Assembly: GCA_905233445.1 (NCBI GenBank)
Contig: CAJOEP010000001.1
Coordinates: forward strand, 1-64,000
DNA: 64,000 nt
Direction: 5' to 3'
Origin: an uncultured Bacteroidales bacterium
Lineage (GTDB): Bacteria; Bacteroidota; Bacteroidia; Bacteroidales; F082
Shown: positions 1-64,000 of the stretch, piece after piece
Layout: each line of letters begins with the position of its first letter
Numbering within the stretch: position 1 is the first letter of the stretch
Position numbers and translations under genes: made by a program
Notes under the pieces: model-generated
What the model was told of the DNA's origin: nothing
The model's input: the letters and a program-made list of their open reading frames with translations, nothing else
Database searches by the model: none

Positions 1-845
<845 letters not shown>

Positions 846-1142
846 TTATTCTTTTATATCCAAAACATAAATGACTTCGTCGTCGCGCTTCATCAGATGC
901 TGTTCGCGTGCCACCTTCTCCATGAGCGCGGTGTCGCTCTTCAACTCGTTGAGCGTCTGCATCTCTTTCTTAATTTCGCCATCGTAATACTCCACGTCCT
1001 TCTTTACCTTGCGAAGCTTCCTGTAACTCCGACCCTGCTCAAAAATGTTGTATTGGTCAATAAACACAATGAGTGCGGCAAAAATCAGCGTTGCGATGAC
1101 ATATTTGTTCGATAACTTCTTTAAAAAGCCTTTAAAACTCAT
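846..1142 (-). CDS. divIC: Septum formation initiator family protein (DivIC/FtsB-like)
   Basis: 98 residues: a short basic N-terminus, one membrane helix at about residues 14-30 (YVIATLIFAALIVFI), then a coiled coil at about 35-75, and a C-terminal segment with VAREQHLMKRDDEVIYV, which matches the typical end of the DivIC/FtsB family. These bitopic proteins bridge early and late divisome proteins in the inner membrane. A TATTTTTG -7 box lies at 1157-1164 on the minus strand. It sits head to tail with nifJ, which starts 31 bp downstream. The family call is firm; DivIC versus FtsB is only nomenclature. Confidence 0.88.
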   Translation of the reverse strand: MSFKGFLKKLSNKYVIATLIFAALIVFIDQYNIFEQGRSYRKLRKVKKDVEYYDGEIKKEMQTLNELKSDTALMEKVAREQHLMKRDDEVIYVLDIKE

Positions 1143-1238
1143 TTTCTAAATTTTTGCAAAAATAAAAATTTTTCTCTTAAGATATAACCCATTTTCAAAC
1201 TTATTTTCAACATTTTTAATTATGTAAGATTTTTTTGT

Positions 1239-1246
1239 TATTTTTG
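1239..1246 (+). promoter_or_regulatory. Bacteroidetes -7 promoter box
   Basis: TATTTTTG matches the TAnnTTTG consensus, 22 bp before the ATG of the transglutaminase-like gene. No convincing -33 TTTG at the usual spacing is seen. Confidence 0.45.
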
Positions 1247-1268
1247 CAAAATAATTAAATGGTTTGAT

Positions 1269-2840
1269 ATGAAAAAGTCTCTTTTTGTATTGATAATTAT
1301 GCTCGTAGCAGTCTCTGGCCAAGCCCAAGAAGACATATTCCATGAATTCGTTGCATCGAAGACAAAGCAATTTCAGGATTTTGTTGACAAACAGAATTCG
1401 GAATTTGCTGATTTTGTAGCCAAACAGTGGGTGTTGTTCAATGATTTTGCCAAGGATGGACTTGAAATGACCCAACCGAAGCCGGCAAAGATGCCAAAGG
1501 CGGAAGTGAATAATGACGAGAAAATGTTTTCTTCCACTGAGATTAAATATAATATGGAGAAAGAACTTCCTGATGTAACACACACAGTATCTGTGGCTTA
1601 TGAAAAGGAGAACGACGATAATTACGAGCAGAGAGTGACTATCAGCGAGAATGGTGAGGGTGAGTTGCCGGCTAAGGATTTCGAAAAAACCAAGAAACTG
1701 GCGATAGACAACAGGGAAAATATCCTTTTGAATTTTTACGGAAGACAAATCAACATCCATCTTGACCCGAAGTTGAGAATTAAAAGCGCGGGCATAGAGG
1801 AGAAAAACGTGGCTGATTATTTTAAGAATATTGCGGGATACCGCACTGAGACAAAAGCTTTGTGGGAAGAACTCTCAGGTGTTGTTGATCAGTTCGGTTT
1901 GAATGAATGGGGCTATTTCTGCCTGCTTCGCACTCTCTCAGAAAAAGTTTTCACCAATGTCAACGACAGGGTGCTGTTCTGTTTTTATATGCTTCGAAAT
2001 GAAGGCGATTTCAAGACACGTATAGGGCGTGGTAAAGACACCAAGAATCTTACTTTGCTTCTTGCTCTCGACAACAGCAAGAAGGTTTATTCCTACACAT
2101 ATTTCAGCTTTGATGACGATTCCAAAGGCACCAAGGTGAAGTATTACTGCGTTTACGGCGGTGGAAAAGCCAAAGAGGCTTTGTATTCATATAGTTTCAG
2201 TGAGCAGGATGCCGCAAAACGCCAGATGACGCTCGATTTCAGCAAGAATTTGAATATGGGTGAATGCAACAAAAACAGGGAGTTACAACTCACCAAGGAC
2301 AGAAAAATCACCTTGCCTTACAACCAGTCGCATATGGACTATCTCGACGATGTCCCGATGACTGCTTTGCCGGTTTATTTCACGACATCCGTGTCAATTG
2401 AGGCGCAAAGGTCATTGCTTAAGACTTTCGATGAGATGAAATCGCAATACACCCCGACGCAGTTTATCAGCATGTTGCTGCATTTTGTGCAGACAGCTTT
2501 TGAGTATAAAACCGATGAGGACCAGTTCGGATATGAGAAATATTTCTATCCTGAAGAGGTGATTGGCTATCCATACAGCGACTGTGAAGACCGTTCGGCA
2601 TTGTTCGCATGGCTTGTCGAGCGATACACCAATGCTAAAGTCATCGGATTGCAATATGAGGGACATGTGGCGACGGCTGTTTATTTCGGCGACGATGCCA
2701 ACGTGACAGGCGACGGTTTTATGTACGGAGGCAAGAAATATTATGTGTGCGACCCGACATACATCAACGCATCAATAGGCATGACCATGACGCAGTATAA
2801 AGGTAAGACACCAAAGCCGATAAAACTTAAAACGAAATAA
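1269..2840 (+). CDS. Secreted transglutaminase-like protein with N-terminal 11-residue repeats
   Basis: 523 residues with a signal peptide ending near AVSGQAQ (residue 20). Residues 24-67 form four consecutive 11-residue units of pattern F-x-D/E-F-V/A (starting at F24, F35, F46, F57), predicted as an amphipathic helix. The C-terminus has a papain/transglutaminase-like Cys-His-Asp set: SDCEDRS (C439), EGHVATAVYF (H466), VCDPTYINAS (D495). The middle part is not recognised. Seen: repeats, signal peptide and triad pattern. Inferred: a periplasmic or surface protein with a transglutaminase-like fold, possibly acting on peptides; the substrate is unknown. It is followed 42 bp later by a small membrane-anchored protein, probably in the same transcript. 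Confidence 0.7.
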   Translation: MKKSLFVLIIMLVAVSGQAQEDIFHEFVASKTKQFQDFVDKQNSEFADFVAKQWVLFNDFAKDGLEMTQPKPAKMPKAEVNNDEKMFSSTEIKYNMEKELPDVTHTVSVAYEKENDDNYEQRVTISENGEGELPAKDFEKTKKLAIDNRENILLNFYGRQINIHLDPKLRIKSAGIEEKNVADYFKNIAGYRTETKALWEELSGVVDQFGLNEWGYFCLLRTLSEKVFTNVNDRVLFCFYMLRNEGDFKTRIGRGKDTKNLTLLLALDNSKKVYSYTYFSFDDDSKGTKVKYYCVYGGGKAKEALYSYSFSEQDAAKRQMTLDFSKNLNMGECNKNRELQLTKDRKITLPYNQSHMDYLDDVPMTALPVYFTTSVSIEAQRSLLKTFDEMKSQYTPTQFISMLLHFVQTAFEYKTDEDQFGYEKYFYPEEVIGYPYSDCEDRSALFAWLVERYTNAKVIGLQYEGHVATAVYFGDDANVTGDGFMYGGKKYYVCDPTYINASIGMTMTQYKGKTPKPIKLKTK

Positions 2841-2842
2841 TA

Positions 2843-2877
2843 AACAACTGACTAACTTAACAACTGATTAACGGAAA
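2843..2877. repeat. Short CTGATTAAC-type intergenic repeat
   Basis: The gap between the two genes is made of reiterated AACTGA/TTAACAACTGATTAAC units. The 14-mer AACAACTGATTAAC recurs, inverted, near 42,812-42,831 in front of the CPBP gene. It may be a small member of the palindromic repeat family found elsewhere in the window. Confidence 0.45.
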
Positions 2878-2882
2878 TAACC

Positions 2883-3320
2883 ATGAAAAAGAAAGTTTTA
2901 ATTGCAATAATAGCAATTTTAGCTGCTGCAGGTGCCGCTGTTGCTGCATATTACATCTGGTTCCATAAGGATTGGGTTGAGCCGGAAGTTGATGAGCCTG
3001 AGGTGTTTCACGATCTTGAATTTGATGCCGACTTATTGATTGGCGTTTGGCGTGAAGGTGAAAACTACTATCGTTACAATGACGACGGAACGGCAGTAAA
3101 TTGGGACCTTTCCGATGATGTTATGGAAGACGAGGGCTCCGAACTGACATGGACGCTTGAGGGTGACATGTTTACGCATTATTACAAGATGGAAATCGGA
3201 GGTGTCATTCCGAAAGCTTTCAAGATGGAATATTTGGAAATAGACACCATGAAATATGGCGACGAATATGGTGTGAACCACACTTTCTCCAAAGTTGAGG
3301 AGTTGCAGCTTATTCAGTGA
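2883..3320 (+). CDS. Small membrane-anchored protein of unknown function
   Basis: 145 residues. A lysine start (MKKK) is followed by a hydrophobic helix at about 5-27 with no lipobox Cys, so it is either a signal anchor or an uncleaved leader. The rest is acidic and ends with a lipocalin-like pattern (LLIGVWREGENYYRYNDDGTAVNW, split by a short linker), as in small secreted Bacteroidetes proteins with a repeated beta-strand layout. No catalytic motif is seen. It follows the transglutaminase-like gene and overlaps the end of the convergent TPR gene by 11 bp. Function is unknown. Confidence 0.65.
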   Translation: MKKKVLIAIIAILAAAGAAVAAYYIWFHKDWVEPEVDEPEVFHDLEFDADLLIGVWREGENYYRYNDDGTAVNWDLSDDVMEDEGSELTWTLEGDMFTHYYKMEIGGVIPKAFKMEYLEIDTMKYGDEYGVNHTFSKVEELQLIQ

Positions 3321-5256
3321 AACGTTTCATCACCACGTAAGCTTCAGGGATTCCGAGTTCTCCAGCTTTGCTTAAATCCTTTATAGCCTGTGATTTGCGA
3401 TTGAGATAGAGCAGGGTCAAAGCGCGGTTGTAATAAGCTTCGCCGAGATTCTGCTCATATTGTATTGCCTTGGAGTAGGCCTCGATGGCTTTCTCGAAAT
3501 CCTGCATCTGCAAGTGGATGTTGCCCTTGTTGTACCAAACATATGGGTTCTTTTTGTTTTTACCCAAAAGCTTGGTGATAGTTTCCAACGACTGTTGATA
3601 ATCGGGCTTTTCCTGAGTAGTGGTGAATGCTTCGTTGGCTCTTTTTTGAGTGATGTAAATAGAGTTGTCGTAGTTTTTATCGTTCACGATGAGTTCTGCT
3701 TTGGCATTTTGCAGCACCGACAGATTTATTCCGGCATAAAGCCCGAAAACTGGGTCGTCGAGAAGCTCGCCAAAGATGTTTTCGCTACGCTGATAGTTGA
3801 ATATCTCAAAATTGTAAATTCCGTTAACGAATGATCTAAATGACAGGTTATCAATGCTTTCAATGATGGAATCGTTGATAAACGAAATATGTGTTTCGTC
3901 GAATATGTCGTTCACAACAAAGGCTAATTTTCCATTCAAATCATTGGTTTGCGATATCTGGCTTAGAGTGGCGTCGATATAGTATTTGTTGCCGTTGGTG
4001 ATGTTTACGACCAAAGAGCCTCGCGGACGGATATTGATGTCGGAAAACTGGATTAGTGATTTGTGGCGGTTGCCATCAACAAAATCCGATTCGAAACTGA
4101 TGATTTTATTGTAATCCATTTTAGAATAATGTGCGTATAGCGAATCGACATTTGCTTTGTCTTCGCTTACAAAAGCCATTATTTGCTTAGCTTGCCATTG
4201 ATCTTGTTCGGCGCCTTGCATATCGTTTTTCTCGAAACGCACCACGGCGCGGTTTATCCAAGCGTCGATGAAATCGGGGAAGAGTTCGATGACTCTTGAA
4301 AAATCGTCTTCGGCGTAATCCCATTGTTTCATCTTAAAGAACAGGATGCCTCTGTTGAAATAACCGTAGATGTTTTGCGGGTTTATTTCGATTACCTTAT
4401 TGTATAGTGCGAGAGCGATGTCGTATTCTTCTTTTATGGAATAAATGATGGCGCGGTTGAAATAGGTGAGGGCGTTACGCTGGTCGAGTTTGTTCACTGT
4501 TTCGTAGTCGTTCAGTGCGGCTGTGGTGTCGCCCAGATTGAGAAATGCCACGGCGCGGTTGAAATAGATGAGCGGGTTGTCTTTGTCCATGCGCAGTGCG
4601 CTGTTGAAATCATTCATCGCCTCTTGGTATTCCTCGCGTTCAAGTTCTATCATGCCGCGTCGCACAATGGCTTCGATGTTGAAGAAGTCGTAATAAACGG
4701 CATTATTCATGTCATTTAGTGAGCCGTCGAGGTCTTGCAGATAACGTTTGGCGATGCCTCGAGAGATGTAGGCGTTGGCGTTTTCCGGATTGATAATCAA
4801 TGCGGTGTCGAATTCAGCTACAGCATTAGGATAGTCGTTTAGATGCATGAGTGTGGAGCCAGAAGCGATGTGTAGGTCCTCGCTGAACGGGTCGAGGCTG
4901 ATGGCCCGCCTGAAATCCGACATGGCATCGGCGTAGTTAGAGAGCCTGTCGTTAGCGACACCGCGGTAATGGTAAGCGCGCACATACAATGGATGAATCT
5001 CCAATGTCCGAGAGAAATCGTCAACGGCGCCGCTGTAGTCGCCGAGACTGTATTTCGCTATTCCGCGAAGGAAATATGCCTCGAAGTCGTTGGGTTTCGC
5101 GATGACGGCGACGTTGAAATTCTTAATAGCCTCGGTGTAGTTTTCTTTTGAAAGCTCGATTTTTCCCATCAAAACATAATGCTTGTGGTTAATTTGGGCA
5201 AGCATCTCCGTTATAGGAAAGAGGAGTAAAAACAATATGATGACTATCTTTTTCAA
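3310..5256 (-). CDS. Secreted tetratricopeptide repeat (TPR) protein
   Basis: 648 residues beginning at a TTG codon (next Met is inside the signal peptide), 2 bp after the TAG stop of the LytTR gene. Signal peptide: MKKIVIILFLLLFPITEMLA. Residues about 25-370 are roughly ten TPR units (for example AYFLRGIAKYSLGDYSGAVDDF, here shown only in part), and two more TPRs lie near 565-635 (WYNKGNIHLQMQDFEKAIEA). The middle 375-560 is not TPR and is unrecognised. TPRs mediate protein-protein contacts; in this position the protein probably works in the periplasm or at the outer membrane with the TonB and LytTR products upstream. No specific role can be assigned. Confidence 0.85.
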   Translation of the reverse strand: MKKIVIILFLLLFPITEMLAQINHKHYVLMGKIELSKENYTEAIKNFNVAVIAKPNDFEAYFLRGIAKYSLGDYSGAVDDFSRTLEIHPLYVRAYHYRGVANDRLSNYADAMSDFRRAISLDPFSEDLHIASGSTLMHLNDYPNAVAEFDTALIINPENANAYISRGIAKRYLQDLDGSLNDMNNAVYYDFFNIEAIVRRGMIELEREEYQEAMNDFNSALRMDKDNPLIYFNRAVAFLNLGDTTAALNDYETVNKLDQRNALTYFNRAIIYSIKEEYDIALALYNKVIEINPQNIYGYFNRGILFFKMKQWDYAEDDFSRVIELFPDFIDAWINRAVVRFEKNDMQGAEQDQWQAKQIMAFVSEDKANVDSLYAHYSKMDYNKIISFESDFVDGNRHKSLIQFSDINIRPRGSLVVNITNGNKYYIDATLSQISQTNDLNGKLAFVVNDIFDETHISFINDSIIESIDNLSFRSFVNGIYNFEIFNYQRSENIFGELLDDPVFGLYAGINLSVLQNAKAELIVNDKNYDNSIYITQKRANEAFTTTQEKPDYQQSLETITKLLGKNKKNPYVWYNKGNIHLQMQDFEKAIEAYSKAIQYEQNLGEAYYNRALTLLYLNRKSQAIKDLSKAGELGIPEAYVVMKRFTE

Positions 5257-5258
5257 GA

Positions 5259-6161
5259 CTATTTATGATATTTCATGAAAGCTTCCATAATGGCATCCTG
5301 ATAAGTTTTCGACACGGTGATGTCCTTGATGCTTGTGGTGTCGAACTGGATTATAAAATCTGTGAGGTCTTTTTTGAGAGATGTCACATGGAGCAGGTTT
5401 ATCATAAAGGAGCGGTGGCAGCGCTGGATAGGGGTGTCGCGCATGTCATCAGTGAGTTTCTTTAGGTTTGTGCGAAGTAAAAAATCAACAATCCTGTCGT
5501 TGTTGATGTATTTGACAATCACATAGTTATTGGCTGCTTCGGTATAAAGCACGTTTTCAATATTGATTGACAGTCTTACTTCGCCTTTCTCGTCTTTGAA
5601 ATGCACGATATTGTTGTCGGACCCTTTCTCGCCCAATTCTTTGATTCTGTTTTTAAGATGTTGATTATCAAGGAAAAGTAGCGAGATGGTGTATGGTATA
5701 AGCAGCATCCAAACGGTATTGGCTGTCGATTTCCAGAATATGGAATAGATGGCTTCCCATGTTGTCGTCTCGGGATTGTCTTGCAGGAAGTTGTCGATGA
5801 AGCCGACTTTATAAGCTATGAATGTGTAGAATATCGACACTATGAATGCGTCGCTGACGAGCCAGATTACGTAGTCGGGGTAGGTGAGTTGGACTTTTTT
5901 CACCACGAGGTTCATGATGACTCGGCTGAGTGACACCACGACCATGCCGATCAGCACCATCAGTGACGAGTACATCATGTAGTTGATGCTGTTGATATTG
6001 TGGATCCACGTTTCGGAGTTGAACGGGCGGAATATGTTTATGAATACCAAAGAATAAACAGTGGTGAAGAGTATCATCCTCACCACATTATTTTTTTCCA
6101 AAAGGTAGCTTGGTAGCTCCTTATTGCCAAAAATTTTCAGTTTATACTTTGTTGTATCCAC
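5259..6161 (-). CDS. Membrane-bound LytTR-family transcription regulator
   Basis: 300 residues. The start is a GTG that overlaps the tonB stop (TAGTG), so translation is probably coupled. Residues about 25-170 contain four hydrophobic segments (VRMILFTTVYSLVFINIF, MMYSSLMVLIGMVVV, AFIVSIFYTFIAYKVGF, NTVWMLLIPYTISLLFL). Residues about 190-297 are a LytTR DNA-binding domain (ENVLYTEAANNYVIVKY, RCHRSFMINLLHVTSL). There is no receiver domain, so it is a one-component membrane regulator rather than a phosphorelay response regulator. It sits between tonB and a TPR gene in one operon. The signal and target genes are not evident. Confidence 0.88.
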   Translation of the reverse strand: MDTTKYKLKIFGNKELPSYLLEKNNVVRMILFTTVYSLVFINIFRPFNSETWIHNINSINYMMYSSLMVLIGMVVVSLSRVIMNLVVKKVQLTYPDYVIWLVSDAFIVSIFYTFIAYKVGFIDNFLQDNPETTTWEAIYSIFWKSTANTVWMLLIPYTISLLFLDNQHLKNRIKELGEKGSDNNIVHFKDEKGEVRLSINIENVLYTEAANNYVIVKYINNDRIVDFLLRTNLKKLTDDMRDTPIQRCHRSFMINLLHVTSLKKDLTDFIIQFDTTSIKDITVSKTYQDAIMEAFMKYHK

Positions 6162-6844
6162 TACTGAAGCTTAAACACGATAGGCAGTGTGTACTGTACA
6201 CGCACTGGGTTACCGCGCTGTTTTCCAGGTTTGAATTTAGGCAGGCTTTGTACCACGCGAACAGCTTCCTCGTCGCAGCCGCCGCCGATGCCACGCAGCA
6301 CTTGTACGTTGGTGATCGAGCCGTCTTTCTCGACGATGAATCCCACGAACACTCTACCTTGGATGTCACTTTCACGAGCCATCATAGGGTATTTGAGGTT
6401 CTTCTGGACGTATTCGAGAAGCTTTGCTACTCCGCCGGGGAATTCAGGCTGTTCCTCAACTGATTTGAACACTTCCTCTTCCTCGATTTCCTCTTCTTCG
6501 ATTTCAGGAGCTTCGTAAACGTATTCCTCGATTATTTCGTCCTGGTTAACTTCGGCGTTGATATCGATATCTTCAACTTCAACGTCATCTTCCACGACCT
6601 GGATTTGTGTGACCTGTGGTTTTGGAGCCTGAACTTGTGGTTTTGGCATTTCCTGTTTTGTGATTTCAACCATTTCCTCTTCCATCACTTCGACCTGTCT
6701 TGCGAAAGTGTCGAGGTTTTGCTTGTCATAACTTTTGTATTCAAAGACACGCCAGACTACGAATAAAGCAACAACCAATCCAACGAGCGTGAAAGTCAAT
6801 TTTTTGCTGTCAAGATCCGCTTTAGGTGATTTTTTTATTTCCAT
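6161..6844 (-). CDS. tonB: TonB-family energy transducer
   Basis: Start chosen at the ATG at 6844 (MEIKKSPKADLDSKKLTFTL), the usual beginning of Bacteroidetes TonB proteins; a 15-codon upstream extension is possible but unlikely. One membrane helix at about 17-36, then a linker that is extremely acidic (about residues 78-120, half Asp/Glu), then the TonB C-terminal domain from EQPEFPGGVAKLLEYV, with RGIGGGCDEEAVRVVQ and FKPGKQRGNPVRVQYTLP. It couples the proton-motive force to outer-membrane TonB-dependent receptors. The motor partners ExbB/ExbD are not in this window. Confidence 0.93.
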   Translation of the reverse strand: MEIKKSPKADLDSKKLTFTLVGLVVALFVVWRVFEYKSYDKQNLDTFARQVEVMEEEMVEITKQEMPKPQVQAPKPQVTQIQVVEDDVEVEDIDINAEVNQDEIIEEYVYEAPEIEEEEIEEEEVFKSVEEQPEFPGGVAKLLEYVQKNLKYPMMARESDIQGRVFVGFIVEKDGSITNVQVLRGIGGGCDEEAVRVVQSLPKFKPGKQRGNPVRVQYTLPIVFKLQ

Positions 6845-6892
6845 AATATTAAATTTTATCCTGTTTAAATAACGCTGCGAAGTTAGCAAAAA

Positions 6893-7312
6893 TTATTGAA
6901 TATGCGAACAATTTTTTATCATTTTTTTTCGAAAAATGATTTTAAAGATGAAAATGCCTAATACACAACCGATTACGTCGGCCCCAAAGTCGTATATGCT
7001 TCCATACCTTCCGATGAATACATAATTCTGCAGTATTTCAGTCAAGGCAGCGTAAAAAACTGCCACAGTCAACGTAATCCATTGAAGCTTAATACGATAG
7101 ACTTTGTCTTTTTCGCAATATTCGTTTCTATAGCCGAAGATTATCAGAAAAGCAAAGACCAAGAACATGACAGTGTGTACTATCTTGTCAGGGCCTATCC
7201 ATTCCCAAAAATTTCTGACTTTTGGAAAATAAGACCCCGGCATACCACAAAGTATCATGATGACGATACCGCATAGCAAGCCGGGGAAAATATGTCTGAT
7301 CAGACTTTTCAA
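6893..7312 (-). CDS. VanZ-like family membrane protein
   Basis: 139 residues with about four membrane helices and the VanZ-like pattern: GPDKIVHTVMFLVFAFL, TEILQNYVFIGRYGSIYDF, GADVIGCVLG. The start is a TTG directly after the gcvH stop (TAA then TTG, no gap), so the two are translationally coupled; the first internal Met is inside the first helix. The family is named after teicoplanin-resistance VanZ but in Bacteroidetes its role is unknown. The order ruvA-sprA-gcvH-vanZ is, as I recall, common in this phylum. Confidence 0.85.
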   Translation of the reverse strand: MKSLIRHIFPGLLCGIVIMILCGMPGSYFPKVRNFWEWIGPDKIVHTVMFLVFAFLIIFGYRNEYCEKDKVYRIKLQWITLTVAVFYAALTEILQNYVFIGRYGSIYDFGADVIGCVLGIFIFKIIFRKKMIKNCSHIQ

Positions 7313-7690
7313 TTATCCGATGAGGGCTTTATAACCTTCTGCGTCGAGGAGGTTGTCCATCTCGGCTGCGTTAGTCACTTCAACTTTGATAATCCAGCCT
7401 TCGCCGTATGGGTCGTTGTTGACTGTCTCTGGTGCGTCGGCGAGAGCCTCGTTGAATTCGATGACTTTGCCGCCCACTGGCATGAACATCTCTGATGATG
7501 TCTTAACAGCCTCGATTGTGCCGAATGTCTCTTCAGCTTCGAGTGTCTCGTCCAAGGTGTCAGCATCAACGAAAACGATGTCGCCAAGTTCGTGTTGTGC
7601 ATAGTCGGTGATACCGATGTATGCGTTGTCTCCTTCTAAACGGATCCATTCGTGATCCTTAGTGTACTTTAAGTTTGTTGGAATATTCAT
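7313..7690 (-). CDS. gcvH: Glycine cleavage system H protein
   Basis: 125 residues, full length for GcvH. The lipoyl attachment lysine is K63 in [17 protein letters not shown]. It carries the aminomethyl arm between the P, T and L proteins of the glycine cleavage complex, or serves as a lipoate carrier. The P, T and L genes are not nearby. A TATTTTTG -7 box lies at 7752-7759 on the minus strand. It shares a transcript with the VanZ-like gene. Confidence 0.96.
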
Positions 7691-7799
7691 ATCTTTTATT
7701 TAAAATTTAAAATTCAATATTTAAAATTATTTTGACTGAAAAATGACTTTGCAAAAATACAATTTATTTTATCATGATTAACAATTATAAAAATATTTT

Positions 7800-10700
7800 T
7801 TATTGCGTCAAGCTGAAGCGTGCGGTGATGCCTGCAAACACGTTGGTGGTCTTGTAGGCGTTGGCGATGAACGGGTTGGTCATGTCGTATTTGAAGAACA
7901 CCTGTGCGCTAAGACGCTGGCTGAAAGTGTAGTCGCCTGTGAGGTAGATGTTTACCTTGTTCTGGCCGGCTGAAATCTGGCTATGGCGTTCGTCGATGCT
8001 TCTTAAAGTGGTGATGTCGCGTCTGAATCCGATGTCGAGCTTGATTTTAAGGTCGTTGCTAACTTTACGCGAGCCACTTCCGTCGAACAGCGACAGGCTG
8101 AAGCCGAGGTCTTTGAATGTATAACCGCATCCGATCACGATTTCGCGTCCGTTGACGTCAGTGATTTGGTTGTTACTGAAGCCCAGCGTGATAGTTCTCG
8201 ATTTCTTATATTCGATTGACGGCGTTAGTGTGTTGTTGAATGCTAAGGTGATACCGATAAGAGGCGAATATTGTTCTGTGAGAAGCAGTTGCGATATGTC
8301 GTATTGCGGTATGCGCATATTGGTTCCGGTGAACACTGCCATCTGCTGGCTCGCGTTGTAGTTGACGTTGTTGGACCATGCCGAGACGGAGAATGTCGAT
8401 TTATAGTTGTGGGTGATGGTGATGGTCTTGAAGTGTTTTTTCAATGCCGGAATCTTCGACAATCCCGTGAAGTTGATGCTCCAGTTAGGCAAGGCCACGG
8501 TACGGAAGAGTCTGAGACCTATGTTGCTTGGGCTTTGGCCGCTGTATGCAGCTAAGAATGCGTAAGTGACCACTTCTTGCGAAGAAGCTGTGTATCCATA
8601 CGGGTAGTCGGCTTCCCCGACTTCATCGTAGTAATATGGTTCGCCCATGTTGACCCACGCGCCGTTTTCATGAGCCAGGCGGTTGGCTATTTCAAGACGA
8701 TATTTGCATAGGTTATCGAAAAGCTTGTCGCCATCGGTGAATGATGTGCCGGCCATAAAGTATGAAATGCTATAGTTTCCGCCAGTTGTAGGTGTGTAGA
8801 ACTGGAATATTCCCATAGCGTCGGCTCGGAAGTATTCGGAGAAGTTCTCGGCATAGGTGCGGTTACCGGAAAGCTCAATCTTGAAATCGGAATACGGTTC
8901 GAGATTCACCTTATAATTATATGTCTCGGTCATTCGTTCGGTGTAAGCCTGGTTGAACGTGGAGTCGGTGGTGAGCCAGCCTTTGTTGATGGCTGTGTTA
9001 AGCACATCGTTGTTCTGTCCGACCACGAACGCCCATCCCGGTGACCAAGAGTTGTCCATTCCGAATAACCTTGGTTTGTTCATGAAGCCAGGAAGTCCGA
9101 CACCGCTTGTCTTGGAATATGTGAACGATACTTTCTTAACACTTAATAATATGCGTAATGCGTTGTCGACGATGAGTTTACCAACTGATTTGTCATCCTG
9201 TTTAGTCTTTTTTGTGATAGTGTCGTTCTTCTCTTTATCGACTCTTGACCTTGGGTTATTGGCATTACGTTTTGGCGTCAAGATTGACTTAAGGTAGTTG
9301 GACTTGTTGTAAAGTTTTGTCAAATCAGCTGTTGCGGTGAACTGTATGTTGTTGTCGTTTTCGATGGTGTTTCCAAGTTTGGCCTGTGTGTATCGTGAGT
9401 TGGCGATCCAACGATAGTTGCCGGTGTAGTTCACTGTCGAGCCGAGCCAGTCGCAGAATGGTAATTTATTAATAGGTAATGTATAGCTCAGTTTAACCAT
9501 CTGATTGAATCGCGATATCGAGCCGAAATTTAATAATTCGTCACGTATAGTGTCGCGGTTGGCTTTCCATTCGTCGCTGTCGCGCTCCGGGTTACCGGCA
9601 GGCTCATAGATGTAGGCTTGTGATACCGCTGTGTAAGTGAAGTTGAGATTCTTCGTGATGTCGTAACGGAAGTCGTAGTTACGGCTCCAGTCCCAGCTTT
9701 TTGCCGTTGTCTCTTTCAGGAGAATCAAGCCAGACGACTTGTTACGCATCTTCTGGGTGTGAGTCTGACGATACATCTCGGTGTTGAACGAGAAGCTCTT
9801 TGGCAGATAATAGAGGTTGAAATCCTTGAAAACCTGCATATATGACGATGAAGCCCATTGTTTCTTCGCGAATGGAGTCCAAGGTTTCGCGCCAGTAGAG
9901 TAGGAATAGCCGATGCCTCCTCGATGCGACTTCTGGCGGTTGTATTCCATATCAGGTGTTGACTGTTCTTGACTTGTATAGGCGTATGATGCATTGAGGT
10001 TTTCAACATCCCAGAAATGCGGTTTCTTAGAGCCGACGCGGTTTTTGCGCATGTTGGTTATGTTGAAGTTGGTCTGCGTCGTGACGTCTCTTGCCAATGC
10101 GTTCAGCGAGTCTTTTCCATGTTTGTCGAGGTCTTGGAGCGATCTGCTTAGCTTAACGTCGGGGTCGAGAGGGTTGTATTCGGGCGTTATTGTGGTGTTG
10201 TTATGGTCAAAATGCACTGGTACTGTCATGCCGGTCTTCTGTGGCGCCATGAATTTTCCGAGGTCGATATCGGCTGATACGCTGTAATATCTGTTGGATT
10301 CGAGTTCGTTGTCGGTGATTTTCGTCTCGAGAGAGCCGTAGCCTGCTGATTTATAGGAGCCGGCCACTGCCACGCGTCCGAGGTCGGCCAAGTATGCCTC
10401 GACACGTCCTGTGGCGGCATAACCTCCGCCGCTGGTAAGGTCGGTCATGCGTAACTCGTTGATCCACACTATCACGCTCTTGTCTTGTGACACTTCATCA
10501 TCAAATTTCGGGTTTCTGATACCTATCATCATGGAACGCACCTCGCTGATGGTTGGGTTACCAAGCACTTTGATGTAGTTTTTGCCGTCTCTTTCAATAT
10601 ATAACCTGTTGATTCTCACGTCTGTATTGCCGCTGGCTATGGCTGTGTTACGATTTGATTTCACATTCACGACCTTGTCAAATTCAATATCGAAGTTGTT

Positions 10701-13700
10701 TGACTCGGGCCATATGCCATATTCGTCGGTTATTGATGTGCCCCATGGCGTCATCTTCAGAGGAACCTCGTATTCGTAGTAGTTGTCGGTGAGGTCGGAT
10801 CCGAAGCGTATGAAAGCTGTTACTTCGTTGTCATATACCGGGTCGTTTTGGTAAAGACTCTCGGCGTGAACGAACATTTTGAGTTTCTTATAGAATCGGA
10901 AGTCGAATTCTGTGGTTTTATAAACTGCGCGTGCATCGCCATCGACGAGGTTTTTAACAGTAAGTTGCAGTGCCTGTTCGTTCTGACGTACTGTTGAGGT
11001 GGCTCCGGTATAAACTTCTTGTTCTATTCCTGGTGGGATGCAGTAAGGCACTGGGTAGCGACCGCTGTTTTCTTCCAGGTTGACTGCCGACATTTCGAAC
11101 ACAGTGTGGTTGGTCTGGTCGCCAGGCTGGTATTCGCCTGGAGCTTGGATGGCGTTGTAGTATGTGCGCCATTCGCCGCGCACGAGGTCGAGGGTTGCAA
11201 AACGAATCACGATGTCGCTCTTGAATCCTTTGAGGAACATTCTCAAGAAACGGATGGAACTGTAGCCTTCGATGTTACCGACCACGCGGCTAGGCTCGCG
11301 CACCGGGATACGGAACTGATACCATTTCACACGCTGAGTTGAGCCGTTGGCGACCTGCACCACTGCCTCGCGGATGTCGGAGATGAAGTTCTGACCCGAG
11401 GCCTGCATCTTGGCAGGATTGAGTTCGACGACATACTGATAGTAGTTCTCTGATTCGCTCAAAGTGTTGTCGTTGTTGATGTCTTCTTGGTCTGGCAGTG
11501 TGCTGTTATTGGTGGTGTATTCTTCTGTGTATTGAGTCTCGGACGGTGAGTTGCCTTCGTTGCCGTTATATCTCTTGTATCGTTCGAGAATGCTTGAATA
11601 GACAGGGTCGCTGTCATAGTCGCTTCCACGGAAATAATGATAATCGTCGGACGACGGGTCGGCACTGAGCTGGTTGTAAGCTGCGGTATTGAGTTTGGAG
11701 CGCATTGTGTTTAAGAAATCGGAGAAGAACGAACGCTCGTCGTTGTCGTTCAATCCGTCATAACCGATATCCTGATACTGACGTGAATCGGGGTCGGTGT
11801 TGAACGCATCCACAAGTGCCTGCAGTGAAGGAACGCGTCCCCAGACTGTTGTATCGACGTTTTCGACGGTTGCTGTTGTCGGCAAGCCATGTTCATAAGA
11901 TTTACGTCCGTCGCGGAGAATATCTTCCGATACGTCGCCGAGGTTGAAATACAGCTCACCGATGTTTGTCTGGTCTTGTCCCTCATAGAATGGGTCCATC
12001 ATCCAGAATTCTATGTATTCCACGTTTGTGGAGTTAAAGTCTGACGACTCGATAGCGCGCATAATACCGCCCCAGCGGTCTTCTGGGTTATCGAAGGTGC
12101 CGTCTTCGTTAACATGATGTGTGTCATAGTTGTAAGGGCCACGCTGGTTAGGGTAGTAAGCGAGGTTGAGCACTGACATGTTTGTGGATGTTCCAGCCTG
12201 AATATCTCGGTTAGGATATATTTCGGTGAGCAGCACCTGACGCACGCGGTTGTCGGAAAGCTCTTCGTTGGTGATATTTGATGGCAATAGGTTGCCGTAT
12301 CTGTCGTAGAACACCGACTGGTCGATGGTGTACCACGCCAATTTGGCGCGGTTCATGCCATTTTCGAGACCCACTGCCGAGCCTTCCGGGAAAAGGTTGC
12401 TTTGGTTTTGTGGCGTACTGGCGAGACGCCAGAAGTTCCACTGACGCATATCGATGGTCGATTTAGCACCTTCAAAGTCGTCGATATACGAAGTGCCGGT
12501 CTGGTTGGAGTCTTTGTTGATGCCTTGGATGAAACGCGCGAATTCGCCGGATACGTTGATTCGGGAAACGGTGTTGGTTTCATAGAGTGGCAGTTTGTCG
12601 AGCATGTCGGTAAGCCATTGTGACTCAGTCTGATAGTTGATATCGAAGCCGTAGATGGTGTTGCGGATAGGCTCGTCGTTGTAGTTGACTTTGGTGGTGT
12701 AGGCGCGCTCGCTGAGGTGTAAAACTGTTCCTCCTATTCGGAATGTCGGGTTGATTTCGTGTTCAACGCGGGCGCCCAGGAATGTCTTTCTGATGGTTGA
12801 TATCGCAGTGTTGTTTTCAAGCGACACGTTGATGGTGGTACCCGAGTTGAGGAGTGCCTCGTTAAGAATCGTCACGCGGCCGAGGGTGTAATCGACGGTG
12901 TAATCGACGTTTTCAATAAGCGGGATGCCGCCTGCCGTCACGCGGACAGACCCTGGCTGCACGTTGAGTGCGTTAAGGTTGATTTCGCTTCCCGACGAAG
13001 AGGTGTAACGACCTTCCAAACGGTATTTGTTCTTGTCGGTGTATTGCTGAGCCATCACTTTCGTCATGGTGTAAAGCGAGTCGAAAGCGTATTTGTCGGC
13101 CAACTCAGGATGATCAGGGAAGATTTTGTTTCTGATTTGTCCGCCGAAAGGCTCCAACACGGTGAAATAGATACGTCCCGTTGATGCGTTGATGGTACCG
13201 CCATTTGTCGCTGCGCCATTCACGAAGTCGAACATGCCGTCACCGCCTTCGATAGGGTTGTTCTGGCTGTTCAAGCGGTCCATTCCCATGAGATTCAGCA
13301 AAGAGTTGCCTTTGATATCGTCAGGTGCGTCGACGAAATAACCGGTGGCCACGCCGTTGTCGTTGCCAAGATAAAGAATGTTCATCGTGAAGTTGGTGGA
13401 AGCCACTTGATAAGCACGGATGTTGTAAACGTTCTTCATCATCAAGTTCCACATCGGCATCTTCGTGTTGATGGTGGTGCTCTTCAACATCTTGGCAGTC
13501 AGGATGTAGGGGTCTTGTATGCCTTGGTCGGAGAACTCACCAACTTGAAACACTCCATCTTGTCCGATGACGGTGTATTGGTAAGCTACGGCGAGTGTCT
13601 GGTTTGAATTGAGCGTCACGTTTAAGGTGATGAAACCGAGTTTGCGGTTCAGAGTGTATTCGTTGGCGTTCAGTTTTCTGGCTTTTTGGATTTTTTCAAA

Positions 13701-14903
13701 GTCGCGTCCCGAGGTGTATCCCTGACTCGTGAGATAGGATGTCACCGTGTTAAGGCTGCGGATTTGTGTTGTGTCCATGTTTTGGACAAGATTATTCGAA
13801 TAGTTGTCCGGATAGGCTTTCTGGCCGGCATATATGTTGGGCTGAACCTTTTCGTGATTGTATATCCAATCGTATTCGCCTTCTCCTAAGTCGGTGAATG
13901 CCACTATGTTACGGCAGTTTTCGTAGTTTGAGTTGGTGTTTGTCACCCAGACCTCTATTTTTGTTATGTTGATGTCGGATGTCACCGTAGGAAGTGTTGC
14001 GAGTGCCGCCTCGTAGTTGTCGCGGAAATACTGGCTGAGGAAGAAGTGTCTGTTTTCTTCATAATCAATGGCTTCGAGCTCGAATTCCTGTGTCAGCGCA
14101 CCTCCGTTCACTGCAATGTTCTGTGTCTCGCTTTCCTGATAGGATGCGATGGCTGTTACAGTCGTCTTACCGAATTTTAGCTTCGTTTTGAAACCAAAAA
14201 GTGATTGAGTACCAGTGATTAATGTGCTTTGCAAAGGCATGCTGACGTTACCAGCCTCGATGAGTTGCAGGATGTCGTCTTCGTCGCCTTCGTATTTTAA
14301 AGTGAATTTGTTTTCAAACGAGAATTGAGTTTTGGTGTTGTAACTCATCTTGAACTGTATCTTCTCGCCTATTTTTGCTGAAGCACTTATCTGGATATTC
14401 TCGTTGAAGTCGAAATTTGTTGTGCGTTGTTGTGCTACTGTGAGCGAAGGGTCGCGGCGGCGCTGGTATTTCAGACCGAATGTCACGTCGGCGGAACCTT
14501 GTAACTTGATGTCAATGGTATTGCTGCCGAAGATTTTGTCAAACACCTTGCCTCCTATGTAAATAGGCGGAATCAATGAGTTGCCGTTGTTGCCGCCAAT
14601 TGACTGTTCGCGTCGTTCTTTCCAGTAGTCTTTTATGGCTTTCTGCTGCACACAATCGGAATATTGCTGTTGCGTCATAGTGTAAGGGTCGCTAATGACG
14701 AAATCGCCGATTTTACTGACGAAAACGTATTGTCCTGTGACGGGGTCGTATTCGATGGTGCGGGTGATGTTTGACGGTTCCTTAAGTTGGATGCCCGATG
14801 TCTCGCCCTGACCGTACGGATCGTCGCTACTCTGTGCGTTGGCAGAGAATCCGATGCAGACAAGTGTTGTTGTTAAAATATATATTAACTTCTTGATAAT
14901 CAT
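7800..14903 (-). CDS. sprA: SprA/Sov, T9SS outer-membrane translocon
   Basis: 2,367 residues from the ATG at 14,903, which gives a clean signal peptide (MIIKKLIYILTTTL...SANAQ); an upstream in-frame extension of 28 codons lies in the ruvA spacer and end and is rejected. The N-terminal part carries the SprA motif region (SADVTFGLKYQRRRDPSL, QISASAKIGEKIQFKMSYNT), and the rest is long beta-strand-rich sequence ending in a C-terminal aromatic strand (AGITARFSLTQ). SprA forms the very large beta-barrel through which T9SS cargo crosses the outer membrane. Three probable cargo genes are in this window (25,944; 48,004; 60,685). Base composition and codon use look native. Confidence 0.96.
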   Translation of the reverse strand: MIIKKLIYILTTTLVCIGFSANAQSSDDPYGQGETSGIQLKEPSNITRTIEYDPVTGQYVFVSKIGDFVISDPYTMTQQQYSDCVQQKAIKDYWKERREQSIGGNNGNSLIPPIYIGGKVFDKIFGSNTIDIKLQGSADVTFGLKYQRRRDPSLTVAQQRTTNFDFNENIQISASAKIGEKIQFKMSYNTKTQFSFENKFTLKYEGDEDDILQLIEAGNVSMPLQSTLITGTQSLFGFKTKLKFGKTTVTAIASYQESETQNIAVNGGALTQEFELEAIDYEENRHFFLSQYFRDNYEAALATLPTVTSDINITKIEVWVTNTNSNYENCRNIVAFTDLGEGEYDWIYNHEKVQPNIYAGQKAYPDNYSNNLVQNMDTTQIRSLNTVTSYLTSQGYTSGRDFEKIQKARKLNANEYTLNRKLGFITLNVTLNSNQTLAVAYQYTVIGQDGVFQVGEFSDQGIQDPYILTAKMLKSTTINTKMPMWNLMMKNVYNIRAYQVASTNFTMNILYLGNDNGVATGYFVDAPDDIKGNSLLNLMGMDRLNSQNNPIEGGDGMFDFVNGAATNGGTINASTGRIYFTVLEPFGGQIRNKIFPDHPELADKYAFDSLYTMTKVMAQQYTDKNKYRLEGRYTSSSGSEINLNALNVQPGSVRVTAGGIPLIENVDYTVDYTLGRVTILNEALLNSGTTINVSLENNTAISTIRKTFLGARVEHEINPTFRIGGTVLHLSERAYTTKVNYNDEPIRNTIYGFDINYQTESQWLTDMLDKLPLYETNTVSRINVSGEFARFIQGINKDSNQTGTSYIDDFEGAKSTIDMRQWNFWRLASTPQNQSNLFPEGSAVGLENGMNRAKLAWYTIDQSVFYDRYGNLLPSNITNEELSDNRVRQVLLTEIYPNRDIQAGTSTNMSVLNLAYYPNQRGPYNYDTHHVNEDGTFDNPEDRWGGIMRAIESSDFNSTNVEYIEFWMMDPFYEGQDQTNIGELYFNLGDVSEDILRDGRKSYEHGLPTTATVENVDTTVWGRVPSLQALVDAFNTDPDSRQYQDIGYDGLNDNDERSFFSDFLNTMRSKLNTAAYNQLSADPSSDDYHYFRGSDYDSDPVYSSILERYKRYNGNEGNSPSETQYTEEYTTNNSTLPDQEDINNDNTLSESENYYQYVVELNPAKMQASGQNFISDIREAVVQVANGSTQRVKWYQFRIPVREPSRVVGNIEGYSSIRFLRMFLKGFKSDIVIRFATLDLVRGEWRTYYNAIQAPGEYQPGDQTNHTVFEMSAVNLEENSGRYPVPYCIPPGIEQEVYTGATSTVRQNEQALQLTVKNLVDGDARAVYKTTEFDFRFYKKLKMFVHAESLYQNDPVYDNEVTAFIRFGSDLTDNYYEYEVPLKMTPWGTSITDEYGIWPESNNFDIEFDKVVNVKSNRNTAIASGNTDVRINRLYIERDGKNYIKVLGNPTISEVRSMMIGIRNPKFDDEVSQDKSVIVWINELRMTDLTSGGGYAATGRVEAYLADLGRVAVAGSYKSAGYGSLETKITDNELESNRYYSVSADIDLGKFMAPQKTGMTVPVHFDHNNTTITPEYNPLDPDVKLSRSLQDLDKHGKDSLNALARDVTTQTNFNITNMRKNRVGSKKPHFWDVENLNASYAYTSQEQSTPDMEYNRQKSHRGGIGYSYSTGAKPWTPFAKKQWASSSYMQVFKDFNLYYLPKSFSFNTEMYRQTHTQKMRNKSSGLILLKETTAKSWDWSRNYDFRYDITKNLNFTYTAVSQAYIYEPAGNPERDSDEWKANRDTIRDELLNFGSISRFNQMVKLSYTLPINKLPFCDWLGSTVNYTGNYRWIANSRYTQAKLGNTIENDNNIQFTATADLTKLYNKSNYLKSILTPKRNANNPRSRVDKEKNDTITKKTKQDDKSVGKLIVDNALRILLSVKKVSFTYSKTSGVGLPGFMNKPRLFGMDNSWSPGWAFVVGQNNDVLNTAINKGWLTTDSTFNQAYTERMTETYNYKVNLEPYSDFKIELSGNRTYAENFSEYFRADAMGIFQFYTPTTGGNYSISYFMAGTSFTDGDKLFDNLCKYRLEIANRLAHENGAWVNMGEPYYYDEVGEADYPYGYTASSQEVVTYAFLAAYSGQSPSNIGLRLFRTVALPNWSINFTGLSKIPALKKHFKTITITHNYKSTFSVSAWSNNVNYNASQQMAVFTGTNMRIPQYDISQLLLTEQYSPLIGITLAFNNTLTPSIEYKKSRTITLGFSNNQITDVNGREIVIGCGYTFKDLGFSLSLFDGSGSRKVSNDLKIKLDIGFRRDITTLRSIDERHSQISAGQNKVNIYLTGDYTFSQRLSAQVFFKYDMTNPFIANAYKTTNVFAGITARFSLTQ

Positions 14904-14913
14904 AATTTTACAT

Positions 14914-15498
14914 TTACAAAAGCCGCAATGACTCTTTAATAAGATCTTCGACAGAAGGATTCTCCATCTGTTTGAGGAGCTTGTCAAGAGTCTTTTCGAT
15001 GTTAGTTTTGTTGAATCCCAAGACCATTAATGCAGATAACGCCTCTTCTTTCAATGTATTGTTTCTGATAGGAGAAAATTCTCCGCCGCCCGCCTCGAGT
15101 TTGCCGACTTTGTCATGCAGATCAACGACGATGCGCTGGGCGGTCTTGGCACCGATGCCTTTCACGCCTTGAATCATCCGGATATTGTTGGTCGCGATGG
15201 CATCGACAGCCTCTTTCACCGTCATCGACGAAAGTATGAGACGTGCGGTGTTGCATCCCACTCCCGACACCGTGATGAGCTGAAGGAAGAGTTCGCGCTC
15301 GGCCTCGGTGTAGAATCCGTAAAGCGTGTGAGCGTCTTCGCGTATTGCAAGATGTACGAAAAGCTTCACGTGCTGCTGCTCGCCAATGGCAGTGAAAGTG
15401 TTCAAAGTGATATTGATAAAATATCCAATCCCTTGATTATCAATCACTACATAAGTTGGGTTCTTCTCAACAACGGTTCCAGAAATGAAACTATACAT
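14914..15498 (-). CDS. ruvA: Holliday junction branch migration protein RuvA
   Basis: 194 residues, typical length. The OB-fold N-terminus begins MYSFISGTVVEKNPTYVVID; two helix-hairpin-helix motifs follow (ITVSGVGCNTARLILS and IQGVKGIGAKTAQRIVVDL), then domain III (ALSALMVLGFNKTNIEKTL). RuvA holds the Holliday junction for the RuvB motor. It lies 10 bp upstream of sprA, the same arrangement seen in other Bacteroidetes. A TATTTTTG box lies at 15,529-15,536 on the minus strand. Confidence 0.96.
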   Translation of the reverse strand: MYSFISGTVVEKNPTYVVIDNQGIGYFINITLNTFTAIGEQQHVKLFVHLAIREDAHTLYGFYTEAERELFLQLITVSGVGCNTARLILSSMTVKEAVDAIATNNIRMIQGVKGIGAKTAQRIVVDLHDKVGKLEAGGGEFSPIRNNTLKEEALSALMVLGFNKTNIEKTLDKLLKQMENPSVEDLIKESLRLL

Positions 15499-15571
15499 AT
15501 CAAAAATTGCCTATTATCTTTAAACTTGCAAAAATAATAAAAATTTCAGTACGAAAAAGGAATATTTTTTG

Positions 15572-15601
15572 TTTGTTTTTAAAACTATTTTTGTAAATTT
15601 G
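15572..15601 (+). promoter_or_regulatory. Promoter of PPi-phosphofructokinase gene
   Basis: TTTG at 15,572-15,575 and TAAATTTG at 15,594-15,601 are separated by 18 bp, close to the Bacteroidetes sigma consensus. The predicted transcript would carry the palindromic element at 15,618-15,674 in its 5' leader. Confidence 0.55.
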
Positions 15602-15617
15602 CCAAGATAAAAAATAA

Positions 15618-15674
15618 GATTCCTCCCTTCGGTCGGAAACATTGTCATTCCGAGCACGTAGTGCGAGGAAACTC
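15618..15674. repeat. Family A palindromic repeat, in the pfk leader
   Basis: Two arms: GATTCCTCCCTTCGGTCGGAA and GTCATTCCGAGCACGTAGTG followed by CGAGGAAACTC. They pair as imperfect inverted repeats (GATTCCTC with GAGGAA, TCGGAA with TTCCGA). Related copies are at 27,591-27,626, 36,109-36,193, 45,196-45,234, 45,324-45,358 and inside a gene at 53,698-53,723. Confidence 0.75.
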
Positions 15675-15700
15675 ATTGGAAATTATTAAATTTTAAAAAT

Positions 15701-16921
15701 ATGAAATCAATAGTTATTCTCGCCGGCGGCGGCCCGGCACCAGGCATCAACACGGTGGTGAGCACTGTGGCAAAGACATTCTTAAACGACGGTTTCCGCG
15801 TGATTGGACTTCACGAAGGCTATAAAAACCTGTTCAAACCCAATCCGAGAACTGTCGACATCGACTTCCTCTATGCCGACCAAATCATGAAGATGGGTGG
15901 CTCGGCCTTGCAGATGAGCCGTTACAAACCGAAAGACGAGGAGTTTAACGTTGATTTCTTTGTGAAAAACGATGTCAATTTGCTCGTGACAATCGGTGGC
16001 GACGATACCGCTTCAACAGCGAACCGCATCTCTAAGTTCTTGATGAAGAACAATGTACACGTTCAGAACATCCACGTGCCTAAGACCATCGACAACGACC
16101 TTCCGTTGCCTGAAGGCAGCCCGACATTCGGATATTATTCAGCTAAAGAAGCTGGTGTGAAGATTTTGCAGACTGTTTACGAAGATGCGCGCACCAGCGG
16201 TAACTGGTTTGTGGTGTCGGCGATGGGTCGTGAGGCAGGTCACCTTGCATTCGGCATGGGCTATGCCTGCCATTACCCGATGATTATCATCCCTGAGATG
16301 TTCTACAAGACACAAGTGACATTCGACAAGATTTTGAACCTCATCATCAGCTCGATGATCAAGCGTAAGATGCTGGGCATCAACTACGGCGTGGCGAGCG
16401 TTTCTGAGGGTGTTTTCCACTTCATGACAGATGAGGAAATCCAGAATTCAGGCGTGAACTTTACATACGATGAGCACGGACATCCGGAGCTCGGCAACGT
16501 TAGTAAGGCTCACATTTTCAATATGTTACTGCAACAGCGCTTGAAGCTTCTCGGCTTGAACATCAAGAGCCGTCCGGTGGAAGTCGGTTATGAGATTCGT
16601 TGCGTCGACCCGTGCGCTTTTGATTTGCAATATTGTTCAATCCTTGGTTACGGTGTGAAAAAGCTGTTCGATATGGGCATCACAGGCGCCATGGTCACTG
16701 CCGATCCGAAGGGCCAGGTCAGTCCGCTGTATCTGAAGGATGTGGAGGACGAGAATGGCAAGGTGAAACCACGTTTGGTGAACATGCAAGGCGAGAAGGC
16801 AAAATTAGTGTTCAACCACTGCATGCAGTACATAACCCCAGCCGACTACGAAGGAGCGAAGAAATACGTTGAAAACCCGGCGGATTACGATTTCAGAAAG
16901 ATTCTGAACTGGGCGGAATAG
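15701..16921 (+). CDS. pfp: Diphosphate-dependent phosphofructokinase
   Basis: 406 residues of the PFK fold. The active-site sequence GGDDTAS (D101, D102) replaces the GGDGS of ATP-dependent enzymes, and PKTIDND (K128) replaces PGTIDND; both changes mark the pyrophosphate-using group. It interconverts fructose 6-phosphate and fructose 1,6-bisphosphate with PPi, reversibly, in the cytoplasm. Family membership is certain; PPi use is inferred from these residues. A hairpin terminator follows the gene. Confidence 0.9.
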   Translation: MKSIVILAGGGPAPGINTVVSTVAKTFLNDGFRVIGLHEGYKNLFKPNPRTVDIDFLYADQIMKMGGSALQMSRYKPKDEEFNVDFFVKNDVNLLVTIGGDDTASTANRISKFLMKNNVHVQNIHVPKTIDNDLPLPEGSPTFGYYSAKEAGVKILQTVYEDARTSGNWFVVSAMGREAGHLAFGMGYACHYPMIIIPEMFYKTQVTFDKILNLIISSMIKRKMLGINYGVASVSEGVFHFMTDEEIQNSGVNFTYDEHGHPELGNVSKAHIFNMLLQQRLKLLGLNIKSRPVEVGYEIRCVDPCAFDLQYCSILGYGVKKLFDMGITGAMVTADPKGQVSPLYLKDVEDENGKVKPRLVNMQGEKAKLVFNHCMQYITPADYEGAKKYVENPADYDFRKILNWAE

Positions 16922-16950
16922 ACCTTAGTCTTTAGACATTAGACGTTAGT

Positions 16951-16982
16951 AAGGGCGAAATATTTTTCGCCCTTATTTTTTT
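16951..16982 (+). terminator. Intrinsic terminator after pfp
   Basis: AAGGGCGAAA, a TATT loop and TTTCGCCCTT form a 10-bp perfect stem, followed by ATTTTTTT. It lies just after a TTAGTC/TTAGAC repeat at 16,925-16,950 and faces the convergent lipoprotein gene, so it may serve both strands. Confidence 0.85.
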
Positions 16983-16990
16983 ACCCTATT

Positions 16991-17386
16991 TTATTGTTTC
17001 ACACCATCGATAGTATGGGTGGTCCCACCGCCTAAACCTCCCCATCTTAAATAGAGATGTATTTTGTTTTTCCCATTAAACTCGCCGCCAGAATATTGGG
17101 TGGGAAATCCTGACATAACGCCATTATCATCGATATTCAGAATTATTGAATTTTCATCAGTATATTGTAGTATTATTTCATTGTTGGAATTGCCCGAGCT
17201 GATGCTTCCCATATAATTGACTGTGTCAACGGTGTATAGACTGTCCATTATGAATGAGCTTCGCACGACTTCAAAATTCCAATTCCCGATGTAATTGTTT
17301 CTTATGTCTTTTGATTCTTTTTTGCAATTTGTCATAAAAAGCAAAAGTATTGCTAACGTCAGGATGTGTATATGCTTGTTTTTCAT
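16991..17386 (-). CDS. Small lipoprotein of unknown function
   Basis: Start placed at the ATG at 17,386 (MKNKHIHILTLAILLLFMTNC), giving 131 residues with a lipobox-like FMTNC and Cys about residue 21; the longer frame adds 10 unlikely codons. The rest (SKDIRNNYIGNWNFEVVRSSF, with a run of beta-strand-like polar residues) resembles small lipocalin-like lipoproteins that measure a conserved GNW motif. No catalytic residues are seen. It stands alone between the pfp terminator and the DUF4160 gene. Confidence 0.65.
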   Translation of the reverse strand: MKNKHIHILTLAILLLFMTNCKKESKDIRNNYIGNWNFEVVRSSFIMDSLYTVDTVNYMGSISSGNSNNEIILQYTDENSIILNIDDNGVMSGFPTQYSGGEFNGKNKIHLYLRWGGLGGGTTHTIDGVKQ

Positions 17387-17526
17387 GTGATTTATATATT
17401 TTATTAAAATAATCATTCAAATTAAAGATGATGCAAAATTAAATAAAATTTTCCAGATGTCAATGGGGAAAAAACCTAAAGTTTTGATATTTTTGAGAAC
17501 AATGTTTCTTTTCTTAAAATTTTTAT

Positions 17527-17534
17527 TATCTTTG
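17527..17534 (+). promoter_or_regulatory. Bacteroidetes -7 promoter box of the DUF4160/DUF2442 pair
   Basis: TATCTTTG fits TAnnTTTG, 26 bp before the first ATG. The leader has AAGGA about 10 bp ahead of that ATG. No -33 element at good spacing is seen. Confidence 0.45.
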
Positions 17535-17559
17535 CAGTTGATATAAGGACTTAAAATTA

Positions 17560-17799
17560 ATGTTTATGCCAACTGTTTTTTATATAAAAGGTTATCGTTT
17601 CATGTTTTATTCGGATGATCATGAACCGATTCATGTACATGTTGAAAAAGACAATTGTATTGCAAAATATAATGTTGAACCAGTAGAACAAGTTAATTGT
17701 AAAGGTTTTAAAAAGCAAGAGATTAAAGAGATTGAGGAGATTGTTGCTGAAAAGAAAGATGTGATAATTGATAAATGGAAATCAATTTTTAAAAAATGA
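17560..17799 (+). CDS. DUF4160 domain protein
   Basis: 79 residues: MPTVFYIKGYRFMFYSDD, then HEPIHVHVEKDN, the signature of DUF4160, with a lysine-rich end (KKQEIKEIEEIVAEKKDVII). The family is found as the first gene of small two-gene modules with DUF2442 and is often listed as a putative toxin-antitoxin component; biochemical function is not established. Met3 (17,566) is an equally good start. The DUF2442 gene begins 4 bp after its stop. The pair is AT-richer than the neighbours, which may mean acquisition by transfer. Confidence 0.82.
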   Translation: MFMPTVFYIKGYRFMFYSDDHEPIHVHVEKDNCIAKYNVEPVEQVNCKGFKKQEIKEIEEIVAEKKDVIIDKWKSIFKK

Positions 17800-17803
17800 G
17801 GTT

Positions 17804-18088
17804 ATGAATAGAAAAGTTAAAAAAGTTTGGGTTGACGAAAACAACGTTTATGTTGAGACTGGTGATGGTCTTGTGGCAAGCTATGCTTTTTCACAATGGC
17901 CTCGCCTCGCGAATGCCACCAAAGCGCAACGCGAAGATTTCCAATTAAACTATCTTGGCATTTATTGGCCTCAAATTGATGAGGATTTAAGTTTTGAAGG
18001 AATGTTTGCCGATGCCGGATATTGCGAGCACACGGTTAATGAGGATTCGGTAGTTTATGCAAAACTTGACCCTTCAAGTCATCAATAA
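17804..18088 (+). CDS. DUF2442 domain protein
   Basis: 94 residues from the ATG at 17,804, preceded by a GAGG; an earlier in-frame Met lies inside the DUF4160 gene and is rejected. The segment VYVETGDGLVASYAFSQWPRLANATKAQ matches DUF2442 (shown in parts: DGLVASYAFSQWPRLANAT, then LGIYWPQIDEDLSFEGM). The domain is a small alpha/beta fold often partnered with DUF4160. A role as antitoxin or as regulator of its partner is inferred from context only. Confidence 0.82.
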   Translation: MNRKVKKVWVDENNVYVETGDGLVASYAFSQWPRLANATKAQREDFQLNYLGIYWPQIDEDLSFEGMFADAGYCEHTVNEDSVVYAKLDPSSHQ

Positions 18089-18115
18089 ATGGATTCAAGG
18101 CTGCGAGGTTGATTA

Positions 18116-19384
18116 TTAACTGATAACTAATTGCAGCGTGCTTCTGCTTCTTTGTTCCACAAAAACCTCTTTTCCTTTGATGAAATCTTTCTCAATGCCG
18201 TTTTTGTAGTGGCGGATGGTGAAGAGCTGCAGGCCGTTGTTGTAGCGGATGATGAACGACTGCTCGAGGGCGGCGATGAGCTGTGTGAGCTTGCGCTCGT
18301 TTTCGTCGAAGCATATGGAGAGGTTCAAGGCCGAGGTCTGAATCATGTTGGCATGGATGTTCAGCTCGTTGAGCATGCCGAAGAGGATGCCGAGGTTCTG
18401 CTCGTTCATGAAGGAATAGTCGCGCGGACGGATGGTGACCAGCGTTTGGTTGTCCTTTACTATGAACGATGGAATATATTTGATATATTCGTCGCTGCCG
18501 TCAACGATTGTTGGTTCCAATGAAGCGTCCAAGAAACAACGTACTTTCAGTGGGATGTTCTTGTTTTGCAAAGGTTTTGTGGTCTTCGGGTGCAGCACAG
18601 TGGCACCGTAGAACGTCAGCTCGGTAGCTTCGGAGTAGGAGAGATGCGGAATCTTCTCGGTGTGCTCGAAACGTTTCGGGTCGGCGTTGCGCACTCCATC
18701 AACGTCTTTCCAAACCGATAACTCCTTGGCGTTGAGCAAGTTGGCAAAGATAGCGCCAGTGTAGTCGGAGCCTTCGCGACCGAGTGTCGTTGTCACCACA
18801 GGTTTTGTCGATGAGCCAATGAAACCTTGCGTGATGTACATCGTGCCGTCGTGTTCATCCTGCAGCTTCTGAATCCTCAGGCGGCTCTCATCAAAATCGA
18901 CGTTGGCTGAGCGGAAAGTGTGGTCAGTGACGATATATTGACGTGCGTCGAGGAGCTTGTTGGCGATGCCGTTTTCGTTAAGATAAGCTGAAGCTATAGT
19001 GGTGGAGAGCATCTCGCCGAAGCTGATGGTCTGGTCGTACTGGTAATCGTAGTCGTAGCCTGTCTCCTGAAGGTTGAGATACAAATCCAGAAACAGATTT
19101 GTAACCGCTTCAAACACAGGATGTTCGGTGTTGTTGTCGAAAAGATCCATCATGATGTTCTCATGATATTCCATGAGGTCTTTGAGTGCGCCAATCGGCA
19201 GGTGACCGTCGGCTTCACGGAATTCTTTGAGGGCTTTCTCAATGCCGTTGGTGGTCTTTCCCATGGCGCTGACGACGAGCATCAGGTCACTACGGTCTTC
19301 ATTCTCAATGATTTTCTTGAGATTCCTGACGGCATCGGCGTTTTTCACCGAGGCTCCACCGAACTTATAAACACGATTTATCAT
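18116..19384 (-). CDS. lysC: Aspartate kinase
   Basis: 422 residues. The N-terminus YKFGGASVKNADAVRNL is the amino-acid kinase signature, with VVSAMGKTTNGIE and TTLGREGSDYTGAIFANL for the nucleotide and aspartate sites. The C-terminal part (from about 300) holds ACT-like regulatory sequence (LGILFGMLNELNIHANMIQ). It phosphorylates aspartate, the first step to lysine, threonine and methionine. It is monofunctional: no homoserine dehydrogenase follows. A TATCTTTG -7 box is at 19,415-19,422 on the minus strand. Confidence 0.95.
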   Translation of the reverse strand: MINRVYKFGGASVKNADAVRNLKKIIENEDRSDLMLVVSAMGKTTNGIEKALKEFREADGHLPIGALKDLMEYHENIMMDLFDNNTEHPVFEAVTNLFLDLYLNLQETGYDYDYQYDQTISFGEMLSTTIASAYLNENGIANKLLDARQYIVTDHTFRSANVDFDESRLRIQKLQDEHDGTMYITQGFIGSSTKPVVTTTLGREGSDYTGAIFANLLNAKELSVWKDVDGVRNADPKRFEHTEKIPHLSYSEATELTFYGATVLHPKTTKPLQNKNIPLKVRCFLDASLEPTIVDGSDEYIKYIPSFIVKDNQTLVTIRPRDYSFMNEQNLGILFGMLNELNIHANMIQTSALNLSICFDENERKLTQLIAALEQSFIIRYNNGLQLFTIRHYKNGIEKDFIKGKEVFVEQRSRSTLQLVIS

Positions 19385-19445
19385 GACGAAATTCTATTTT
19401 TCAAAATAACGTCACAAAGATAAGGAATATTTTTAGTTTTAAAAA

Positions 19446-19533
19446 CATTAATTACCATCAATTGGCCATTAATTTTTCATTAATTAAAATTTGTCCTAAA
19501 AACAATTAATGGTCAATTAACGGTTAATTAATG
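19446..19533. repeat. Long AT-rich inverted repeat
   Basis: Left arm 19,446-19,474 (CATTAATTACCATCAATTGG then CCATTAATT) and right arm 19,504-19,533 are near-exact inverted copies, about 30 bp each with a 29-bp loop. It lies between the transporter end and the aspartate kinase promoter. It resembles the other intergenic palindromic repeats in style, with TTAATTG-type units. Confidence 0.65.
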
Positions 19534-19541
19534 TTGTTCAT

Positions 19542-20690
19542 TTAGAATATAAATGCTAATAGAACATAAATCCAGTGTGCTGAGACTCCTGCGACCAAGC
19601 CGCCGATGGTGTGGGCGCCGATGGCCTTAGGGATGAGCTCGCGGTGACCGAGAGAGTCGAGCATGGCGGTGTGGGTGCTTAAAAAGCCACTCCAGCACAT
19701 GCCTATAGCTGTGCATACTGCGATGGCATTGTTGTTGACGATGCCTTCGGCGATGAACTTCGGCAGCAGACCGAGAGCGGCGCCGACAGCACCTAGAGAT
19801 GTGATTGGGAACGCCACCAACTCAGGGTTCTTGAAACCGAACAGCCAGTCGAAGATGAAGTTGACTTTACCTGCGAGATAAGGCAGCACCGGCACGCCTT
19901 CGTATGCCATGCCACTGTATTCGCCGCCGACTGCCGGACCGAAAGTGAGCATCATGACGATTGTTGAGATGATGAGCACGCCCGGGATGATGGCGAGACC
20001 GATGGCCACGCCGTCCTTGCCGCCGTCGAGGATGGCATCGAGGAAACGCATGAACGCGTTGCCTTTCGACTTGAACGAGATTTTTTGTTCATCGCCGCCT
20101 TCAGGCTCTTCCTCGGCATCGAGTTCAGGGTACGCCTTGAGTGTGAACTTCTGCATCAGCCTTGTGGAGACGATACTTCCGATGATGGCGCCGATGAGTC
20201 CGACCAAAGCTCCCTTGAGGAAACCGAGACCGAGCATATAGAAAATCACCACCAGACCCATTCCGAAAGCGGTTCCGAAATTGGTGAGCGAGGCGAGCTG
20301 GTATTTCTTGAAATAATGCGAGAAATGCTTGTCTTTCGACAAGGTGATAATCGCCGGGTTATCTGACAAAAACGTGAGGATTCCGCCGAGAGCGGCCACG
20401 CCCGGGAGGTTGTAAATAGGCTTCATCAACGGGCGAAGGATGTACTCGATGAGTCGCACCACGCCGAACTCCACCAAAAGCTTGCCGAGAGCGCCTGACA
20501 CGACGCACACCGCCATCAGGAAGAAGACAGTCTCCAAAAGGAGATGGTATGAAGTCTGCATGATGGTGTTCAGCATGTTGGCTGTGCCCATGCGAGTGCC
20601 GAGGAATCCGAAGAAAAGAGCGAAAACGAGGAGGAAGATACCAGCCTCGAGACGTCTTTTACTTAAAAATTGCCAGTTTCTTATTCTCAT
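19542..20690 (-). CDS. Gate/nucleoside-recognition domain membrane protein
   Basis: 382 residues with about 9-10 hydrophobic segments. Two Gate-like halves are visible: GALGKLLVEFGVVRLIEYIL then GGILTFLSDNPAIITLSKD, and IIPGVLIISTIVMMLTF with FGFKNPELVAFPITSLGAV. The pattern matches transporter-like proteins related to the nucleoside-recognition family (I recall the NCBI name CD0519/CD1768 family). The substrate is unknown. It lies 15 bp downstream of the porin-like gene, so the two may work as an inner- and outer-membrane pair. Confidence 0.78.
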   Translation of the reverse strand: MRIRNWQFLSKRRLEAGIFLLVFALFFGFLGTRMGTANMLNTIMQTSYHLLLETVFFLMAVCVVSGALGKLLVEFGVVRLIEYILRPLMKPIYNLPGVAALGGILTFLSDNPAIITLSKDKHFSHYFKKYQLASLTNFGTAFGMGLVVIFYMLGLGFLKGALVGLIGAIIGSIVSTRLMQKFTLKAYPELDAEEEPEGGDEQKISFKSKGNAFMRFLDAILDGGKDGVAIGLAIIPGVLIISTIVMMLTFGPAVGGEYSGMAYEGVPVLPYLAGKVNFIFDWLFGFKNPELVAFPITSLGAVGAALGLLPKFIAEGIVNNNAIAVCTAIGMCWSGFLSTHTAMLDSLGHRELIPKAIGAHTIGGLVAGVSAHWIYVLLAFIF

Positions 20691-20705
20691 GATATGAAGT
20701 TTTTG

Positions 20706-21755
20706 TTATTTCTTGATGAAGTTGAGACGCCATGTCAAGCCGATATTTGCCTGATAGGTTATCGGTGCTGAATTCACATCGCTTTCTGAAGCGTCGTTGA
20801 CAGCGAAAAAGCCGTGCAAACGGATGTCTTTGCTTTTTTTCAGAGGGAAAAACTCGAATCCGCCGCCGTAGAACTTGATGTCGGTGCCAGGCAGGATGCA
20901 AACATCGTAAACATCGAAGTATGGTGTCGTAAATGGTTGAGAATCATTAACATCGATACCTGCCTTGAGATAGATATGCATTCTGTCCTGTAAAAAGACA
21001 TATCCTATTTTTGCGATAGCTGTAAAATCTTTGAAGAAAAAGTCCTTCTGGTCACCGTGGGCACGGTTTAAGAAATCGAGATAGCCTGTGACAGGTCCGA
21101 AAGTATATGTCGTGCCAAGTGCTATGACGTTTTGGAAGGCGCCTTTACGGTATTCATACATGTTGACGGAGCACACCGGACCGAAGTGCTTGTAGTTGGC
21201 GCGCCAGTGGATGCTGTAGTTGTAAAGGCTTCCGTAAAGCATGCTGTTGTCGTAAGGTGAGTTGGTGAACTGGAAGGTGAAGGTATTCTTGCGGTCGTTG
21301 GTGGTGAACTCGACGTTCGTACCGAAACGATAGCAGTTAAACTGATTCCATAATTGCGAATTGAAATACACGTCGATAGGGGCGAGGTCGTACTCGATTC
21401 CGCCCATGGCAATGACTTCTTTTCCTACTGTCCAAGAGAGGTTTTTTGTGATGCGCCAGCCTAGATAAAGATAATCGGTGGCATCGAAGAAGTTATTGAT
21501 ACTCTGGATTTTGTTTATTCTTTGACGATAGGCGTAATACAGGTTTTCGGTGATGTCGCCAGCGATGACGAAGTTGAGATACCTTCCGCTGAAGCCCGAA
21601 TAAAGGCTGTCGTTATGCGAAAAACAGTCGAAGTCGGCCCTGGCTTCAAATCGCAGATTCTTGATGCCGTAGTCGTTTTCCTTGGACATCGTCTGGGCGA
21701 AAGAGAAAGCCGAAATGAGCGCAAAAAAAGCTATAAATAAAAATTTTTTCATCAT
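20706..21755 (-). CDS. Outer-membrane porin-like beta-barrel protein
   Basis: 349 residues with signal peptide MMKKFLFIAFFALISAFSFA and alternating beta-strand sequence rich in aromatic residues ending in NIGLTWRLNFIKK. The strand and GYLDFLNRAHGDQKDFFFK patterns resemble the phosphate-selective porin O/P family. No substrate is evident. It is the upstream gene of the pair with the Gate-type membrane protein. The family match is moderate because such barrels are poorly conserved. Confidence 0.75.
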   Translation of the reverse strand: MMKKFLFIAFFALISAFSFAQTMSKENDYGIKNLRFEARADFDCFSHNDSLYSGFSGRYLNFVIAGDITENLYYAYRQRINKIQSINNFFDATDYLYLGWRITKNLSWTVGKEVIAMGGIEYDLAPIDVYFNSQLWNQFNCYRFGTNVEFTTNDRKNTFTFQFTNSPYDNSMLYGSLYNYSIHWRANYKHFGPVCSVNMYEYRKGAFQNVIALGTTYTFGPVTGYLDFLNRAHGDQKDFFFKDFTAIAKIGYVFLQDRMHIYLKAGIDVNDSQPFTTPYFDVYDVCILPGTDIKFYGGGFEFFPLKKSKDIRLHGFFAVNDASESDVNSAPITYQANIGLTWRLNFIKK

Positions 21756-21833
21756 TTAAAACTCGTTATCAAATTTGCTGCAAAAATAAGAAATAATTCA
21801 CTATCTTTGCAAATCATTAAAAATAATAAAATC

Positions 21834-22676
21834 ATGAACTTCAAATCTTACAATTATACCGAGGAAGAGCTTCAGGCGAGAATTGACGCAATCATCAAGA
21901 AACAAAGTGAAAACAGCGATCGTCGCGAGGCTTTGAAGACCATTTTCCAGAGCATCGACTTCACCACTTTGGAGGCGTTTGACAATGCCAAGAAGATTGA
22001 GGATTTTTGCGCTAAAGCCATTGATTTTCAGAAGAATAGTATGGGGATTTCGGTTCCTGCCATCTGTATCTACAGTCCTTTTGTGAAACAGGCCAAGGGC
22101 CTCTTGAAAGGCAGTGGAATAAAGGTTGCGACGGTGGCTTGCTGCTTCCCTTCAGGCCAGATGCCGTTCGATTTGAAGAAAAAAGAGGTGCAATATTGCG
22201 TTGAGCAAGGTGCCGACGAGGTCGATATGGTGATTTCACGTGGCACTTTCCTTGCAGGAAATTACGACGAGGTTTATAATGAAATTCAGGCTATCCGTGA
22301 TATCTGCAAAGCACCTGTTCATCTGAAGGTTATCCTTGAGACGGGCGAGCTGAAAACTGTGGCTAACATCCGCAAAGCCAGTGAGTTAGCTATCCTCGCA
22401 GGTGCCGATTTTATCAAGACCTCGACAGGAAAAATCGCTGTCAACGCAACCCCGATGGCAGCTCTCGTGATGTGCGACACCATCAAGGAATACTACGAGG
22501 CGACGGGCCAGATGATTGGCTTCAAGCCTGCTGGTGGCATGTCGACCATCGAGGACGCGCTCACCTATTATTATATAGTAAAAGACGTTCTTGGCGAGAA
22601 ATGGCTGAACAAGAATTATTTCCGTGTTGGTACCAGCCGTCTTGCCGGCAAGGTGATGGAGGAATTGACGAAATAA
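21834..22676 (+). CDS. deoC: Deoxyribose-phosphate aldolase
   Basis: 280 residues from the ATG at 21,834 (MNFKSYNYTEEELQAR); the 9-codon upstream extension overlaps the -7 box TATCTTTG (21,802-21,809) and is rejected. Conserved stretches: GADEVDMVISRG, APVHLKVILETGEL and ADFIKTSTGKIAVNATP, where the Lys of FIKTSTGK is the Schiff-base residue. It cleaves 2-deoxyribose 5-phosphate to glyceraldehyde 3-phosphate and acetaldehyde in deoxynucleoside salvage. Its last 63 bp (22,614-22,676) are duplicated with silent changes at 23,307-23,369, beyond parDE. Confidence 0.95.
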   Translation: MNFKSYNYTEEELQARIDAIIKKQSENSDRREALKTIFQSIDFTTLEAFDNAKKIEDFCAKAIDFQKNSMGISVPAICIYSPFVKQAKGLLKGSGIKVATVACCFPSGQMPFDLKKKEVQYCVEQGADEVDMVISRGTFLAGNYDEVYNEIQAIRDICKAPVHLKVILETGELKTVANIRKASELAILAGADFIKTSTGKIAVNATPMAALVMCDTIKEYYEATGQMIGFKPAGGMSTIEDALTYYYIVKDVLGEKWLNKNYFRVGTSRLAGKVMEELTK

Positions 22677-22712
22677 TTTTTTGAAAAAATGGTTTTGTGT
22701 AAGAAATATTCT

Positions 22713-22720
22713 TATATTTG
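22713..22720 (+). promoter_or_regulatory. -7 box of parDE
   Basis: TATATTTG matches the -7 consensus and precedes the ATG at 22,742. This makes the earlier in-frame start at 22,718 impossible, because it would lie inside the promoter. Confidence 0.55.
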
Positions 22721-22741
22721 CAAAGTAAAAAACACATAACT

Positions 22742-22993
22742 ATGGGAAGAACGGTAACAGCCTCTTTGGGTGCACATTATGAAGAGTTTATACAGTATAG
22801 CATTCAATGTGGTAGATATAATAATGCAAGTGAAGTGATAAGAGCGGGTCTTCGTCGTTTAGAAGAGGATGAATCGCGTCTTATTGCACTCAAGAATGCA
22901 TTGGAAGAAGGTGAGTCAAGTCCTGATGTAACCGATTTTGATGCTAAAGAATTTTTAAAAGAACTGAAAGCTGAAAAGAAAAAGAATGGCTAA
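22742..22993 (+). CDS. parD: ParD-family antitoxin
   Basis: 83 residues: MGRTVTASLGAHYEEFIQYS, then GRYNNASEVIRAGLRRLEED, the ribbon-helix-helix fold of ParD/CopG-like antitoxins, followed by an acidic tail (PDVTDFDAKEFLKELKAE) that would wrap the toxin. It binds ParE and probably autoregulates the operon. It overlaps parE by 8 bp. The module sits after deoC, between two copies of the deoC 3' end. Confidence 0.92.
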   Translation: MGRTVTASLGAHYEEFIQYSIQCGRYNNASEVIRAGLRRLEEDESRLIALKNALEEGESSPDVTDFDAKEFLKELKAEKKKNG

Positions 22994-23282
22994 TTTTATT
23001 TTGTCGAAGAAGGCGTTGGGGGATTTGCGTGATATTTGGAACTATACTGAGAGGACATGGTCGGAGGAACAGGCAGACAAATATTATGAAAACCTTGTTT
23101 TATCGTTTGAGTATATAGCAGGTCATCCGGATTCTGTTGGACGATCATATTCAGAAATTAAACCTGATTATCGTGGCTTCCATTGCGGAAGGCATATTAT
23201 TTTCTATAGAATTTTGCAAAGCGGTACAGTGAGAATCATAAGGATACTACACGAGAAGATGGATTTCGTGAGGCATTTTTAG
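22986..23282 (+). CDS. parE: ParE/RelE-superfamily toxin
   Basis: 98 residues, starting inside parD (8-bp overlap). Sequence blocks LSKKALGDLRDIWNYTER, ADKYYENLVLSFEYIAGHP and HIIFYRI...VRIIRILHEKMDF match ParE. ParE toxins act on DNA gyrase; the ParD partner neutralises it. Length is normal and no lesion is visible, so it is likely intact. Gyrase as target is known for the family, not shown here. Confidence 0.92.
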   Translation: MANFILSKKALGDLRDIWNYTERTWSEEQADKYYENLVLSFEYIAGHPDSVGRSYSEIKPDYRGFHCGRHIIFYRILQSGTVRIIRILHEKMDFVRHF

Positions 23283-23306
23283 CATCAGTGCTTTTTTAAC
23301 AATAAA

Positions 23307-23369
23307 AATTATTTTCGTGTCGGAACCAGCAGGTTGGCTGGAAAGGTGATGGAGGAACTTACGAAATAG
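23307..23369 (+). pseudogene. Duplicate of the deoC 3' end, downstream of parDE
   Basis: The frame from AAT (23,307) to TAG encodes the last 20 residues of DeoC (from NYFRVGTS to MEELTK) exactly. Compared with 22,614-22,676 it differs at 12 of 63 bases, and all differences are silent. A few bases upstream (AACAATAAA) also resemble the deoC codons before. The fragment has no start and is not translated. It indicates that parDE entered here along with, or by splitting, a deoC tail from a related allele. Confidence 0.88.
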
Positions 23370-23375
23370 TTTGAT

Positions 23376-24857
23376 TTATTCTGCATCTTGAACGAGGCGG
23401 ACACTTCGACCGCTGATGCGGTCGCTCCAATAGTCTGCGAGGCTGCCTTCATCGAAGCTTATGTCGTATGCATCAGCGCTATCGCCGTACGAAGCCGACC
23501 AGTATCCGCCGAAGTAACCGGCACCATCGACACTTGTTCCTATTCTGTAGCCCGCAGCAGATAGAAAGATTGCACCAGTATCCTCCAATGTACTCCAACT
23601 TGAAGCAGTTATTGTGTTTGTAGTATAACTGGCATCACTTGTATTAGTGCTATTCAGGCTGTGTGTGCTTGTATTCCAATCATCAGGAAGCAAGATCACG
23701 CCATTAACTCCGTTTACCTGAGCCTTAGCATATCTGATTCCACTGTTCGTGCTTCGAGTGTTTATTATGTATATCCACTCGTCAGCTGTAGGGGTGCGCC
23801 ATGTGTTGGTGGTGTTGCCGCCGTTGCTTATCGTATTATAGCCCCAGTCTGCCATGCCTGTCTGGGCGTTCAAATTATATACATAACTACCATATGCGTA
23901 ATAGTCATTACTTGTTTGACTTGTACTATATGGTTGGTAGCAAACCGCACCATGGTTGTAGCCGCTCGTGCCCCATCCGAACAGGTCTATCCAACCGGAA
24001 TAGATTGATGATATGTTGGCGTTGTTATCTCCTACATTGTCCCATTGGTTTTCAGAGAAACGCCAAGTGTTAGTTGAAGCTTGGTATTGTAAGTTGCCTT
24101 TTGAAAACCAGACTTGGTCTCCATTGTCATTTATCGTAAATAATCCATTTATTGCACCGATTGGAGTGATTCCGCCACCACCTCCGCCTTCTGTTGTTGT
24201 CTCGAAGCTGTATTCTGTGCCATAACTAGTTCCTTTTTCGTTGATGGCGAATGCTCTCACGTAATAGATGGTTCCTTCATCAAGGCCAGTCATTGTGGAC
24301 ATGTAATAGCCTGTGTTCATACCGTCGGTGGTGTAGTTGTCGAAGATAGTAGGATTGCGATGTGTGCTCCAGCAGACACCGCGTGCCGTGACATAGTATC
24401 CGCCGTCGTCAATGATTTCACCGCCGCATATTGCACTTGTGCCCTGGATCTCCGAAACTTCCATGGTTATAACCGTCGGAAGTGTTACCAAAGCGGCGTC
24501 AAGATAGAAGCTGTGCACATCAGATGTCATCACGTTTACGCCGTTGCTGTATTCGAATTTATAGTAATATTTCTTGTCGGTGTGCAAATCGACGAAGTTG
24601 GCAATAAACACGCTGTCAATGACTTCCGACTGGGCCACTATCGAGTATCCGAAATAGTTGCTTTCGCTCATCGTTACGTTCACATATTGTAAATCAGTTG
24701 GATAATCATATTCCACCTTTATCTCCGCCGATGTCTGCGAATAGGCGACGTTTTCACTTGTGAGTTTGAGGTCGTAAACCTTCAGCTCGGGCATCTTTTT
24801 GCATGTAGTGAGCATCAATGCCGAGAAAACACATAATATAAATGCTGTCTTTTTCAT
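23376..24857 (-). CDS. Surface lipoprotein with a FISUMP/Lcl-like C-terminal domain
   Basis: 493 residues. Lipobox ALMLTTC with Cys19. Residues about 25-225 form beta-sandwich (fibronectin type III-like) domains (TIYYVRAFAINEKGTSYG...FET). A Gly-rich linker leads to a C-terminal domain of about 265 residues (WFSKGNLQYQASTNTWRF, GWIDLFGWGTSGYNHGA, RTPTADEWIYI) ending YWSASYGDSADAYDISF and GRSVRLVQ. This domain belongs with FISUMP/Lcl C-terminal (C-type-lectin-like) proteins, some of which are variable in Bacteroidetes. Function is probably adhesion or ligand binding. It has no T9SS sorting domain. Confidence 0.72.
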   Translation of the reverse strand: MKKTAFILCVFSALMLTTCKKMPELKVYDLKLTSENVAYSQTSAEIKVEYDYPTDLQYVNVTMSESNYFGYSIVAQSEVIDSVFIANFVDLHTDKKYYYKFEYSNGVNVMTSDVHSFYLDAALVTLPTVITMEVSEIQGTSAICGGEIIDDGGYYVTARGVCWSTHRNPTIFDNYTTDGMNTGYYMSTMTGLDEGTIYYVRAFAINEKGTSYGTEYSFETTTEGGGGGGITPIGAINGLFTINDNGDQVWFSKGNLQYQASTNTWRFSENQWDNVGDNNANISSIYSGWIDLFGWGTSGYNHGAVCYQPYSTSQTSNDYYAYGSYVYNLNAQTGMADWGYNTISNGGNTTNTWRTPTADEWIYIINTRSTNSGIRYAKAQVNGVNGVILLPDDWNTSTHSLNSTNTSDASYTTNTITASSWSTLEDTGAIFLSAAGYRIGTSVDGAGYFGGYWSASYGDSADAYDISFDEGSLADYWSDRISGRSVRLVQDAE

Positions 24858-24869
24858 AACTCTTCAATT

Positions 24870-25853
24870 TTAATAACCCATACCAAAACCTAATTTAGCT
24901 TCATAATATTTGAAGTTTGTCGTAACAAAGTCGAGCGACACCACGAATTTGCCGAATCTGTAGTGCGCACCGACCGACACTTCGACGCCCGATGTGCTGA
25001 CGTCGGTGTTTTTGACATATTTACCGTCGGTCATCTCGTATGCTGTAGTTCGAATGCCGTATCCGACGCCAATTCTCAGTGCTATCGGGTCGGTGAGCCT
25101 GAACATCACGCCGCCAATCGCTGAAAGAGAGGTGTAAACCTCTTTGCCTGTGTAGAAAGGATAGTTGCCATCCACCAGGAAGTCGTTTCCGCATTCAAAA
25201 TCGGTGGAAAGACCTTTGAAATTGAAATTTGACATGGCGTTGATGAACCACCCCATCTTTTTCATGTTTCCGAGCGTGACACCGTATGCGAGTTTGCCAT
25301 AGTTATTGTAGGCGATGTTCAGCGTCAGCAGGTTGTAACTTTCGTCTTTCTTCGCAACCTCAATCACTGTTGGGGCTTCTGACTGTTTTTCAGCCACAGC
25401 TTTGGTTGCGCTCTCCAACTCGTCGAGACGGCTCATGATCATTTCCTCATTGATGTTTGATTCCGACAGGTTTACCAACGTCAGCTCGTAGCCGCATTTG
25501 GGTTTCATGTCGAATGGGAACCAGAATTCGGTCGAGCTCAGGTCAGGATGCGAAATCTTGATGTAAGAGGCGTAGTAGCTCATATACAGCCACACTTCGC
25601 CGTCTTCGTATTCCACCTCGAAGAACGTCCTTGCATCTCCCTTGAAAGTCAGTTCGCGGCGCTGTTTTGCATTGATGTTTTCGGTTTTGATTTTCAAAAC
25701 CGCATACGGCTTGTCGTTTTCGTCGTACATCTTGTCTGTGTTGATGTTGACGAATCCTTCGACGAGCTTGAATGAGTCTTTTTTCACCTCAAGCTGAGCC
25801 ATGGCTGCAGTCGAGAGTATGATAGCAATGAATAGTATAAAGATTTTTTTCAT
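24870..25853 (-). CDS. Secreted or outer-membrane protein with a C-terminal barrel-like part
   Basis: 327 residues, signal peptide MKKIFILFIAIILSTAAMA. Residues about 20-130 contain the segment YASYIKISHPDLSSTEFWFP. Residues about 135-170 are charged helix (MIMSRLDELESATKAVAEKQ). The last 150 residues alternate in beta-strand style with aromatic ends (VGYGIRTTAYEM, KFVVSLDFVTTNFKYY, LGFGMGY), as in OmpA-like barrels. It is 12 bp upstream of the FISUMP-like lipoprotein, so they may be partners. The function is not known. Confidence 0.65.
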   Translation of the reverse strand: MKKIFILFIAIILSTAAMAQLEVKKDSFKLVEGFVNINTDKMYDENDKPYAVLKIKTENINAKQRRELTFKGDARTFFEVEYEDGEVWLYMSYYASYIKISHPDLSSTEFWFPFDMKPKCGYELTLVNLSESNINEEMIMSRLDELESATKAVAEKQSEAPTVIEVAKKDESYNLLTLNIAYNNYGKLAYGVTLGNMKKMGWFINAMSNFNFKGLSTDFECGNDFLVDGNYPFYTGKEVYTSLSAIGGVMFRLTDPIALRIGVGYGIRTTAYEMTDGKYVKNTDVSTSGVEVSVGAHYRFGKFVVSLDFVTTNFKYYEAKLGFGMGY

Positions 25854-25943
25854 GTAAAAATGTAGTATTTAACAAGCAAAAATAAAAAAATCTTTAATAC
25901 AATTACAAAATTATTTGAATAATTTTATAATTATCAATAATTG

Positions 25944-27554
25944 CTATCTCTGAATCACAAATTTCAAAACAGCGTTGTCTATATTAATAAGGTATATCCC
26001 TTCATTCAAATCTCTAACATCAACAACATTGGCGTTTTCAACTGTTTTTATCAATTTTCCGTCGAGGGAATAGATGGAAATGGATTGAGGCTCGATGTTT
26101 TCGATGTGGATGAAATCTGATGTCGGGTTAGGATAGACATAAATATTTGAATTTTGAATTTCTGAAATGCCAGTGTTGTCGAGTGTTTCAAAATAATGAG
26201 GCTCGCTGGTTAGGATAACGCCGTCGTCAAATTCCATGCTTACGTTAAAAGTGTAAAAAGTGTTGGCTTCGAGGTCTTCCAAAGTAACTTCCACAAAGCC
26301 GTCGTTGGCGATATCGATCTCGGTTATTTCTGTTGAATCTAATATGCCATACGAAAGATATGCCCGTGTCACCTCGCTGTTGCCTTTATGCAGGTCTGCT
26401 GACAAATAAGCGGAATGTGCTGTTATTTCCGTTGCCTCAAACACTCGGGAACTTGTAAGACTATGGATTGGATAGCCGTTGTTTGTGCCGTTGTCCATCA
26501 CGAATATGTGTAAACCGCCCAGCGAAACAATGAAATCTTCGGATTGCATCTCGTTTGCTGTCATGCTTGTGCCGTAGTTGGTGGTGCCACCGCAGGTGTT
26601 GAGGTAATAGCAGTTCCAAACTTCGATAGCGGTCTCGTCTTTCGTCGGGTTTATCGGGCTCACCATGCCGAAGATGCCTCCTTTGGTGCTGGCGCTAACC
26701 GTTCCGACGTTGTAACAGCATTTAACGCTGACGCTGTTTTCCTGTAATGTAGCTGCCACGATACCTGCCGCCACGTTTAGCATAAAGGAGCTTGCTGTGA
26801 TGTTGCCTGTGTTATAGCAGGAAAATATCAAGGAGCTGTCCATGGCGATGCCGACGATACCACCGGCGCCGGCGGCGCCGGTGAAGCCTCCGTTGTTGGT
26901 TGCGGTGATGCTACCGTGGAATGAGCATTCACTGATATCGCTGTTTTGTGCCGCTGCCGCCGCAATGCCACCCGCTCCACAGTACGAGCTGCTGTTGCTC
27001 ACGCTGATAGTGCCTGAAAAACTGCACTGATAAACCCTCGCTTCACCAGCGACAGCTCCGACAATACCGCCTACTCCTGTGCCGGTTGAGGTGATGTTGC
27101 CGTTGGTAACCGACAAATGTTGGATTACTCCAAAACCATATTGTGAACCCTCGGAATAGCCGCCTAATCCGCCGAATAATCCGCAGACATCGGCACTCGA
27201 CTGAATCTTCAGATGGTCGATGTTATGATACCAGCCGTCGAAAATGCCAGCAAAATAATAGCCTTGCATGCTCATGTTGACATTTCCAATCGGCGTCCAG
27301 TTGATATTGTTCAAGTCGAGGTCGTCTGTCATCAGAAAGTGGACGTTTTTAAACACTTCCATGCCTTGCGCCTGATAGCCCTCGTTGACTTTCTGGGCAA
27401 GATAAGCCAGATTAGCTGCCGTTTCGATGAGATATGGGGCGCTTGAAGTGCCGGTTCCGTGAGTCCAAGGTGAAGCGCTTCCGTCCCAAATATCCAATGC
27501 GAAAGCATTGATACTTAATAAAATAGCTAATAAAGTAGTAAAAATTTTCTTCAT
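25944..27554 (-). CDS. T9SS cargo protein with GLUG-like repeats
   Basis: 536 residues. Signal peptide MKKIFTTLLAILLSINAFA. Residues about 100-310 contain GLUG-like Gly-rich repeats (GLFGGLGGYSEG, VGGIVGAVAGEA, AGAGGIVGIAMDS) consistent with a beta-helix or adhesin repeat. Residues about 365-455 are a fibronectin-like domain. The last 80 residues are a T9SS type A sorting domain (NIYVYPNPTSDFIHIEN, LNEGIYLINI). It would be exported through SprA and attached to the surface. Role: probable adhesin, not demonstrated. Confidence 0.82.
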   Translation of the reverse strand: MKKIFTTLLAILLSINAFALDIWDGSASPWTHGTGTSSAPYLIETAANLAYLAQKVNEGYQAQGMEVFKNVHFLMTDDLDLNNINWTPIGNVNMSMQGYYFAGIFDGWYHNIDHLKIQSSADVCGLFGGLGGYSEGSQYGFGVIQHLSVTNGNITSTGTGVGGIVGAVAGEARVYQCSFSGTISVSNSSSYCGAGGIAAAAAQNSDISECSFHGSITATNNGGFTGAAGAGGIVGIAMDSSLIFSCYNTGNITASSFMLNVAAGIVAATLQENSVSVKCCYNVGTVSASTKGGIFGMVSPINPTKDETAIEVWNCYYLNTCGGTTNYGTSMTANEMQSEDFIVSLGGLHIFVMDNGTNNGYPIHSLTSSRVFEATEITAHSAYLSADLHKGNSEVTRAYLSYGILDSTEITEIDIANDGFVEVTLEDLEANTFYTFNVSMEFDDGVILTSEPHYFETLDNTGISEIQNSNIYVYPNPTSDFIHIENIEPQSISIYSLDGKLIKTVENANVVDVRDLNEGIYLINIDNAVLKFVIQR

Positions 27555-27590
27555 ATCTTAATAATTTAAATATCCAAAGTCATTTAGCAT

Positions 27591-27626
27591 GAGATTTCTC
27601 CATTTGCTTCGCTCGGTCGAAATGAC
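27591..27626. repeat. Family A repeat, single arm
   Basis: GAGATTTCTCCATTTGCTTC followed by GCTCGGTCGAAATGAC resembles one arm of the family A palindrome. It lies between the GLUG gene promoter region and the end of the Sel1 gene. Confidence 0.5.
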
Positions 27627-27636
27627 GGCGGGGAGG

Positions 27637-27936
27637 CTACAGCATCATTTCATGAACTCGGAGCATGTCGTCGGCGAGATATTGTCCGTCAGGATGACCG
27701 TTGTGGCCGGCTTCACGGAACCAGGTGTAGGCCGTGTAGTCGTCCTTCGGCACGCCCTCGCCACGCAGATAGCACATTCCGAGCTCGTACTGCGCGTTTT
27801 TGTTACCAGCCTCGGCAGCTTTGCGGTACCATTCAACAGCAACCTCATAATGGTTTTTGAAATTGCCGCGATGGGCTCTCTTGCCGCGCAGATACCATCT
27901 ATAGATTTGTAATTTTGTCGGTTTATTCTCGCTCAT
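27637..27936 (-). CDS. Sel1-repeat protein
   Basis: 99 residues. Three Sel1-like TPR helices: AVEWYRKAAEAGNKNAQYEL, GMCYLRGEGVPKDDYTAYTW, FREAGHNGHPDGQYLADDM. It starts 1 bp after the ettA stop, so it is co-transcribed with ettA. Sel1 repeats bind protein partners; none can be named. The domain covers nearly the whole protein. Confidence 0.78.
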   Translation of the reverse strand: MSENKPTKLQIYRWYLRGKRAHRGNFKNHYEVAVEWYRKAAEAGNKNAQYELGMCYLRGEGVPKDDYTAYTWFREAGHNGHPDGQYLADDMLRVHEMML

Positions 27937-27937
27937 C

Positions 27938-29614
27938 TTACATCAGTTTTTTGTATCTAAACTTCTTAGGCTGTTGATTTCCAAGGCGTTTGATTTTATT
28001 TTCTTCATATTCCGAATAGCTTCCTTCGAAGAAATACACCTGCGAGTCGCCTTCAAAAGCAAGGATATGCGTGGCAATTCTGTCCAAGAACCAGCGGTCG
28101 TGCGATATGATGACTGCGCATCCGGCGAAATTCTCCAGACCTTCTTCCAAAGCACGTAAAGTGTTGACATCAATGTCGTTAGTCGGCTCGTCGAGGAGCA
28201 GTACGTTGGCTTCCTGTTTCAATGTCAAGGCGAGATGCATACGGTTACGTTCACCGCCTGAGAGAACGCCTGCCTTCTTTTGTTGTGAGTCGCCACCGAA
28301 GTTGAATCTCGAGACATAGGCTCTCGAAGGCATGGTGCGCTTACCAAGCTGAATAAGCTCGTTTCCACCCGAAATGACTTCCCAAACGGTCTTCTCAGGG
28401 TCGATCTCGGCATGTTGCTGGTCGACGTAGCCAATCTTCACAGTCTCACCGACTTCAAATGTGCCTGAATCTGGCTTTTCGAGTCCCATAATCATGCGGA
28501 AGAGCGTGGTCTTACCCGCTCCGTTAGGTCCTATCACGCCCACTATTCCCGCCGGTGGCAGACTAAAGCTGAGGTTTTCAAACAAAACCTTATCTCCAAA
28601 CGCTTTCGTAACGTTCTTAGCCTCAATGACTTTGTTGCCGAGACGGTCGCCGTTTGGGATGTAGATCTCGAGTTTTTCCTCTTTCTCTTTCACGTCTTCG
28701 TTGAGCATCTTCTCATATGATTCGAGACGTGCTTTTCCTTTGGCGTGACGAGCTTTAGGAGCCATGCGCACCCATTCGAGCTCGCGTTCCAAAGTCTTGC
28801 GACGCTTGCTCTCGGTCTTTTCCTCCATCGCCATGCGTGCTGTCTTCTGGTCGAGCCACGATGAGTAGTTGCCTTTCCATGGGATGCCTTCGCCGCGGTC
28901 GAGTTCGAGGATCCAGCCGGCGACGTGGTCGAGGAAGTAACGGTCGTGAGTAACAGCAATCACAGTGCCTTTGTACTGCTGCAAGTGACTTTCCAACCAT
29001 TGAATCGCCTCTGCGTCGAGGTGGTTAGTTGGCTCGTCGAGGAGCAGGATGTCTGGCTCTTGCAACAACAGTCTCACCAATGCCACGCGGCGGCGTTCGC
29101 CTCCCGACAGATTCTTGACAGGAGTGTCGCCATCAGGGCAGTTCAATGCGTCCATCGCGCGCTCGAGCTTGCTGTCGAGGTTCCATCCGTCGTGCTGCTC
29201 GATGAGTTCAGTCAGTTCGCCTTGTCGCTCAATGAGTTTGTCGAAGTCGGCATCCGGCTCGGCGAATTTGTTGCTGATTTCCTCGTATTCCTTGAGCATA
29301 TCGACGACTTCCTGAGCGCCTTCTTCAACCACTTGGCGTACTGTCTTGTTGTCGTCAAGTTGTGGCTCCTGGTCGAGCATTCCAACGGAATATCCTGGCG
29401 AGAACACCACTTCACCGTTGTACGATTTCTCTTTTCCTGCGATGATTCGCAGAAGCGTGGATTTTCCAGCGCCGTTCAAGCCGATGATGCCTATCTTCGC
29501 TCCGTAATAAAACGAGAGGTATATGTCTTTCAAAATCTGTCGTGACGGCGGGATGATTTTGCTCACGCCTACCATCGAGAAGATTATTTTTTTGTCGTCG
29601 TTGTTATTTGCCAT
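27938..29614 (-). CDS. ettA: Energy-dependent translational throttle EttA (ABC-F ATPase)
   Basis: 558 residues with two ABC domains and no membrane segments. Walker A motifs GLNGAGKST and GPNGAGKTT, signatures LSGGERRRVALVRLL and LSGGERNRMHLAL, Walker B LLLDEPTNHLDA and LLLDEPTNDIDV. The arm/linker region includes ELEWVRMAPKARHAKGKARL, typical of EttA. EttA binds the ribosomal E-site and gates the first elongation cycle according to ATP/ADP. A family B palindromic repeat sits just upstream of the ATG. Confidence 0.95.
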   Translation of the reverse strand: MANNNDDKKIIFSMVGVSKIIPPSRQILKDIYLSFYYGAKIGIIGLNGAGKSTLLRIIAGKEKSYNGEVVFSPGYSVGMLDQEPQLDDNKTVRQVVEEGAQEVVDMLKEYEEISNKFAEPDADFDKLIERQGELTELIEQHDGWNLDSKLERAMDALNCPDGDTPVKNLSGGERRRVALVRLLLQEPDILLLDEPTNHLDAEAIQWLESHLQQYKGTVIAVTHDRYFLDHVAGWILELDRGEGIPWKGNYSSWLDQKTARMAMEEKTESKRRKTLERELEWVRMAPKARHAKGKARLESYEKMLNEDVKEKEEKLEIYIPNGDRLGNKVIEAKNVTKAFGDKVLFENLSFSLPPAGIVGVIGPNGAGKTTLFRMIMGLEKPDSGTFEVGETVKIGYVDQQHAEIDPEKTVWEVISGGNELIQLGKRTMPSRAYVSRFNFGGDSQQKKAGVLSGGERNRMHLALTLKQEANVLLLDEPTNDIDVNTLRALEEGLENFAGCAVIISHDRWFLDRIATHILAFEGDSQVYFFEGSYSEYEENKIKRLGNQQPKKFRYKKLM

Positions 29615-29627
29615 AATTTTTAAATTT

Positions 29628-29709
29628 GCAGTTACCAGTTGGCAGTTAGCAGTTACCAGTTGGCAGTTAGCGGTTTTAACTGGTAACTGCCAACTGCCAA
29701 CTTCTAACT
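29628..29709. repeat. Family B palindromic repeat (GTTACCAGTTGGCAGTTAG)
   Basis: Tandem units GCAGTTACCAGTTGGCAGTT on the left and AACTGGTAACTGCCAACTGC on the right form a long hairpin with a GCGGTTTT loop. The sequence is repeated with variation at 52,525-52,587 and 53,978-54,046. Confidence 0.8.
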
Positions 29710-30882
29710 TTGTAATACTGTTATCATCGCGTCTTCCATAATCTTTGTTGCAGCTCCCCAGTCGTAGACGCGGTTTACGAAGTTGAAGCCTTCTTCGGCG
29801 AGTTCAGCCGCTTTGTCGGGACGTTTCAGCAGATAAACGATGTCGGCGGCGAGTTCTGAAGAGCTGTTGTCGACCAAAATCTCTTTGCCGTTGACAGCGT
29901 GCAGCGACCCGTTTGCCAAAGCCGTGGTGATGCATGGAATTTTCATCGACATTGCTTCCAAAAGCTTGTTTTGCAGACCTGTTCCGATGCGCATTGGGGC
30001 GATGAAGATGCGGCTCTGGGCGTAGGCGTCACGCATGTCGTCGATCCAGCCGCTCACGATGATGTTGTCGCAAGCCACCTTCTTGACACGCGCATCTGGC
30101 TGGGCACCAGCGATATACAACTTCGCGTTTGGCAGTTTTTCCCACACATTAGGCATGATTTCGTAAGCCAGAAACTCCACAGCGTTGACATTCGGCGCAT
30201 ATCCCATGTTGCCGGTGAACACGATGTCGTACAGCTTTTCGCGTTCCTGTGGCTTGTAATATTCGTGATCCACGCCGTTCGGCACGATGAGAATCTTGTT
30301 TCTCTGCGGGTGGTCGATATTCGCCCTGTCGGGTTCGCTGATGATGGTTTTTACATCGAACTCGTCGAACACACGGCGCTCATAATGACGCAGACGGTTG
30401 TATTCCATCTCGAAAAATGGCTTTGTTAAGACACCTGCAATATCAGCGCGACGTTTCATTCCCATTGAAAAAACATCTTGATAGTCAATGGTTTTAGGTA
30501 ATTTCACCTTGCGTAGATAAGGCGCTACACGCAACAACTGACCGAAAAGCATGTCGGGTTTGTGCTGCTCGATGAGTTGATGCACTTTCTTTTTCGCCTT
30601 CGAACTGTAGAAATATCCGCATTGTAAGGGCAAACCGAGCATATACGACCTGAAAACATTGAAAAAGATGCCTATTTTCGGCAAATCAATGAAGTTTATC
30701 GAGGTGCAATAAGGCTGCATCGCCTTAAAAGCGGCTTGCTTGTCAACTTTCTTGTCGTCGTTCAGTGCGCAGAGTATGATTTCGTTGTTCTTCGCCAGCT
30801 GCTTGATCTGGTTGTACGCCCTCAATTTGTCGCCTTTTTCGAGCGGCCATGGAATCCTTGGTAAAAGTACAAATATCTTCAT
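29704..30882 (-). CDS. Glycosyltransferase family 4-like protein
   Basis: 392 residues with the GT-B pattern of glycosyltransferase group 1: N-terminal RIPWPLEKGDKLRAYNQI, C-terminal FTGNMGYAPNVNAVEFL, KLYIAGAQPD, VSGWIDDMRDAYAQSRIFIA, IGTGLQNKLLEAMSMKIP (E of the nucleotide-sugar motif). It would add a sugar from a nucleotide donor to a lipid or glycan acceptor. It shares a 1-bp TAATG overlap with the upstream glycosyltransferase and a common operon with an LptF/G permease. Acceptor unknown; O-antigen or related surface glycan is a reasonable guess. Confidence 0.85.
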   Translation of the reverse strand: MKIFVLLPRIPWPLEKGDKLRAYNQIKQLAKNNEIILCALNDDKKVDKQAAFKAMQPYCTSINFIDLPKIGIFFNVFRSYMLGLPLQCGYFYSSKAKKKVHQLIEQHKPDMLFGQLLRVAPYLRKVKLPKTIDYQDVFSMGMKRRADIAGVLTKPFFEMEYNRLRHYERRVFDEFDVKTIISEPDRANIDHPQRNKILIVPNGVDHEYYKPQEREKLYDIVFTGNMGYAPNVNAVEFLAYEIMPNVWEKLPNAKLYIAGAQPDARVKKVACDNIIVSGWIDDMRDAYAQSRIFIAPMRIGTGLQNKLLEAMSMKIPCITTALANGSLHAVNGKEILVDNSSSELAADIVYLLKRPDKAAELAEEGFNFVNRVYDWGAATKIMEDAMITVLQS

Positions 30883-32102
30883 TAATTCAATATCGTTATC
30901 TCTCTTTTTGATTTCAATTCGTTATAGAAAATCTCTAATCTATTGATAATCTTCTTGTTATCGTAAACTTCCTCAATCAGTCGTCGTGCGTTGAGTCCTA
31001 TCGCCTCGGCTTCTTCGGGATGCTCGTAGAGCCTGCATATGTTTTCTACCATCTTCGGCACGTTGTCGGCGATGATAATGTCTTCAAACTCAGTGTATTG
31101 TATGCCCTCGGCACCCACCAGAGTGGTGATGACGGTCTTGCCTAATGCCATCGACTCGATGATTTTGATGCGCATGCCGCTGCCCGAAAGCAGAGGCACC
31201 ACTGCCACGTTGTGATTATTCACAAACTCATGAGCATCAGGTACTTCACCTACTACTACGACGTTTTTCTTCTTTGTCTTTAACAGCCATTTCGGCATGT
31301 TGCGTCCGGCGAGATATAGTTTCGCTTCAGGAACGCGTTTCTGCACTTCGTCCCATACATTCTTCAGGAACCATTTGATGGCTTCTTCGTTTGGCATCCA
31401 GTTCATCGAGCCTATATGATAGAATGTCGGCTTGTCGGCGACTTCAAAAACAGGACTGAATTTGCTTATGTCAACGCCAAACGGAAGGTCGATGACGGGC
31501 GTGGCGGTCACGCGACGGAAATAGGCAGCGTCGGTGATGGTGATGGCGGCAATACCGTCAACCTTATCGAGTATTCCCATCTCATAGTTCTTCAAAGTGC
31601 GCACCAAGTGGTTGATATACCAGCGTTTAGCGAAGAAAAAGGTCTTTTTTGCCATGCGTTCCCAAATCTTATGCTCAACGTTATGAGCGCGCAAAACGAT
31701 GACGGCTTTCGAGTGTTGTCTTATGGTCTCGATGTACGGCGCCATGTAAATCATCTCAAGCTGCACGATGTCGAACCTCTCTTTCTTCAAGACCTTTACA
31801 AGCCTCTCTTTGAATTTCTCGGAGATAAACCTCTTGACATGATACGACTCGTCGGAGAAAAGATTCTTAAAAGCCTCTATCGGATTGATTTTCAGATTGA
31901 TATCTATAAATTCAATACGTGTCTTCTTGCGGTAATCCTCCGGAATGCTATCGAGATCGACATGATATTTGTCGCTGTTGAACGCCATCACCTTAACGGT
32001 GTGTCCTGCCTCCAACAGACCTGCGACGATGCTGTTCATTGCCATTGGGCCGCCTTCACTGGGCGGAAACGGCGATTTGTTGCATAACAGAAGGATATTC
32101 AT
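30882..32102 (-). CDS. Glycosyltransferase family 4-like protein
   Basis: 406 residues, GT-B fold: KSPFPPSEGGPMAMNSI near the N-terminus, YHIGSMNWMPNEEAIKWF, KLYLAGRNMPKWLLKTK, VVVGEVPDAHEFVNNHNV, GSGMRIKIIESMALGKTV in the C-terminal half. The final motif marks nucleotide-sugar use. It overlaps the LptF/G gene by 4 bp (ATGA) and the downstream glycosyltransferase by 1 bp. The donor sugar cannot be read from sequence. Confidence 0.85.
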   Translation of the reverse strand: MNILLLCNKSPFPPSEGGPMAMNSIVAGLLEAGHTVKVMAFNSDKYHVDLDSIPEDYRKKTRIEFIDINLKINPIEAFKNLFSDESYHVKRFISEKFKERLVKVLKKERFDIVQLEMIYMAPYIETIRQHSKAVIVLRAHNVEHKIWERMAKKTFFFAKRWYINHLVRTLKNYEMGILDKVDGIAAITITDAAYFRRVTATPVIDLPFGVDISKFSPVFEVADKPTFYHIGSMNWMPNEEAIKWFLKNVWDEVQKRVPEAKLYLAGRNMPKWLLKTKKKNVVVVGEVPDAHEFVNNHNVAVVPLLSGSGMRIKIIESMALGKTVITTLVGAEGIQYTEFEDIIIADNVPKMVENICRLYEHPEEAEAIGLNARRLIEEVYDNKKIINRLEIFYNELKSKREITILN

Positions 32103-33532
32103 ATCTCCGTGCTTTTTTTACGTTTTGTGAAAAATTTCTTCCACGACTCGGCGTCAAGCAATGCGGCGTCGGTGGTGGCTTTGAAGGTAAGGAAGATGCC
32201 GATGGGGAAGAGTACTATCGATGAAATCCATGCGCCTAAGAACACCGACATGTCGCCGTTCACTGCCACACGCTCGCCTATGATGGTGATGACGTAGTAA
32301 ATAACGAAAAACACGACGCTCACCACCACGGGCATGCCAAGTCCTCCCTTGCGGATGATAGCGCCAAGTGGCGCGCCGATGAAGAAAAACAGTATGCACG
32401 CCACACTCAAGGTGAACTTCTGGTTCAGCACCTGCTCGTGTTTCCGTATGTTGATACGGTCGCGTTTCATGTTGTTGCTGATGACACTCACGTTCTCTTT
32501 CATGTTGGAAGCGTTGGCCAATGCCATGCTGACAACGGCCTGCCTGTCTTTTTCGGCCATATTGTTCAACAGCGGCCATTGAAACGTCCTCGATGCGTCG
32601 TTATTCACCTCGTTGTTGTTTTTGGCAGAAGCTGCGGCAAGATACGTGAGCCTGTTTATCAAAGCTTTGTTATTGTTCTCCGTCTTTTCCTGATAAGCGA
32701 TGTTCAATGAGTCGATGGCTGTATTCAACTGACTGATATTCAACATCGTCTGATGTTTTTTGAAGGCATCTTCACTCATGTGTTTCATGTCGAACTGCGA
32801 CATGTCGAACGATACCAGCTGGCGCTTGAACGACATTTTCTGGAACGGACGGCGCGTGCGGTAGTCCTTGTCGTCAATCATCTCGTTGTAGTTGTAGCCG
32901 TCGTAAAGCGTGAAAATCATCTCGTGCTGACTTGGCGTCATGGCCATGTAACCCGAGTCGGCCACGGTGACCTTGACGTTGCCTTTGCCGTCGGTGTGGT
33001 CGTAAATCATGACGTCGTACATCCAGTTGCCGTCCTTGCTTTTCTTTGCCACCTTGATGACGTATTTGTCGATGCCGCGGTAAAAAACGCCTTCCGGAAT
33101 CTCCAAAGTCATCTTTTTATGACTTACATCGTAAAGCGTCGATTGCATCTTCAAATTGGCGAAAGGCATTACGTTGTTTGAAAAGAAGAATCCTAACACG
33201 CTCATTGTCAACGAGAAATAAAGCAACGGCCGCATCACTTTCCATGTTGAGATGCCGCTGGCTTTCATCGCGACAAGCTCGTAATATTCACCGAGATTGC
33301 CGAAACACATCAGCGATGACAGCAAAATTGCCAATGGTAAAGCCATCGGGACAAAAGTGACCGAGGTGTAGAACAAAAGCTTGAACATCACCGCAAACTC
33401 GACGCCTTTTCCTATGAACTCATCGACCCAAGTCCATAAAAACTGCATCAAAAGGATGAAAATGGCAACGAAAAACGTGAAAATGAACGTGCCAATATAC
33501 TGCTTGATGATATATATGTTTAGCTTTTTCAA
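32099..33532 (-). CDS. LptF/LptG-family permease
   Basis: 477 residues from the TTG at 33,532 (LKKLNIYIIKQYIGTFIFTF), which matches homologous N-termini. An upstream in-frame TTG at 33,553 overlaps the TATATTTG promoter box and is rejected. Helices at about 10-40, 50-75, 95-115 and three near 375-470; the periplasmic domain lies between (about 120-365). This is the YjgP/YjgQ fold that extracts lipopolysaccharide from the inner membrane with LptB. Whether it is LptF or LptG cannot be told. The gene heads the glycosyltransferase operon. Confidence 0.88.
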   Translation of the reverse strand: MKKLNIYIIKQYIGTFIFTFFVAIFILLMQFLWTWVDEFIGKGVEFAVMFKLLFYTSVTFVPMALPLAILLSSLMCFGNLGEYYELVAMKASGISTWKVMRPLLYFSLTMSVLGFFFSNNVMPFANLKMQSTLYDVSHKKMTLEIPEGVFYRGIDKYVIKVAKKSKDGNWMYDVMIYDHTDGKGNVKVTVADSGYMAMTPSQHEMIFTLYDGYNYNEMIDDKDYRTRRPFQKMSFKRQLVSFDMSQFDMKHMSEDAFKKHQTMLNISQLNTAIDSLNIAYQEKTENNNKALINRLTYLAAASAKNNNEVNNDASRTFQWPLLNNMAEKDRQAVVSMALANASNMKENVSVISNNMKRDRINIRKHEQVLNQKFTLSVACILFFFIGAPLGAIIRKGGLGMPVVVSVVFFVIYYVITIIGERVAVNGDMSVFLGAWISSIVLFPIGIFLTFKATTDAALLDAESWKKFFTKRKKSTEI

Positions 33533-33550
33533 GATACTACAAATAAATTG

Positions 33551-33558
33551 CAAATATA
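33551..33558 (-). promoter_or_regulatory. -7 box of the LptF/G-glycosyltransferase operon
   Basis: TATATTTG on the minus strand, about 20 bp from the TTG chosen as the start at 33,532. Its overlap with the alternative TTG supports the shorter protein. Confidence 0.5.
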
Positions 33559-33591
33559 ACGAATATTTTTTGATTTTTATATAAAAATATG

Positions 33592-33599
33592 TAAATTTG
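33592..33599 (+). promoter_or_regulatory. -7 box and RBS of the PAS gene
   Basis: TAAATTTG lies 23 bp before the ATG at 33,622, which has an AGGAG at 33,615-33,619. The LptF/G promoter fires in the opposite direction about 40 bp away. Confidence 0.5.
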
Positions 33600-33621
33600 C
33601 AAAAATTTTAAATTTAGGAGT

Positions 33622-33945
33622 ATGAATAAGGATTTTTTCAAAGAAATAAATGTCGCGGTGACCATTAGCGACACTGAAGGAAATGTTGTGTATCAAAACG
33701 ATAGCTCGTGCGATGTCAATGGCGACGTGCGCGGAAAGAATATGATGGGCTGCCACAACGAACGCTCGCAGCAAATCATCAAGCATCTGCTGAACGACGC
33801 GGCGACCAACGTATACACGATATCGAAAAAAGGCAAGAAAAAACTGATTTATCAGACTCCTTGGTATGAAAACGACGAAGTGAAAGGTCTTGTTGAGTTT
33901 TCAATCATCATCCCGGAAGAGATGCCGCACTACAATAGGGGGTAG
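33622..33945 (+). CDS. Small stand-alone PAS-domain protein
   Basis: 107 residues. A PAS fold is indicated by NVAVTISDTEGNVVYQND, DVRGKNMMGCHNERSQQIIK and YQTPWYENDEVKGLVEFSI. The GKNxxxCHNE motif resembles that of PAS proteins related to DUF438-type sensors. No output domain is attached, so it would signal through a partner or bind a small ligand. It stops 2 bp before the next gene, a secreted protein; the pair is likely one transcript. Confidence 0.78.
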   Translation: MNKDFFKEINVAVTISDTEGNVVYQNDSSCDVNGDVRGKNMMGCHNERSQQIIKHLLNDAATNVYTISKKGKKKLIYQTPWYENDEVKGLVEFSIIIPEEMPHYNRG

Positions 33946-33947
33946 CC

Positions 33948-34829
33948 ATGAAAAAACTGTCATTATTATTACTACTTGTAATCTTTTGTTTTGGCCTTCG
34001 CGCCAACGACGGAGCTTTCTACTCGAAAGGTAATCATCTGATTCCTATCACCGAGTCTGACATTCGGGTTCAGAAAGAAATTCTGACAATAACACGTGTT
34101 GATGACACCGTCGGTTGGGGAAGCATGTTCCTTGTCAATGTTTATTATGAGTTTTTCAATCCAGGCGAGGCCAAAGACCTGATTGTCGGCTTCGAGGCAC
34201 CATCTCCTGACGGACACGTGACTCCCGGTGACAATGAGTATATGTACAAAGGTGATCCGTATATCAATGGTTTTCAAGTGATTATGAATGGCAAAAACCT
34301 GCCATACCAAATTGCTCATGTGCCTTATAAAGCCAAAGGGGCTTATGATTATGATTACACGAGGAGGACCGAGGATTATTATAAAGACGGTCAGGTTCAG
34401 GATATGTCATTTGAGCAATACATGGAGTTTGTAAATGCCAATTTTGACAACCCTGATGAATGCTGGGAGTTCTACGGCGTGTTGTATTACTATGTTTATC
34501 ATTTCAACGCGCATTTCGAACCTGGCGTAAACATTATTCAACACACATATACCTCAAAAGGCTCGGCATTGGTGATGATGGATTATATGTTTGATTATAT
34601 CCTCACTGCCGCAAATCGTTGGGCTAACAATGGAATCGACGACTTTACGCTTGTTTTAGATCTTGGCGATATGACCGGAGTGTATTATGTTATCGAAGGC
34701 GTCGATGCTGAAGAATGGAAAAATGAATCCGGTAAAGTTATACTGCGCAAAAAGAATTTCCACCCAGAAGGCGAGCTTAGTATTGGTAAACAAGGAGATT
34801 ATTACGAAGAATACGATGATGACGAATAA
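33948..34829 (+). CDS. Secreted protein of unknown function, DUF4424-like
   Basis: 293 residues with signal peptide ending near GLRA. The mature start NDGAFYSKGNHLIPITESD and the following LTITRVDDT resemble a family of secreted Bacteroidales proteins close to DUF4424. The middle is rich in aromatic beta-strand sequence, and the C-terminus is acidic (YYEEYDDDE). No catalytic motif is seen. It follows the PAS gene by 2 bp and ends at a hairpin shared with the convergent ackA gene. Confidence 0.6.
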   Translation: MKKLSLLLLLVIFCFGLRANDGAFYSKGNHLIPITESDIRVQKEILTITRVDDTVGWGSMFLVNVYYEFFNPGEAKDLIVGFEAPSPDGHVTPGDNEYMYKGDPYINGFQVIMNGKNLPYQIAHVPYKAKGAYDYDYTRRTEDYYKDGQVQDMSFEQYMEFVNANFDNPDECWEFYGVLYYYVYHFNAHFEPGVNIIQHTYTSKGSALVMMDYMFDYILTAANRWANNGIDDFTLVLDLGDMTGVYYVIEGVDAEEWKNESGKVILRKKNFHPEGELSIGKQGDYYEEYDDDE

Positions 34830-34834
34830 AAAAT

Positions 34835-34863
34835 GTAGAGACGTCATATTATGGCGTCTCTAC
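34835..34863. terminator. Hairpin between convergent genes (family C repeat)
   Basis: GTAGAGACGTCAT and ATGGCGTCTCTAC pair in a 13-bp stem around ATT, then GTGTTTTTATT follows. It is both a plausible bidirectional terminator and a member of the GTAGAGACG hairpin family seen at 39,538-39,561 and inside malQ. Confidence 0.7.
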
Positions 34864-34882
34864 GTGTTTTTATTTGTTTGTT

Positions 34883-36082
34883 TTATTTTACCAAATCGAA
34901 GGTGTCTTTTGCGATCATATATTCCTCATCTGTAGGATATACAACCACTTTTACCTTTGAGTCAGGTGTCGAGATGACGGCTGCGTCGCCCATGATGGTC
35001 TCGTTCAGCTTCTTGTCGATCTTGATGCCGAAAAACTCCATGTTTTCGAGGATAGCCTCACGCATGAACCAAGCGTTCTCGCCGATACCGCCTGTCATCA
35101 CGAGGACGTCCATGCCGTTCATGATGGCTGCGTAGGCTCCGATGTATTTCTTCACGCGGTGTGCGAACATGTTGAATGCGTAGGTGCAGCGTTCGTCGCC
35201 AGCGTCACGGCCTGCGCGCACGTCACGCATATCCTGTGAGTTGCCGGTGATACCGATGAGTCCTGATTTCTTGTTCACCAAAGTGTTCATTTCCTTGGTG
35301 TTGTAGCCTTCCTTGTCCATGATGTACATGAAAGCGCCAAGGTCGAGGTCGCCGGTGCGGCTGCCCATCACGAGACCTTCGACAGGGGTGAAGCCCATTG
35401 ATGTTTCCACTGACTTGCCGTTTTCGACTGCTGCGATAGATGCGCCTGAGCCGAGGTGGCATGTAACGATCTTTGTGTTTTTCCAGTCTTTGCCGACATA
35501 TTCAGCAGCTTTTTCAGCGACGTATTTATGGCTAGTGCCGTGGAATCCGTAGCGACGTACACGATATTTCTCGTAGTATTCGTAAGGGATTGCATAGAGA
35601 TAAGCCTCTGGTGGCATTGTTGCGTGGAATGATGTGTCGAACACTGCAGCCATCGGGATGCCTGGAAGCACTGCCTGCATTGCTGCGATGCCCTGCAAAG
35701 CGCCTGGGTTGTGCAATGGAGCGAGGTCGCAGAGGTCTTTAATCATGCTGATGACCTTGTCGTCGATGCGAACGCTCTGTTTGAACTTCTCTCCGCCGTG
35801 AGCCACGCGGTGACCTACAGCCTTGATTTCTTTAAGGTTGCTGATGACGCCGTATTCTTTATTTGTAAGTGCCTGAAGCACAATCTTGATGCCTTCTGTG
35901 TGGTTCGGGATAGGAAGCTGCTCGTAGTGCTTCTGTCCGTTCCATTTGTGGGTGAACTCGCCCATCTCGAGGCCGATGCGCTCCAAGAGACCCTTGGCTA
36001 ATACCGAGTGGTTCTTTTCGTCCATCTCAATCAGCTGATATTTGATTGATGACGAACCGCAGTTTAATACTAATATCTTCAT
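34883..36082 (-). CDS. ackA: Acetate kinase
   Basis: 399 residues. LVLNCGSSSIKYQLIEM at the N-terminus, AVFDTSFHATMPPEAYLY, RRYGFHGTSHKYVA and GGIGENAWFMREAI are family signatures. It converts acetyl phosphate and ADP to acetate and ATP. It lies downstream of pta, but an 110-bp palindromic repeat (36,109-36,193) separates them, so co-transcription is possible yet may be modulated. Confidence 0.96.
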   Translation of the reverse strand: MKILVLNCGSSSIKYQLIEMDEKNHSVLAKGLLERIGLEMGEFTHKWNGQKHYEQLPIPNHTEGIKIVLQALTNKEYGVISNLKEIKAVGHRVAHGGEKFKQSVRIDDKVISMIKDLCDLAPLHNPGALQGIAAMQAVLPGIPMAAVFDTSFHATMPPEAYLYAIPYEYYEKYRVRRYGFHGTSHKYVAEKAAEYVGKDWKNTKIVTCHLGSGASIAAVENGKSVETSMGFTPVEGLVMGSRTGDLDLGAFMYIMDKEGYNTKEMNTLVNKKSGLIGITGNSQDMRDVRAGRDAGDERCTYAFNMFAHRVKKYIGAYAAIMNGMDVLVMTGGIGENAWFMREAILENMEFFGIKIDKKLNETIMGDAAVISTPDSKVKVVVYPTDEEYMIAKDTFDLVK

Positions 36083-36108
36083 AATTGTAAAATTGTATTT
36101 CTTTTTTT

Positions 36109-36193
36109 GAGTTTCCTCGCACTTCGTGCTCGGAATGACAATGGTCGTTGCTAACCATAAACCGCTGTCATTCCGACCGAAGGGAGGAATCTC
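36109..36193. repeat. Family A inverted repeat between pta and ackA
   Basis: Left arm GAGTTTCCTCGCACTTCGTG then CTCGGAATGACA, right arm TGTCATTCCGACCGAAGGGA then GGAATCTC, with a 28-bp core. It is close to the reverse complement of the element at 15,618-15,674. It could act as an attenuator or transcript-stability hairpin in the pta-ackA transcript. Confidence 0.75.
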
Positions 36194-36195
36194 AT

Positions 36196-37206
36196 TTACT
36201 TCTTCTGTGCAATCGCTTGGTTACAAGTAATCGCCACCAACTTATAAACATCGTCGATTGAGCAGCCACGGCTGAGGTCGTTACATGGTTTTGCCAAGCC
36301 TTGGAGCACCGGGCCCACTGCTTCGGCACCTGCGAGACGCTGCACGAGTTTGTAAGCGATGTTACCCACTTCGAGGCATGGGAACACCAATGTGTTTGCT
36401 TTTCCTGCCACTGGGCTGCCTGGAGCCTTGCTTGAACCGACTGATGGCACGATGGCGGCGTCAGCCTGAAGCTCACCGTCGAGGACGAGGTCAGGACGGC
36501 GTTCCTGAGCGATGCGTGTAGCCTCGATGACTTTGTCGACGACTTCGTGTTTTGCTGAGCCTTTTGTTGAGAAGCTCAAGATAGCTGTCACAGGGTCGAT
36601 CTTGGCGATAGCCTTGGCTGTGTCTGCTGTGCAGATTGCGATTTCTGCAAGCTGTTCTGCTGTCGGCATTGGTGTGACAGCGCAGTCGGCGAACACCATT
36701 CTTCCGTTGGTGCCGTAAGGGCATCCTTCTGGCAGGAACATCGTGAAAGCGCCTGAAACACATGTCACGCCTGGCACGGTCTTGATGATCTGCAAGGCCG
36801 GACGGAGCATGTCGCCTGTGGTTGAGCGTGCGCCGCTGACGAGACCGTCGGCTTCACCTGCCTTCACCATCAAGATGCCGAGGTACATGAAGTTTCCGGC
36901 GAGGTCGTATGCCTGCTCTGGTGTCATGCCTTTTGCCTTACGGAGCTCGAAAAGCAAATCGGCGTATTTCTGGCGGTCAGGGTTGGTCTGCGGGTCAATG
37001 ACGCGTGCCTTGCCGATGTTTTTAAGGCCGAATTCAGCCACCATGTCGGCGATTTTCTGTGCCGGTCCAATCAAAATGACATCAGCGATGCCGTCAGCAA
37101 CGATACGGTCGGCTGCCTTCAATGTTCTTGGTTCGTCTCCCTCAGGGAGCACAATGCGCTGTTTGTTTGCCTGCGCGTTGGCAATGATTTCTTCAATAAG
37201 TCCCAT
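36196..37206 (-). CDS. pta: Phosphate acetyltransferase
   Basis: 336 residues, the short form without an N-terminal DRTGG domain. Landmarks: IVLPEGDEPRTLKAADR, GLVSGARSTTGDMLRP, ILSFSTKGSAKHE, NTLVFPCLEVGNIAYKL and GPVLQGLAKPCNDLSRG. It makes acetyl phosphate from acetyl-CoA. Together with ackA it gives substrate-level ATP in acetate fermentation. The -7 box TATTTTTG is at 37,252-37,259 on the minus strand, back to back with the DUF4271 promoter. Confidence 0.96.
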   Translation of the reverse strand: MGLIEEIIANAQANKQRIVLPEGDEPRTLKAADRIVADGIADVILIGPAQKIADMVAEFGLKNIGKARVIDPQTNPDRQKYADLLFELRKAKGMTPEQAYDLAGNFMYLGILMVKAGEADGLVSGARSTTGDMLRPALQIIKTVPGVTCVSGAFTMFLPEGCPYGTNGRMVFADCAVTPMPTAEQLAEIAICTADTAKAIAKIDPVTAILSFSTKGSAKHEVVDKVIEATRIAQERRPDLVLDGELQADAAIVPSVGSSKAPGSPVAGKANTLVFPCLEVGNIAYKLVQRLAGAEAVGPVLQGLAKPCNDLSRGCSIDDVYKLVAITCNQAIAQKK

Positions 37207-37292
37207 CGTTCAATTATTTATAGATTTTAAATATTTCCAAAAAATATTCTGCAAAAATACAATTTATATCTTAAAAATCCAAATTTTTTAAA

Positions 37293-37300
37293 TATTTTTG
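37293..37300 (+). promoter_or_regulatory. -7 box of the DUF4271-hemD-rnpA operon
   Basis: TATTTTTG, 25 bp before the ATG at 37,326. An alternative ATG at 37,316 stops after a few codons. Confidence 0.45.
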
Positions 37301-37325
37301 CAGAATAAAAATTTTATGAGATTCG

Positions 37326-38063
37326 ATGAGCGAAGTTGATGTTTTTCAGTTGGTTACAGAAAACGTCGCCACGACGGTGGAACCCACTCTCCGCATCGTG
37401 ACGTATATTTCGCCATATTGGAATTTCTTGGTCATTATCCTCGCAATGCTGGTGATGGCGCTGAACAAACAGTTGTTCGCCAGCCGTTTCCGCATGATGC
37501 TGACGGTTCTGACGCACTCGAGTGACAACGAGAGGATGTCACGCGAATGGAATCCGATAATGAGCGTCAACGGACTGACGGTGTTCGTCTCCTACATCGC
37601 ACTGATGGCTCTAATAGTACAGAAAATAGTGCTTGTTTTCTCGGGAAACACTATACTTTACAACAGTTTTAGCTTCTATCTCGACATATGCGCGTTCATA
37701 GCCTTGCTTTGCATACTGCAATATATTGTGATATCGCTATACGGCTGGCTGTTCGGCATCGAGACCGCCACTACACATGAAGAGGTGATGCACCTTTCGA
37801 CAATGTCGATTCTCAACATCGTGCTGAGCGTCATCGGACTTATAGTAATTTTTTATCCGACAAAATTTATTTTAATAATAACAATATGTATAATATTGAT
37901 AATCAATGGAATCAGGTTAGTTAGAACATTTTTTGACTTCCAAATTTCATCAAAGATGAATTTATTAAATAATTTTTTGTATTTTTGCACCCTCGAAATT
38001 ATACCACTTTCGGTCGCTATCACGATGCTGTGCCGGTTGATTGTAACTAATTGTGTATTATAG
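37326..38063 (+). CDS. DUF4271 domain membrane protein
   Basis: 245 residues with about six hydrophobic segments (for example YWNFLVIILAMLVMAL, LTVFVSYIALMALIVQ, ICAFIALLCILQYIVI). The family is an inner-membrane protein found next to hemD in Bacteroidetes; no function is established. It is followed 26 bp later by the uroporphyrinogen-III synthase gene, so the order fits that recurring arrangement. Confidence 0.8.
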   Translation: MSEVDVFQLVTENVATTVEPTLRIVTYISPYWNFLVIILAMLVMALNKQLFASRFRMMLTVLTHSSDNERMSREWNPIMSVNGLTVFVSYIALMALIVQKIVLVFSGNTILYNSFSFYLDICAFIALLCILQYIVISLYGWLFGIETATTHEEVMHLSTMSILNIVLSVIGLIVIFYPTKFILIITICIILIINGIRLVRTFFDFQISSKMNLLNNFLYFCTLEIIPLSVAITMLCRLIVTNCVL

Positions 38064-38089
38064 ATTTATATAAATTGTGTTGTTGAAAA

Positions 38090-38854
38090 ATGAAGATTAA
38101 AAACATACTAGTTTCACAGCCAAAACCTGTTGATATTTCAAAAACTCATTTTGATAGTATCATTAAAAAGTATAATGTTAAGATTGATTTTGAGAAATTT
38201 ATTAAGATTGAGGGCGTAGAAGCCAGTGAGTTGAGACAAGACCATGTGAAACTTACCGATTACACAGCCATCATCCTTACAAGCCGCAACGCAGTAGATC
38301 ATTTTTTCCGCATCGCCAAGGAGATGCGCTATACTGTGCCGGACGACCTTAAATATTTCTGTGTAAACGAGTCAACAGCTTTATATCTTCAGCATTACAT
38401 CCAGTTCCGCAAACGTAAGATTTTCTTCGGAAATCAGACATTTGCCGACTTGGTCGAGATAATGAAAAAACATCGCGAAGAGACATATTTCCTGCCGACT
38501 TCCAACATCGTGACCAGCGAGGACTACGTCGGAATGATGACCGAGGCGAAGCTCAACTTCAAGAAATCGATGCTGTTCCGCACTGTGCCTTCCGACCTGA
38601 AAGATCTCGATATCTCAAAATACGACATGCTGGTGTTCTTCAGCCCTGCCGGTATCGACTCGCTGAAGATCAATTTCCCTGATTTCGTGCAAGGCGAGGT
38701 TGCCATCGGAGCACTGGGCGCCGCCACAGCAAAGGCTGTCACCGATGCCGGCTTCACACTCAGCCTCAACGCACCTACAAAGACCGCGCCGTCAATCACG
38801 ATGGCAATTGAGGAATATCTTGAGGCTGAAATTAAAAAATCTAAGAAAAAATAA
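38090..38854 (+). CDS. hemD: Uroporphyrinogen-III synthase family protein
   Basis: 254 residues. The N-terminal half gives ILVSQPKPVDISKTHF and AIILTSRNAVDHFFRIA; the second half gives TYFLPTSNIVTSED, MLVFFSPAGIDSLKINF and IGALGAATAKAVTDAG. These are the HemD Rossmann-like pairs. The enzyme closes hydroxymethylbilane into uroporphyrinogen III. The family has low sequence identity, so the role in haem or corrinoid synthesis is inferred. Its stop is directly followed by the rnpA TTG start. Confidence 0.85.
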   Translation: MKIKNILVSQPKPVDISKTHFDSIIKKYNVKIDFEKFIKIEGVEASELRQDHVKLTDYTAIILTSRNAVDHFFRIAKEMRYTVPDDLKYFCVNESTALYLQHYIQFRKRKIFFGNQTFADLVEIMKKHREETYFLPTSNIVTSEDYVGMMTEAKLNFKKSMLFRTVPSDLKDLDISKYDMLVFFSPAGIDSLKINFPDFVQGEVAIGALGAATAKAVTDAGFTLSLNAPTKTAPSITMAIEEYLEAEIKKSKKK

Positions 38855-39244
38855 TTGGAACCCAAGGAAGGACTACCGAAATCGCAGCGCATATATCTTA
38901 AAAAAGCTGTCCAGACTTTATTTGAAGAAGGAAAAGGATTCTCATTGTATCCTTTTCGTGTTGTTGTACATTTTTATGACGCTGAGAATCAAGAAGTTGC
39001 GATTCCAAGAATCCTTGTGTCAGTCTCAAAAAAAAGATTTCATCACGCCGTGAAACGCAACCGTGTAAAACGCCTCATCCGCGAAAGCTGGCGCAAAAAC
39101 AAGGCCGAGCTGATGAAATTATGCATGCAGAACAACAAAACGCTCGACGTGGCGTTTGTATATAATGCAACGGTCATTCTGAAATACGATGAAATTGAGG
39201 AGAAAATGAAAAAGGTTGTCGAACGTTTAGCAGAGAAATTATGA
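38855..39244 (+). CDS. rnpA: Ribonuclease P protein component
   Basis: 129 residues beginning with TTG directly after the hemD TAA. Conserved block [20 protein letters not shown] (the RNR motif) and [20 protein letters not shown] match RnpA. It assists the RNase P RNA in tRNA 5' maturation. It overlaps yidD by 4 bp (ATGA), the usual rnpA-yidD coupling. The RNA subunit is not in the window. Confidence 0.93.
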
Positions 39245-39483
39245 AAAAAATCATCAGATTTATAATAAAACTGCCGGCAAACATCCTTATTCTGCTGATA
39301 AAGATATATCAGTACACGCTTTCGCCTTTCATCGGACGCAACTGCCGCTACACCCCGACATGCTCAAACTACGGCATTGAGGCGATACGCAAATACGGCG
39401 CCATCAAGGGAGGCTGGCTGACAATAAAAAGGGTGGCCTCGTGCAACCCATGGGGAGGCTCGGGTTATGACCCGGTACCATAA
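39241..39483 (+). CDS. yidD: Membrane protein insertion efficiency factor YidD
   Basis: 80 residues with the YidD pattern: [53 protein letters not shown]. It helps inner-membrane protein insertion by YidC. It overlaps rnpA by 4 bp. Length and motifs are complete. Confidence 0.95.
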
Positions 39484-39485
39484 CA

Positions 39486-39612
39486 GTTTGGAGTTTGAAG
39501 TGTGGAGTTTGGAGTTAGTCAGTTGAGGTAGATAGATGTAGAGACGGATGAAAATCCGTCTAAAAACCCCGAAGGGGTAACAGCAATCAGCGGCGGACAA
39601 CGCCCGACGGAA
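39486..39612. repeat. Mosaic of short hairpin repeats
   Basis: Three kinds of repeat fill the gap: GGAGTTTGAAGTGTGGAGTT (39,490-39,515), a GTAGAGACGGAT-GAAA-ATCCGTCT hairpin (39,538-39,561, family C), and ACCCCGAAGGGGT (39,566-39,578). The family C hairpin could act as a terminator for the rnpA-yidD operon; no clear T-run follows. Confidence 0.6.
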
Positions 39613-39623
39613 AATGGGAAAAT

Positions 39624-41285
39624 ATGAGAAATATGAAATATTTGAAATTATTTTTGATTTTGTTGATTTTCACCGTCACGACAGCGGTGGGTCAGACACA
39701 GAAGAACAACTTCGAGATTTCGAAGAGCATAGATATATACAATAATGTGTTGCGGCAACTCAACATGTATTACGTCGACGAGATCAACCCCGCCGAGCTC
39801 AACGAGAGTGCCATCAACGCCATGCTCGACGGCCTCGATCCTTACACCGTGTTTATCCCCGAGTCACAAATAGAAGACGTGCGACTGATGACAACAGGCG
39901 AATACGGCGGAATAGGTGCCATCATTCAATATTCCGATGGGAAAACGATGATTTCAGAGCCTTACGAAAACTTCCCGGCAGCAAAAGCAGGTCTTATCCC
40001 GGGCGATATATTCTTGGAAGTCAATGGTATAGACGTGTTAGGTAAAAATACCAGCGAGGTTAGCGAGCTTTTGAAAGGTACCCCTGGCACCACAGTGAAA
40101 CTCAAAATGCAACGTGAAGGCGAGAAAGAGCCTATCGTGAAGGAACTGAAACGTGAGAAGATAAAAATCGACAACATACCTTATTATACAGTGTTCGACA
40201 ATGGCATAGGCTATGCCATTTTGACTCAGTTTACCAAGGACTGCGCCAAAGAACTGAAGGATGTCATCGTTGAAATGAAGAAAAAACACGAACTCAAAGG
40301 CTTCATCCTCGACCTGCGCGGCAACGGCGGCGGACTGCTCAACGAGGCTGTCGATATAGTGAATATGTTTGTGCCGAAAAACAAACTCGTTGTGTATCAA
40401 AAAGGTAAAGTCGCAGAACATAACTATAACCACTATACACAGCACGAGCCTATCGACCTCGACATACCGCTCGTGGTTTTGGTGAACGAAGGCAGCGCAT
40501 CGGCATCGGAAATAGTATCCGGCTCGATTCAGGACTTCGACAGAGGTGTCATCGTGGGACAGCGTACATTCGGTAAGGGATTGGTACAGAATATCTTACC
40601 TATGAGCTACAACACCCAAATCAAGGTGACGGTGGCACATTACTATCTGCCGAGCAACCGTTGCATCCAGGAAATCGATTATTCAAAGAAAAACAAGAAA
40701 ACTGCCGACACTTTGGCAAAAGCCGACACGTTGGGCAAGGCATTCCATACCGCCAACGGACGCGTCGTATATGAAGGACACGGCATCCTCCCCGACGTGA
40801 AGATTGAACCGACTATGGCCTCGACAATAACAACCTATCTTTATGCCAAGAATCTGTTCTTCAAGTTCGCAAATAAATTCTACAGAGAGCATAAATCGAT
40901 AAAGTCGGCAAAGGAATTCAAAATAACCGATGAAATCTACGCTGATTTTATGCAATTTGTTAAGGATGAAGGCTTTACCTTTACATCGCAGAGCGAGACA
41001 GGGATAAAAGAACTCGAAAAGACAGCAAAACAGGAAGGCTATCTCGATGAAATACAACCTATTCTGAATCAGGCTCTTGCGAGAATTGAGGAAGAGAAAG
41101 CCAATGACCTAGTCAACAACCGCAAAGAGATTGAGGAACTGCTCAAAATTGAGATTGTGAGCCGTTATTACTATCAGAAAGGCAAGATTATAGCCACTTT
41201 GGAGGATGACACAGAGCTGTCAAAGGCGTTTGAAGTCATTCTGAATCAAGAGGAATATAAAAACATTTTAAAAGGCACTAAATAA
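39624..41285 (+). CDS. S41-family carboxy-terminal processing peptidase
   Basis: 553 residues. Signal peptide ends near TTAVGQ (residue 24). The PDZ domain is at about 87-165 (TGEYGGIGAIIQ, AKAGLIPGDIFLEVNGID). The protease core has RGNGGGLLNEAVD, GSASASEIVSG (catalytic Ser in the 290-296 motif) and GQRTFGKGLVQ (Lys318). It is a periplasmic Ser-Lys protease related to CtpA/Prc. The C-terminal 200 residues are helical and unrecognised. It is preceded by hairpin repeats and followed 5 bp later by cdd. Confidence 0.92.
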   Translation: MRNMKYLKLFLILLIFTVTTAVGQTQKNNFEISKSIDIYNNVLRQLNMYYVDEINPAELNESAINAMLDGLDPYTVFIPESQIEDVRLMTTGEYGGIGAIIQYSDGKTMISEPYENFPAAKAGLIPGDIFLEVNGIDVLGKNTSEVSELLKGTPGTTVKLKMQREGEKEPIVKELKREKIKIDNIPYYTVFDNGIGYAILTQFTKDCAKELKDVIVEMKKKHELKGFILDLRGNGGGLLNEAVDIVNMFVPKNKLVVYQKGKVAEHNYNHYTQHEPIDLDIPLVVLVNEGSASASEIVSGSIQDFDRGVIVGQRTFGKGLVQNILPMSYNTQIKVTVAHYYLPSNRCIQEIDYSKKNKKTADTLAKADTLGKAFHTANGRVVYEGHGILPDVKIEPTMASTITTYLYAKNLFFKFANKFYREHKSIKSAKEFKITDEIYADFMQFVKDEGFTFTSQSETGIKELEKTAKQEGYLDEIQPILNQALARIEEEKANDLVNNRKEIEELLKIEIVSRYYYQKGKIIATLEDDTELSKAFEVILNQEEYKNILKGTK

Positions 41286-41290
41286 TTGAC

Positions 41291-41794
41291 ATGAAAAAGC
41301 ATAAACTTACACTCTCTTTACTTGAATTCAACTCCATTGACGAGCTGAACGACGACGATCGCACCCTTTTATTGAAAGCCAAAGAGGCAGCGCAGAACGC
41401 CTACGCACCGTATTCCAAGTTCAAAGTAGGAGCGGCGGTGCGTCTCGCTAACGGAATGATTATCATTGGGAATAACCAGGAAAACGCGGTTTATCCAGTA
41501 GGACTCTGCGCTGAAAGAGTAGCGTTGTTCAGTGCCCAGGCGCAGTATCCAGACCAGCCAGTCGTGGCGCTTGCAGTGACCGCTATAGGCAGTGATAACA
41601 AGGTTTCCCAGCCTGTGCCGCCGTGTGGCAGCTGCCGTCAGGCGATGGTAGAGGCCGAGAGCCGACATAAAAAGCCGTTGCGCGTCATCATGCAAGGTGA
41701 GGAAGGCCCAATTATCATTTCTGAAAAAATGGATAACCTCATGCCGTTGACCTTCGCTGAAGATTTTCTGTCGAGATATACGGATTTTGAATAA
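41291..41794 (+). CDS. cdd: Cytidine deaminase
   Basis: 167 residues. Catalytic motif GLCAERVALF (C73, proton-shuttling E75) and PPCGSCRQAMVE (C112, C115) bind zinc. It converts cytidine and deoxycytidine to the uracil nucleosides in salvage. N-terminus KLTLSLLEF plus AYAPYSKFKVGAAV are typical. It stops 1 bp before the convergent gene. Confidence 0.95.
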   Translation: MKKHKLTLSLLEFNSIDELNDDDRTLLLKAKEAAQNAYAPYSKFKVGAAVRLANGMIIIGNNQENAVYPVGLCAERVALFSAQAQYPDQPVVALAVTAIGSDNKVSQPVPPCGSCRQAMVEAESRHKKPLRVIMQGEEGPIIISEKMDNLMPLTFAEDFLSRYTDFE

Positions 41795-41795
41795 A

Positions 41796-42359
41796 CTACT
41801 TGATTTTCATTGATGAGATAATCTCATTCAATTGATCCATTAAATCAGAATTCTCGGCTTGTGCAACAGCGACAACGAGAGTGCCATCTGAGTATGTTAT
41901 AAAACTCTTGCCATATATCGGGAATTCCATAAATTTTGCAGAAAAAATAAACTCATAGCCTGTATTGTCGCCTTTTGTGGCTTTCTTTATGCTTGAGCAT
42001 TCAATATCTGTGTAATTCTCGTTGCTTTCAAGTGTTTCCCTAATGGTCTTTATGCTATTTTTAAGAATATCATCTATAGATTCCTGATCAAGGCCTTTGG
42101 CATCACTTACAGTTGTTATGCTGAAGTTAATGATTGCCAAATACTTGCCTTTGTATTCACAGTTCAAATCATATTCATCGCCTCCATCTTCTTCATCAGT
42201 GATTTTGAACTTGTTTGGATATGAGAATGATATGAAACGGTTTGAATAGGTTTTGGGCGCCGGTCCCCATGACACTAATCCGATAAATACAATGAATGCC
42301 AAAGCGATGGCCAGTAAGGAAAATCCTTTTTTGCCAGCGGTTTTCAGGTTGTTTGCCAT
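41796..42359 (-). CDS. Membrane-anchored protein with PsbP-like domain
   Basis: 187 residues: an N-terminal anchor at about 12-32 (GFSLLAIALAFIVFIGLV) and a soluble domain with RFISFSYPNKFKI, GYEFIFSAKFMEFPIY and SFITYSDGTLVVAVAQA, consistent with the PsbP/DcrB-like fold. The function is unknown; such proteins are often lipoprotein-like accessory factors. Convergent with cdd. Confidence 0.6.
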   Translation of the reverse strand: MANNLKTAGKKGFSLLAIALAFIVFIGLVSWGPAPKTYSNRFISFSYPNKFKITDEEDGGDEYDLNCEYKGKYLAIINFSITTVSDAKGLDQESIDDILKNSIKTIRETLESNENYTDIECSSIKKATKGDNTGYEFIFSAKFMEFPIYGKSFITYSDGTLVVAVAQAENSDLMDQLNEIISSMKIK

Positions 42360-42414
42360 AATTATTAAGTTTTAGATTAATAAATATAATAGTTCAGTGG
42401 CAAAAATAATAGAA

Positions 42415-42804
42415 TTATTTAAATGTAAACAATAAATTCGCTAAGAAATTCCACAGCGTGGCGACACCGATAGCGAAAATCTTGCTTACATAGAAGTTCC
42501 ATTTTAGCTTGTCTGTTAAAAGATATAGTGTTAACGAATTGATTCCCAATCCGATAGCTGAGACAAGCATAAACTTTCCATATTCTGTCGCCACATCGGT
42601 GTTCTCGCTTTGGAATGTCCAAATTCTATTTAATATATAATTTGAAGTGGCGGCGCAGATGAAACCGATGGCGTTGCTCACGTATTTGTTGAGTTTTACC
42701 TTTTCCTTGAAGAGCCAGGTGATACCGAAATCGACGAAAACACCGGAGAAGCCGACGGCTCCGAACTTGAGGAATTTTAATATGAAGAGCTTGTCGATTG
42801 CCAT
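42415..42804 (-). CDS. GtrA-family membrane protein
   Basis: 129 residues with four helices: FLKFGAVGFSGVFVDFGI, AIGFICAATSNYILNRIWTF, MLVSAIGLGINSLTLYLL and KIFAIGVATLWNFLANLL. The RIWTFQ motif and WNFLANLLFTFK ending are GtrA signatures. GtrA-like proteins move or flip lipid-linked sugars. The gene lies 10 bp after the CPBP stop, same strand. Confidence 0.9.
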   Translation of the reverse strand: MAIDKLFILKFLKFGAVGFSGVFVDFGITWLFKEKVKLNKYVSNAIGFICAATSNYILNRIWTFQSENTDVATEYGKFMLVSAIGLGINSLTLYLLTDKLKWNFYVSKIFAIGVATLWNFLANLLFTFK

Positions 42805-42814
42805 TATTAGTTAT

Positions 42815-43669
42815 TCAGTTAATCAGTTGTTCAGTTTTGTTTTTTAAACGATTACAAGCGATAAATATTGCGACTGTTACTATTAAGCTCAAAATTATCA
42901 CTATTGCATTGTCGGTTTGGCCGAAACTTTCTGAGTCGATTTTATAAAATTCAAGAACCGTGATGACGCTGTTGTTCACGAAATGCATCAGTATGCTTGA
43001 CCAGATTGAGCCGGAGAGCCAGAACATGTAACCGAGCAGCAGGCCGTAGATGAAGCGAGGGAAGAACCCGAAGAAATCCATGTGGAAAGCCGAGAAAATG
43101 ATGGCGGTCACGAGGATTCCGATATGTGCGTTTTTGAACAGGCTCACCAGGGCTTTTTGGATGACCGAGCGGAACAACACTTCTTCGCTGACGGCTGCCA
43201 GAAGTCCGAAAATCAGAATTGATAACGCCAGGCTGCTGCCTTCCATGAGCGTGTCGGATGTCGAGCCATACAACTCGTGCATCGCTTTCAGTTTGGCTTC
43301 AAGTGCTGACAGCGCTTCCGGGAAAACGATGTTTTCATTCCATTCGGCGACCCATCCGTTGAACGGCAAGACGGAGTATATCGCCACAACGCCCAGCAGC
43401 GACCATGCCGGGAACTTGTTGAATCCCATATAGTTGAGAGGCTGTTCGTGTACCAGCATCACATAAAGCACCGGTGGCATCAGGAATCCTACGAGTTGGT
43501 TGCAAATCTGTGTGATCTGCAAATTTGTGGCATCCATGATGCTGCCGCCACGCAAACTGCTAATGAAAATGCCAAGCACGCTGCTGAAGAGTAGTCCGAA
43601 TATCAGCAACAGTGCGAAAGACAATAGTTTGGTGCCGAAGTTGGCGTTTTTTATCAGTGGGAATTTCAT
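42815..43669 (-). CDS. CPBP-family intramembrane metalloprotease
   Basis: 284 residues, about eight helices. Motifs: SEEVLFRSVIQKAL (EExxxR), FSAFHMDFFGFFPRF (FxxxH), and LMHFVNNSVITVL (HxxxN) give the glutamate and histidine metal/catalytic set of the Abi/CPBP family. It cleaves prenylated or membrane substrates in known members; the natural substrate here is unknown. It starts next to the family B-type repeat at 43,684-43,764. Confidence 0.9.
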   Translation of the reverse strand: MKFPLIKNANFGTKLLSFALLLIFGLLFSSVLGIFISSLRGGSIMDATNLQITQICNQLVGFLMPPVLYVMLVHEQPLNYMGFNKFPAWSLLGVVAIYSVLPFNGWVAEWNENIVFPEALSALEAKLKAMHELYGSTSDTLMEGSSLALSILIFGLLAAVSEEVLFRSVIQKALVSLFKNAHIGILVTAIIFSAFHMDFFGFFPRFIYGLLLGYMFWLSGSIWSSILMHFVNNSVITVLEFYKIDSESFGQTDNAIVIILSLIVTVAIFIACNRLKNKTEQLIN

Positions 43670-43683
43670 TGTTTATCATCTTT

Positions 43684-43764
43684 TAGCCATTAGCCACTAG
43701 CCGTTAGCCATTAGCTGTTGTCGAAGAACAATTCTAATGGCTAATGGCTAATACCTAACGGCTA
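43684..43764. repeat. Family B-like palindromic repeat (TAGCCATTAGCC)
   Basis: TAGCCATTAGCCACTAGCCG then TTAGCCATTAGC on the left, CTAATGGCTAATGGCTAATA then CCTAACGGCTA on the right, separated by about 18 bp, form a large hairpin. The right arm carries the last codons and stop of malQ. Confidence 0.8.
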
Positions 43765-45194
43765 TATTTTCTTATCATTTTCTTTAACGTCAATGTCAAG
43801 TTTTCATTGTTCAAGAGAGCCTCTACGCTTTGATGCATTCTGTATTTCCAGCGCCATTTCGGGTCGGCGGGTTCGTTGATTTGTTCGTCCCAGGTGTTGT
43901 CCCAGCGGAAGTCGCCGTCCATGGCGATGTAGTCCTGAATCGGGAGGATGACCCATTGTGAGCTCGAGTTCATGTGCTGCTCAACGATTTCCTGGCAGAT
44001 GTACGGCTCGCAGAAATATGGCGGATTGTCGGTGTGATGCAGCATCTCGTGGTAAAATCTCGCTGAGCGTTCACGGTCCTGCTCCCACCATCCGCGAATG
44101 GTCGGCATATCGTGCGTTCCCGTGGTATCGACACTCAGATAAGGGTTTTCGCGCGGGTCGCTGAACGGGTGGCTGCTGTTTTTCGGCATGCGTTGCACCT
44201 CGAGGCTCAAAACGCCTAATTCGCGCATCACGCCGGGGACGCATGGTGCTACCATGCCGAGGTCCTCGCCACAGATTAACAGCGGTCGGTCCGTTTGTAG
44301 AGAGGCACGGCCGTGCCTCTCTACGGTTGGCAAATCAAATATTGTTGACAACCTTTTCCGTCCCTCAATTTCCCATAATCGTGGGTTTTCAGGCGAATAA
44401 TGGCCGTAGCTGGCATCGGGACTGCCTTTCGGGATCTCCCAGATACGGAAAAATCCGAGGATATGGTCGATACGCAGGGCGTCGAAATATTTTTTGAACC
44501 ATCGCACACGGTCTTTCCACCATTGGAAGCCTTCATCCTCCATCGCTGTCCAGTTGTAGGTCGGGAAACCCCAGTTTTGGCCTTGAGGCGCGAAGCCGTC
44601 AGGCGGAGCGCCGGTTTCCATGTCGAGGTTGAAGAGGTGCGGATTCTGCTTCACATCGTCGCTGTCGCGGTTCACCCCGATTGGAAGGTCGCCCTTCAGC
44701 ATAATGCCTCTTTCGTGCAAATAATCAACGGCTTCGGAGAGCTGTTTGTCGCAATGCTGCTGCAAAAACTCGTAAAAGTCTGGTTTTTTTCCGCGTTGTT
44801 GGTCGTAAACCTTACGCAGATACCACATCTTGGCCTTGAAAACCTCCGGATAATCGACAAACTCCTTGGCGTTAAGCTCTTTTTTCAGTTCCAGAAACCG
44901 CTTTTTATCAGCATCATCTTTTAACGCCCCAATCTTTTCTACGTTGAGGTAAATCGGATGTAAAGCTTTGGTAATTATCGACTTATAAGGATATGAATCA
45001 CTCCAGCCGCCGTCGGTGGTGGTGTCGTTTATCGGCAGAATCTGAATCAGTTTCAAACCTGTCGCGACACACCAGTCAGCGAGCTTCTTCAAGTCGAGAA
45101 ACTCGCCGATGCCGCAGCTTTCTTCGCTTCGCAGCGAGAACACCGGTACGGAGACGCCACTGAAATAATTCATATTATAAATCATAAAATCCAT
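43755..45194 (-). CDS. malQ: 4-alpha-glucanotransferase (GH77)
   Basis: About 479 residues from the ATG at 45,194; the frame also allows a GTG inside the repeat at 45,212, or Met at 45,173. GH77 motifs: DALRIDHILGFFR (nucleophile D243), LLICGEDLGM (acid/base E310) and TTGTHDMPTIRGWW (D362). No CBM20 modules and no large DPE2-type insertion, so the protein is a compact GH77. It moves glucan chains between maltodextrins. The residues VERHGRASL (about 291-299) come from a 28-bp palindrome between the nucleophile and acid/base, and the last three codons come from a repeat. Confidence 0.9.
   Translation of the reverse strand: MDFMIYNMNYFSGVSVPVFSLRSEESCGIGEFLDLKKLADWCVATGLKLIQILPINDTTTDGGWSDSYPYKSIITKALHPIYLNVEKIGALKDDADKKRFLELKKELNAKEFVDYPEVFKAKMWYLRKVYDQQRGKKPDFYEFLQQHCDKQLSEAVDYLHERGIMLKGDLPIGVNRDSDDVKQNPHLFNLDMETGAPPDGFAPQGQNWGFPTYNWTAMEDEGFQWWKDRVRWFKKYFDALRIDHILGFFRIWEIPKGSPDASYGHYSPENPRLWEIEGRKRLSTIFDLPTVERHGRASLQTDRPLLICGEDLGMVAPCVPGVMRELGVLSLEVQRMPKNSSHPFSDPRENPYLSVDTTGTHDMPTIRGWWEQDRERSARFYHEMLHHTDNPPYFCEPYICQEIVEQHMNSSSQWVILPIQDYIAMDGDFRWDNTWDEQINEPADPKWRWKYRMHQSVEALLNNENLTLTLKKMIRKYSR
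44297..44324. repeat. Perfect 28-bp palindrome inside malQ (family C)
   Basis: GTAGAGAGGCACGG followed by its exact reverse complement CCGTGCCTCTCTAC. On the coding strand it reads in frame as residues about 291-299 (VERHGRASL). It resembles the GTAGAGACG hairpins between genes. Confidence 0.85.
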
Positions 45195-45195
45195 T

Positions 45196-45358
45196 GAGAT
45201 TCCTCGCTTCACTTCGTTCCGCTCGGAATGACAAATAATTTAAAAAAACAATCTGGCGCGGCTTTAAGGCTCCTGCAAAATAGCATGTATCGTTATGCCG
45301 CGCCACAATGCCCCTTCCTTTGTTTTGTCATTCCGAATCCCGAAGGGATGAGGAATCT
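45196..45358. repeat. MITE-like pair of inverted family A arms between malQ and adk
   Basis: Left arm 45,196-45,234 (GAGATTCCTCGCTTCACTTC then GTTCCGCTCGGAATGACAA) and right arm 45,324-45,358 (TTTGTCATTCCGAATCCCGA then AGGGATGAGGAATCT) flank about 90 bp. The core has its own inverted repeat TGGCGCGGC and GCCGCGCCA (about 45,254-45,304). The left arm touches the malQ start and the right arm the adk stop. No ORF fills it. Confidence 0.75.
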
Positions 45359-45924
45359 TATAATTTGTCTATTTCTTTGCAAAGATTATTGAAAATCTCG
45401 TTGATTTCCCCAACTCCGTTGATTCCTATGAGGTTACCCTGTTTTTTGTAGTAGTCGAGCACCGGAGCGGTCTTCTCTTTGTATTCAACAAAGCGGTGTT
45501 TGATGCTGTCGATGTTGTCGTCGGCGCGACCGCTGGTCTTACCGCGTTCCAGCATTCTGTTGATGAGGATTTCTTCCGGCACTTCAAGACTTAAAACAGC
45601 GTTGATTTTCAATGAGAAACCTTTCATGATTTCATCAAGCATCTCGGCTTGTTTCACTGTGCGCGGGAAGCCGTCGAACAAAAATCCTGCTGATTTCAGA
45701 TTGGCTCCGACTCTTCCTTTGATGATTGAAACGACGATTTCGTCTGACACCAAGCCGCCTTTGCTGATGATGTCTTTCACCTTCTTGCCAATTTCTGTCT
45801 CGGCAGCCATCTCTTCGCGAAGGATGTCGCCCGTTGAGAGGTATGTAAGACCGTATTTTTCCTTAAGTTGTTGTGACTGAGTGCCTTTGCCAGCACCTGG
45901 AGGTCCAAAAAGTATGATATTCAT
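45358..45924 (-). CDS. adk: Adenylate kinase
   Basis: 188 residues. N-terminus NIILFGPPGAGKGTQSQQL is the P-loop; GFLFDGFPRTVKQAEML and the short lid with RADDNIDSIKHRF indicate the small variant without zinc cysteines. It interconverts ADP with ATP and AMP. It overlaps hpt by 1 bp (TAATG), so both genes form an operon under the hpt promoter. Confidence 0.95.
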   Translation of the reverse strand: MNIILFGPPGAGKGTQSQQLKEKYGLTYLSTGDILREEMAAETEIGKKVKDIISKGGLVSDEIVVSIIKGRVGANLKSAGFLFDGFPRTVKQAEMLDEIMKGFSLKINAVLSLEVPEEILINRMLERGKTSGRADDNIDSIKHRFVEYKEKTAPVLDYYKKQGNLIGINGVGEINEIFNNLCKEIDKL

Positions 45925-46463
45925 TATTCAACAATTTTATAGATTTCTTTCAAATTACGTCCGTATTCGTTGTAGTCGAGGCCGTAGCCGACGATGAAGT
46001 CGTTGCCGATTTCCATGCCTACATAGTCCATCTTGAGGTCATATTTCAAAGCTTTAGGCTTGAACATCATGGTGGCGATTTTTATGCTTTTCGCGCCTTT
46101 TTTGTTGAGGTCTTTCAGAAGCTCGTTCATTGTGAAGCCTGAATCGACGATATCTTCAACGATAACGATGTTGCGACCGTTAACTTTTTCAGGCTCAATG
46201 CCTAACATCTCGTTTGGCTTGCCTGTGCTGTGCGTTCCGACGTAGGTTTTATATTTTACAAACGCCATTTCGCAAGGCATTTCGAGGTTTTTAAAAAGCT
46301 CGGCGGCGAACATGAAAGCGCCGTTGAGCATGACGAGGAACAGTGGCTCTTTGTCATCCATGTCGCGCTTGATTTCGCTGGCGATGCGGTGAATTTCGTT
46401 TTCAATCCTCTCCTGTGTAATAAAAGGTGCAAAATCCTTGTCGGAAACTCTTATGATACTCAT
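45924..46463 (-). CDS. hpt: Hypoxanthine phosphoribosyltransferase
   Basis: 179 residues from the ATG at 46,463; a TTG at 46,469 gives 2 more residues. The PRPP motif VIVEDIVDSGFTMNELL and EMAFVKYKTYVGTHSTGK are clear. It makes IMP or GMP from hypoxanthine or guanine and PRPP. Its promoter box TATATTTG (46,507-46,514, minus) is back to back with that of purE. Downstream adk is coupled. Confidence 0.95.
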   Translation of the reverse strand: MSIIRVSDKDFAPFITQERIENEIHRIASEIKRDMDDKEPLFLVMLNGAFMFAAELFKNLEMPCEMAFVKYKTYVGTHSTGKPNEMLGIEPEKVNGRNIVIVEDIVDSGFTMNELLKDLNKKGAKSIKIATMMFKPKALKYDLKMDYVGMEIGNDFIVGYGLDYNEYGRNLKEIYKIVE

Positions 46464-46502
46464 AATCAAAGTGTTATAAATTTATGTTAAAAATTATTAA
46501 CT

Positions 46503-46536
46503 TTTGCAAATATAAAAAATTTATTTAGTAACTTTG
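46503..46536 (+). promoter_or_regulatory. Promoter of purE
   Basis: TTTG at 46,503-46,506 and TAACTTTG at 46,529-46,536, spaced 22 bp, are close to the Bacteroidetes consensus. The opposite strand carries TATATTTG (46,507-46,514) for hpt. Confidence 0.55.
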
Positions 46537-46555
46537 CAAAAAATAAATTTTTAAA

Positions 46556-47062
46556 ATGAATCCTTTAGTAAGTGTGATAATGGGAAGCACCTCCGACCTG
46601 CCGGTTTTGGAGAAGGCTCTTACATTTTTCGATGAGATGGAGATACCGTTCGAGATGAACGCCTTGAGTGCGCACCGCACTCCGGAATTGGTTGAGGAAT
46701 TTGCAAAAAACGCCCAGAAACGAGGCATAAAAGTCATCATTGCGGCAGCTGGAATGGCGGCGCATCTGCCAGGCGTGATAGCGGCAATGACGCCGATACC
46801 TGTCATCGGAATCCCAGTAAAATCAGGCAATGACGGCATGGACGCTTTGTTTTCGATAGTGCAGATGCCTCCAGGAATCCCGGTGGCGACGGTGGGTATC
46901 AACAACTCGTTGAACGCTGCTATCTTGGCGGCTCAGATTCTTGCTGTAGGCGACCCGTCGATAGCAAAACAGGTGGTTGAATACAAGGAAAACCTGAAGA
47001 AAAAAATCGCCAAGGCCAACGAGGAGCTGAAGGAGATTCATTACAAATTCAAGACCAACTGA
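46556..47062 (+). CDS. purE: N5-carboxyaminoimidazole ribonucleotide mutase
   Basis: 168 residues, class I PurE. GSTSDLPVLEKALTFF, NALSAHRTPELVEEFA and VIIAAAGMAAHLPGVIA carry the carboxylate-binding and histidine sites. It rearranges N5-CAIR to CAIR in purine synthesis. It ends with TGATG overlapping the rhomboid start. The partner purK is not in the window. Confidence 0.95.
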   Translation: MNPLVSVIMGSTSDLPVLEKALTFFDEMEIPFEMNALSAHRTPELVEEFAKNAQKRGIKVIIAAAGMAAHLPGVIAAMTPIPVIGIPVKSGNDGMDALFSIVQMPPGIPVATVGINNSLNAAILAAQILAVGDPSIAKQVVEYKENLKKKIAKANEELKEIHYKFKTN

Positions 47063-47763
47063 TGAATAGCGATGTCAGGGACGAAAGGCAACGTCTTCTG
47101 CGCAGTTTCATTGTCCCGCTGGCTTTTGTGGTCGTCATTTGGGGGGTGAAATGCGTGGAGGAGTTGTTCCATCTCGATTTCTCGTTTCTCGGCATCAAGC
47201 CGTTGCAGGCCGACGGCATCCCTGGCATATTTCTATTCCACTTTCTTCACGGAAGTTGGAGTCATCTCTATGCTAACACATTGCCTATCATTGTGTTAGG
47301 AGCTTGTCTGTGTTATTTTTATAAGCCGATTGCAATAAAAATCTGGCTTCTGCTGATGTTTTCCACTGGATTGCTGACATGGTGCGGTGCCAGAGGCGGC
47401 GTCCATATCGGAGCCAGTGCACTAATATACGGCTTGGCATTTTTTCTCATGCTCAGCGGTTTCCTCAGGCGAAACAGAAGTCTGGTAATCGTCTCATTGT
47501 TAGTGATTTTCCTTTACGGAAGTCTTATCTGGGGTATCTATCCGAAATATGCTATCGAAAACAATATCTCTTGGGAAGGTCATCTCGCTGGGTTTATTAT
47601 GGGAATAGCCCTTGCCATCGTCTATCGCCACGAAGGCCCGCAGCGTGAAAAACAAGATGATGACGAAGATGATGACGACGATTTCGACGACGAAGACCCT
47701 TATTGGGACGTTCCTGAACCGCCAAAAGAAGAACTGACGCAGCCGAGGTATTTCAGACACTAA
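47062..47763 (+). CDS. Rhomboid-family intramembrane serine protease
   Basis: 233 residues, about six helices. HIGASALIYGLAFFL contains the Ser119 nucleophile in GxS, WEGHLAGFIMG contains His174. The N-terminal NTLPIIVLGACL and FHGSWSHLYANT-like loop (FLHGSWSHLYANT) fit rhomboids. The C-terminal tail (about 200-225) is very acidic (DDDEDDDDDFDDEDP). It cleaves type I membrane substrates in known members; the substrate here is not known. It shares 1 bp with purE. Confidence 0.9.
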   Translation: MNSDVRDERQRLLRSFIVPLAFVVVIWGVKCVEELFHLDFSFLGIKPLQADGIPGIFLFHFLHGSWSHLYANTLPIIVLGACLCYFYKPIAIKIWLLLMFSTGLLTWCGARGGVHIGASALIYGLAFFLMLSGFLRRNRSLVIVSLLVIFLYGSLIWGIYPKYAIENNISWEGHLAGFIMGIALAIVYRHEGPQREKQDDDEDDDDDFDDEDPYWDVPEPPKEELTQPRYFRH

Positions 47764-47813
47764 AAATCTATTAAAAACTTCTTGTTTTTTCAGCTTTATG
47801 CTGAAATTATTTG

Positions 47814-47821
47814 TACCTTTG
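47814..47821 (+). promoter_or_regulatory. -7 box upstream of the cobalamin riboswitch
   Basis: TACCTTTG, directly ahead of the riboswitch. The same octamer precedes the C25 protease at 60,642. A good -33 element is not seen. Confidence 0.5.
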
Positions 47822-47825
47822 CAGC

Positions 47826-47966
47826 CGCTTAGGAAAAGGGAATGCTGTGAAAATCGGCAACAGTACCCGCTGCTGTGAGTCCGGCGTAAAGGCCTGTCAA
47901 TCAAGCCACTGTCGAGAGATGGGAAGGCGACAGGCTCGGGCTAGTCAGAAGACCTTGCCAGGCGTT
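47826..47966 (+). ncRNA. Cobalamin riboswitch
   Basis: The sequence has the class core: GGAAAAGGGAATGCTGTGAA, GGCAACAGTACCCGCTGCTG, then GTGAGTCCGGCGTAAAGGCC and the B12 box region GCCACTGTCGAGAGATGGGA with AAGGCGACAGGCTCGGGCTA and GTCAGAAGACCTTGCC. It lies 37 bp upstream of the 1,068-residue T9SS protein. Adenosylcobalamin-type ligands bind this fold and usually shut off the downstream gene. The expression outcome (translation or termination) is not clear; no strong terminator is seen after it. Confidence 0.93.
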
Positions 47967-48003
47967 AATAAATTTATTTCGGGATTAAAATTAAATTAAA
48001 AAA

Positions 48004-51000
48004 ATGAAAAAGTGTTTCTTTTTAGCATTGTCGCTATGTTTTGCGACGATCGTAAATGCCCAATTGTCAGGCACTTACACCATTAACAGCAACTCTTCGT
48101 CGAATCCTGACTATACCTCGCTCAGCGCAGCGGCTGCGGCTTTGGAGACCGGAGTGTCGGGTCAGGTGGTCTTTGAAATCGCCCCCGGAACGTATGAAGA
48201 GTATGTGACAATCAACGAAATCAACGGCGCTTCGGCAACTAACCGTGTGATTTTCAGAGGTATGGGAGGCGACAACCAGCAGGTGGTCATCACCAGCAAC
48301 GCCGGCTACACCGACAACAGCACCATCAAACTCAACGGCACCGATTACATCACATTTGAGAACATGACGGTGACATCGACATCGGCAAACAAAGCGCGAT
48401 TGTTGGTGACTAACGGACAGACAGACTACAACCATTTTTATAACATTCGTTTTGTCGGAGCGATGTCGAACAACAATCTCGACGGTGACAAAAACCTCGT
48501 TTACTACACCGACGGCGAGTGGATCTGCCATGACAACGAGTTTGTGGGCTGCCATTTCGAAAACGGCTACATCGCCCTGTATTACCAAGGCCATAACATT
48601 TACACGCTCAACGACGGAGTGCTGGTCGAAAACTGCACTTTTTTGAACCAGTCGTTCAAGGGCGTTTATATCTCATTCACCGACAATGCGATAGTGCGCG
48701 GCAATACCGTGACAAACCACACCCACGATGTCTTGACAAACTATCATGCGATGGATTTGCTCCGCATCCGTTATAATAGCATCATCGAGAACAACATAAT
48801 GAACGTGACGAGAAACTCAAACTACGCCACGGTTTTCGAGACACGTCCGGCAATGGGAACGGCTGAGCAGCCTGTCATCATCAGAAACAACATCATTAAC
48901 TTTGTTTGTAATGTGAGCAGCAGCTATTGTGTTGATTTGGACGACAGTAACAGCGAATACGTCTATTTTGTCAACAACACCGTGAAATGCAGCGGCACAA
49001 GCAACTGCGGCAGCATTTTCGTGGAGAAAAACTGGCAGAATCTGCACATTTACAACAATCTGATTGTCAATGAATGCAGCGGCTACGTCTTCCGCATTGG
49101 TGTCGCTGCCGACAACCGTTTCATCGACTACAACCGCATATCGTTCAACGGAAGCTACATCGGAAGACTGGGCTCCAATGACTATGCCACTCTAAGTGAC
49201 TGGACAACCGGAACAGGCTACGACGCACATTCGGCGCTTTGTACACCTAGCTTTGTGGGCACTAACGACCTTCACATTACATCAGCTGACGGCATCACAG
49301 TGGCAAATCCACTTTCATATGTCACCACTGACATTGATGGACAAAGCCGTTCAGCCACAGCACCGTGTGCAGGAGCCGATGAGTTCACTTCAGGCACCAA
49401 CCTGCCGCCTGTTGTGGCAAATCCAGTCAGCAACATCACTTTCGAAACATATCCGGCAAGTCAGAATGTCGATTTAACCAACACATTCAACGACCCAGAC
49501 GACCCGAATAATAACATTATTATCACGGTGGCGTCGAATACCAACCCGTCTGTTGTATCGACAACCTTGAACAACCGCACTTTAACGGTGACACGCCTTG
49601 TGGCAACCGCTGGGATCGCAACGATAACCTTGAGCGCCGAGAGTGCCGGACAGTCAGTGCAGACTAGCTTTACCGTGGACTGCCTTGCTGAAGACCTGCC
49701 GCCAGTAGTGGCAAATCCATTGGCACCAATCAACTTCACAGAATATCCGCAGACGTTTAGTTTCGACCTTAGCAACACCTTCGATGACCCGGATAACAAC
49801 AATAATTTTATCGAAATCACGGTGCAAAACTGTCCGTCGGAAATTACTGCCACAATCGATTGGAGCGATGTGTTATGGGTAACGAGAAGCACATCTAACG
49901 CATTCAATAACAAAATATTAGTCATCCGTGCCACAAGCAACGGCAAATATGTCGATATGAATGTCAGCGTTTCGGGCAACGATGTTCAGGTGACTGTCGG
50001 TACAGCCACTTTCGATGATGTCACACTCAACGCCAGCGGCATATGGACTGGTGAAGAGGAAAACAACGAAATGTTCAGTGGAGGCTGGCTCTTCACCAAC
50101 ACCTACTGGCCTGAATATTCAGCATGGGGAGGCTTCACTGCATCTAACCACACTGATATGACGCAATCGGGACTTAGCGCGCAGTACACCGCTGCCACGG
50201 GCTCCGGCTACGAAGGCTCAGCACAATATGGTGTGGCTTACGTCATGGGCTATGGCGTCCTTACTGATGTTTATGCCGCTGACGGTCAGGCACATACAGT
50301 GACAGGTTTCTATGTCACAAATAATCTTTGGGCTTATCAGAATATGCATGACGGCGATGCCACAGCGACACCTTTCGGAGGCACATCGGGTAACGACCCT
50401 GACTGGTTCAAGCTCACCGCAACAGGCAAAAACGCAAGCGGTCAGACTGTTGGAACAGCCGAATTCTACCTTGCTGACTATCGTTTCGCTAACAATGACG
50501 AGGACTACATCGTCAACACTTGGGAATGGTTCGACCTCAGCTCACTCGGTGCTGTTCACACCATCTCGTTCGAGCTCTCGTCATCGAAAAACAACAGCGG
50601 CGGCATGATTACACCGGCTTATTTCTGCATTGAGAACTTCAACGGAACGGCTCCAGTCCAACCGCAGGATTTGCCTCCATATATCGCAAATCCAGTCGAG
50701 GATGTAGTTTTCAATGAATATCCGCAAACAATCCAAGTTAACCTCGACGGTGTTGCAACTGACGATGATGACCCTGATGATCAAATCACGTATAGTATTG
50801 TTTCAAATTCAAATTCGGCAGAATTAACAGCCACTATGAACGGTAAAATGCTGAATTTGACACGTATTTCGAGGGAAGAAGGCGCATCGTATCTTGTTTT
50901 GCGCGCCACAAGCGACGGCCAATACGTTGATTTTGATGTCAATGTCACGATGAATTATGTTCCGGATGGCATTGAGGAAAATGAGAATGTTACGGTTTCA

Positions 51001-51210
51001 ATTTATCCAAATCCTGCACATGATATTATTTTCGTAGGGGCAAATAATGATTTACCCGTACAACGCATTGATATATACGACGTTACAGGACAATTGATAT
51101 TGATATCAAACGAAACTGAAATCAATGTCAGCACATTACCAAAAGGTGTTTATTTCATTACAGTTTTCACTGAAAATCAAAAATTTGTTGAAAGAATAAT
51201 TATCAAATAA
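48004..51210 (+). CDS. T9SS-exported DUF4465 protein with beta-helix, B12-riboswitch controlled
   Basis: 1,068 residues. Signal peptide (MKKCFFLALSLCFATIVNAQ). Residues about 25-440 form a right-handed beta-helix (FEIAPGTYEEYVTINEINGA, NYHAMDLLRIRYNSIIENNI). About 468-660 are two Ig/cadherin-like repeats each starting LPPVVANP. About 662-885 is a DUF4465 domain (TATFDDVTLNASGIWTGEEE, ASNHTDMTQSG, GTSGNDPDWFKLTATG, AEFYLADYRFANNDEDYIV, MITPAYFCIENFNG). About 888-985 is a third repeat (LPPYIANP), and the end is a T9SS type A sorting domain (VSIYPNPAHDIIFVGA). DUF4465 proteins occur in B12-uptake loci of Bacteroides as I recall. Inferred: a surface corrinoid-binding protein. It overlaps the CoA-transferase by 1 bp. 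Confidence 0.85.
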   Translation: MKKCFFLALSLCFATIVNAQLSGTYTINSNSSSNPDYTSLSAAAAALETGVSGQVVFEIAPGTYEEYVTINEINGASATNRVIFRGMGGDNQQVVITSNAGYTDNSTIKLNGTDYITFENMTVTSTSANKARLLVTNGQTDYNHFYNIRFVGAMSNNNLDGDKNLVYYTDGEWICHDNEFVGCHFENGYIALYYQGHNIYTLNDGVLVENCTFLNQSFKGVYISFTDNAIVRGNTVTNHTHDVLTNYHAMDLLRIRYNSIIENNIMNVTRNSNYATVFETRPAMGTAEQPVIIRNNIINFVCNVSSSYCVDLDDSNSEYVYFVNNTVKCSGTSNCGSIFVEKNWQNLHIYNNLIVNECSGYVFRIGVAADNRFIDYNRISFNGSYIGRLGSNDYATLSDWTTGTGYDAHSALCTPSFVGTNDLHITSADGITVANPLSYVTTDIDGQSRSATAPCAGADEFTSGTNLPPVVANPVSNITFETYPASQNVDLTNTFNDPDDPNNNIIITVASNTNPSVVSTTLNNRTLTVTRLVATAGIATITLSAESAGQSVQTSFTVDCLAEDLPPVVANPLAPINFTEYPQTFSFDLSNTFDDPDNNNNFIEITVQNCPSEITATIDWSDVLWVTRSTSNAFNNKILVIRATSNGKYVDMNVSVSGNDVQVTVGTATFDDVTLNASGIWTGEEENNEMFSGGWLFTNTYWPEYSAWGGFTASNHTDMTQSGLSAQYTAATGSGYEGSAQYGVAYVMGYGVLTDVYAADGQAHTVTGFYVTNNLWAYQNMHDGDATATPFGGTSGNDPDWFKLTATGKNASGQTVGTAEFYLADYRFANNDEDYIVNTWEWFDLSSLGAVHTISFELSSSKNNSGGMITPAYFCIENFNGTAPVQPQDLPPYIANPVEDVVFNEYPQTIQVNLDGVATDDDDPDDQITYSIVSNSNSAELTATMNGKMLNLTRISREEGASYLVLRATSDGQYVDFDVNVTMNYVPDGIEENENVTVSIYPNPAHDIIFVGANNDLPVQRIDIYDVTGQLILISNETEINVSTLPKGVYFITVFTENQKFVERIIIK

Positions 51211-52523
51211 TGAGAAAGCAATATCAACCAGTTTCGGCGGAGGAAGCCGTTAAAGTCATAAAATCAGGCGACCATGTGCACATCAGCTCGGTGTCAAGTG
51301 TGCCGCAGTGTTTGGTGAAAGCCTTGTGCGACCGCGGTCGTGCAGGTGAGTTGAAAAACGTGTATATCCACCATCTCCATACCGAAGGTGCTGCACCATA
51401 CGTCAACCCTGAGTTTGAAGGCATCTTTCAGCACAACGCCTTCTTCGTCGGTGCCAACGTCCGCGAAAGCGTGCAGAAAGGATTGGCCGACTACATCCCG
51501 GTGTTTCTTGGCGAGACCTCTAAGCTTTACCGCGAAAAATATATCAGATGCAACGTCGCGATGATTCAGGTGTGTCCGCCTGACAAGTTCGGATATGTTT
51601 CGTTGGGCTCATCCGTTGATGCCACTTTGGCGGCGATGGAAAGCGCAGAATTTGTCATTGCGGTGGTCAACAAACACGTGCCGCGCACCTTTGGCGATGC
51701 CCTCGTACATATCAGCAGAATCAATGTTTTTGTTGAAGACGACACCCCATTGCTCACCGTCGATATGCCTGAGCCGAATGAGGTGGAGAAGACCATCGGT
51801 CGTTATTGCGCTGAGCTCATCGAAGACGGCGCCTGCCTCCAGATGGGTATCGGCAGCATCCCGAACGCTATTTTGTCGTGCCTCCACAACCATAAGAACA
51901 TCGGTATCCACACCGAGATGTTCTCCGACGGCATCCTTCCTTTGGTGAAAAAAGGCGTCATCACTGGCGATAATAAGAAGCTCGACAAAGGAAAGATCGT
52001 CTCCACCTTCGTGATGGGTTCGAAGAAGATTTACGACTTCATCGACGGCAACCACGAGGTTTTGCTGAAAGATGTGGAATATACCAACGACCCGTTCATC
52101 ATCGCTCAGCAGCCTAAGATGACGTCTATCAACTCAGCAATCCAGATTGATTTGTCGGGTCAGGTGTGTGCCGACTCTCTTGGCGACAAGATTTATTCGG
52201 GCGTCGGCGGCCAGATAGACTATGTCTATGGTTCTTCGCGTGCTCAAGGCGGCAAGGCCATCATAGCGATGCCATCGACCACAAAGAAAGGCATCAACAA
52301 GATTGTGCCGGCGCTTGATCTGGGCTCTGGCGCTGTCACCACGCGTAACCACATCCATTGGTTTATCACGGAATATGGTGCGGTGAACCTCTACGGCCGT
52401 TCGCTGCAGGAACGCGCCCGCCTCATCATCTCCGTCGCTCATCCGAAATACCAGGAAGAGCTCGACGAGGCAGCGTTCAAGAGATTCGGACCGCATTATC
52501 ACTTTATCTGTAGAAACATGTAA
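51210..52523 (+). CDS. Acetyl-CoA hydrolase/CoA-transferase family protein
   Basis: 437 residues, class I CoA-transferase fold. GIHTEMFSDGILPL carries the catalytic Glu236; SGVGGQIDYVYGSSRAQGG and RARLIISVAHPKYQEEL are conserved. It swaps CoA between acyl groups, for example acetate with propionyl-, butyryl- or 4-hydroxybutyryl-CoA; the exact pair is not decidable. It starts in the stop of the riboswitch-controlled gene (TAATG), so B12 levels may also affect it. A propionate-forming route through the B12-dependent methylmalonyl-CoA mutase would link the two, but that is inference. Confidence 0.85.
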   Translation: MRKQYQPVSAEEAVKVIKSGDHVHISSVSSVPQCLVKALCDRGRAGELKNVYIHHLHTEGAAPYVNPEFEGIFQHNAFFVGANVRESVQKGLADYIPVFLGETSKLYREKYIRCNVAMIQVCPPDKFGYVSLGSSVDATLAAMESAEFVIAVVNKHVPRTFGDALVHISRINVFVEDDTPLLTVDMPEPNEVEKTIGRYCAELIEDGACLQMGIGSIPNAILSCLHNHKNIGIHTEMFSDGILPLVKKGVITGDNKKLDKGKIVSTFVMGSKKIYDFIDGNHEVLLKDVEYTNDPFIIAQQPKMTSINSAIQIDLSGQVCADSLGDKIYSGVGGQIDYVYGSSRAQGGKAIIAMPSTTKKGINKIVPALDLGSGAVTTRNHIHWFITEYGAVNLYGRSLQERARLIISVAHPKYQEELDEAAFKRFGPHYHFICRNM

Positions 52524-52524
52524 T

Positions 52525-52587
52525 CAGTTGGCAGTTACCAGTTGGCAGCTAATTAGAATTTACAACTGTTAACTGCCAACTTCAAAC
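52525..52587. repeat. Family B palindromic repeat
   Basis: CAGTTGGCAGTTACCAGTTG then GCAGCTAATTAGAATTTACA and ACTGTTAACTGCCAACTTCA form an imperfect hairpin between the CoA-transferase and the MarC gene. It may terminate or stabilise the upstream transcript. Confidence 0.75.
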
Positions 52588-52596
52588 TTAAATAAA

Positions 52597-53181
52597 ATGA
52601 TCAACTTCATAGAAATTTTCGGAGCCTTCTTCGTGATGGCAGCCATTATCGATATCTTCGGGTCGATACCGATTTTCGTGAGCATGAGGGAACAAAACAA
52701 GGTCATTAAAGCGGGTCAGGCATGCTTGGTGGCTTTAGCGTTGTTTTTGGCGTTTTTCTTCGCTGGCGACGGATTGTTGAGGATTTTTGGCATCGATGCC
52801 GCCTCGTTTGCAGTGGCAGGATCATTTGTGTTGTTTGTACTCGCCGTCGAGATGATTCTCGGTCGCGAAATCATTAAAAACGAAGCTAACAACGTAGGAG
52901 CGAGCATTGTCCCAGTGGCTTTCCCTCTTATTGCGGGTCCGGGAGCACTTACAGGCTTGCTGTCATTGCGAGCCGACTATGCCATCATCAATATTTTGAT
53001 AGGTTTGCTGCTGAACATCATCCTCGACTACGTGGTGATTCGCCATCTCGACAAGATACAGAAAATATTAGGGCAGAATTTGATTTTTATCCTGCGAAAG
53101 TTTTTCGGCGTTATTTTGCTGGCAATCGCGGTTAACATGTTTGTCAACAACATAATGGTTATCATTGCCAAGGTTCATTGA
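52597..53181 (+). CDS. MarC-family membrane protein
   Basis: 194 residues, about six helices: FVMAAIIDIFGSIPIFVSMR, ALALFLAFFFAGDGLLRIFG, PVAFPLIAGPGALTGLLSL. The GPG motif and DIFGSIPIFV match the UPF0056/MarC family, once called multiple-antibiotic-resistance protein but of unknown function. It converges on the helix-hairpin-helix gene 6 bp away. Confidence 0.9.
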   Translation: MINFIEIFGAFFVMAAIIDIFGSIPIFVSMREQNKVIKAGQACLVALALFLAFFFAGDGLLRIFGIDAASFAVAGSFVLFVLAVEMILGREIIKNEANNVGASIVPVAFPLIAGPGALTGLLSLRADYAIINILIGLLLNIILDYVVIRHLDKIQKILGQNLIFILRKFFGVILLAIAVNMFVNNIMVIIAKVH

Positions 53182-53187
53182 TCTTAG

Positions 53188-53961
53188 TTATTGATAATCA
53201 ATGTAATATTTTAATTTAGGATTGATACCGTCACCGACAATTCTCTCTAATTGATTCCACGATGTTATCAATCCTTTTTGTTCGCGATGATTAACGATTT
53301 TCTTTACGTCGTCGTATTCAAGATATGGATGTTTTAACATAATCTTGAAGGCATCGCTATTGATATTCAATTTGTTAGGAATGAATGTCGAATCAATTGT
53401 CACATAATCTTTTATTGCGTAATAGCGTGCGGTGTCCATTCGATAAACCTCCAGCAATTGCTCGGTTTCGCAATAACCACCCAATTTTTCGCGATAATTT
53501 ACAATCCATTTTGCGTAAGCGCCGCCAATGCCTGGTAATTGTTTCAATAAGGTGGTGTCGGCGGTGTTGAGATCAATGATTGTCCTTGTGGCCGTCGTGT
53601 CAAACTTGTCGAGACATCCTCTGCCAATGCTGTCCGAACGTGGACCGTGATCATTTCTTCTTTTCGCTGTTTCCTTCGTTTCTGCGTGCTTTTTCTTGTC
53701 ATTCCGAGCGTAGCGAGGAATTTCGTTGTTTTTTGCTAAAGCCTTCGCTTTTTCAATCGAATCGGCAATCCTAATTGAATCCATCACTGCATTTCTTCGT
53801 TCAATTATCGAATCCAAATCATGCAAATAATACGTTCGTTTCGGTGGATTTGCAATTATTAAATATTTGGTAATCAATATGATAACAATCATCGAAACCA
53901 TTGTGATGATCGCTATACGCTCGCTGCGCGAAAATGTCATAAAACGCTTGAAGTTGTCCAT
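53188..53961 (-). CDS. Helix-hairpin-helix protein with an in-frame family A repeat
   Basis: 257 residues from the ATG at 53,961 (MDNFKRFMTFSRSERIAI); the longer frame reads through the intergenic repeat and is rejected. One membrane helix at about 18-38 (ITMVSMIVIILITKYLI). Two ComEA-like helix-hairpin-helix regions: IDLNTADTTLLKQLPGIGGA and NKLNINSDAFKIMLKHPYLE. Residues about 80-88 (EIPRYARND) are encoded by the family A repeat at 53,698-53,723. The domain pair suggests DNA binding or a competence-type (ComEA/ComE) protein, but no uptake partners are nearby. Confidence 0.8.
   Translation of the reverse strand: MDNFKRFMTFSRSERIAIITMVSMIVIILITKYLIIANPPKRTYYLHDLDSIIERRNAVMDSIRIADSIEKAKALAKNNEIPRYARNDKKKHAETKETAKRRNDHGPRSDSIGRGCLDKFDTTATRTIIDLNTADTTLLKQLPGIGGAYAKWIVNYREKLGGYCETEQLLEVYRMDTARYYAIKDYVTIDSTFIPNKLNINSDAFKIMLKHPYLEYDDVKKIVNHREQKGLITSWNQLERIVGDGINPKLKYYIDYQ
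53698..53723. repeat. Family A repeat inside the helix-hairpin-helix gene
   Basis: GTCATTCCGAGCGTAGCGAG then GAATTT on the plus strand; the coding strand reads EIPRYARND in frame. It is the same palindrome arm found between genes elsewhere in the window. Confidence 0.85.
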
Positions 53962-53977
53962 AAAATGGTTTTTGATA

Positions 53978-54046
53978 GTTTGCAGTTGCCAGTTTGCAGT
54001 TAATAAGTCCAAAAACTGGTAACTGTCAACTGGTAACTGCCAACTT
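53978..54046. repeat. Family B palindromic repeat
   Basis: Left TTTGCAGTTGCCAGTTTGCA, right ACTGGTAACTGTCAACTGGT then AACTGCCAACTT; related to the copies at 29,628 and 52,525. Its right end meets the NSS transporter stop codon. Confidence 0.75.
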
Positions 54047-55392
54047 TATTTAATGAATTGTGTAATCAAAATCACTGTAATTGCTACTGGAGCCAAGAAT
54101 TTAATAATGAAATACATGATTCTTCTCAATCCCATGCTGACGGTACCGCCGTTGGTATATTCGTCCATAAAGTCGGATTTTTTCATCTTCCAGCCAAGGA
54201 AAACAACGGTCAACAAGCCTCCGATGGTCATCAGGAATGTCGAGGTGAATGCATCGAGACTGTCGAAAACACTTAATCCAAAAATTCTCAGAGGTGAGCC
54301 GTCGTGCAGACTCTCACTTGAAATAACACACAAAATAAACGCTCCGATAGCCGAGTAAACGGTGGCTTTTTTACGGCTTATCTTGAGCTGTTCGGTGAGA
54401 TACAACACCGGCACTTCCAGCAATGAGATGGAGGAGGTGAGGGCTGCGATTGTCAAAAGCAGGAAGAAAATCAGGCAGAAGAAATATCCGCCGGCCATCT
54501 GATCGAAAAGCATCGGCAGGGTGACAAACGCCAGTTCGTTACCGGCTTCAGGCTTGATGCCGAACGAGAATGCTGCCGGGAAGATTACGATGCCAGCTAA
54601 GACCGCGATGAGAGTGTCGCTAATACATACTGCAAAAGCGGTGGAGGTGAGGTTGTCTTTTTTTGCGATGTAAGAACCGTAGGTTATCAGACAGCCCATG
54701 CCAAGACTCAGCGAGAAGAACGCCTGACCGAGAGCATTGATGAGAACCTTGCCAGTAATCTTGGAGAAATCGGGTTTCAGGAAGAATTCGATACCATCAG
54801 CTGCGCCTGGCAATGTCAGCGATTTGACACCGAGGATTATCAAAATTCCAAGCAGGATTGGCATGAGTATTTTTGAAAATTTCTCTATGCCTTTTGTCAC
54901 ACCTCTGACAATAATAAAGGCGGTGAGAAAGATGAAAATGCCTTCGCTTAGGATGGGTTGCCATGACTCGTTCATCAAGTTGTTGAAATCATTCTGAATC
55001 GTGACCTTGTCCAATCCGTGATAATAGTTGATGATGGATTTTCCCACCGCATCGATGGTCCAGCCAGCCACTGTGCAATAGAAGGCGAGGATAAGAAACG
55101 CACAAACCACGCCCATGTAACCTATTGATGTCCAGCCTTTTGACTCTGGAGCTAGTGTCTTGAATGCGCCTACCGGGTTTTTACCTGAGCGTCGGCCGAT
55201 GACAAACTCCGACACCATGAGAGGCAGTCCCATGAGTAGCACAATGCCGAGATAAACAATGAAGAAGGCGCCGCCGCCGTTGGCGCCGGCTTCGCATGGG
55301 AACCTGTAAATATTACCTAATCCGATGGCGGAACCTGCCGCCGCCGCTATGATTCCGAATTTTGAACCGAAACTTTCCTTGTTATTTGCCAT
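54046..55392 (-). CDS. Sodium-dependent transporter of the NSS (SNF) family
   Basis: 448 residues, about 11 helices. GSAIGLGNIYRFPCEAGANG is the NSS signature with the sodium sites; SLSLGMGCLITYGSYI, TSSISLLEVPVLYL continue the fold. It imports an amino acid or related solute with Na+; the substrate is not readable from sequence. It lies 13 bp downstream of upp on the same strand. Confidence 0.93.
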   Translation of the reverse strand: MANNKESFGSKFGIIAAAAGSAIGLGNIYRFPCEAGANGGGAFFIVYLGIVLLMGLPLMVSEFVIGRRSGKNPVGAFKTLAPESKGWTSIGYMGVVCAFLILAFYCTVAGWTIDAVGKSIINYYHGLDKVTIQNDFNNLMNESWQPILSEGIFIFLTAFIIVRGVTKGIEKFSKILMPILLGILIILGVKSLTLPGAADGIEFFLKPDFSKITGKVLINALGQAFFSLSLGMGCLITYGSYIAKKDNLTSTAFAVCISDTLIAVLAGIVIFPAAFSFGIKPEAGNELAFVTLPMLFDQMAGGYFFCLIFFLLLTIAALTSSISLLEVPVLYLTEQLKISRKKATVYSAIGAFILCVISSESLHDGSPLRIFGLSVFDSLDAFTSTFLMTIGGLLTVVFLGWKMKKSDFMDEYTNGGTVSMGLRRIMYFIIKFLAPVAITVILITQFIK

Positions 55393-55404
55393 AAATTAAT
55401 GTTT

Positions 55405-56064
55405 TTATTCTTTTTCGCCGTATGCCAGATCGCCGGCATCACCTAATCCTGGTACGATATATGTTTTCGCCGTCAGCTCATCGTCGATGTTGCCAACCCA
55501 GAGCGTGGCATCGTATTTCGCAAGTTTTTTCTTCACATAGTCAACGCCTTCAGCGCTTGCGATAACTGCCACGAGGTGGAGTCTCGAAGGCTTCATCTCG
55601 TCGTGAAGGAGGCCATTGAGACACTGCACCAGCGACGAACCGGTGGCGAGCATCGGGTCAACAAGCATCAGCACGCGGCCGTCGATGTTGGCGGCTGAAT
55701 AATACTCGATGCGAATCTCGAAATCCTCGTTTTTGTCGTATTTTCTGTATGCAGCAATGAACGCGTTGTCGGCCTTGTCGAAAATGTTTAAAAAGCCTTG
55801 ATGCAAAGGCAGTCCCGCACGCATGATGGTGGCCAAAACAGGCTGGTCAACTATAATGTTCATCTCCTTCTCACCAAGAGGTGTTGTTACGCTAACAGTT
55901 TCATAATCAAGAGTTTTACTGATTTCATAAGCCATCAGCTCACCGATGCGTTCGAGATTTTTGCGGAAACGCATTCTGTCTCCCTGCACTTCAACGTTTC
56001 TCAATTCAGCGATGTAGTTGTTGAGGATGGTGTTTTTTGCACCGAGTTCTATGACTTTTACCAT
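55405..56064 (-). CDS. upp: Uracil phosphoribosyltransferase
   Basis: 219 residues. Motifs ATIMRAGLPLHQGFLNI and VLMLVDPMLATGSSLVQ (PRPP binding), and GNIDDELTAKTYIVPGLGDA (uracil site) are clear. It makes UMP from uracil and PRPP. It starts 7 bp past the end of the acyltransferase-like gene. Together with cdd, deoC and hpt it shows active nucleoside and base salvage. Confidence 0.95.
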   Translation of the reverse strand: MVKVIELGAKNTILNNYIAELRNVEVQGDRMRFRKNLERIGELMAYEISKTLDYETVSVTTPLGEKEMNIIVDQPVLATIMRAGLPLHQGFLNIFDKADNAFIAAYRKYDKNEDFEIRIEYYSAANIDGRVLMLVDPMLATGSSLVQCLNGLLHDEMKPSRLHLVAVIASAEGVDYVKKKLAKYDATLWVGNIDDELTAKTYIVPGLGDAGDLAYGEKE

Positions 56065-56070
56065 GGTTTG

Positions 56071-57009
56071 TTAAATTGTTTTTCGTTTTAAAATTTTCAA
56101 TGCAAATTTAAAAAAAATATTCAGTTTGTTCAGCTTCAATCCATAATAATATTTTTCTTCTCCACCGAAACCCTTGTAAAATCTGGCTAATCCGTCATTG
56201 TCGGAGCCTTCGAAATCAAGAATTTTATTCGTTCCGCTGTATTTTTCAATGACAAAATCGAGCAGAAATGTCAGTCCGTGGTTGTCTTTGTTCGACTCAT
56301 CGGAACCTGAAAATAAAAATACAATTTTGTTGTGGCTTGTCATAAAAAACGCACCTGCAACTATCTGATTGTCAGTGTTTTTAACTCCTAAGACAAAGCA
56401 ACTGTCATGTTTTTTGGCTGTTTCAACCAGACTCAGCAACCGATTATAATCCTTGTCGCCCCAATGCTTTACACTTTGACCCCTGTTTTTTCTGAAAAGC
56501 TCAATAATCACTGAAGGTTGGGCGTCTTCGACTATTGTCAAGCCTTGTTTTTTCGCTCTCGTCAAATCACGCTTGGTATTGGAGTGGTAGTTGGCGGCAA
56601 GAACTGAATAATCGGGGGTTAAATCCAATTCAATGTTTCTGTGAGCGGCGGCTGCCTTAAAGCCATTAATGCCATTAATGCAGGTGCCGCCAATCTTTAT
56701 TTCTGCAAACTTGAATTTCTCCGGAATTGCCGCCAGAAACTCTTCAATCTGCTCTTCAGTAACCTCCTTTTTGCCAAAAACGCCAAATTTCTGTGTGAAA
56801 AACGGCTGAAAAAGATAGTTGACTCCGAATTTTCTGTTTCCTGTCAACGGCATGACTGCCTCATAATCATTTTCCACAAGGGCTTCCCAATCGGGATGCA
56901 CCACGTCGAGATACCACGACCACGCATAGACCAACCCGTCGGGACTTTGCCTTATACAATCGTCCCAACGTTGTTTATCTAGTTGATTATGAGTTAAATA
57001 GCGTATCAT
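56071..57009 (-). CDS. FemAB/GNAT-like acyltransferase
   Basis: 313 residues from the ATG at 57,009, which overlaps the upstream stop by 4 bp (ATGA); a longer frame extends into the deacetylase gene and is rejected. The N-terminal half has PDGLVYAWSWYLDVVHPDWE and RKFGVNYLFQPFFTQKFGVF; the C-terminal half has KRDLTRAKKQGLTIVEDAQP, VAGAFFMTSHNKIVFLFSGS, and DFEGSDNDGLARFYKGFGG. This pattern is that of FemAB-related or GNAT aminoacyl/acyl transferases. The acceptor is unknown; coupling to a polysaccharide deacetylase suggests a cell-envelope sugar or peptide. Confidence 0.75.
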   Translation of the reverse strand: MIRYLTHNQLDKQRWDDCIRQSPDGLVYAWSWYLDVVHPDWEALVENDYEAVMPLTGNRKFGVNYLFQPFFTQKFGVFGKKEVTEEQIEEFLAAIPEKFKFAEIKIGGTCINGINGFKAAAAHRNIELDLTPDYSVLAANYHSNTKRDLTRAKKQGLTIVEDAQPSVIIELFRKNRGQSVKHWGDKDYNRLLSLVETAKKHDSCFVLGVKNTDNQIVAGAFFMTSHNKIVFLFSGSDESNKDNHGLTFLLDFVIEKYSGTNKILDFEGSDNDGLARFYKGFGGEEKYYYGLKLNKLNIFFKFALKILKRKTI

Positions 57010-58322
57010 GACTTGTCGAGTGCGTAATTCAAAATCTGTCTGTAAAGATTTTTCCATCCGGTCCAACGTTTCTCGTCGCTGAGCGTCTCGTTGTGCCATA
57101 AAAGTATGAAAGTGCCATTCACTTTTTTAACTTCATCGATGAGATTTTTAGCTTTTTCCATCGACTCATCGATGTTAAGCTCAAGATAGTCGCGCATAGT
57201 GCCGTCCATCAGAGCAAAAGGATGTATGTTTAGATTGGTGACGTTGTCGTGTTCAAGGTCGAAGAAACGGAAGGTGTCGGCGATACCGGCACGGAAACCC
57301 GCCAATGATGCGTAACCCATTGTGTAGTCGTCGGTTATATCCAAATCGATGAGGATTTGATAACTCAAAGGCATGCGCAGACGCAAAAAATGCTGGCGGC
57401 TCGTGGTGATTTCGCGATTCAGCACTTTCGACAGATTGTCGCACTCCATCTTGACTTTTTCCTTGTTGAGATATGAGTTGTACGACGGATGGATGCCCAC
57501 TTTCGCATAATCGCCCAAACGTTTTATCAGGTTCTGAAAACTGGTGTTTCGCAGCGAGATGTTCTTGTCGTTGAGGTCGTATTCACCGCAAAGGATGAAA
57601 TATTTCGGATGCAGATTCAGCTCTTTTTGCAAACTCAACTGATAGTCGAAGGTGTCAAACGGGTCCTCCTGCTTGCCGAAAATGACTTTCCAACGTTTCT
57701 TAAACTCTTGAAAATCAAAGTTTACAAGGTCGCGTGCCGATGATGCCAGAGTCCTGAAAATGCCTTTGTGTTTATAAGCCCATGCAGCGTCAACATCGTA
57801 GGTCGGAATGAAGGTGAATGACTTTTTCTTTAGCTGCAGATTAGGGTAGATGGCCGTTAAAATATTACCTAGCTCGATAGCCCAAATATTGACCAATGGT
57901 TTTTCTAACATATTCATTTTGAATAAGATAGAGTCCTTGGCCTGGAAACGGTTGTGCTTGTCGTTGATGTGTGGCAGGTATTCTTCGTATCGCGTCACGA
58001 GATAAAATGAAGCCGCGAAGATGTCGAACGGGAAAACCGACTTGTCGTTATAGACCGGGAAAAATGCTTTAACATCTTTATAATCAATGATTTTAAGCTC
58101 TTTTTCGGTGATGTCGTGCTCGAAAAGAAAAGAAGTGGCTTTTTGGAAAGGCTCATTCCAAAACTGGTTGTTGCCGTAGTGAAACTTCGGTCCGTTGAAC
58201 GAGGTAAACGTCTCGTTGTCAGTCGTGAATTTAAACGAAATACCAAGTAAGTCTTTGAGAATCAAGTCAAAGATATAGTGAAGACGATTAGTCGTTTTCG
58301 GTACTAAAATGAGCATATCCAT
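57006..58322 (-). CDS. Polysaccharide deacetylase-like protein
   Basis: 438 residues. An N-terminal domain of about 150 residues (DMLILVPKTTNRLHYIF, FPFDIFAASFYLVTRYEEYL) is of the type found before deacetylase domains in Bacteroidetes. The catalytic-like half contains FTFIPTYDVDAAWAYKHKG, VGIHPSYNSYLN and FILLWHNETLSD, the TYDVDA and HPSYN and HNE motifs of NodB-type enzymes. It would deacetylate a sugar polymer in the periplasm or cytoplasm; there is no signal peptide. Start is ATG at 58,322, with Met3 possible. Confidence 0.82.
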   Translation of the reverse strand: MDMLILVPKTTNRLHYIFDLILKDLLGISFKFTTDNETFTSFNGPKFHYGNNQFWNEPFQKATSFLFEHDITEKELKIIDYKDVKAFFPVYNDKSVFPFDIFAASFYLVTRYEEYLPHINDKHNRFQAKDSILFKMNMLEKPLVNIWAIELGNILTAIYPNLQLKKKSFTFIPTYDVDAAWAYKHKGIFRTLASSARDLVNFDFQEFKKRWKVIFGKQEDPFDTFDYQLSLQKELNLHPKYFILCGEYDLNDKNISLRNTSFQNLIKRLGDYAKVGIHPSYNSYLNKEKVKMECDNLSKVLNREITTSRQHFLRLRMPLSYQILIDLDITDDYTMGYASLAGFRAGIADTFRFFDLEHDNVTNLNIHPFALMDGTMRDYLELNIDESMEKAKNLIDEVKKVNGTFILLWHNETLSDEKRWTGWKNLYRQILNYALDKS

Positions 58323-58358
58323 AATGCAAAATAACGTAGTTTTATTTAAAAATGCAAA

Positions 58359-60566
58359 TTAAATTTCAATTTTTTCTTGCAGACGTATGTCCTCTGCCGA
58401 TGCTCCCACCATGATAATAAACTCTCCCGGTTCGAGATTTTTAGTCGGGATGGTAAACGTAATATGTTGAGTTTCATTGCTTAAGATAAAAACACGTTTG
58501 AAACCTTTAAGCAACTTCTCAGCTGGAGTGATGGTGGCGTATTCGTCGCGAAGATAGAGTTGAATGACCTCGTCGCCGTGATAATCGCCAATGTTTTTGA
58601 CATCGACTGAGACTTCTATTGTATCATCTAATTTATTGACAATCAGATTACTATATTCGAATTTTGTGTAACTTAAACCATGTCCGAAGCAGAATAGGGG
58701 TGAGCTCTCGCATTCGACGTAATCGTGCGGTTTTGGTTGCGAATAGTACACCGGAATCTGGCCTGTGTTGCGAGGCTGCGATATCGGCAAACGTCCGGCA
58801 GGGTTTTGGTTTCCGAAGATTATGTCAGCGATGGCGCCGCCACCTCGTGCGCCAGGATAGAATGCTGTCAAAAGTGCGTTGGCGACCTCGTTGGCGGTGT
58901 TTTTTAGCAGCGGGCGACCTTCGATGTAAACAATGATCAAAGGTTTGTGAAGCTTTGCTATTTCTTTTATAAGGTCTTCCTGCAATCCAGAAAGCTCGAG
59001 TGAGACGCGGTCATAGCCTTCACCGCAGTCCATGTCGGAGATGTGGTCGCTGACGACGGCGGCACCTGTCGATTCGTAAGATGTTTTGAAATCTCGTGCA
59101 CTCGAACCTCCCACGACTAAAACCGTGACATCGGCTGATTTTGCTGCTTTTATCGCTGATTCAAAGTCGGCGTCATTGGTGTCGCGCACTGAGCATCCTT
59201 TGGCATAAATGATTTTTGTGCCGGGTTTGGCACGGTTTTTGATGCCTTCCAATACGGTGATGATGTTATCGGGGTCTTGAGGTGCCGTGTAATCGCCCAG
59301 TTGGTTGTACATGTTGTCGGCATTCGGTCCGATGACGGCGATGGATTTCACGTCACGTTTTAATGGCAAAATACCGTCATTTTTCAATAAAACTACGGAA
59401 TGATGTGCCGCTGCCCACCCCAATGCACCATCACGGCCGTGTACCTTTATAGTTTTGTACGGATCATCGAACAACCCGATTTCATATTTGAACCGTAAAA
59501 CTCTGCGAACAGCGTCGTCAACATTTTTCATTGGCACTAAACCGTTTTCCACGGCTTCTTTCAGATATGTGCCGTAATTGGATGCGCCGAGGTCGATGTC
59601 AACGCCTGCGTTGATGGCTTGTGCGGTGGCAACCAATTGATTTTCAGCGGTTTTGTGGGTGCTGTGCAAGGCCCAGATGCTGCCGAGGTCGGAGAATACT
59701 ATGCCGTTGAAGCCCCATTGTTCGCGTAAAACATCTTTCAGGAGCCAACTGTTTGATGTACAAGGCACTCCGTCGATGGCGTTATATGATGTCATAATGC
59801 TTTTGGCACCGTTTTTGACTGCGATTTCGAAGCTGGAAAGGTAATCCGACATCAATTTGTTTGTTCCCGTTTGTGCGGCGGCGCCGTTGTGCCCGCCTTC
59901 AGGGATGCCGTAAGCCGCAAAATGTTTCACTGTGGCGCCAACGTAATTCTGCATGCCTCTTATCATGGCGCTGCCTAATGTTCCCGACAGATACGGGTCC
60001 TCGCCGAATGTCTCTTCCACTCTCGACCAGCGCGGGTCGCGTGCGATGTCGAGCACAGGACCGTATCCGAACCGAGCACCTCTGCTGTAAGCTTCCAAGC
60101 CTATCGCGTCACCTAATGAATATAATAATTCCTCGTCCCAAGTCGCCGCCATGCCAAGTCCCGTCGGATACACTGAGGCACCTACAGCCATCAAGCCATG
60201 AGGACATTCTTCGGCAAAATAAATTGGGATGCCGAGGCGCGTGTGTTCAACAGCATAATGCTGCATCTCATTGTAAATCTTTCTTGACTTATTAGGACCG
60301 GGACCCGTCTCAAGCGTTTTCTGCGACCATGGGTCGGCACGAAAAACGGCCCAGAATCCGCCGACAGGCAAGGTGTCGATGAGTGTTTTGTACGACTCAT
60401 CGTCGTAAAGGTTGAAGCCTATCGGACAACATAACTGCCCGATCTTTTCTGTTAAAGTCATCTGACTCAATAAGTTATCGACATTCTTGTCGATATCATC
60501 TTTCTTTGATGTCGTGCATGACACCAGCAAAAACAGCGCTATTATTGCAAAATTCCTAATTTTCAT
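58359..60566 (-). CDS. Glycoside hydrolase family 3 beta-glucosidase
   Basis: 735 residues. Lipoprotein signal (IIALFLLVSCTTSK, Cys17). GH3 core: GFGPVLDIARDPRW-like (FGYGPVLDIARDPRWSRVEE), KHFAAYG, GIVFSDLGSIWAL with the nucleophile Asp near residue 293. The C-terminal part (about 640-735) is a fibronectin-like domain (VSVDVKNIGDYHGDEVIQLY). It removes terminal beta-glucose (or xylose) from oligosaccharides at the outer membrane or in the periplasm. No SusC/D pair is adjacent. Confidence 0.93.
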   Translation of the reverse strand: MKIRNFAIIALFLLVSCTTSKKDDIDKNVDNLLSQMTLTEKIGQLCCPIGFNLYDDESYKTLIDTLPVGGFWAVFRADPWSQKTLETGPGPNKSRKIYNEMQHYAVEHTRLGIPIYFAEECPHGLMAVGASVYPTGLGMAATWDEELLYSLGDAIGLEAYSRGARFGYGPVLDIARDPRWSRVEETFGEDPYLSGTLGSAMIRGMQNYVGATVKHFAAYGIPEGGHNGAAAQTGTNKLMSDYLSSFEIAVKNGAKSIMTSYNAIDGVPCTSNSWLLKDVLREQWGFNGIVFSDLGSIWALHSTHKTAENQLVATAQAINAGVDIDLGASNYGTYLKEAVENGLVPMKNVDDAVRRVLRFKYEIGLFDDPYKTIKVHGRDGALGWAAAHHSVVLLKNDGILPLKRDVKSIAVIGPNADNMYNQLGDYTAPQDPDNIITVLEGIKNRAKPGTKIIYAKGCSVRDTNDADFESAIKAAKSADVTVLVVGGSSARDFKTSYESTGAAVVSDHISDMDCGEGYDRVSLELSGLQEDLIKEIAKLHKPLIIVYIEGRPLLKNTANEVANALLTAFYPGARGGGAIADIIFGNQNPAGRLPISQPRNTGQIPVYYSQPKPHDYVECESSPLFCFGHGLSYTKFEYSNLIVNKLDDTIEVSVDVKNIGDYHGDEVIQLYLRDEYATITPAEKLLKGFKRVFILSNETQHITFTIPTKNLEPGEFIIMVGASAEDIRLQEKIEI

Positions 60567-60641
60567 ACTACAAAATTACAAAGAAATCAAATTTGAATGT
60601 TATTTTTTTGAAAAATTTACACCTAATTTGGAAAAAACTTG

Positions 60642-60649
60642 TACCTTTG
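60642..60649 (+). promoter_or_regulatory. -7 box of the C25 protease gene
   Basis: TACCTTTG, 36 bp before the ATG at 60,685; same octamer as before the riboswitch. No -33 element with normal spacing is seen. Confidence 0.5.
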
Positions 60650-60684
60650 CAGACTTTTAAGATTAATCATAAAAAAATTAAATA

Positions 60685-63600
60685 ATGAAAAAATTCACGT
60701 TTTTATTGCTTCTGTCGATAATGGGCATGGTTACTTTCGCTCAGACAGTTGAGATGACTTATCACTTTGATAATCCGAAGGTTACAGAGCTTCGTGGCTA
60801 TCAACAAATCAACTTTGAAGGCTGCTTGCAGACCGCTGTCGCCGGCAATCCGTCACTGCCATATCAGATGGTTAGCCTGGTTCTGCCACAAGACGCTGAA
60901 GCTGAGTCAGTCGAGGTTGAACTCTCTGATTTTCAAGAGATTGAAGGTCCAATAAGTCTTTTCCCATATCAGCCGTCAAGAACGATGAACGATAAGGGTC
61001 AGAAAGATTTGGTTATAAACGAAGCCATTTATGCTTCAAAGAGTGTGTATCCTGCTGAAAATCATGGTGTTGTGACTACACAATACAAGAACGGATACGG
61101 CTTTGCTTTCACATCGTTTACTCCTGTTCAATATATCCCTTCAGAAGGCAAGGTGATGTATGCAAAAAACGCTACAGTGCGAGTAAACACTAAGGCTTCC
61201 AAGGAAGATCACAGCAATATGCTTTGGGGAACGCAGGAAATTAAAAACACTGTAAAACGCCTCGCTCAGAACCCTGAGATGGTTGAAAACTATCAGACAA
61301 AAGGTCGTGAAGTTACTGCTTACGACGTGCTCATTATCACAAGCTCTGAGTTCGTTGATGGCTATAGCGATTATTGCGAATATTACAATTCCATCGGTAT
61401 GCGTAACAGAATCGCTTTAGTATCAGATATTTACGAGCAGATGACTGGCGTTGACAATCAGGATAAGATTCGTAACTACATTATTCAAGAATATCAGAAC
61501 AACGGTATTTTGATGGTGGTTTTAGGTGGTGATGTCAACATCGTGCCTTACCGTGGCTTCTTCTGCCAGGTGCAGTCAAGCAGTTTGTACGAGAGTAACA
61601 ATATCCCTGCCGACCTTTATTACTCAGGCCTTGACGGCACTTGGAACGACAACGGCAACGACCAATGGGGAGAGCCTGGTGAAGATGACCTCCTTCCTGA
61701 GATCGGAGTCAGCCGTATGTCATTCAAGACAACGACCGATTTGCAAAATATGATTCACAAGACGTTGTTATACCAGCAGAATCCTGTTATGGGCGAGTTC
61801 CACAAGGTGATTTTGGCTGGTGAACATCTTTACGACAACCCTACATCAAACGGTTCCGATTATCTGGAGCTTCTCATTGGAACACACGATGACAATGGAT
61901 ACACCACCGTCGGATATCCGGTGGACTATGACTTCACGAAGTTGTATGAAGAAGAAGGCAATTGGAGCGGAACGTTACTGAAACAGGCAATTAACGCCGG
62001 TACCAGCTATGTGCATCACGACGGTCACGCTAACTCTGGTTACGTGGCAGGTTGGTACAGCGTTTCTAACAGCGATTTTTCCGGTGCCAACGGCGTTGAC
62101 CATAACTACACATTCTTCCATTCGCAAGGTTGCGATTGCGGCGCTTTTGACGAGAGCTGTATCCTTGAGAAGATGGTGACTATCGAGAACTTTGCCGTTG
62201 CGGTTATCGGAAACTCGCGTTACGGCTGGTTTAACGAAGGTCAGACCGAGGGTCCTGGCGCTCACCTTGAAAGAGAGATGACCGACGCACAGTGGGACGA
62301 CCGCGTGGGATGGCTCAGCATCGCTCACGCCATCGGTAAATGTATGACAGCACCATGGGTGACAGCTCCTGGACAGTGGGAGGAAGGCGCTTTGCGTTGG
62401 AACTTCTACGATATGAACGTCCTCGGCGACGGTGTCGTCAACGTGTGGCTCGACGAGCCTTTCACAGCAACAGTCGATGTGCCGGCACAGGTAGTCATTG
62501 GCACTCAAACAATTAACGCAGTTGTGACAGACTCTAACGGCAATCCGTTGGTTAACTACCGCTGTATGGTTTATATGGATGGCGAGGTTATAGCGATGGG
62601 TGTTACCAACGACAACGGTGTAGCCGAGATCCAATTTGAAGGCGGCTTGCAAAACGTGGGCACTATGATTATGAAGGTGCAGGGTGTGAACTCTTATCCT
62701 GTTGAAGTGGAAATTATGGGTGTGCCGAGCAACACTGCATATGTGGTTTATGACGGCTATACATTGAACGGCGGCACTCAAATCGAATACGGCGGCAACT
62801 ACGGATTCAATATGAATCTGAAAAACGTCGGCAGTGTCAACGCAAACAACGTGACAGCTACGATAACATGCGACAGCGAGTATGTGACAATCAACGAAGC
62901 CACTGTAACAGTTGGCAATATCTCAGGAAATCAATTAGTTGCACTTGAAAATGTGTTCAATTTCAGCGTAAGCGACGCTGTGCCGAACAACACCACGGTG
63001 CGCTTTGATATTGTTTGCACCGACGGTAATGACACATGGGAAAGCCATTTCAACGCAAAAATATATGCCCCTGAGTTTGAATTGGTCAGCGCGGTTCTTG
63101 AGACATCTGCAGGCCTGTATATGAATCCTGGTGACAGCGGAACAGTGCATTTTACCTTGAAAAACAAAGGAAACGCCGCAGTTCCTTCAGCTGAGTTCAG
63201 AGTGTTCAACTCACACGATGTGATTACTATAACAACAACAGAGTGGAGCTTCGGAGCTATTGCCGCTGGTGAGGAATTTACCGCCGATATGGACTTCGTG
63301 CTGGCTGAGACAGCTGAGATTGGTGCGATGTACCAGTTGTTCTACGGAGCATATTACGGTAATTACATCCTCGATGGTGAGTATTATATCCAAGTCGGTC
63401 AGTCGATGGATGGCTTTGAGACGGGCGATTTCACAGCGTTTAACTGGCAGTTCACAAGCCCGATTTACGCTTGGACAGTTGTAACAGAGAACCCTTACGA
63501 AGGCATGTATTGCGCCAAATCATCAAGCATCAGCGACTATGAGTCAACATCAATATCGATTACAGTGGAAGTCGGACAGGCGAGCAATGTGAGTTTCTAC

Positions 63601-64000
63601 TACAAAGTGTCGTCGGAAACCAACTACGACAAACTGCATTTCTACATCGATGGAGAAGAGAAGAATAATTGGTCGGGTGATGTGTCATGGTCGTATGTCC
63701 TTTACGCTATTCAAGCTGGCACACACACACTTAAATGGGAATATACCAAGGACGTATCAATGTCGAGTGGCTCTGACTGCGCTTGGATTGACAATGTGGT
63801 GCTTCCGGCTTCCTCAGTGATAACCGATGTTCAGGAAGTTGTTGAAAAACATAATGTTATGGTTTATCCTAACCCTGTTAACAATGTTTTGAATGTTAAT
63901 CTCGGTGAAAATCAGTCGGATGTTGTAATCTACAACAGTGTCGGACAGACCGTCAGACGCATTGGAATGGCCTCAGGTGATGTCCAAATCAGCGTTGAAG
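60685..64000 (+). CDS. Gingipain-family (C25) protease, T9SS cargo, 3' end cut
   Basis: At least 1,105 residues; the frame runs off the right edge. Signal peptide (MKKFTFLLLLSIMGMVTFAQ). A propeptide-like region precedes the C25 catalytic domain (about 220-610), with YVHHDGHANSG (His448) and HSQGCDCGAFDES (Cys483; a second Cys485). VIGNSRYGWFNEGQTEGPGA is typical of Bacteroidetes C25 relatives. Then CARDB-like repeats, a jelly-roll-like module (GFETGDFTAFNWQF, WIDNVVLP) and the start of a T9SS type A sorting domain (VMVYPNPVNNVLNVNLGE). Probably a surface protease; specificity unknown. Confidence 0.88.
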   Translation, partial: MKKFTFLLLLSIMGMVTFAQTVEMTYHFDNPKVTELRGYQQINFEGCLQTAVAGNPSLPYQMVSLVLPQDAEAESVEVELSDFQEIEGPISLFPYQPSRTMNDKGQKDLVINEAIYASKSVYPAENHGVVTTQYKNGYGFAFTSFTPVQYIPSEGKVMYAKNATVRVNTKASKEDHSNMLWGTQEIKNTVKRLAQNPEMVENYQTKGREVTAYDVLIITSSEFVDGYSDYCEYYNSIGMRNRIALVSDIYEQMTGVDNQDKIRNYIIQEYQNNGILMVVLGGDVNIVPYRGFFCQVQSSSLYESNNIPADLYYSGLDGTWNDNGNDQWGEPGEDDLLPEIGVSRMSFKTTTDLQNMIHKTLLYQQNPVMGEFHKVILAGEHLYDNPTSNGSDYLELLIGTHDDNGYTTVGYPVDYDFTKLYEEEGNWSGTLLKQAINAGTSYVHHDGHANSGYVAGWYSVSNSDFSGANGVDHNYTFFHSQGCDCGAFDESCILEKMVTIENFAVAVIGNSRYGWFNEGQTEGPGAHLEREMTDAQWDDRVGWLSIAHAIGKCMTAPWVTAPGQWEEGALRWNFYDMNVLGDGVVNVWLDEPFTATVDVPAQVVIGTQTINAVVTDSNGNPLVNYRCMVYMDGEVIAMGVTNDNGVAEIQFEGGLQNVGTMIMKVQGVNSYPVEVEIMGVPSNTAYVVYDGYTLNGGTQIEYGGNYGFNMNLKNVGSVNANNVTATITCDSEYVTINEATVTVGNISGNQLVALENVFNFSVSDAVPNNTTVRFDIVCTDGNDTWESHFNAKIYAPEFELVSAVLETSAGLYMNPGDSGTVHFTLKNKGNAAVPSAEFRVFNSHDVITITTTEWSFGAIAAGEEFTADMDFVLAETAEIGAMYQLFYGAYYGNYILDGEYYIQVGQSMDGFETGDFTAFNWQFTSPIYAWTVVTENPYEGMYCAKSSSISDYESTSISITVEVGQASNVSFYYKVSSETNYDKLHFYIDGEEKNNWSGDVSWSYVLYAIQAGTHTLKWEYTKDVSMSSGSDCAWIDNVVLPASSVITDVQEVVEKHNVMVYPNPVNNVLNVNLGENQSDVVIYNSVGQTVRRIGMASGDVQISVE

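Follow-up and report, generated by a model that had tools for sequence, protein, structure and literature searches.

A predicted T9SS-exported, riboswitch-controlled arm of B12 capture in a rumen Bacteroidales bacterium

The window, a stretch of 64,000 nucleotides from a relative of Bacteroides in the rumen, appears from its sequence to encode a T9SS-exported arm of B12 capture, a variant on the capture already known. That is, when B12 is scarce the bacterium would make a large predicted B12-catching protein and send it to the cell surface along the type IX secretion route. We put at roughly 80% the probability that this DUF4465 protein is exported by the T9SS, captures B12 under the control of a cobalamin riboswitch and passes it on to BtuG-BtuB. 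The features on which this reading is built are as follows.

7809 to 14792, minus strand: SprA, the T9SS outer-membrane translocon (TIGR04189, 2496 bits)
47803 to 47975, plus strand: cobalamin riboswitch aptamer RF00174 (cmscan, 73.6 bits, E 3e-16)
47814 to 47821, plus strand: putative TAnnTTTG-like -7 promoter box just ahead of the aptamer, TACCTTTG
48004 to 51210, plus strand: T9SS-tailed DUF4465 protein, 1068 aa, candidate surface B12 binder
48004 to 48060, plus strand: Sec-type signal peptide, residues 1-19, MKKCFFLALSLCFATIVNA-Q, judged by eye
48538 to 49065, plus strand: borderline beta-helix stretch, residues 179-354 (PF13229)
49405 to 49977, plus strand: first and second Ig-like repeat units, from residues 468 and 566 respectively (PPVVANP repeats)
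49978 to 50664, plus strand: modelled extent of the DUF4465 domain (Pfam core 50113-50640, residues 704-879)
50326 to 50343, plus strand: DE-helix LWAYQN (W776, Y778), opposite the Y-x-Y of BtuJ1 (phmmer alignment)
50611 to 50625, plus strand: HI-loop TPAYF, residues 870-874, with predicted B12-binding tyrosine Y873 (alignment and motif)
50674 to 50967, plus strand: third Ig-like repeat unit, from residue 891, C-terminal of DUF4465 (PPYIANP)
51001 to 51204, plus strand: T9SS type A sorting tail, residues 1000-1067 (PF18962, 1.5e-14; TIGR04183, 4.4e-15)
51210 to 52523, plus strand: 4-hydroxybutyrate CoA-transferase-like CoA-transferase, one base of its start shared with the stop codon of the DUF4465 gene
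52597 to 53181, plus strand: MarC-family membrane protein (PF01914)

The clear cobalamin riboswitch that the earlier note had placed at 47,826-47,966 is borne out by a full-length match to RF00174 (model positions 1-189) that scores far above the gathering score of 31.5 bits. No other Rfam match in the window reaches its gathering score. The Rfam ends leave 28 bp to the ATG at 48004, and the spacing of 37 bp given before holds with the ends proposed at that time. We take TAnnTTTG to be the -7 promoter motif of Bacteroidota, and the TTTG of the putative box is invariant in all 16 of the riboswitch leaders aligned. No clear expression platform was seen in the predicted fold of the leader. The RF00174 riboswitch would be expected to lower expression at high cobalamin.

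Downstream, the predicted 1,068-residue protein corresponds to the ORF at 48004-51210. No lipobox was found in its signal, which by eye ends VNA-Q, a cleavage site without cysteine. The proposed T9SS type A tail was recovered by both available models, each well over its cut-off (PF18962 Por_Secre_tail, 54.4 against 27 bits; TIGR04183, 55.4 against 23). Two other parts of the architecture stood less completely: a Pfam Beta_helix match is present, but its 25.6 bits fall just below the cut-off of 25.9, and the three repeat units are there, but none matched an Ig family in Pfam, so that 'Ig-like' is a description only.

The single DUF4465 domain is confirmed by PF14717 (1e-53). Its model has a pLDDT of 93.6, and in Foldseek all nine matches at E <= 0.001 were DUF4465 entries, among them 9hmu (D5EK51; 5.9e-22) and 9qpm (BtuJ1; 6.3e-19); the structure-based match to these B12-bound proteins has 30% identity. 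The link of DUF4465 to B12 loci made in the earlier note proved right, eight divergent members of the family having been reported to bind B12 (PMC13398666). The same study describes the HI-loop motif of the family as GTPAYF/NTPAY. In the DE-helix the first aromatic residue is Trp (W776) here versus Tyr in BtuJ1, and by alignment with BtuJ1 the counterpart of the published tyrosine Y146 is W776 or Y778. The modelled fold and the retained HI-loop motif suggest that the DUF4465 domain of the 1068-aa protein binds B12.

The window also encodes SprA, which had not been mentioned in the earlier note, and PorU is encoded in the genome. As had been claimed, there is no BtuB beside the gene, at least among the ORFs listed for 42-57 kb of the window. 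BtuB-BtuG lies on another contig, behind its own riboswitch. At least two of the four riboswitches of the genome head T9SS cargo, namely that of the window and one on contig C27, which precedes two further cargoes, C27a and C27b. The latter is possibly a remote relative of BtuH: hhalign gave a probability of 96.1% (E 2.8e-9) over 59 columns only, and the top Foldseek match of its model (pLDDT 69) was 7biz (BtuH; E 2e-3), an entry missing from the results of a PDB profile search with C27b. Relatives of C27b occur in 51 loci of the order survey described below, one of which (L131) matches mostly through the tail. Profile comparisons of C27a with BtuH and with DUF4465 gave nothing, and its PDB profile search returned only T9SS tails and one chance-level match; C27a is B12-related only by its position and by a C27a-like stretch in the protein of L108, which also carries a BtuG-type DUF5074 propeller.

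An order-wide survey, as proposed in the earlier note, covered 137 DUF4465 loci, obtained from the 150 best-scoring matches listed by setting aside the row for the window itself and 12 others that were second matches (nine being tandem domains of one ORF, the other three lying in neighbouring frames: G201:C7:152567, G292:C1:1521330 and G109:C3:111169). Among the matches listed, 93 of the 137 loci encode T9SS-tailed DUF4465 proteins, and 78 of these 93 genes are preceded on their own strand by a cobalamin riboswitch, within 500 bp of the gene start in 59 and farther off in 19; they come from 77 genomes and 40 families. Of the other 15, five are cut short, with less than 500 bp ahead of the gene or with the 5' end open; for the ten with at least 500 bp, the riboswitch is absent from the stretch read. 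Over the 137 listed loci, 112 of 113 riboswitch matches lie upstream on the same strand and none downstream. Of the 137 listed loci, 53 encode a BtuB-like receptor and 35 a BtuG-like protein. The refuting case named in the earlier note, orthologous loci without riboswitches, did not arise: the riboswitch is found in all four same-genus survey loci (L053, L063, L067 and L074; in L063 one gene further upstream) and in two that share the architecture but belong to other families (L076 and L087). The T9SS form is not peculiar to this DUF4465 protein, and the T9SS route looks common among relatives.

Several points define how these counts are to be read. In a random 50 of the 137 loci our own model called a T9SS tail in 35, and Pfam in 31 at E 0.001. 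Our riboswitch model (R1) agreed with Rfam in every one of 30 loci, 22 of them with a riboswitch and 8 lacking one; 12 of the 30 had been used in building the model. Lipoprotein calls were made with a crude pattern of our own, L171 and L172 being set by hand and L040, open at both ends, being counted as a lipoprotein.

The CoA-transferase, whose start overlaps the DUF4465 gene at 51210, was not mentioned in the earlier note. It is probably, from this arrangement, the second gene of the riboswitch transcript; the MarC gene follows it in most genus loci where both genes were read. The enzyme matches 4-hydroxybutyrate CoA-transferases (PDB 2OAS, 3EH7, 3GK7) along almost the full length of the protein (6.7e-128 to 8e-115), but unlike them it would be controlled by a cobalamin riboswitch. 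This closeness led us to consider a 4-hydroxybutyrate bypass, a B12-free exit for succinyl-CoA, which was rejected: HpaB_N (the 4-hydroxybutyryl-CoA dehydratase family), on which such a bypass depends, had no match in any of the 11 genus genomes searched, whereas methylmalonyl-CoA mutase was found in all 11. The riboswitch might still serve mainly the CoA-transferase, adjusting metabolism to B12, with the surface protein a passenger on the transcript. The start of the enzyme within the stop codon of the DUF4465 gene speaks for this, and in six sister loci of the genus a CoA-transferase comes directly after a cobalamin riboswitch as the first gene. Metabolic targets do exist: in three loci of the genus, NrdD, a B12-independent enzyme, follows a cobalamin riboswitch. 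However, among the 137 listed loci only two, each from the genus, link DUF4465 to a CoA-transferase; no such link was seen outside it, whereas the riboswitch stays with DUF4465, and several riboswitch-DUF4465 genes of the genus have no CoA-transferase behind them within the stretch read, which makes the passenger role quite improbable.

A B12-regulated adhesin or glycan binder, whose DUF4465 domain no longer binds B12, is very unlikely in our judgement, given that TPAYF in the pocket loop is retained along with the fold as a whole. The beta-helix and Ig-like stalk would suit such a role, as would the company of a giant fn3-rich protein of adhesin type behind the C19 riboswitch, where the contig ends inside the gene (our own model found a clear T9SS tail in three of six relatives of this giant and a weak one in a fourth, the remaining two having none; Pfam found no tail at E 0.001 in two relatives tested). 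Moreover, two genus relatives keep the riboswitch and a T9SS protein without a matched DUF4465 part (G407:C6, and G416:C42:27949, which matches residues 23-658 only), and the beta-helix part may for that reason have a use of its own. Yet several other genus relatives (G404, G395, G421, G408 and G413 among them) keep DUF4465 and the tail without the stalk, the match starting at residue 668. Release poses a different question. T9SS cargo may be released or anchored (PMC10202324), and vesicle-borne BtuJ is described as supplying B12 to cells of B. thetaiotaomicron (PMC12751083). The protein could accordingly be a released corrinophore acting in the medium or on vesicles, siderophore-like, rather than on the producer cell. 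We regard this as possible but doubtful: PorU is present, and type A tails are described as linked to anionic lipopolysaccharide on the surface (PMC9143113).

The preferred reading, capture by a T9SS-exported protein that feeds BtuG-BtuB, would run as follows. B12 starvation would allow the DUF4465 protein to be made, which Sec would carry across the inner membrane and the T9SS (SprA) across the outer one. PorU would then cut off the tail, leaving the protein standing on the surface or released, and the beta-helix and Ig-like stalk would hold out the BtuJ-type domain, which would capture B12 and hand it to the BtuG-BtuB encoded elsewhere under another riboswitch. Against this reading count the Trp in the DE-helix, the absence of BtuB from the locus, the leader fold, the ten T9SS-tailed genes with no riboswitch in the stretch read and the two relatives whose DUF4465 part is unmatched. 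We lean slightly towards a wider view, in which many Bacteroidales run a 'corrinophore' arm of this T9SS type: SprA would send DUF4465 and BtuH-like proteins under riboswitch control to the surface or past it, and these would feed BtuG-BtuB. On this view the modules that bind B12 have passed from one sorting system to another (lipobox, T9SS tail, PEP-CTERM-like tail), and the CoA-transferase has been drawn into the B12 regulon in the rumen lineage.

B12 capture in Bacteroidota has so far been worked out on Bacteroides lipoproteins, and here a T9SS tail is the form of 93 of 137 DUF4465 proteins among the matches listed. If the reading is true, the T9SS, a major secretion system, has an unrecognised role in nutrient scavenging, B12 phenotypes are to be expected in T9SS mutants, and the competition for B12 among rumen and environmental species involves tools so far unstudied. 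The idea is directly testable because a named strain, Mariniphaga sediminis SY21 (L285), has a cobalamin riboswitch ahead of a T9SS-tailed DUF4465 gene.

We found no T9SS cargo for B12 capture in the literature searched, and the family study reports more than 70% of DUF4465 proteins as lipoproteins, the remainder having periplasmic signals (PMC13398666). With BtuJ1/BtuJ2 of Bacteroides thetaiotaomicron (9FCT, 9QPM, 9I2L) and with D5EK51 (9HMU; family DUF4465/IPR027828) the domain of the window shares the jelly-roll, the HI-loop motif, the upstream cobalamin riboswitch and an association with B12 loci. In contrast to the BtuJ proteins, which are lipoproteins of ~250 aa in loci with BtuB, the domain here forms one part of a protein of 1068 aa that ends in a T9SS tail and has no BtuB beside it. 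BtuH (BT_1956, 7BIZ) and the BtuH part of BtuGH (8BLW) are the proteins to which C27b may be remotely related, but C27b has a T9SS tail in place of the lipobox and the similarity spans part of the domain. With T9SS type A cargo, finally, the DUF4465 protein has in common the Sec-type signal and the PF18962/TIGR04183 tail, in a genome that encodes both SprA and PorU.

The observation of the earlier note that a cobalamin riboswitch precedes a T9SS-tailed DUF4465 protein, from which it proposed a T9SS route for B12 capture, proved right. The riboswitch is the sole RNA family in the window scoring above its Rfam gathering score, and the relevant features are as follows:

7809–14792, − strand: SprA, the T9SS translocon (2496 bits)
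47803–47975, + strand: cobalamin riboswitch, full length (Rfam 73.6 bits, gathering score 31.5)
48004–51210, + strand: window protein, 1068 residues
51210–52523, + strand: CoA-transferase, whose start shares one base with the stop codon of the DUF4465 gene
52597–53181, + strand: MarC protein, next after the CoA-transferase

The window protein begins with a Sec-type signal without a lipobox. DUF4465 spans residues 704–879 (1e-53), and the T9SS type A tail occupies residues 1000–1067; repeat units start at residues 468, 566 and 891, and the beta-helix is borderline (25.6 bits versus a cut-off of 25.9). The PorU sortase is encoded on a different contig (1170 bits), and the genome contains 86 T9SS-tail matches, 79 of them above cut-off. 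One further ORF (61264–64000, + strand), which runs past the window end and has its T9SS tail at 63862–64062, weakly matches a PorU sortase/C25 peptidase model. The B12 box of the riboswitch (47951–47966) reads CCTTGCC, with an extra T relative to the CCTGCC of most aligned leaders, a form common to two genus relatives (loci L067 and L074).

The link of DUF4465 to B12, also put forward in the earlier note, is borne out by the available text of PMC13398666, according to which eight distantly related family members bind B12, the HI loop of the pocket (GTPAYF) has a tyrosine conserved in 97% of homologs, and DUF4465 is no longer a domain of unknown function. In a PDB sequence search the window protein matched entries of BtuJ1, the DUF4465 B12 lipoprotein of B. 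thetaiotaomicron (9qpm, 4.2e-26; 9fct, 1.1e-25). The domain was modelled with AlphaFold (pLDDT 93.6); the best solved matches of the model included D5EK51 with B12 (9hmu, 5.9e-22) and BtuJ1 with cyanocobalamin (9qpm, 6.3e-19), and all nine structural matches at E ≤ 0.001 were DUF4465 entries. The window protein carries the HI-loop TPAYF at residues 870–874, and its W776/Y778 align with the Y-x-Y of the BtuJ1 DE helix.

DUF4465 was found in 169 of 393 genomes sampled from the order. Our survey set comprised 137 loci among the best 150 DUF4465 matches listed, omitting the window's own match and 12 second matches adjoining another. Four tails from the source genome served as the seed for a T9SS-tail model, which marked 93 of the 137 proteins among these best matches; in a check on 50 random proteins it marked 35, and the Pfam model 31. 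A riboswitch covariance model built from 16 riboswitches was applied to all 137 loci; its result was the same as that of Rfam at each of the 30 loci compared, although 12 of these had contributed to the model. The upstream riboswitches that the earlier note had suggested looking for were found in 78 of the 93 T9SS-tailed genes among the best matches listed, within 500 bp of the start in 59 and farther upstream on the same strand in 19; of the 15 genes lacking one, five had less than 500 bp upstream or an open 5′ end. For the 33 lipoprotein-like proteins the counts were 22 within 500 bp, two farther and nine none, and for the remaining 11 they were five, three and three, respectively; the riboswitch thus accompanies DUF4465 regardless of sorting signal. 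The 78 positive cases span 77 genomes and 40 families and, since the lineages are related, the survey counts are not independent events. All 113 riboswitch matches in the 137 loci were upstream, 112 on the strand of the DUF4465 gene and one on the opposite strand, and none was downstream (494,194 bases scanned upstream and 472,587 downstream). Furthermore, a set of 79 named loci was taken from the genome collection; 62 of its DUF4465 proteins had a T9SS tail, and 75 of the loci had at least one riboswitch match in either orientation.

The source genome, 2.47 Mb in size with 88% completeness, carries four cobalamin riboswitches. Besides that of the window, one precedes a BtuB-like receptor (TIGR01779, 2.2e-28, under the curated cut-off) and a lipobox-bearing BtuG-like protein of the DUF5074 family, one the T9SS-tailed proteins C27a (393 aa) and C27b (331 aa), and one a giant ORF truncated by the contig end. 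Across 30 genus genomes, 78 riboswitch places scored above cut-off, of which 66 were examined and 12 left out. C27a came first in 19 of those examined, a window-protein relative in 13, the giant in 11, BtuB in 10, CoA-transferase–MarC in six, NrdD in three and a lipoprotein DUF4465 operon in one; three places lay too close to a contig end. Genes at other loci are:

L008 (contig C19), 6317–11128, + strand: giant fn3-rich protein behind a cobalamin riboswitch (also L206 and L224)
L108, 2076–4256, + strand: 726-aa protein with a C27a-like stretch and a BtuG-type DUF5074 propeller, adjoining a DUF4465 gene
L218, 1138–1926, + strand: OraE/KamE-like aminomutase subunit that includes a B12-binding domain, adjoining a CoA-transferase-like gene
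L231, 13362–15656, − strand: NrdD behind a cobalamin riboswitch
L238, 1714–3171, + strand: short ORF matching only part of NrdD, behind a cobalamin riboswitch
L239, 5130–7241, − strand: NrdD behind a cobalamin riboswitch

The pairing of riboswitch and giant protein is retained at ten further genus places, and NrdD, the anaerobic ribonucleotide reductase, is riboswitch-linked in three genus genomes. Among the 13 window-protein relatives (one covered over 1500 bases only), six align only from residue 668, so that they lack the stalk but keep DUF4465 and tail, and two, L229 (G407:C6) and L224:12315–14846, − strand (G416:C42:27949), gave no DUF4465 match; the latter two retain riboswitch and T9SS tail. 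Stalk and DUF4465 thus sometimes separate, and the riboswitch stays with both. One genus genome (G401, L231:1389–8788) has a Bacteroides-like operon of riboswitch, DUF4465 lipoprotein, PKD/BtuH-like lipoprotein, BtuG and BtuB.

Of the 137 loci among the best matches listed, 51 also encode a relative of C27b, in some fused to DUF4465, and a lake genome (L282) has the order riboswitch, DUF4465-T9SS, C27b-T9SS, BtuB, BtuG. C27b is possibly a remote BtuH. When it was compared by hhalign with a profile representing BtuH proper (7biz, 4.6e-98), the result was 96.1% (E 2.8e-9) over just 59 columns, and the best structural match was 7biz, weak at 2e-3 (model pLDDT 69); a PDB profile search matched the tails and did not find 7biz. 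C27a obtained no family placement from the PDB profile search or from comparisons with BtuH and DUF4465 profiles. The T9SS tail match of the 726-aa L108 protein is below cut-off.

The closest solved relatives of the CoA-transferase are 4-hydroxybutyrate CoA-transferases (2oas, 6.7e-128; 3eh7, 7.9e-122). At six loci of the genus (L180, L197, L222, L223, L224 and L232) such a gene comes first behind a cobalamin riboswitch, so the window CoA-transferase likely belongs to the cobalamin regulon, as judged from gene order. Methylmalonyl-CoA mutase is present in all 11 genus genomes searched, and the 4-hydroxybutyryl-CoA dehydratase family matched in none of the 11. A role for the CoA-transferase when B12-dependent routes fail is conjectural; the L218 aminomutase subunit is possibly another B12 user. 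A search of the open-access literature found no report of a cobalamin-controlled CoA-transferase.

Several planctomycete DUF4465 proteins carry PEP-CTERM-like tails at their C-termini. Outside Bacteroidota this PEP-CTERM-like tail replaces the T9SS tail in L270, L290, L292, L308, L310, L311, L312 and L318, most of which have a cobalamin riboswitch match. Planctomycete loci with matches include L270, L290, L292, L310 and L311, and none was found in L297 and L312, where little upstream sequence is covered. Some DUF4465 proteins in which no T9SS tail was detected (L054, L065, L137 and L143) have in common an NGKVIMVRNR- or KMSDGTTRKILVR-like C-terminal form, which may be a further sorting signal.

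From these parts, which are read from sequence, we infer how expression is regulated, how the protein is exported and where it ends up, and how B12 is bound and handed over: the leader would probably be freed under B12 starvation, leading to production of the DUF4465 protein, which would be exported via Sec and then SprA and displayed or released, and whose DUF4465 domain would capture B12 and hand it to BtuG–BtuB. T9SS export of B12 binders is undescribed in the open-access titles and abstract openings searched, which leaves its absence from print unproven. The available text of PMC13398666 describes the DUF4465 family as more than 70% lipoproteins, the remainder having periplasmic signals, and the terms T9SS, type IX, sorting and secretion are all absent from its main text. 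Rumen Xylanibacter ruminicola KHP1 has four cobalamin riboswitches, none near propionate-pathway genes, according to the accessible part of PMC11575231. The sole paper found in the open-access literature that combines riboswitch, cobalamin and T9SS is PMC9723704 and, in the portion available, the cobalamin riboswitch precedes a TonB-dependent transporter.
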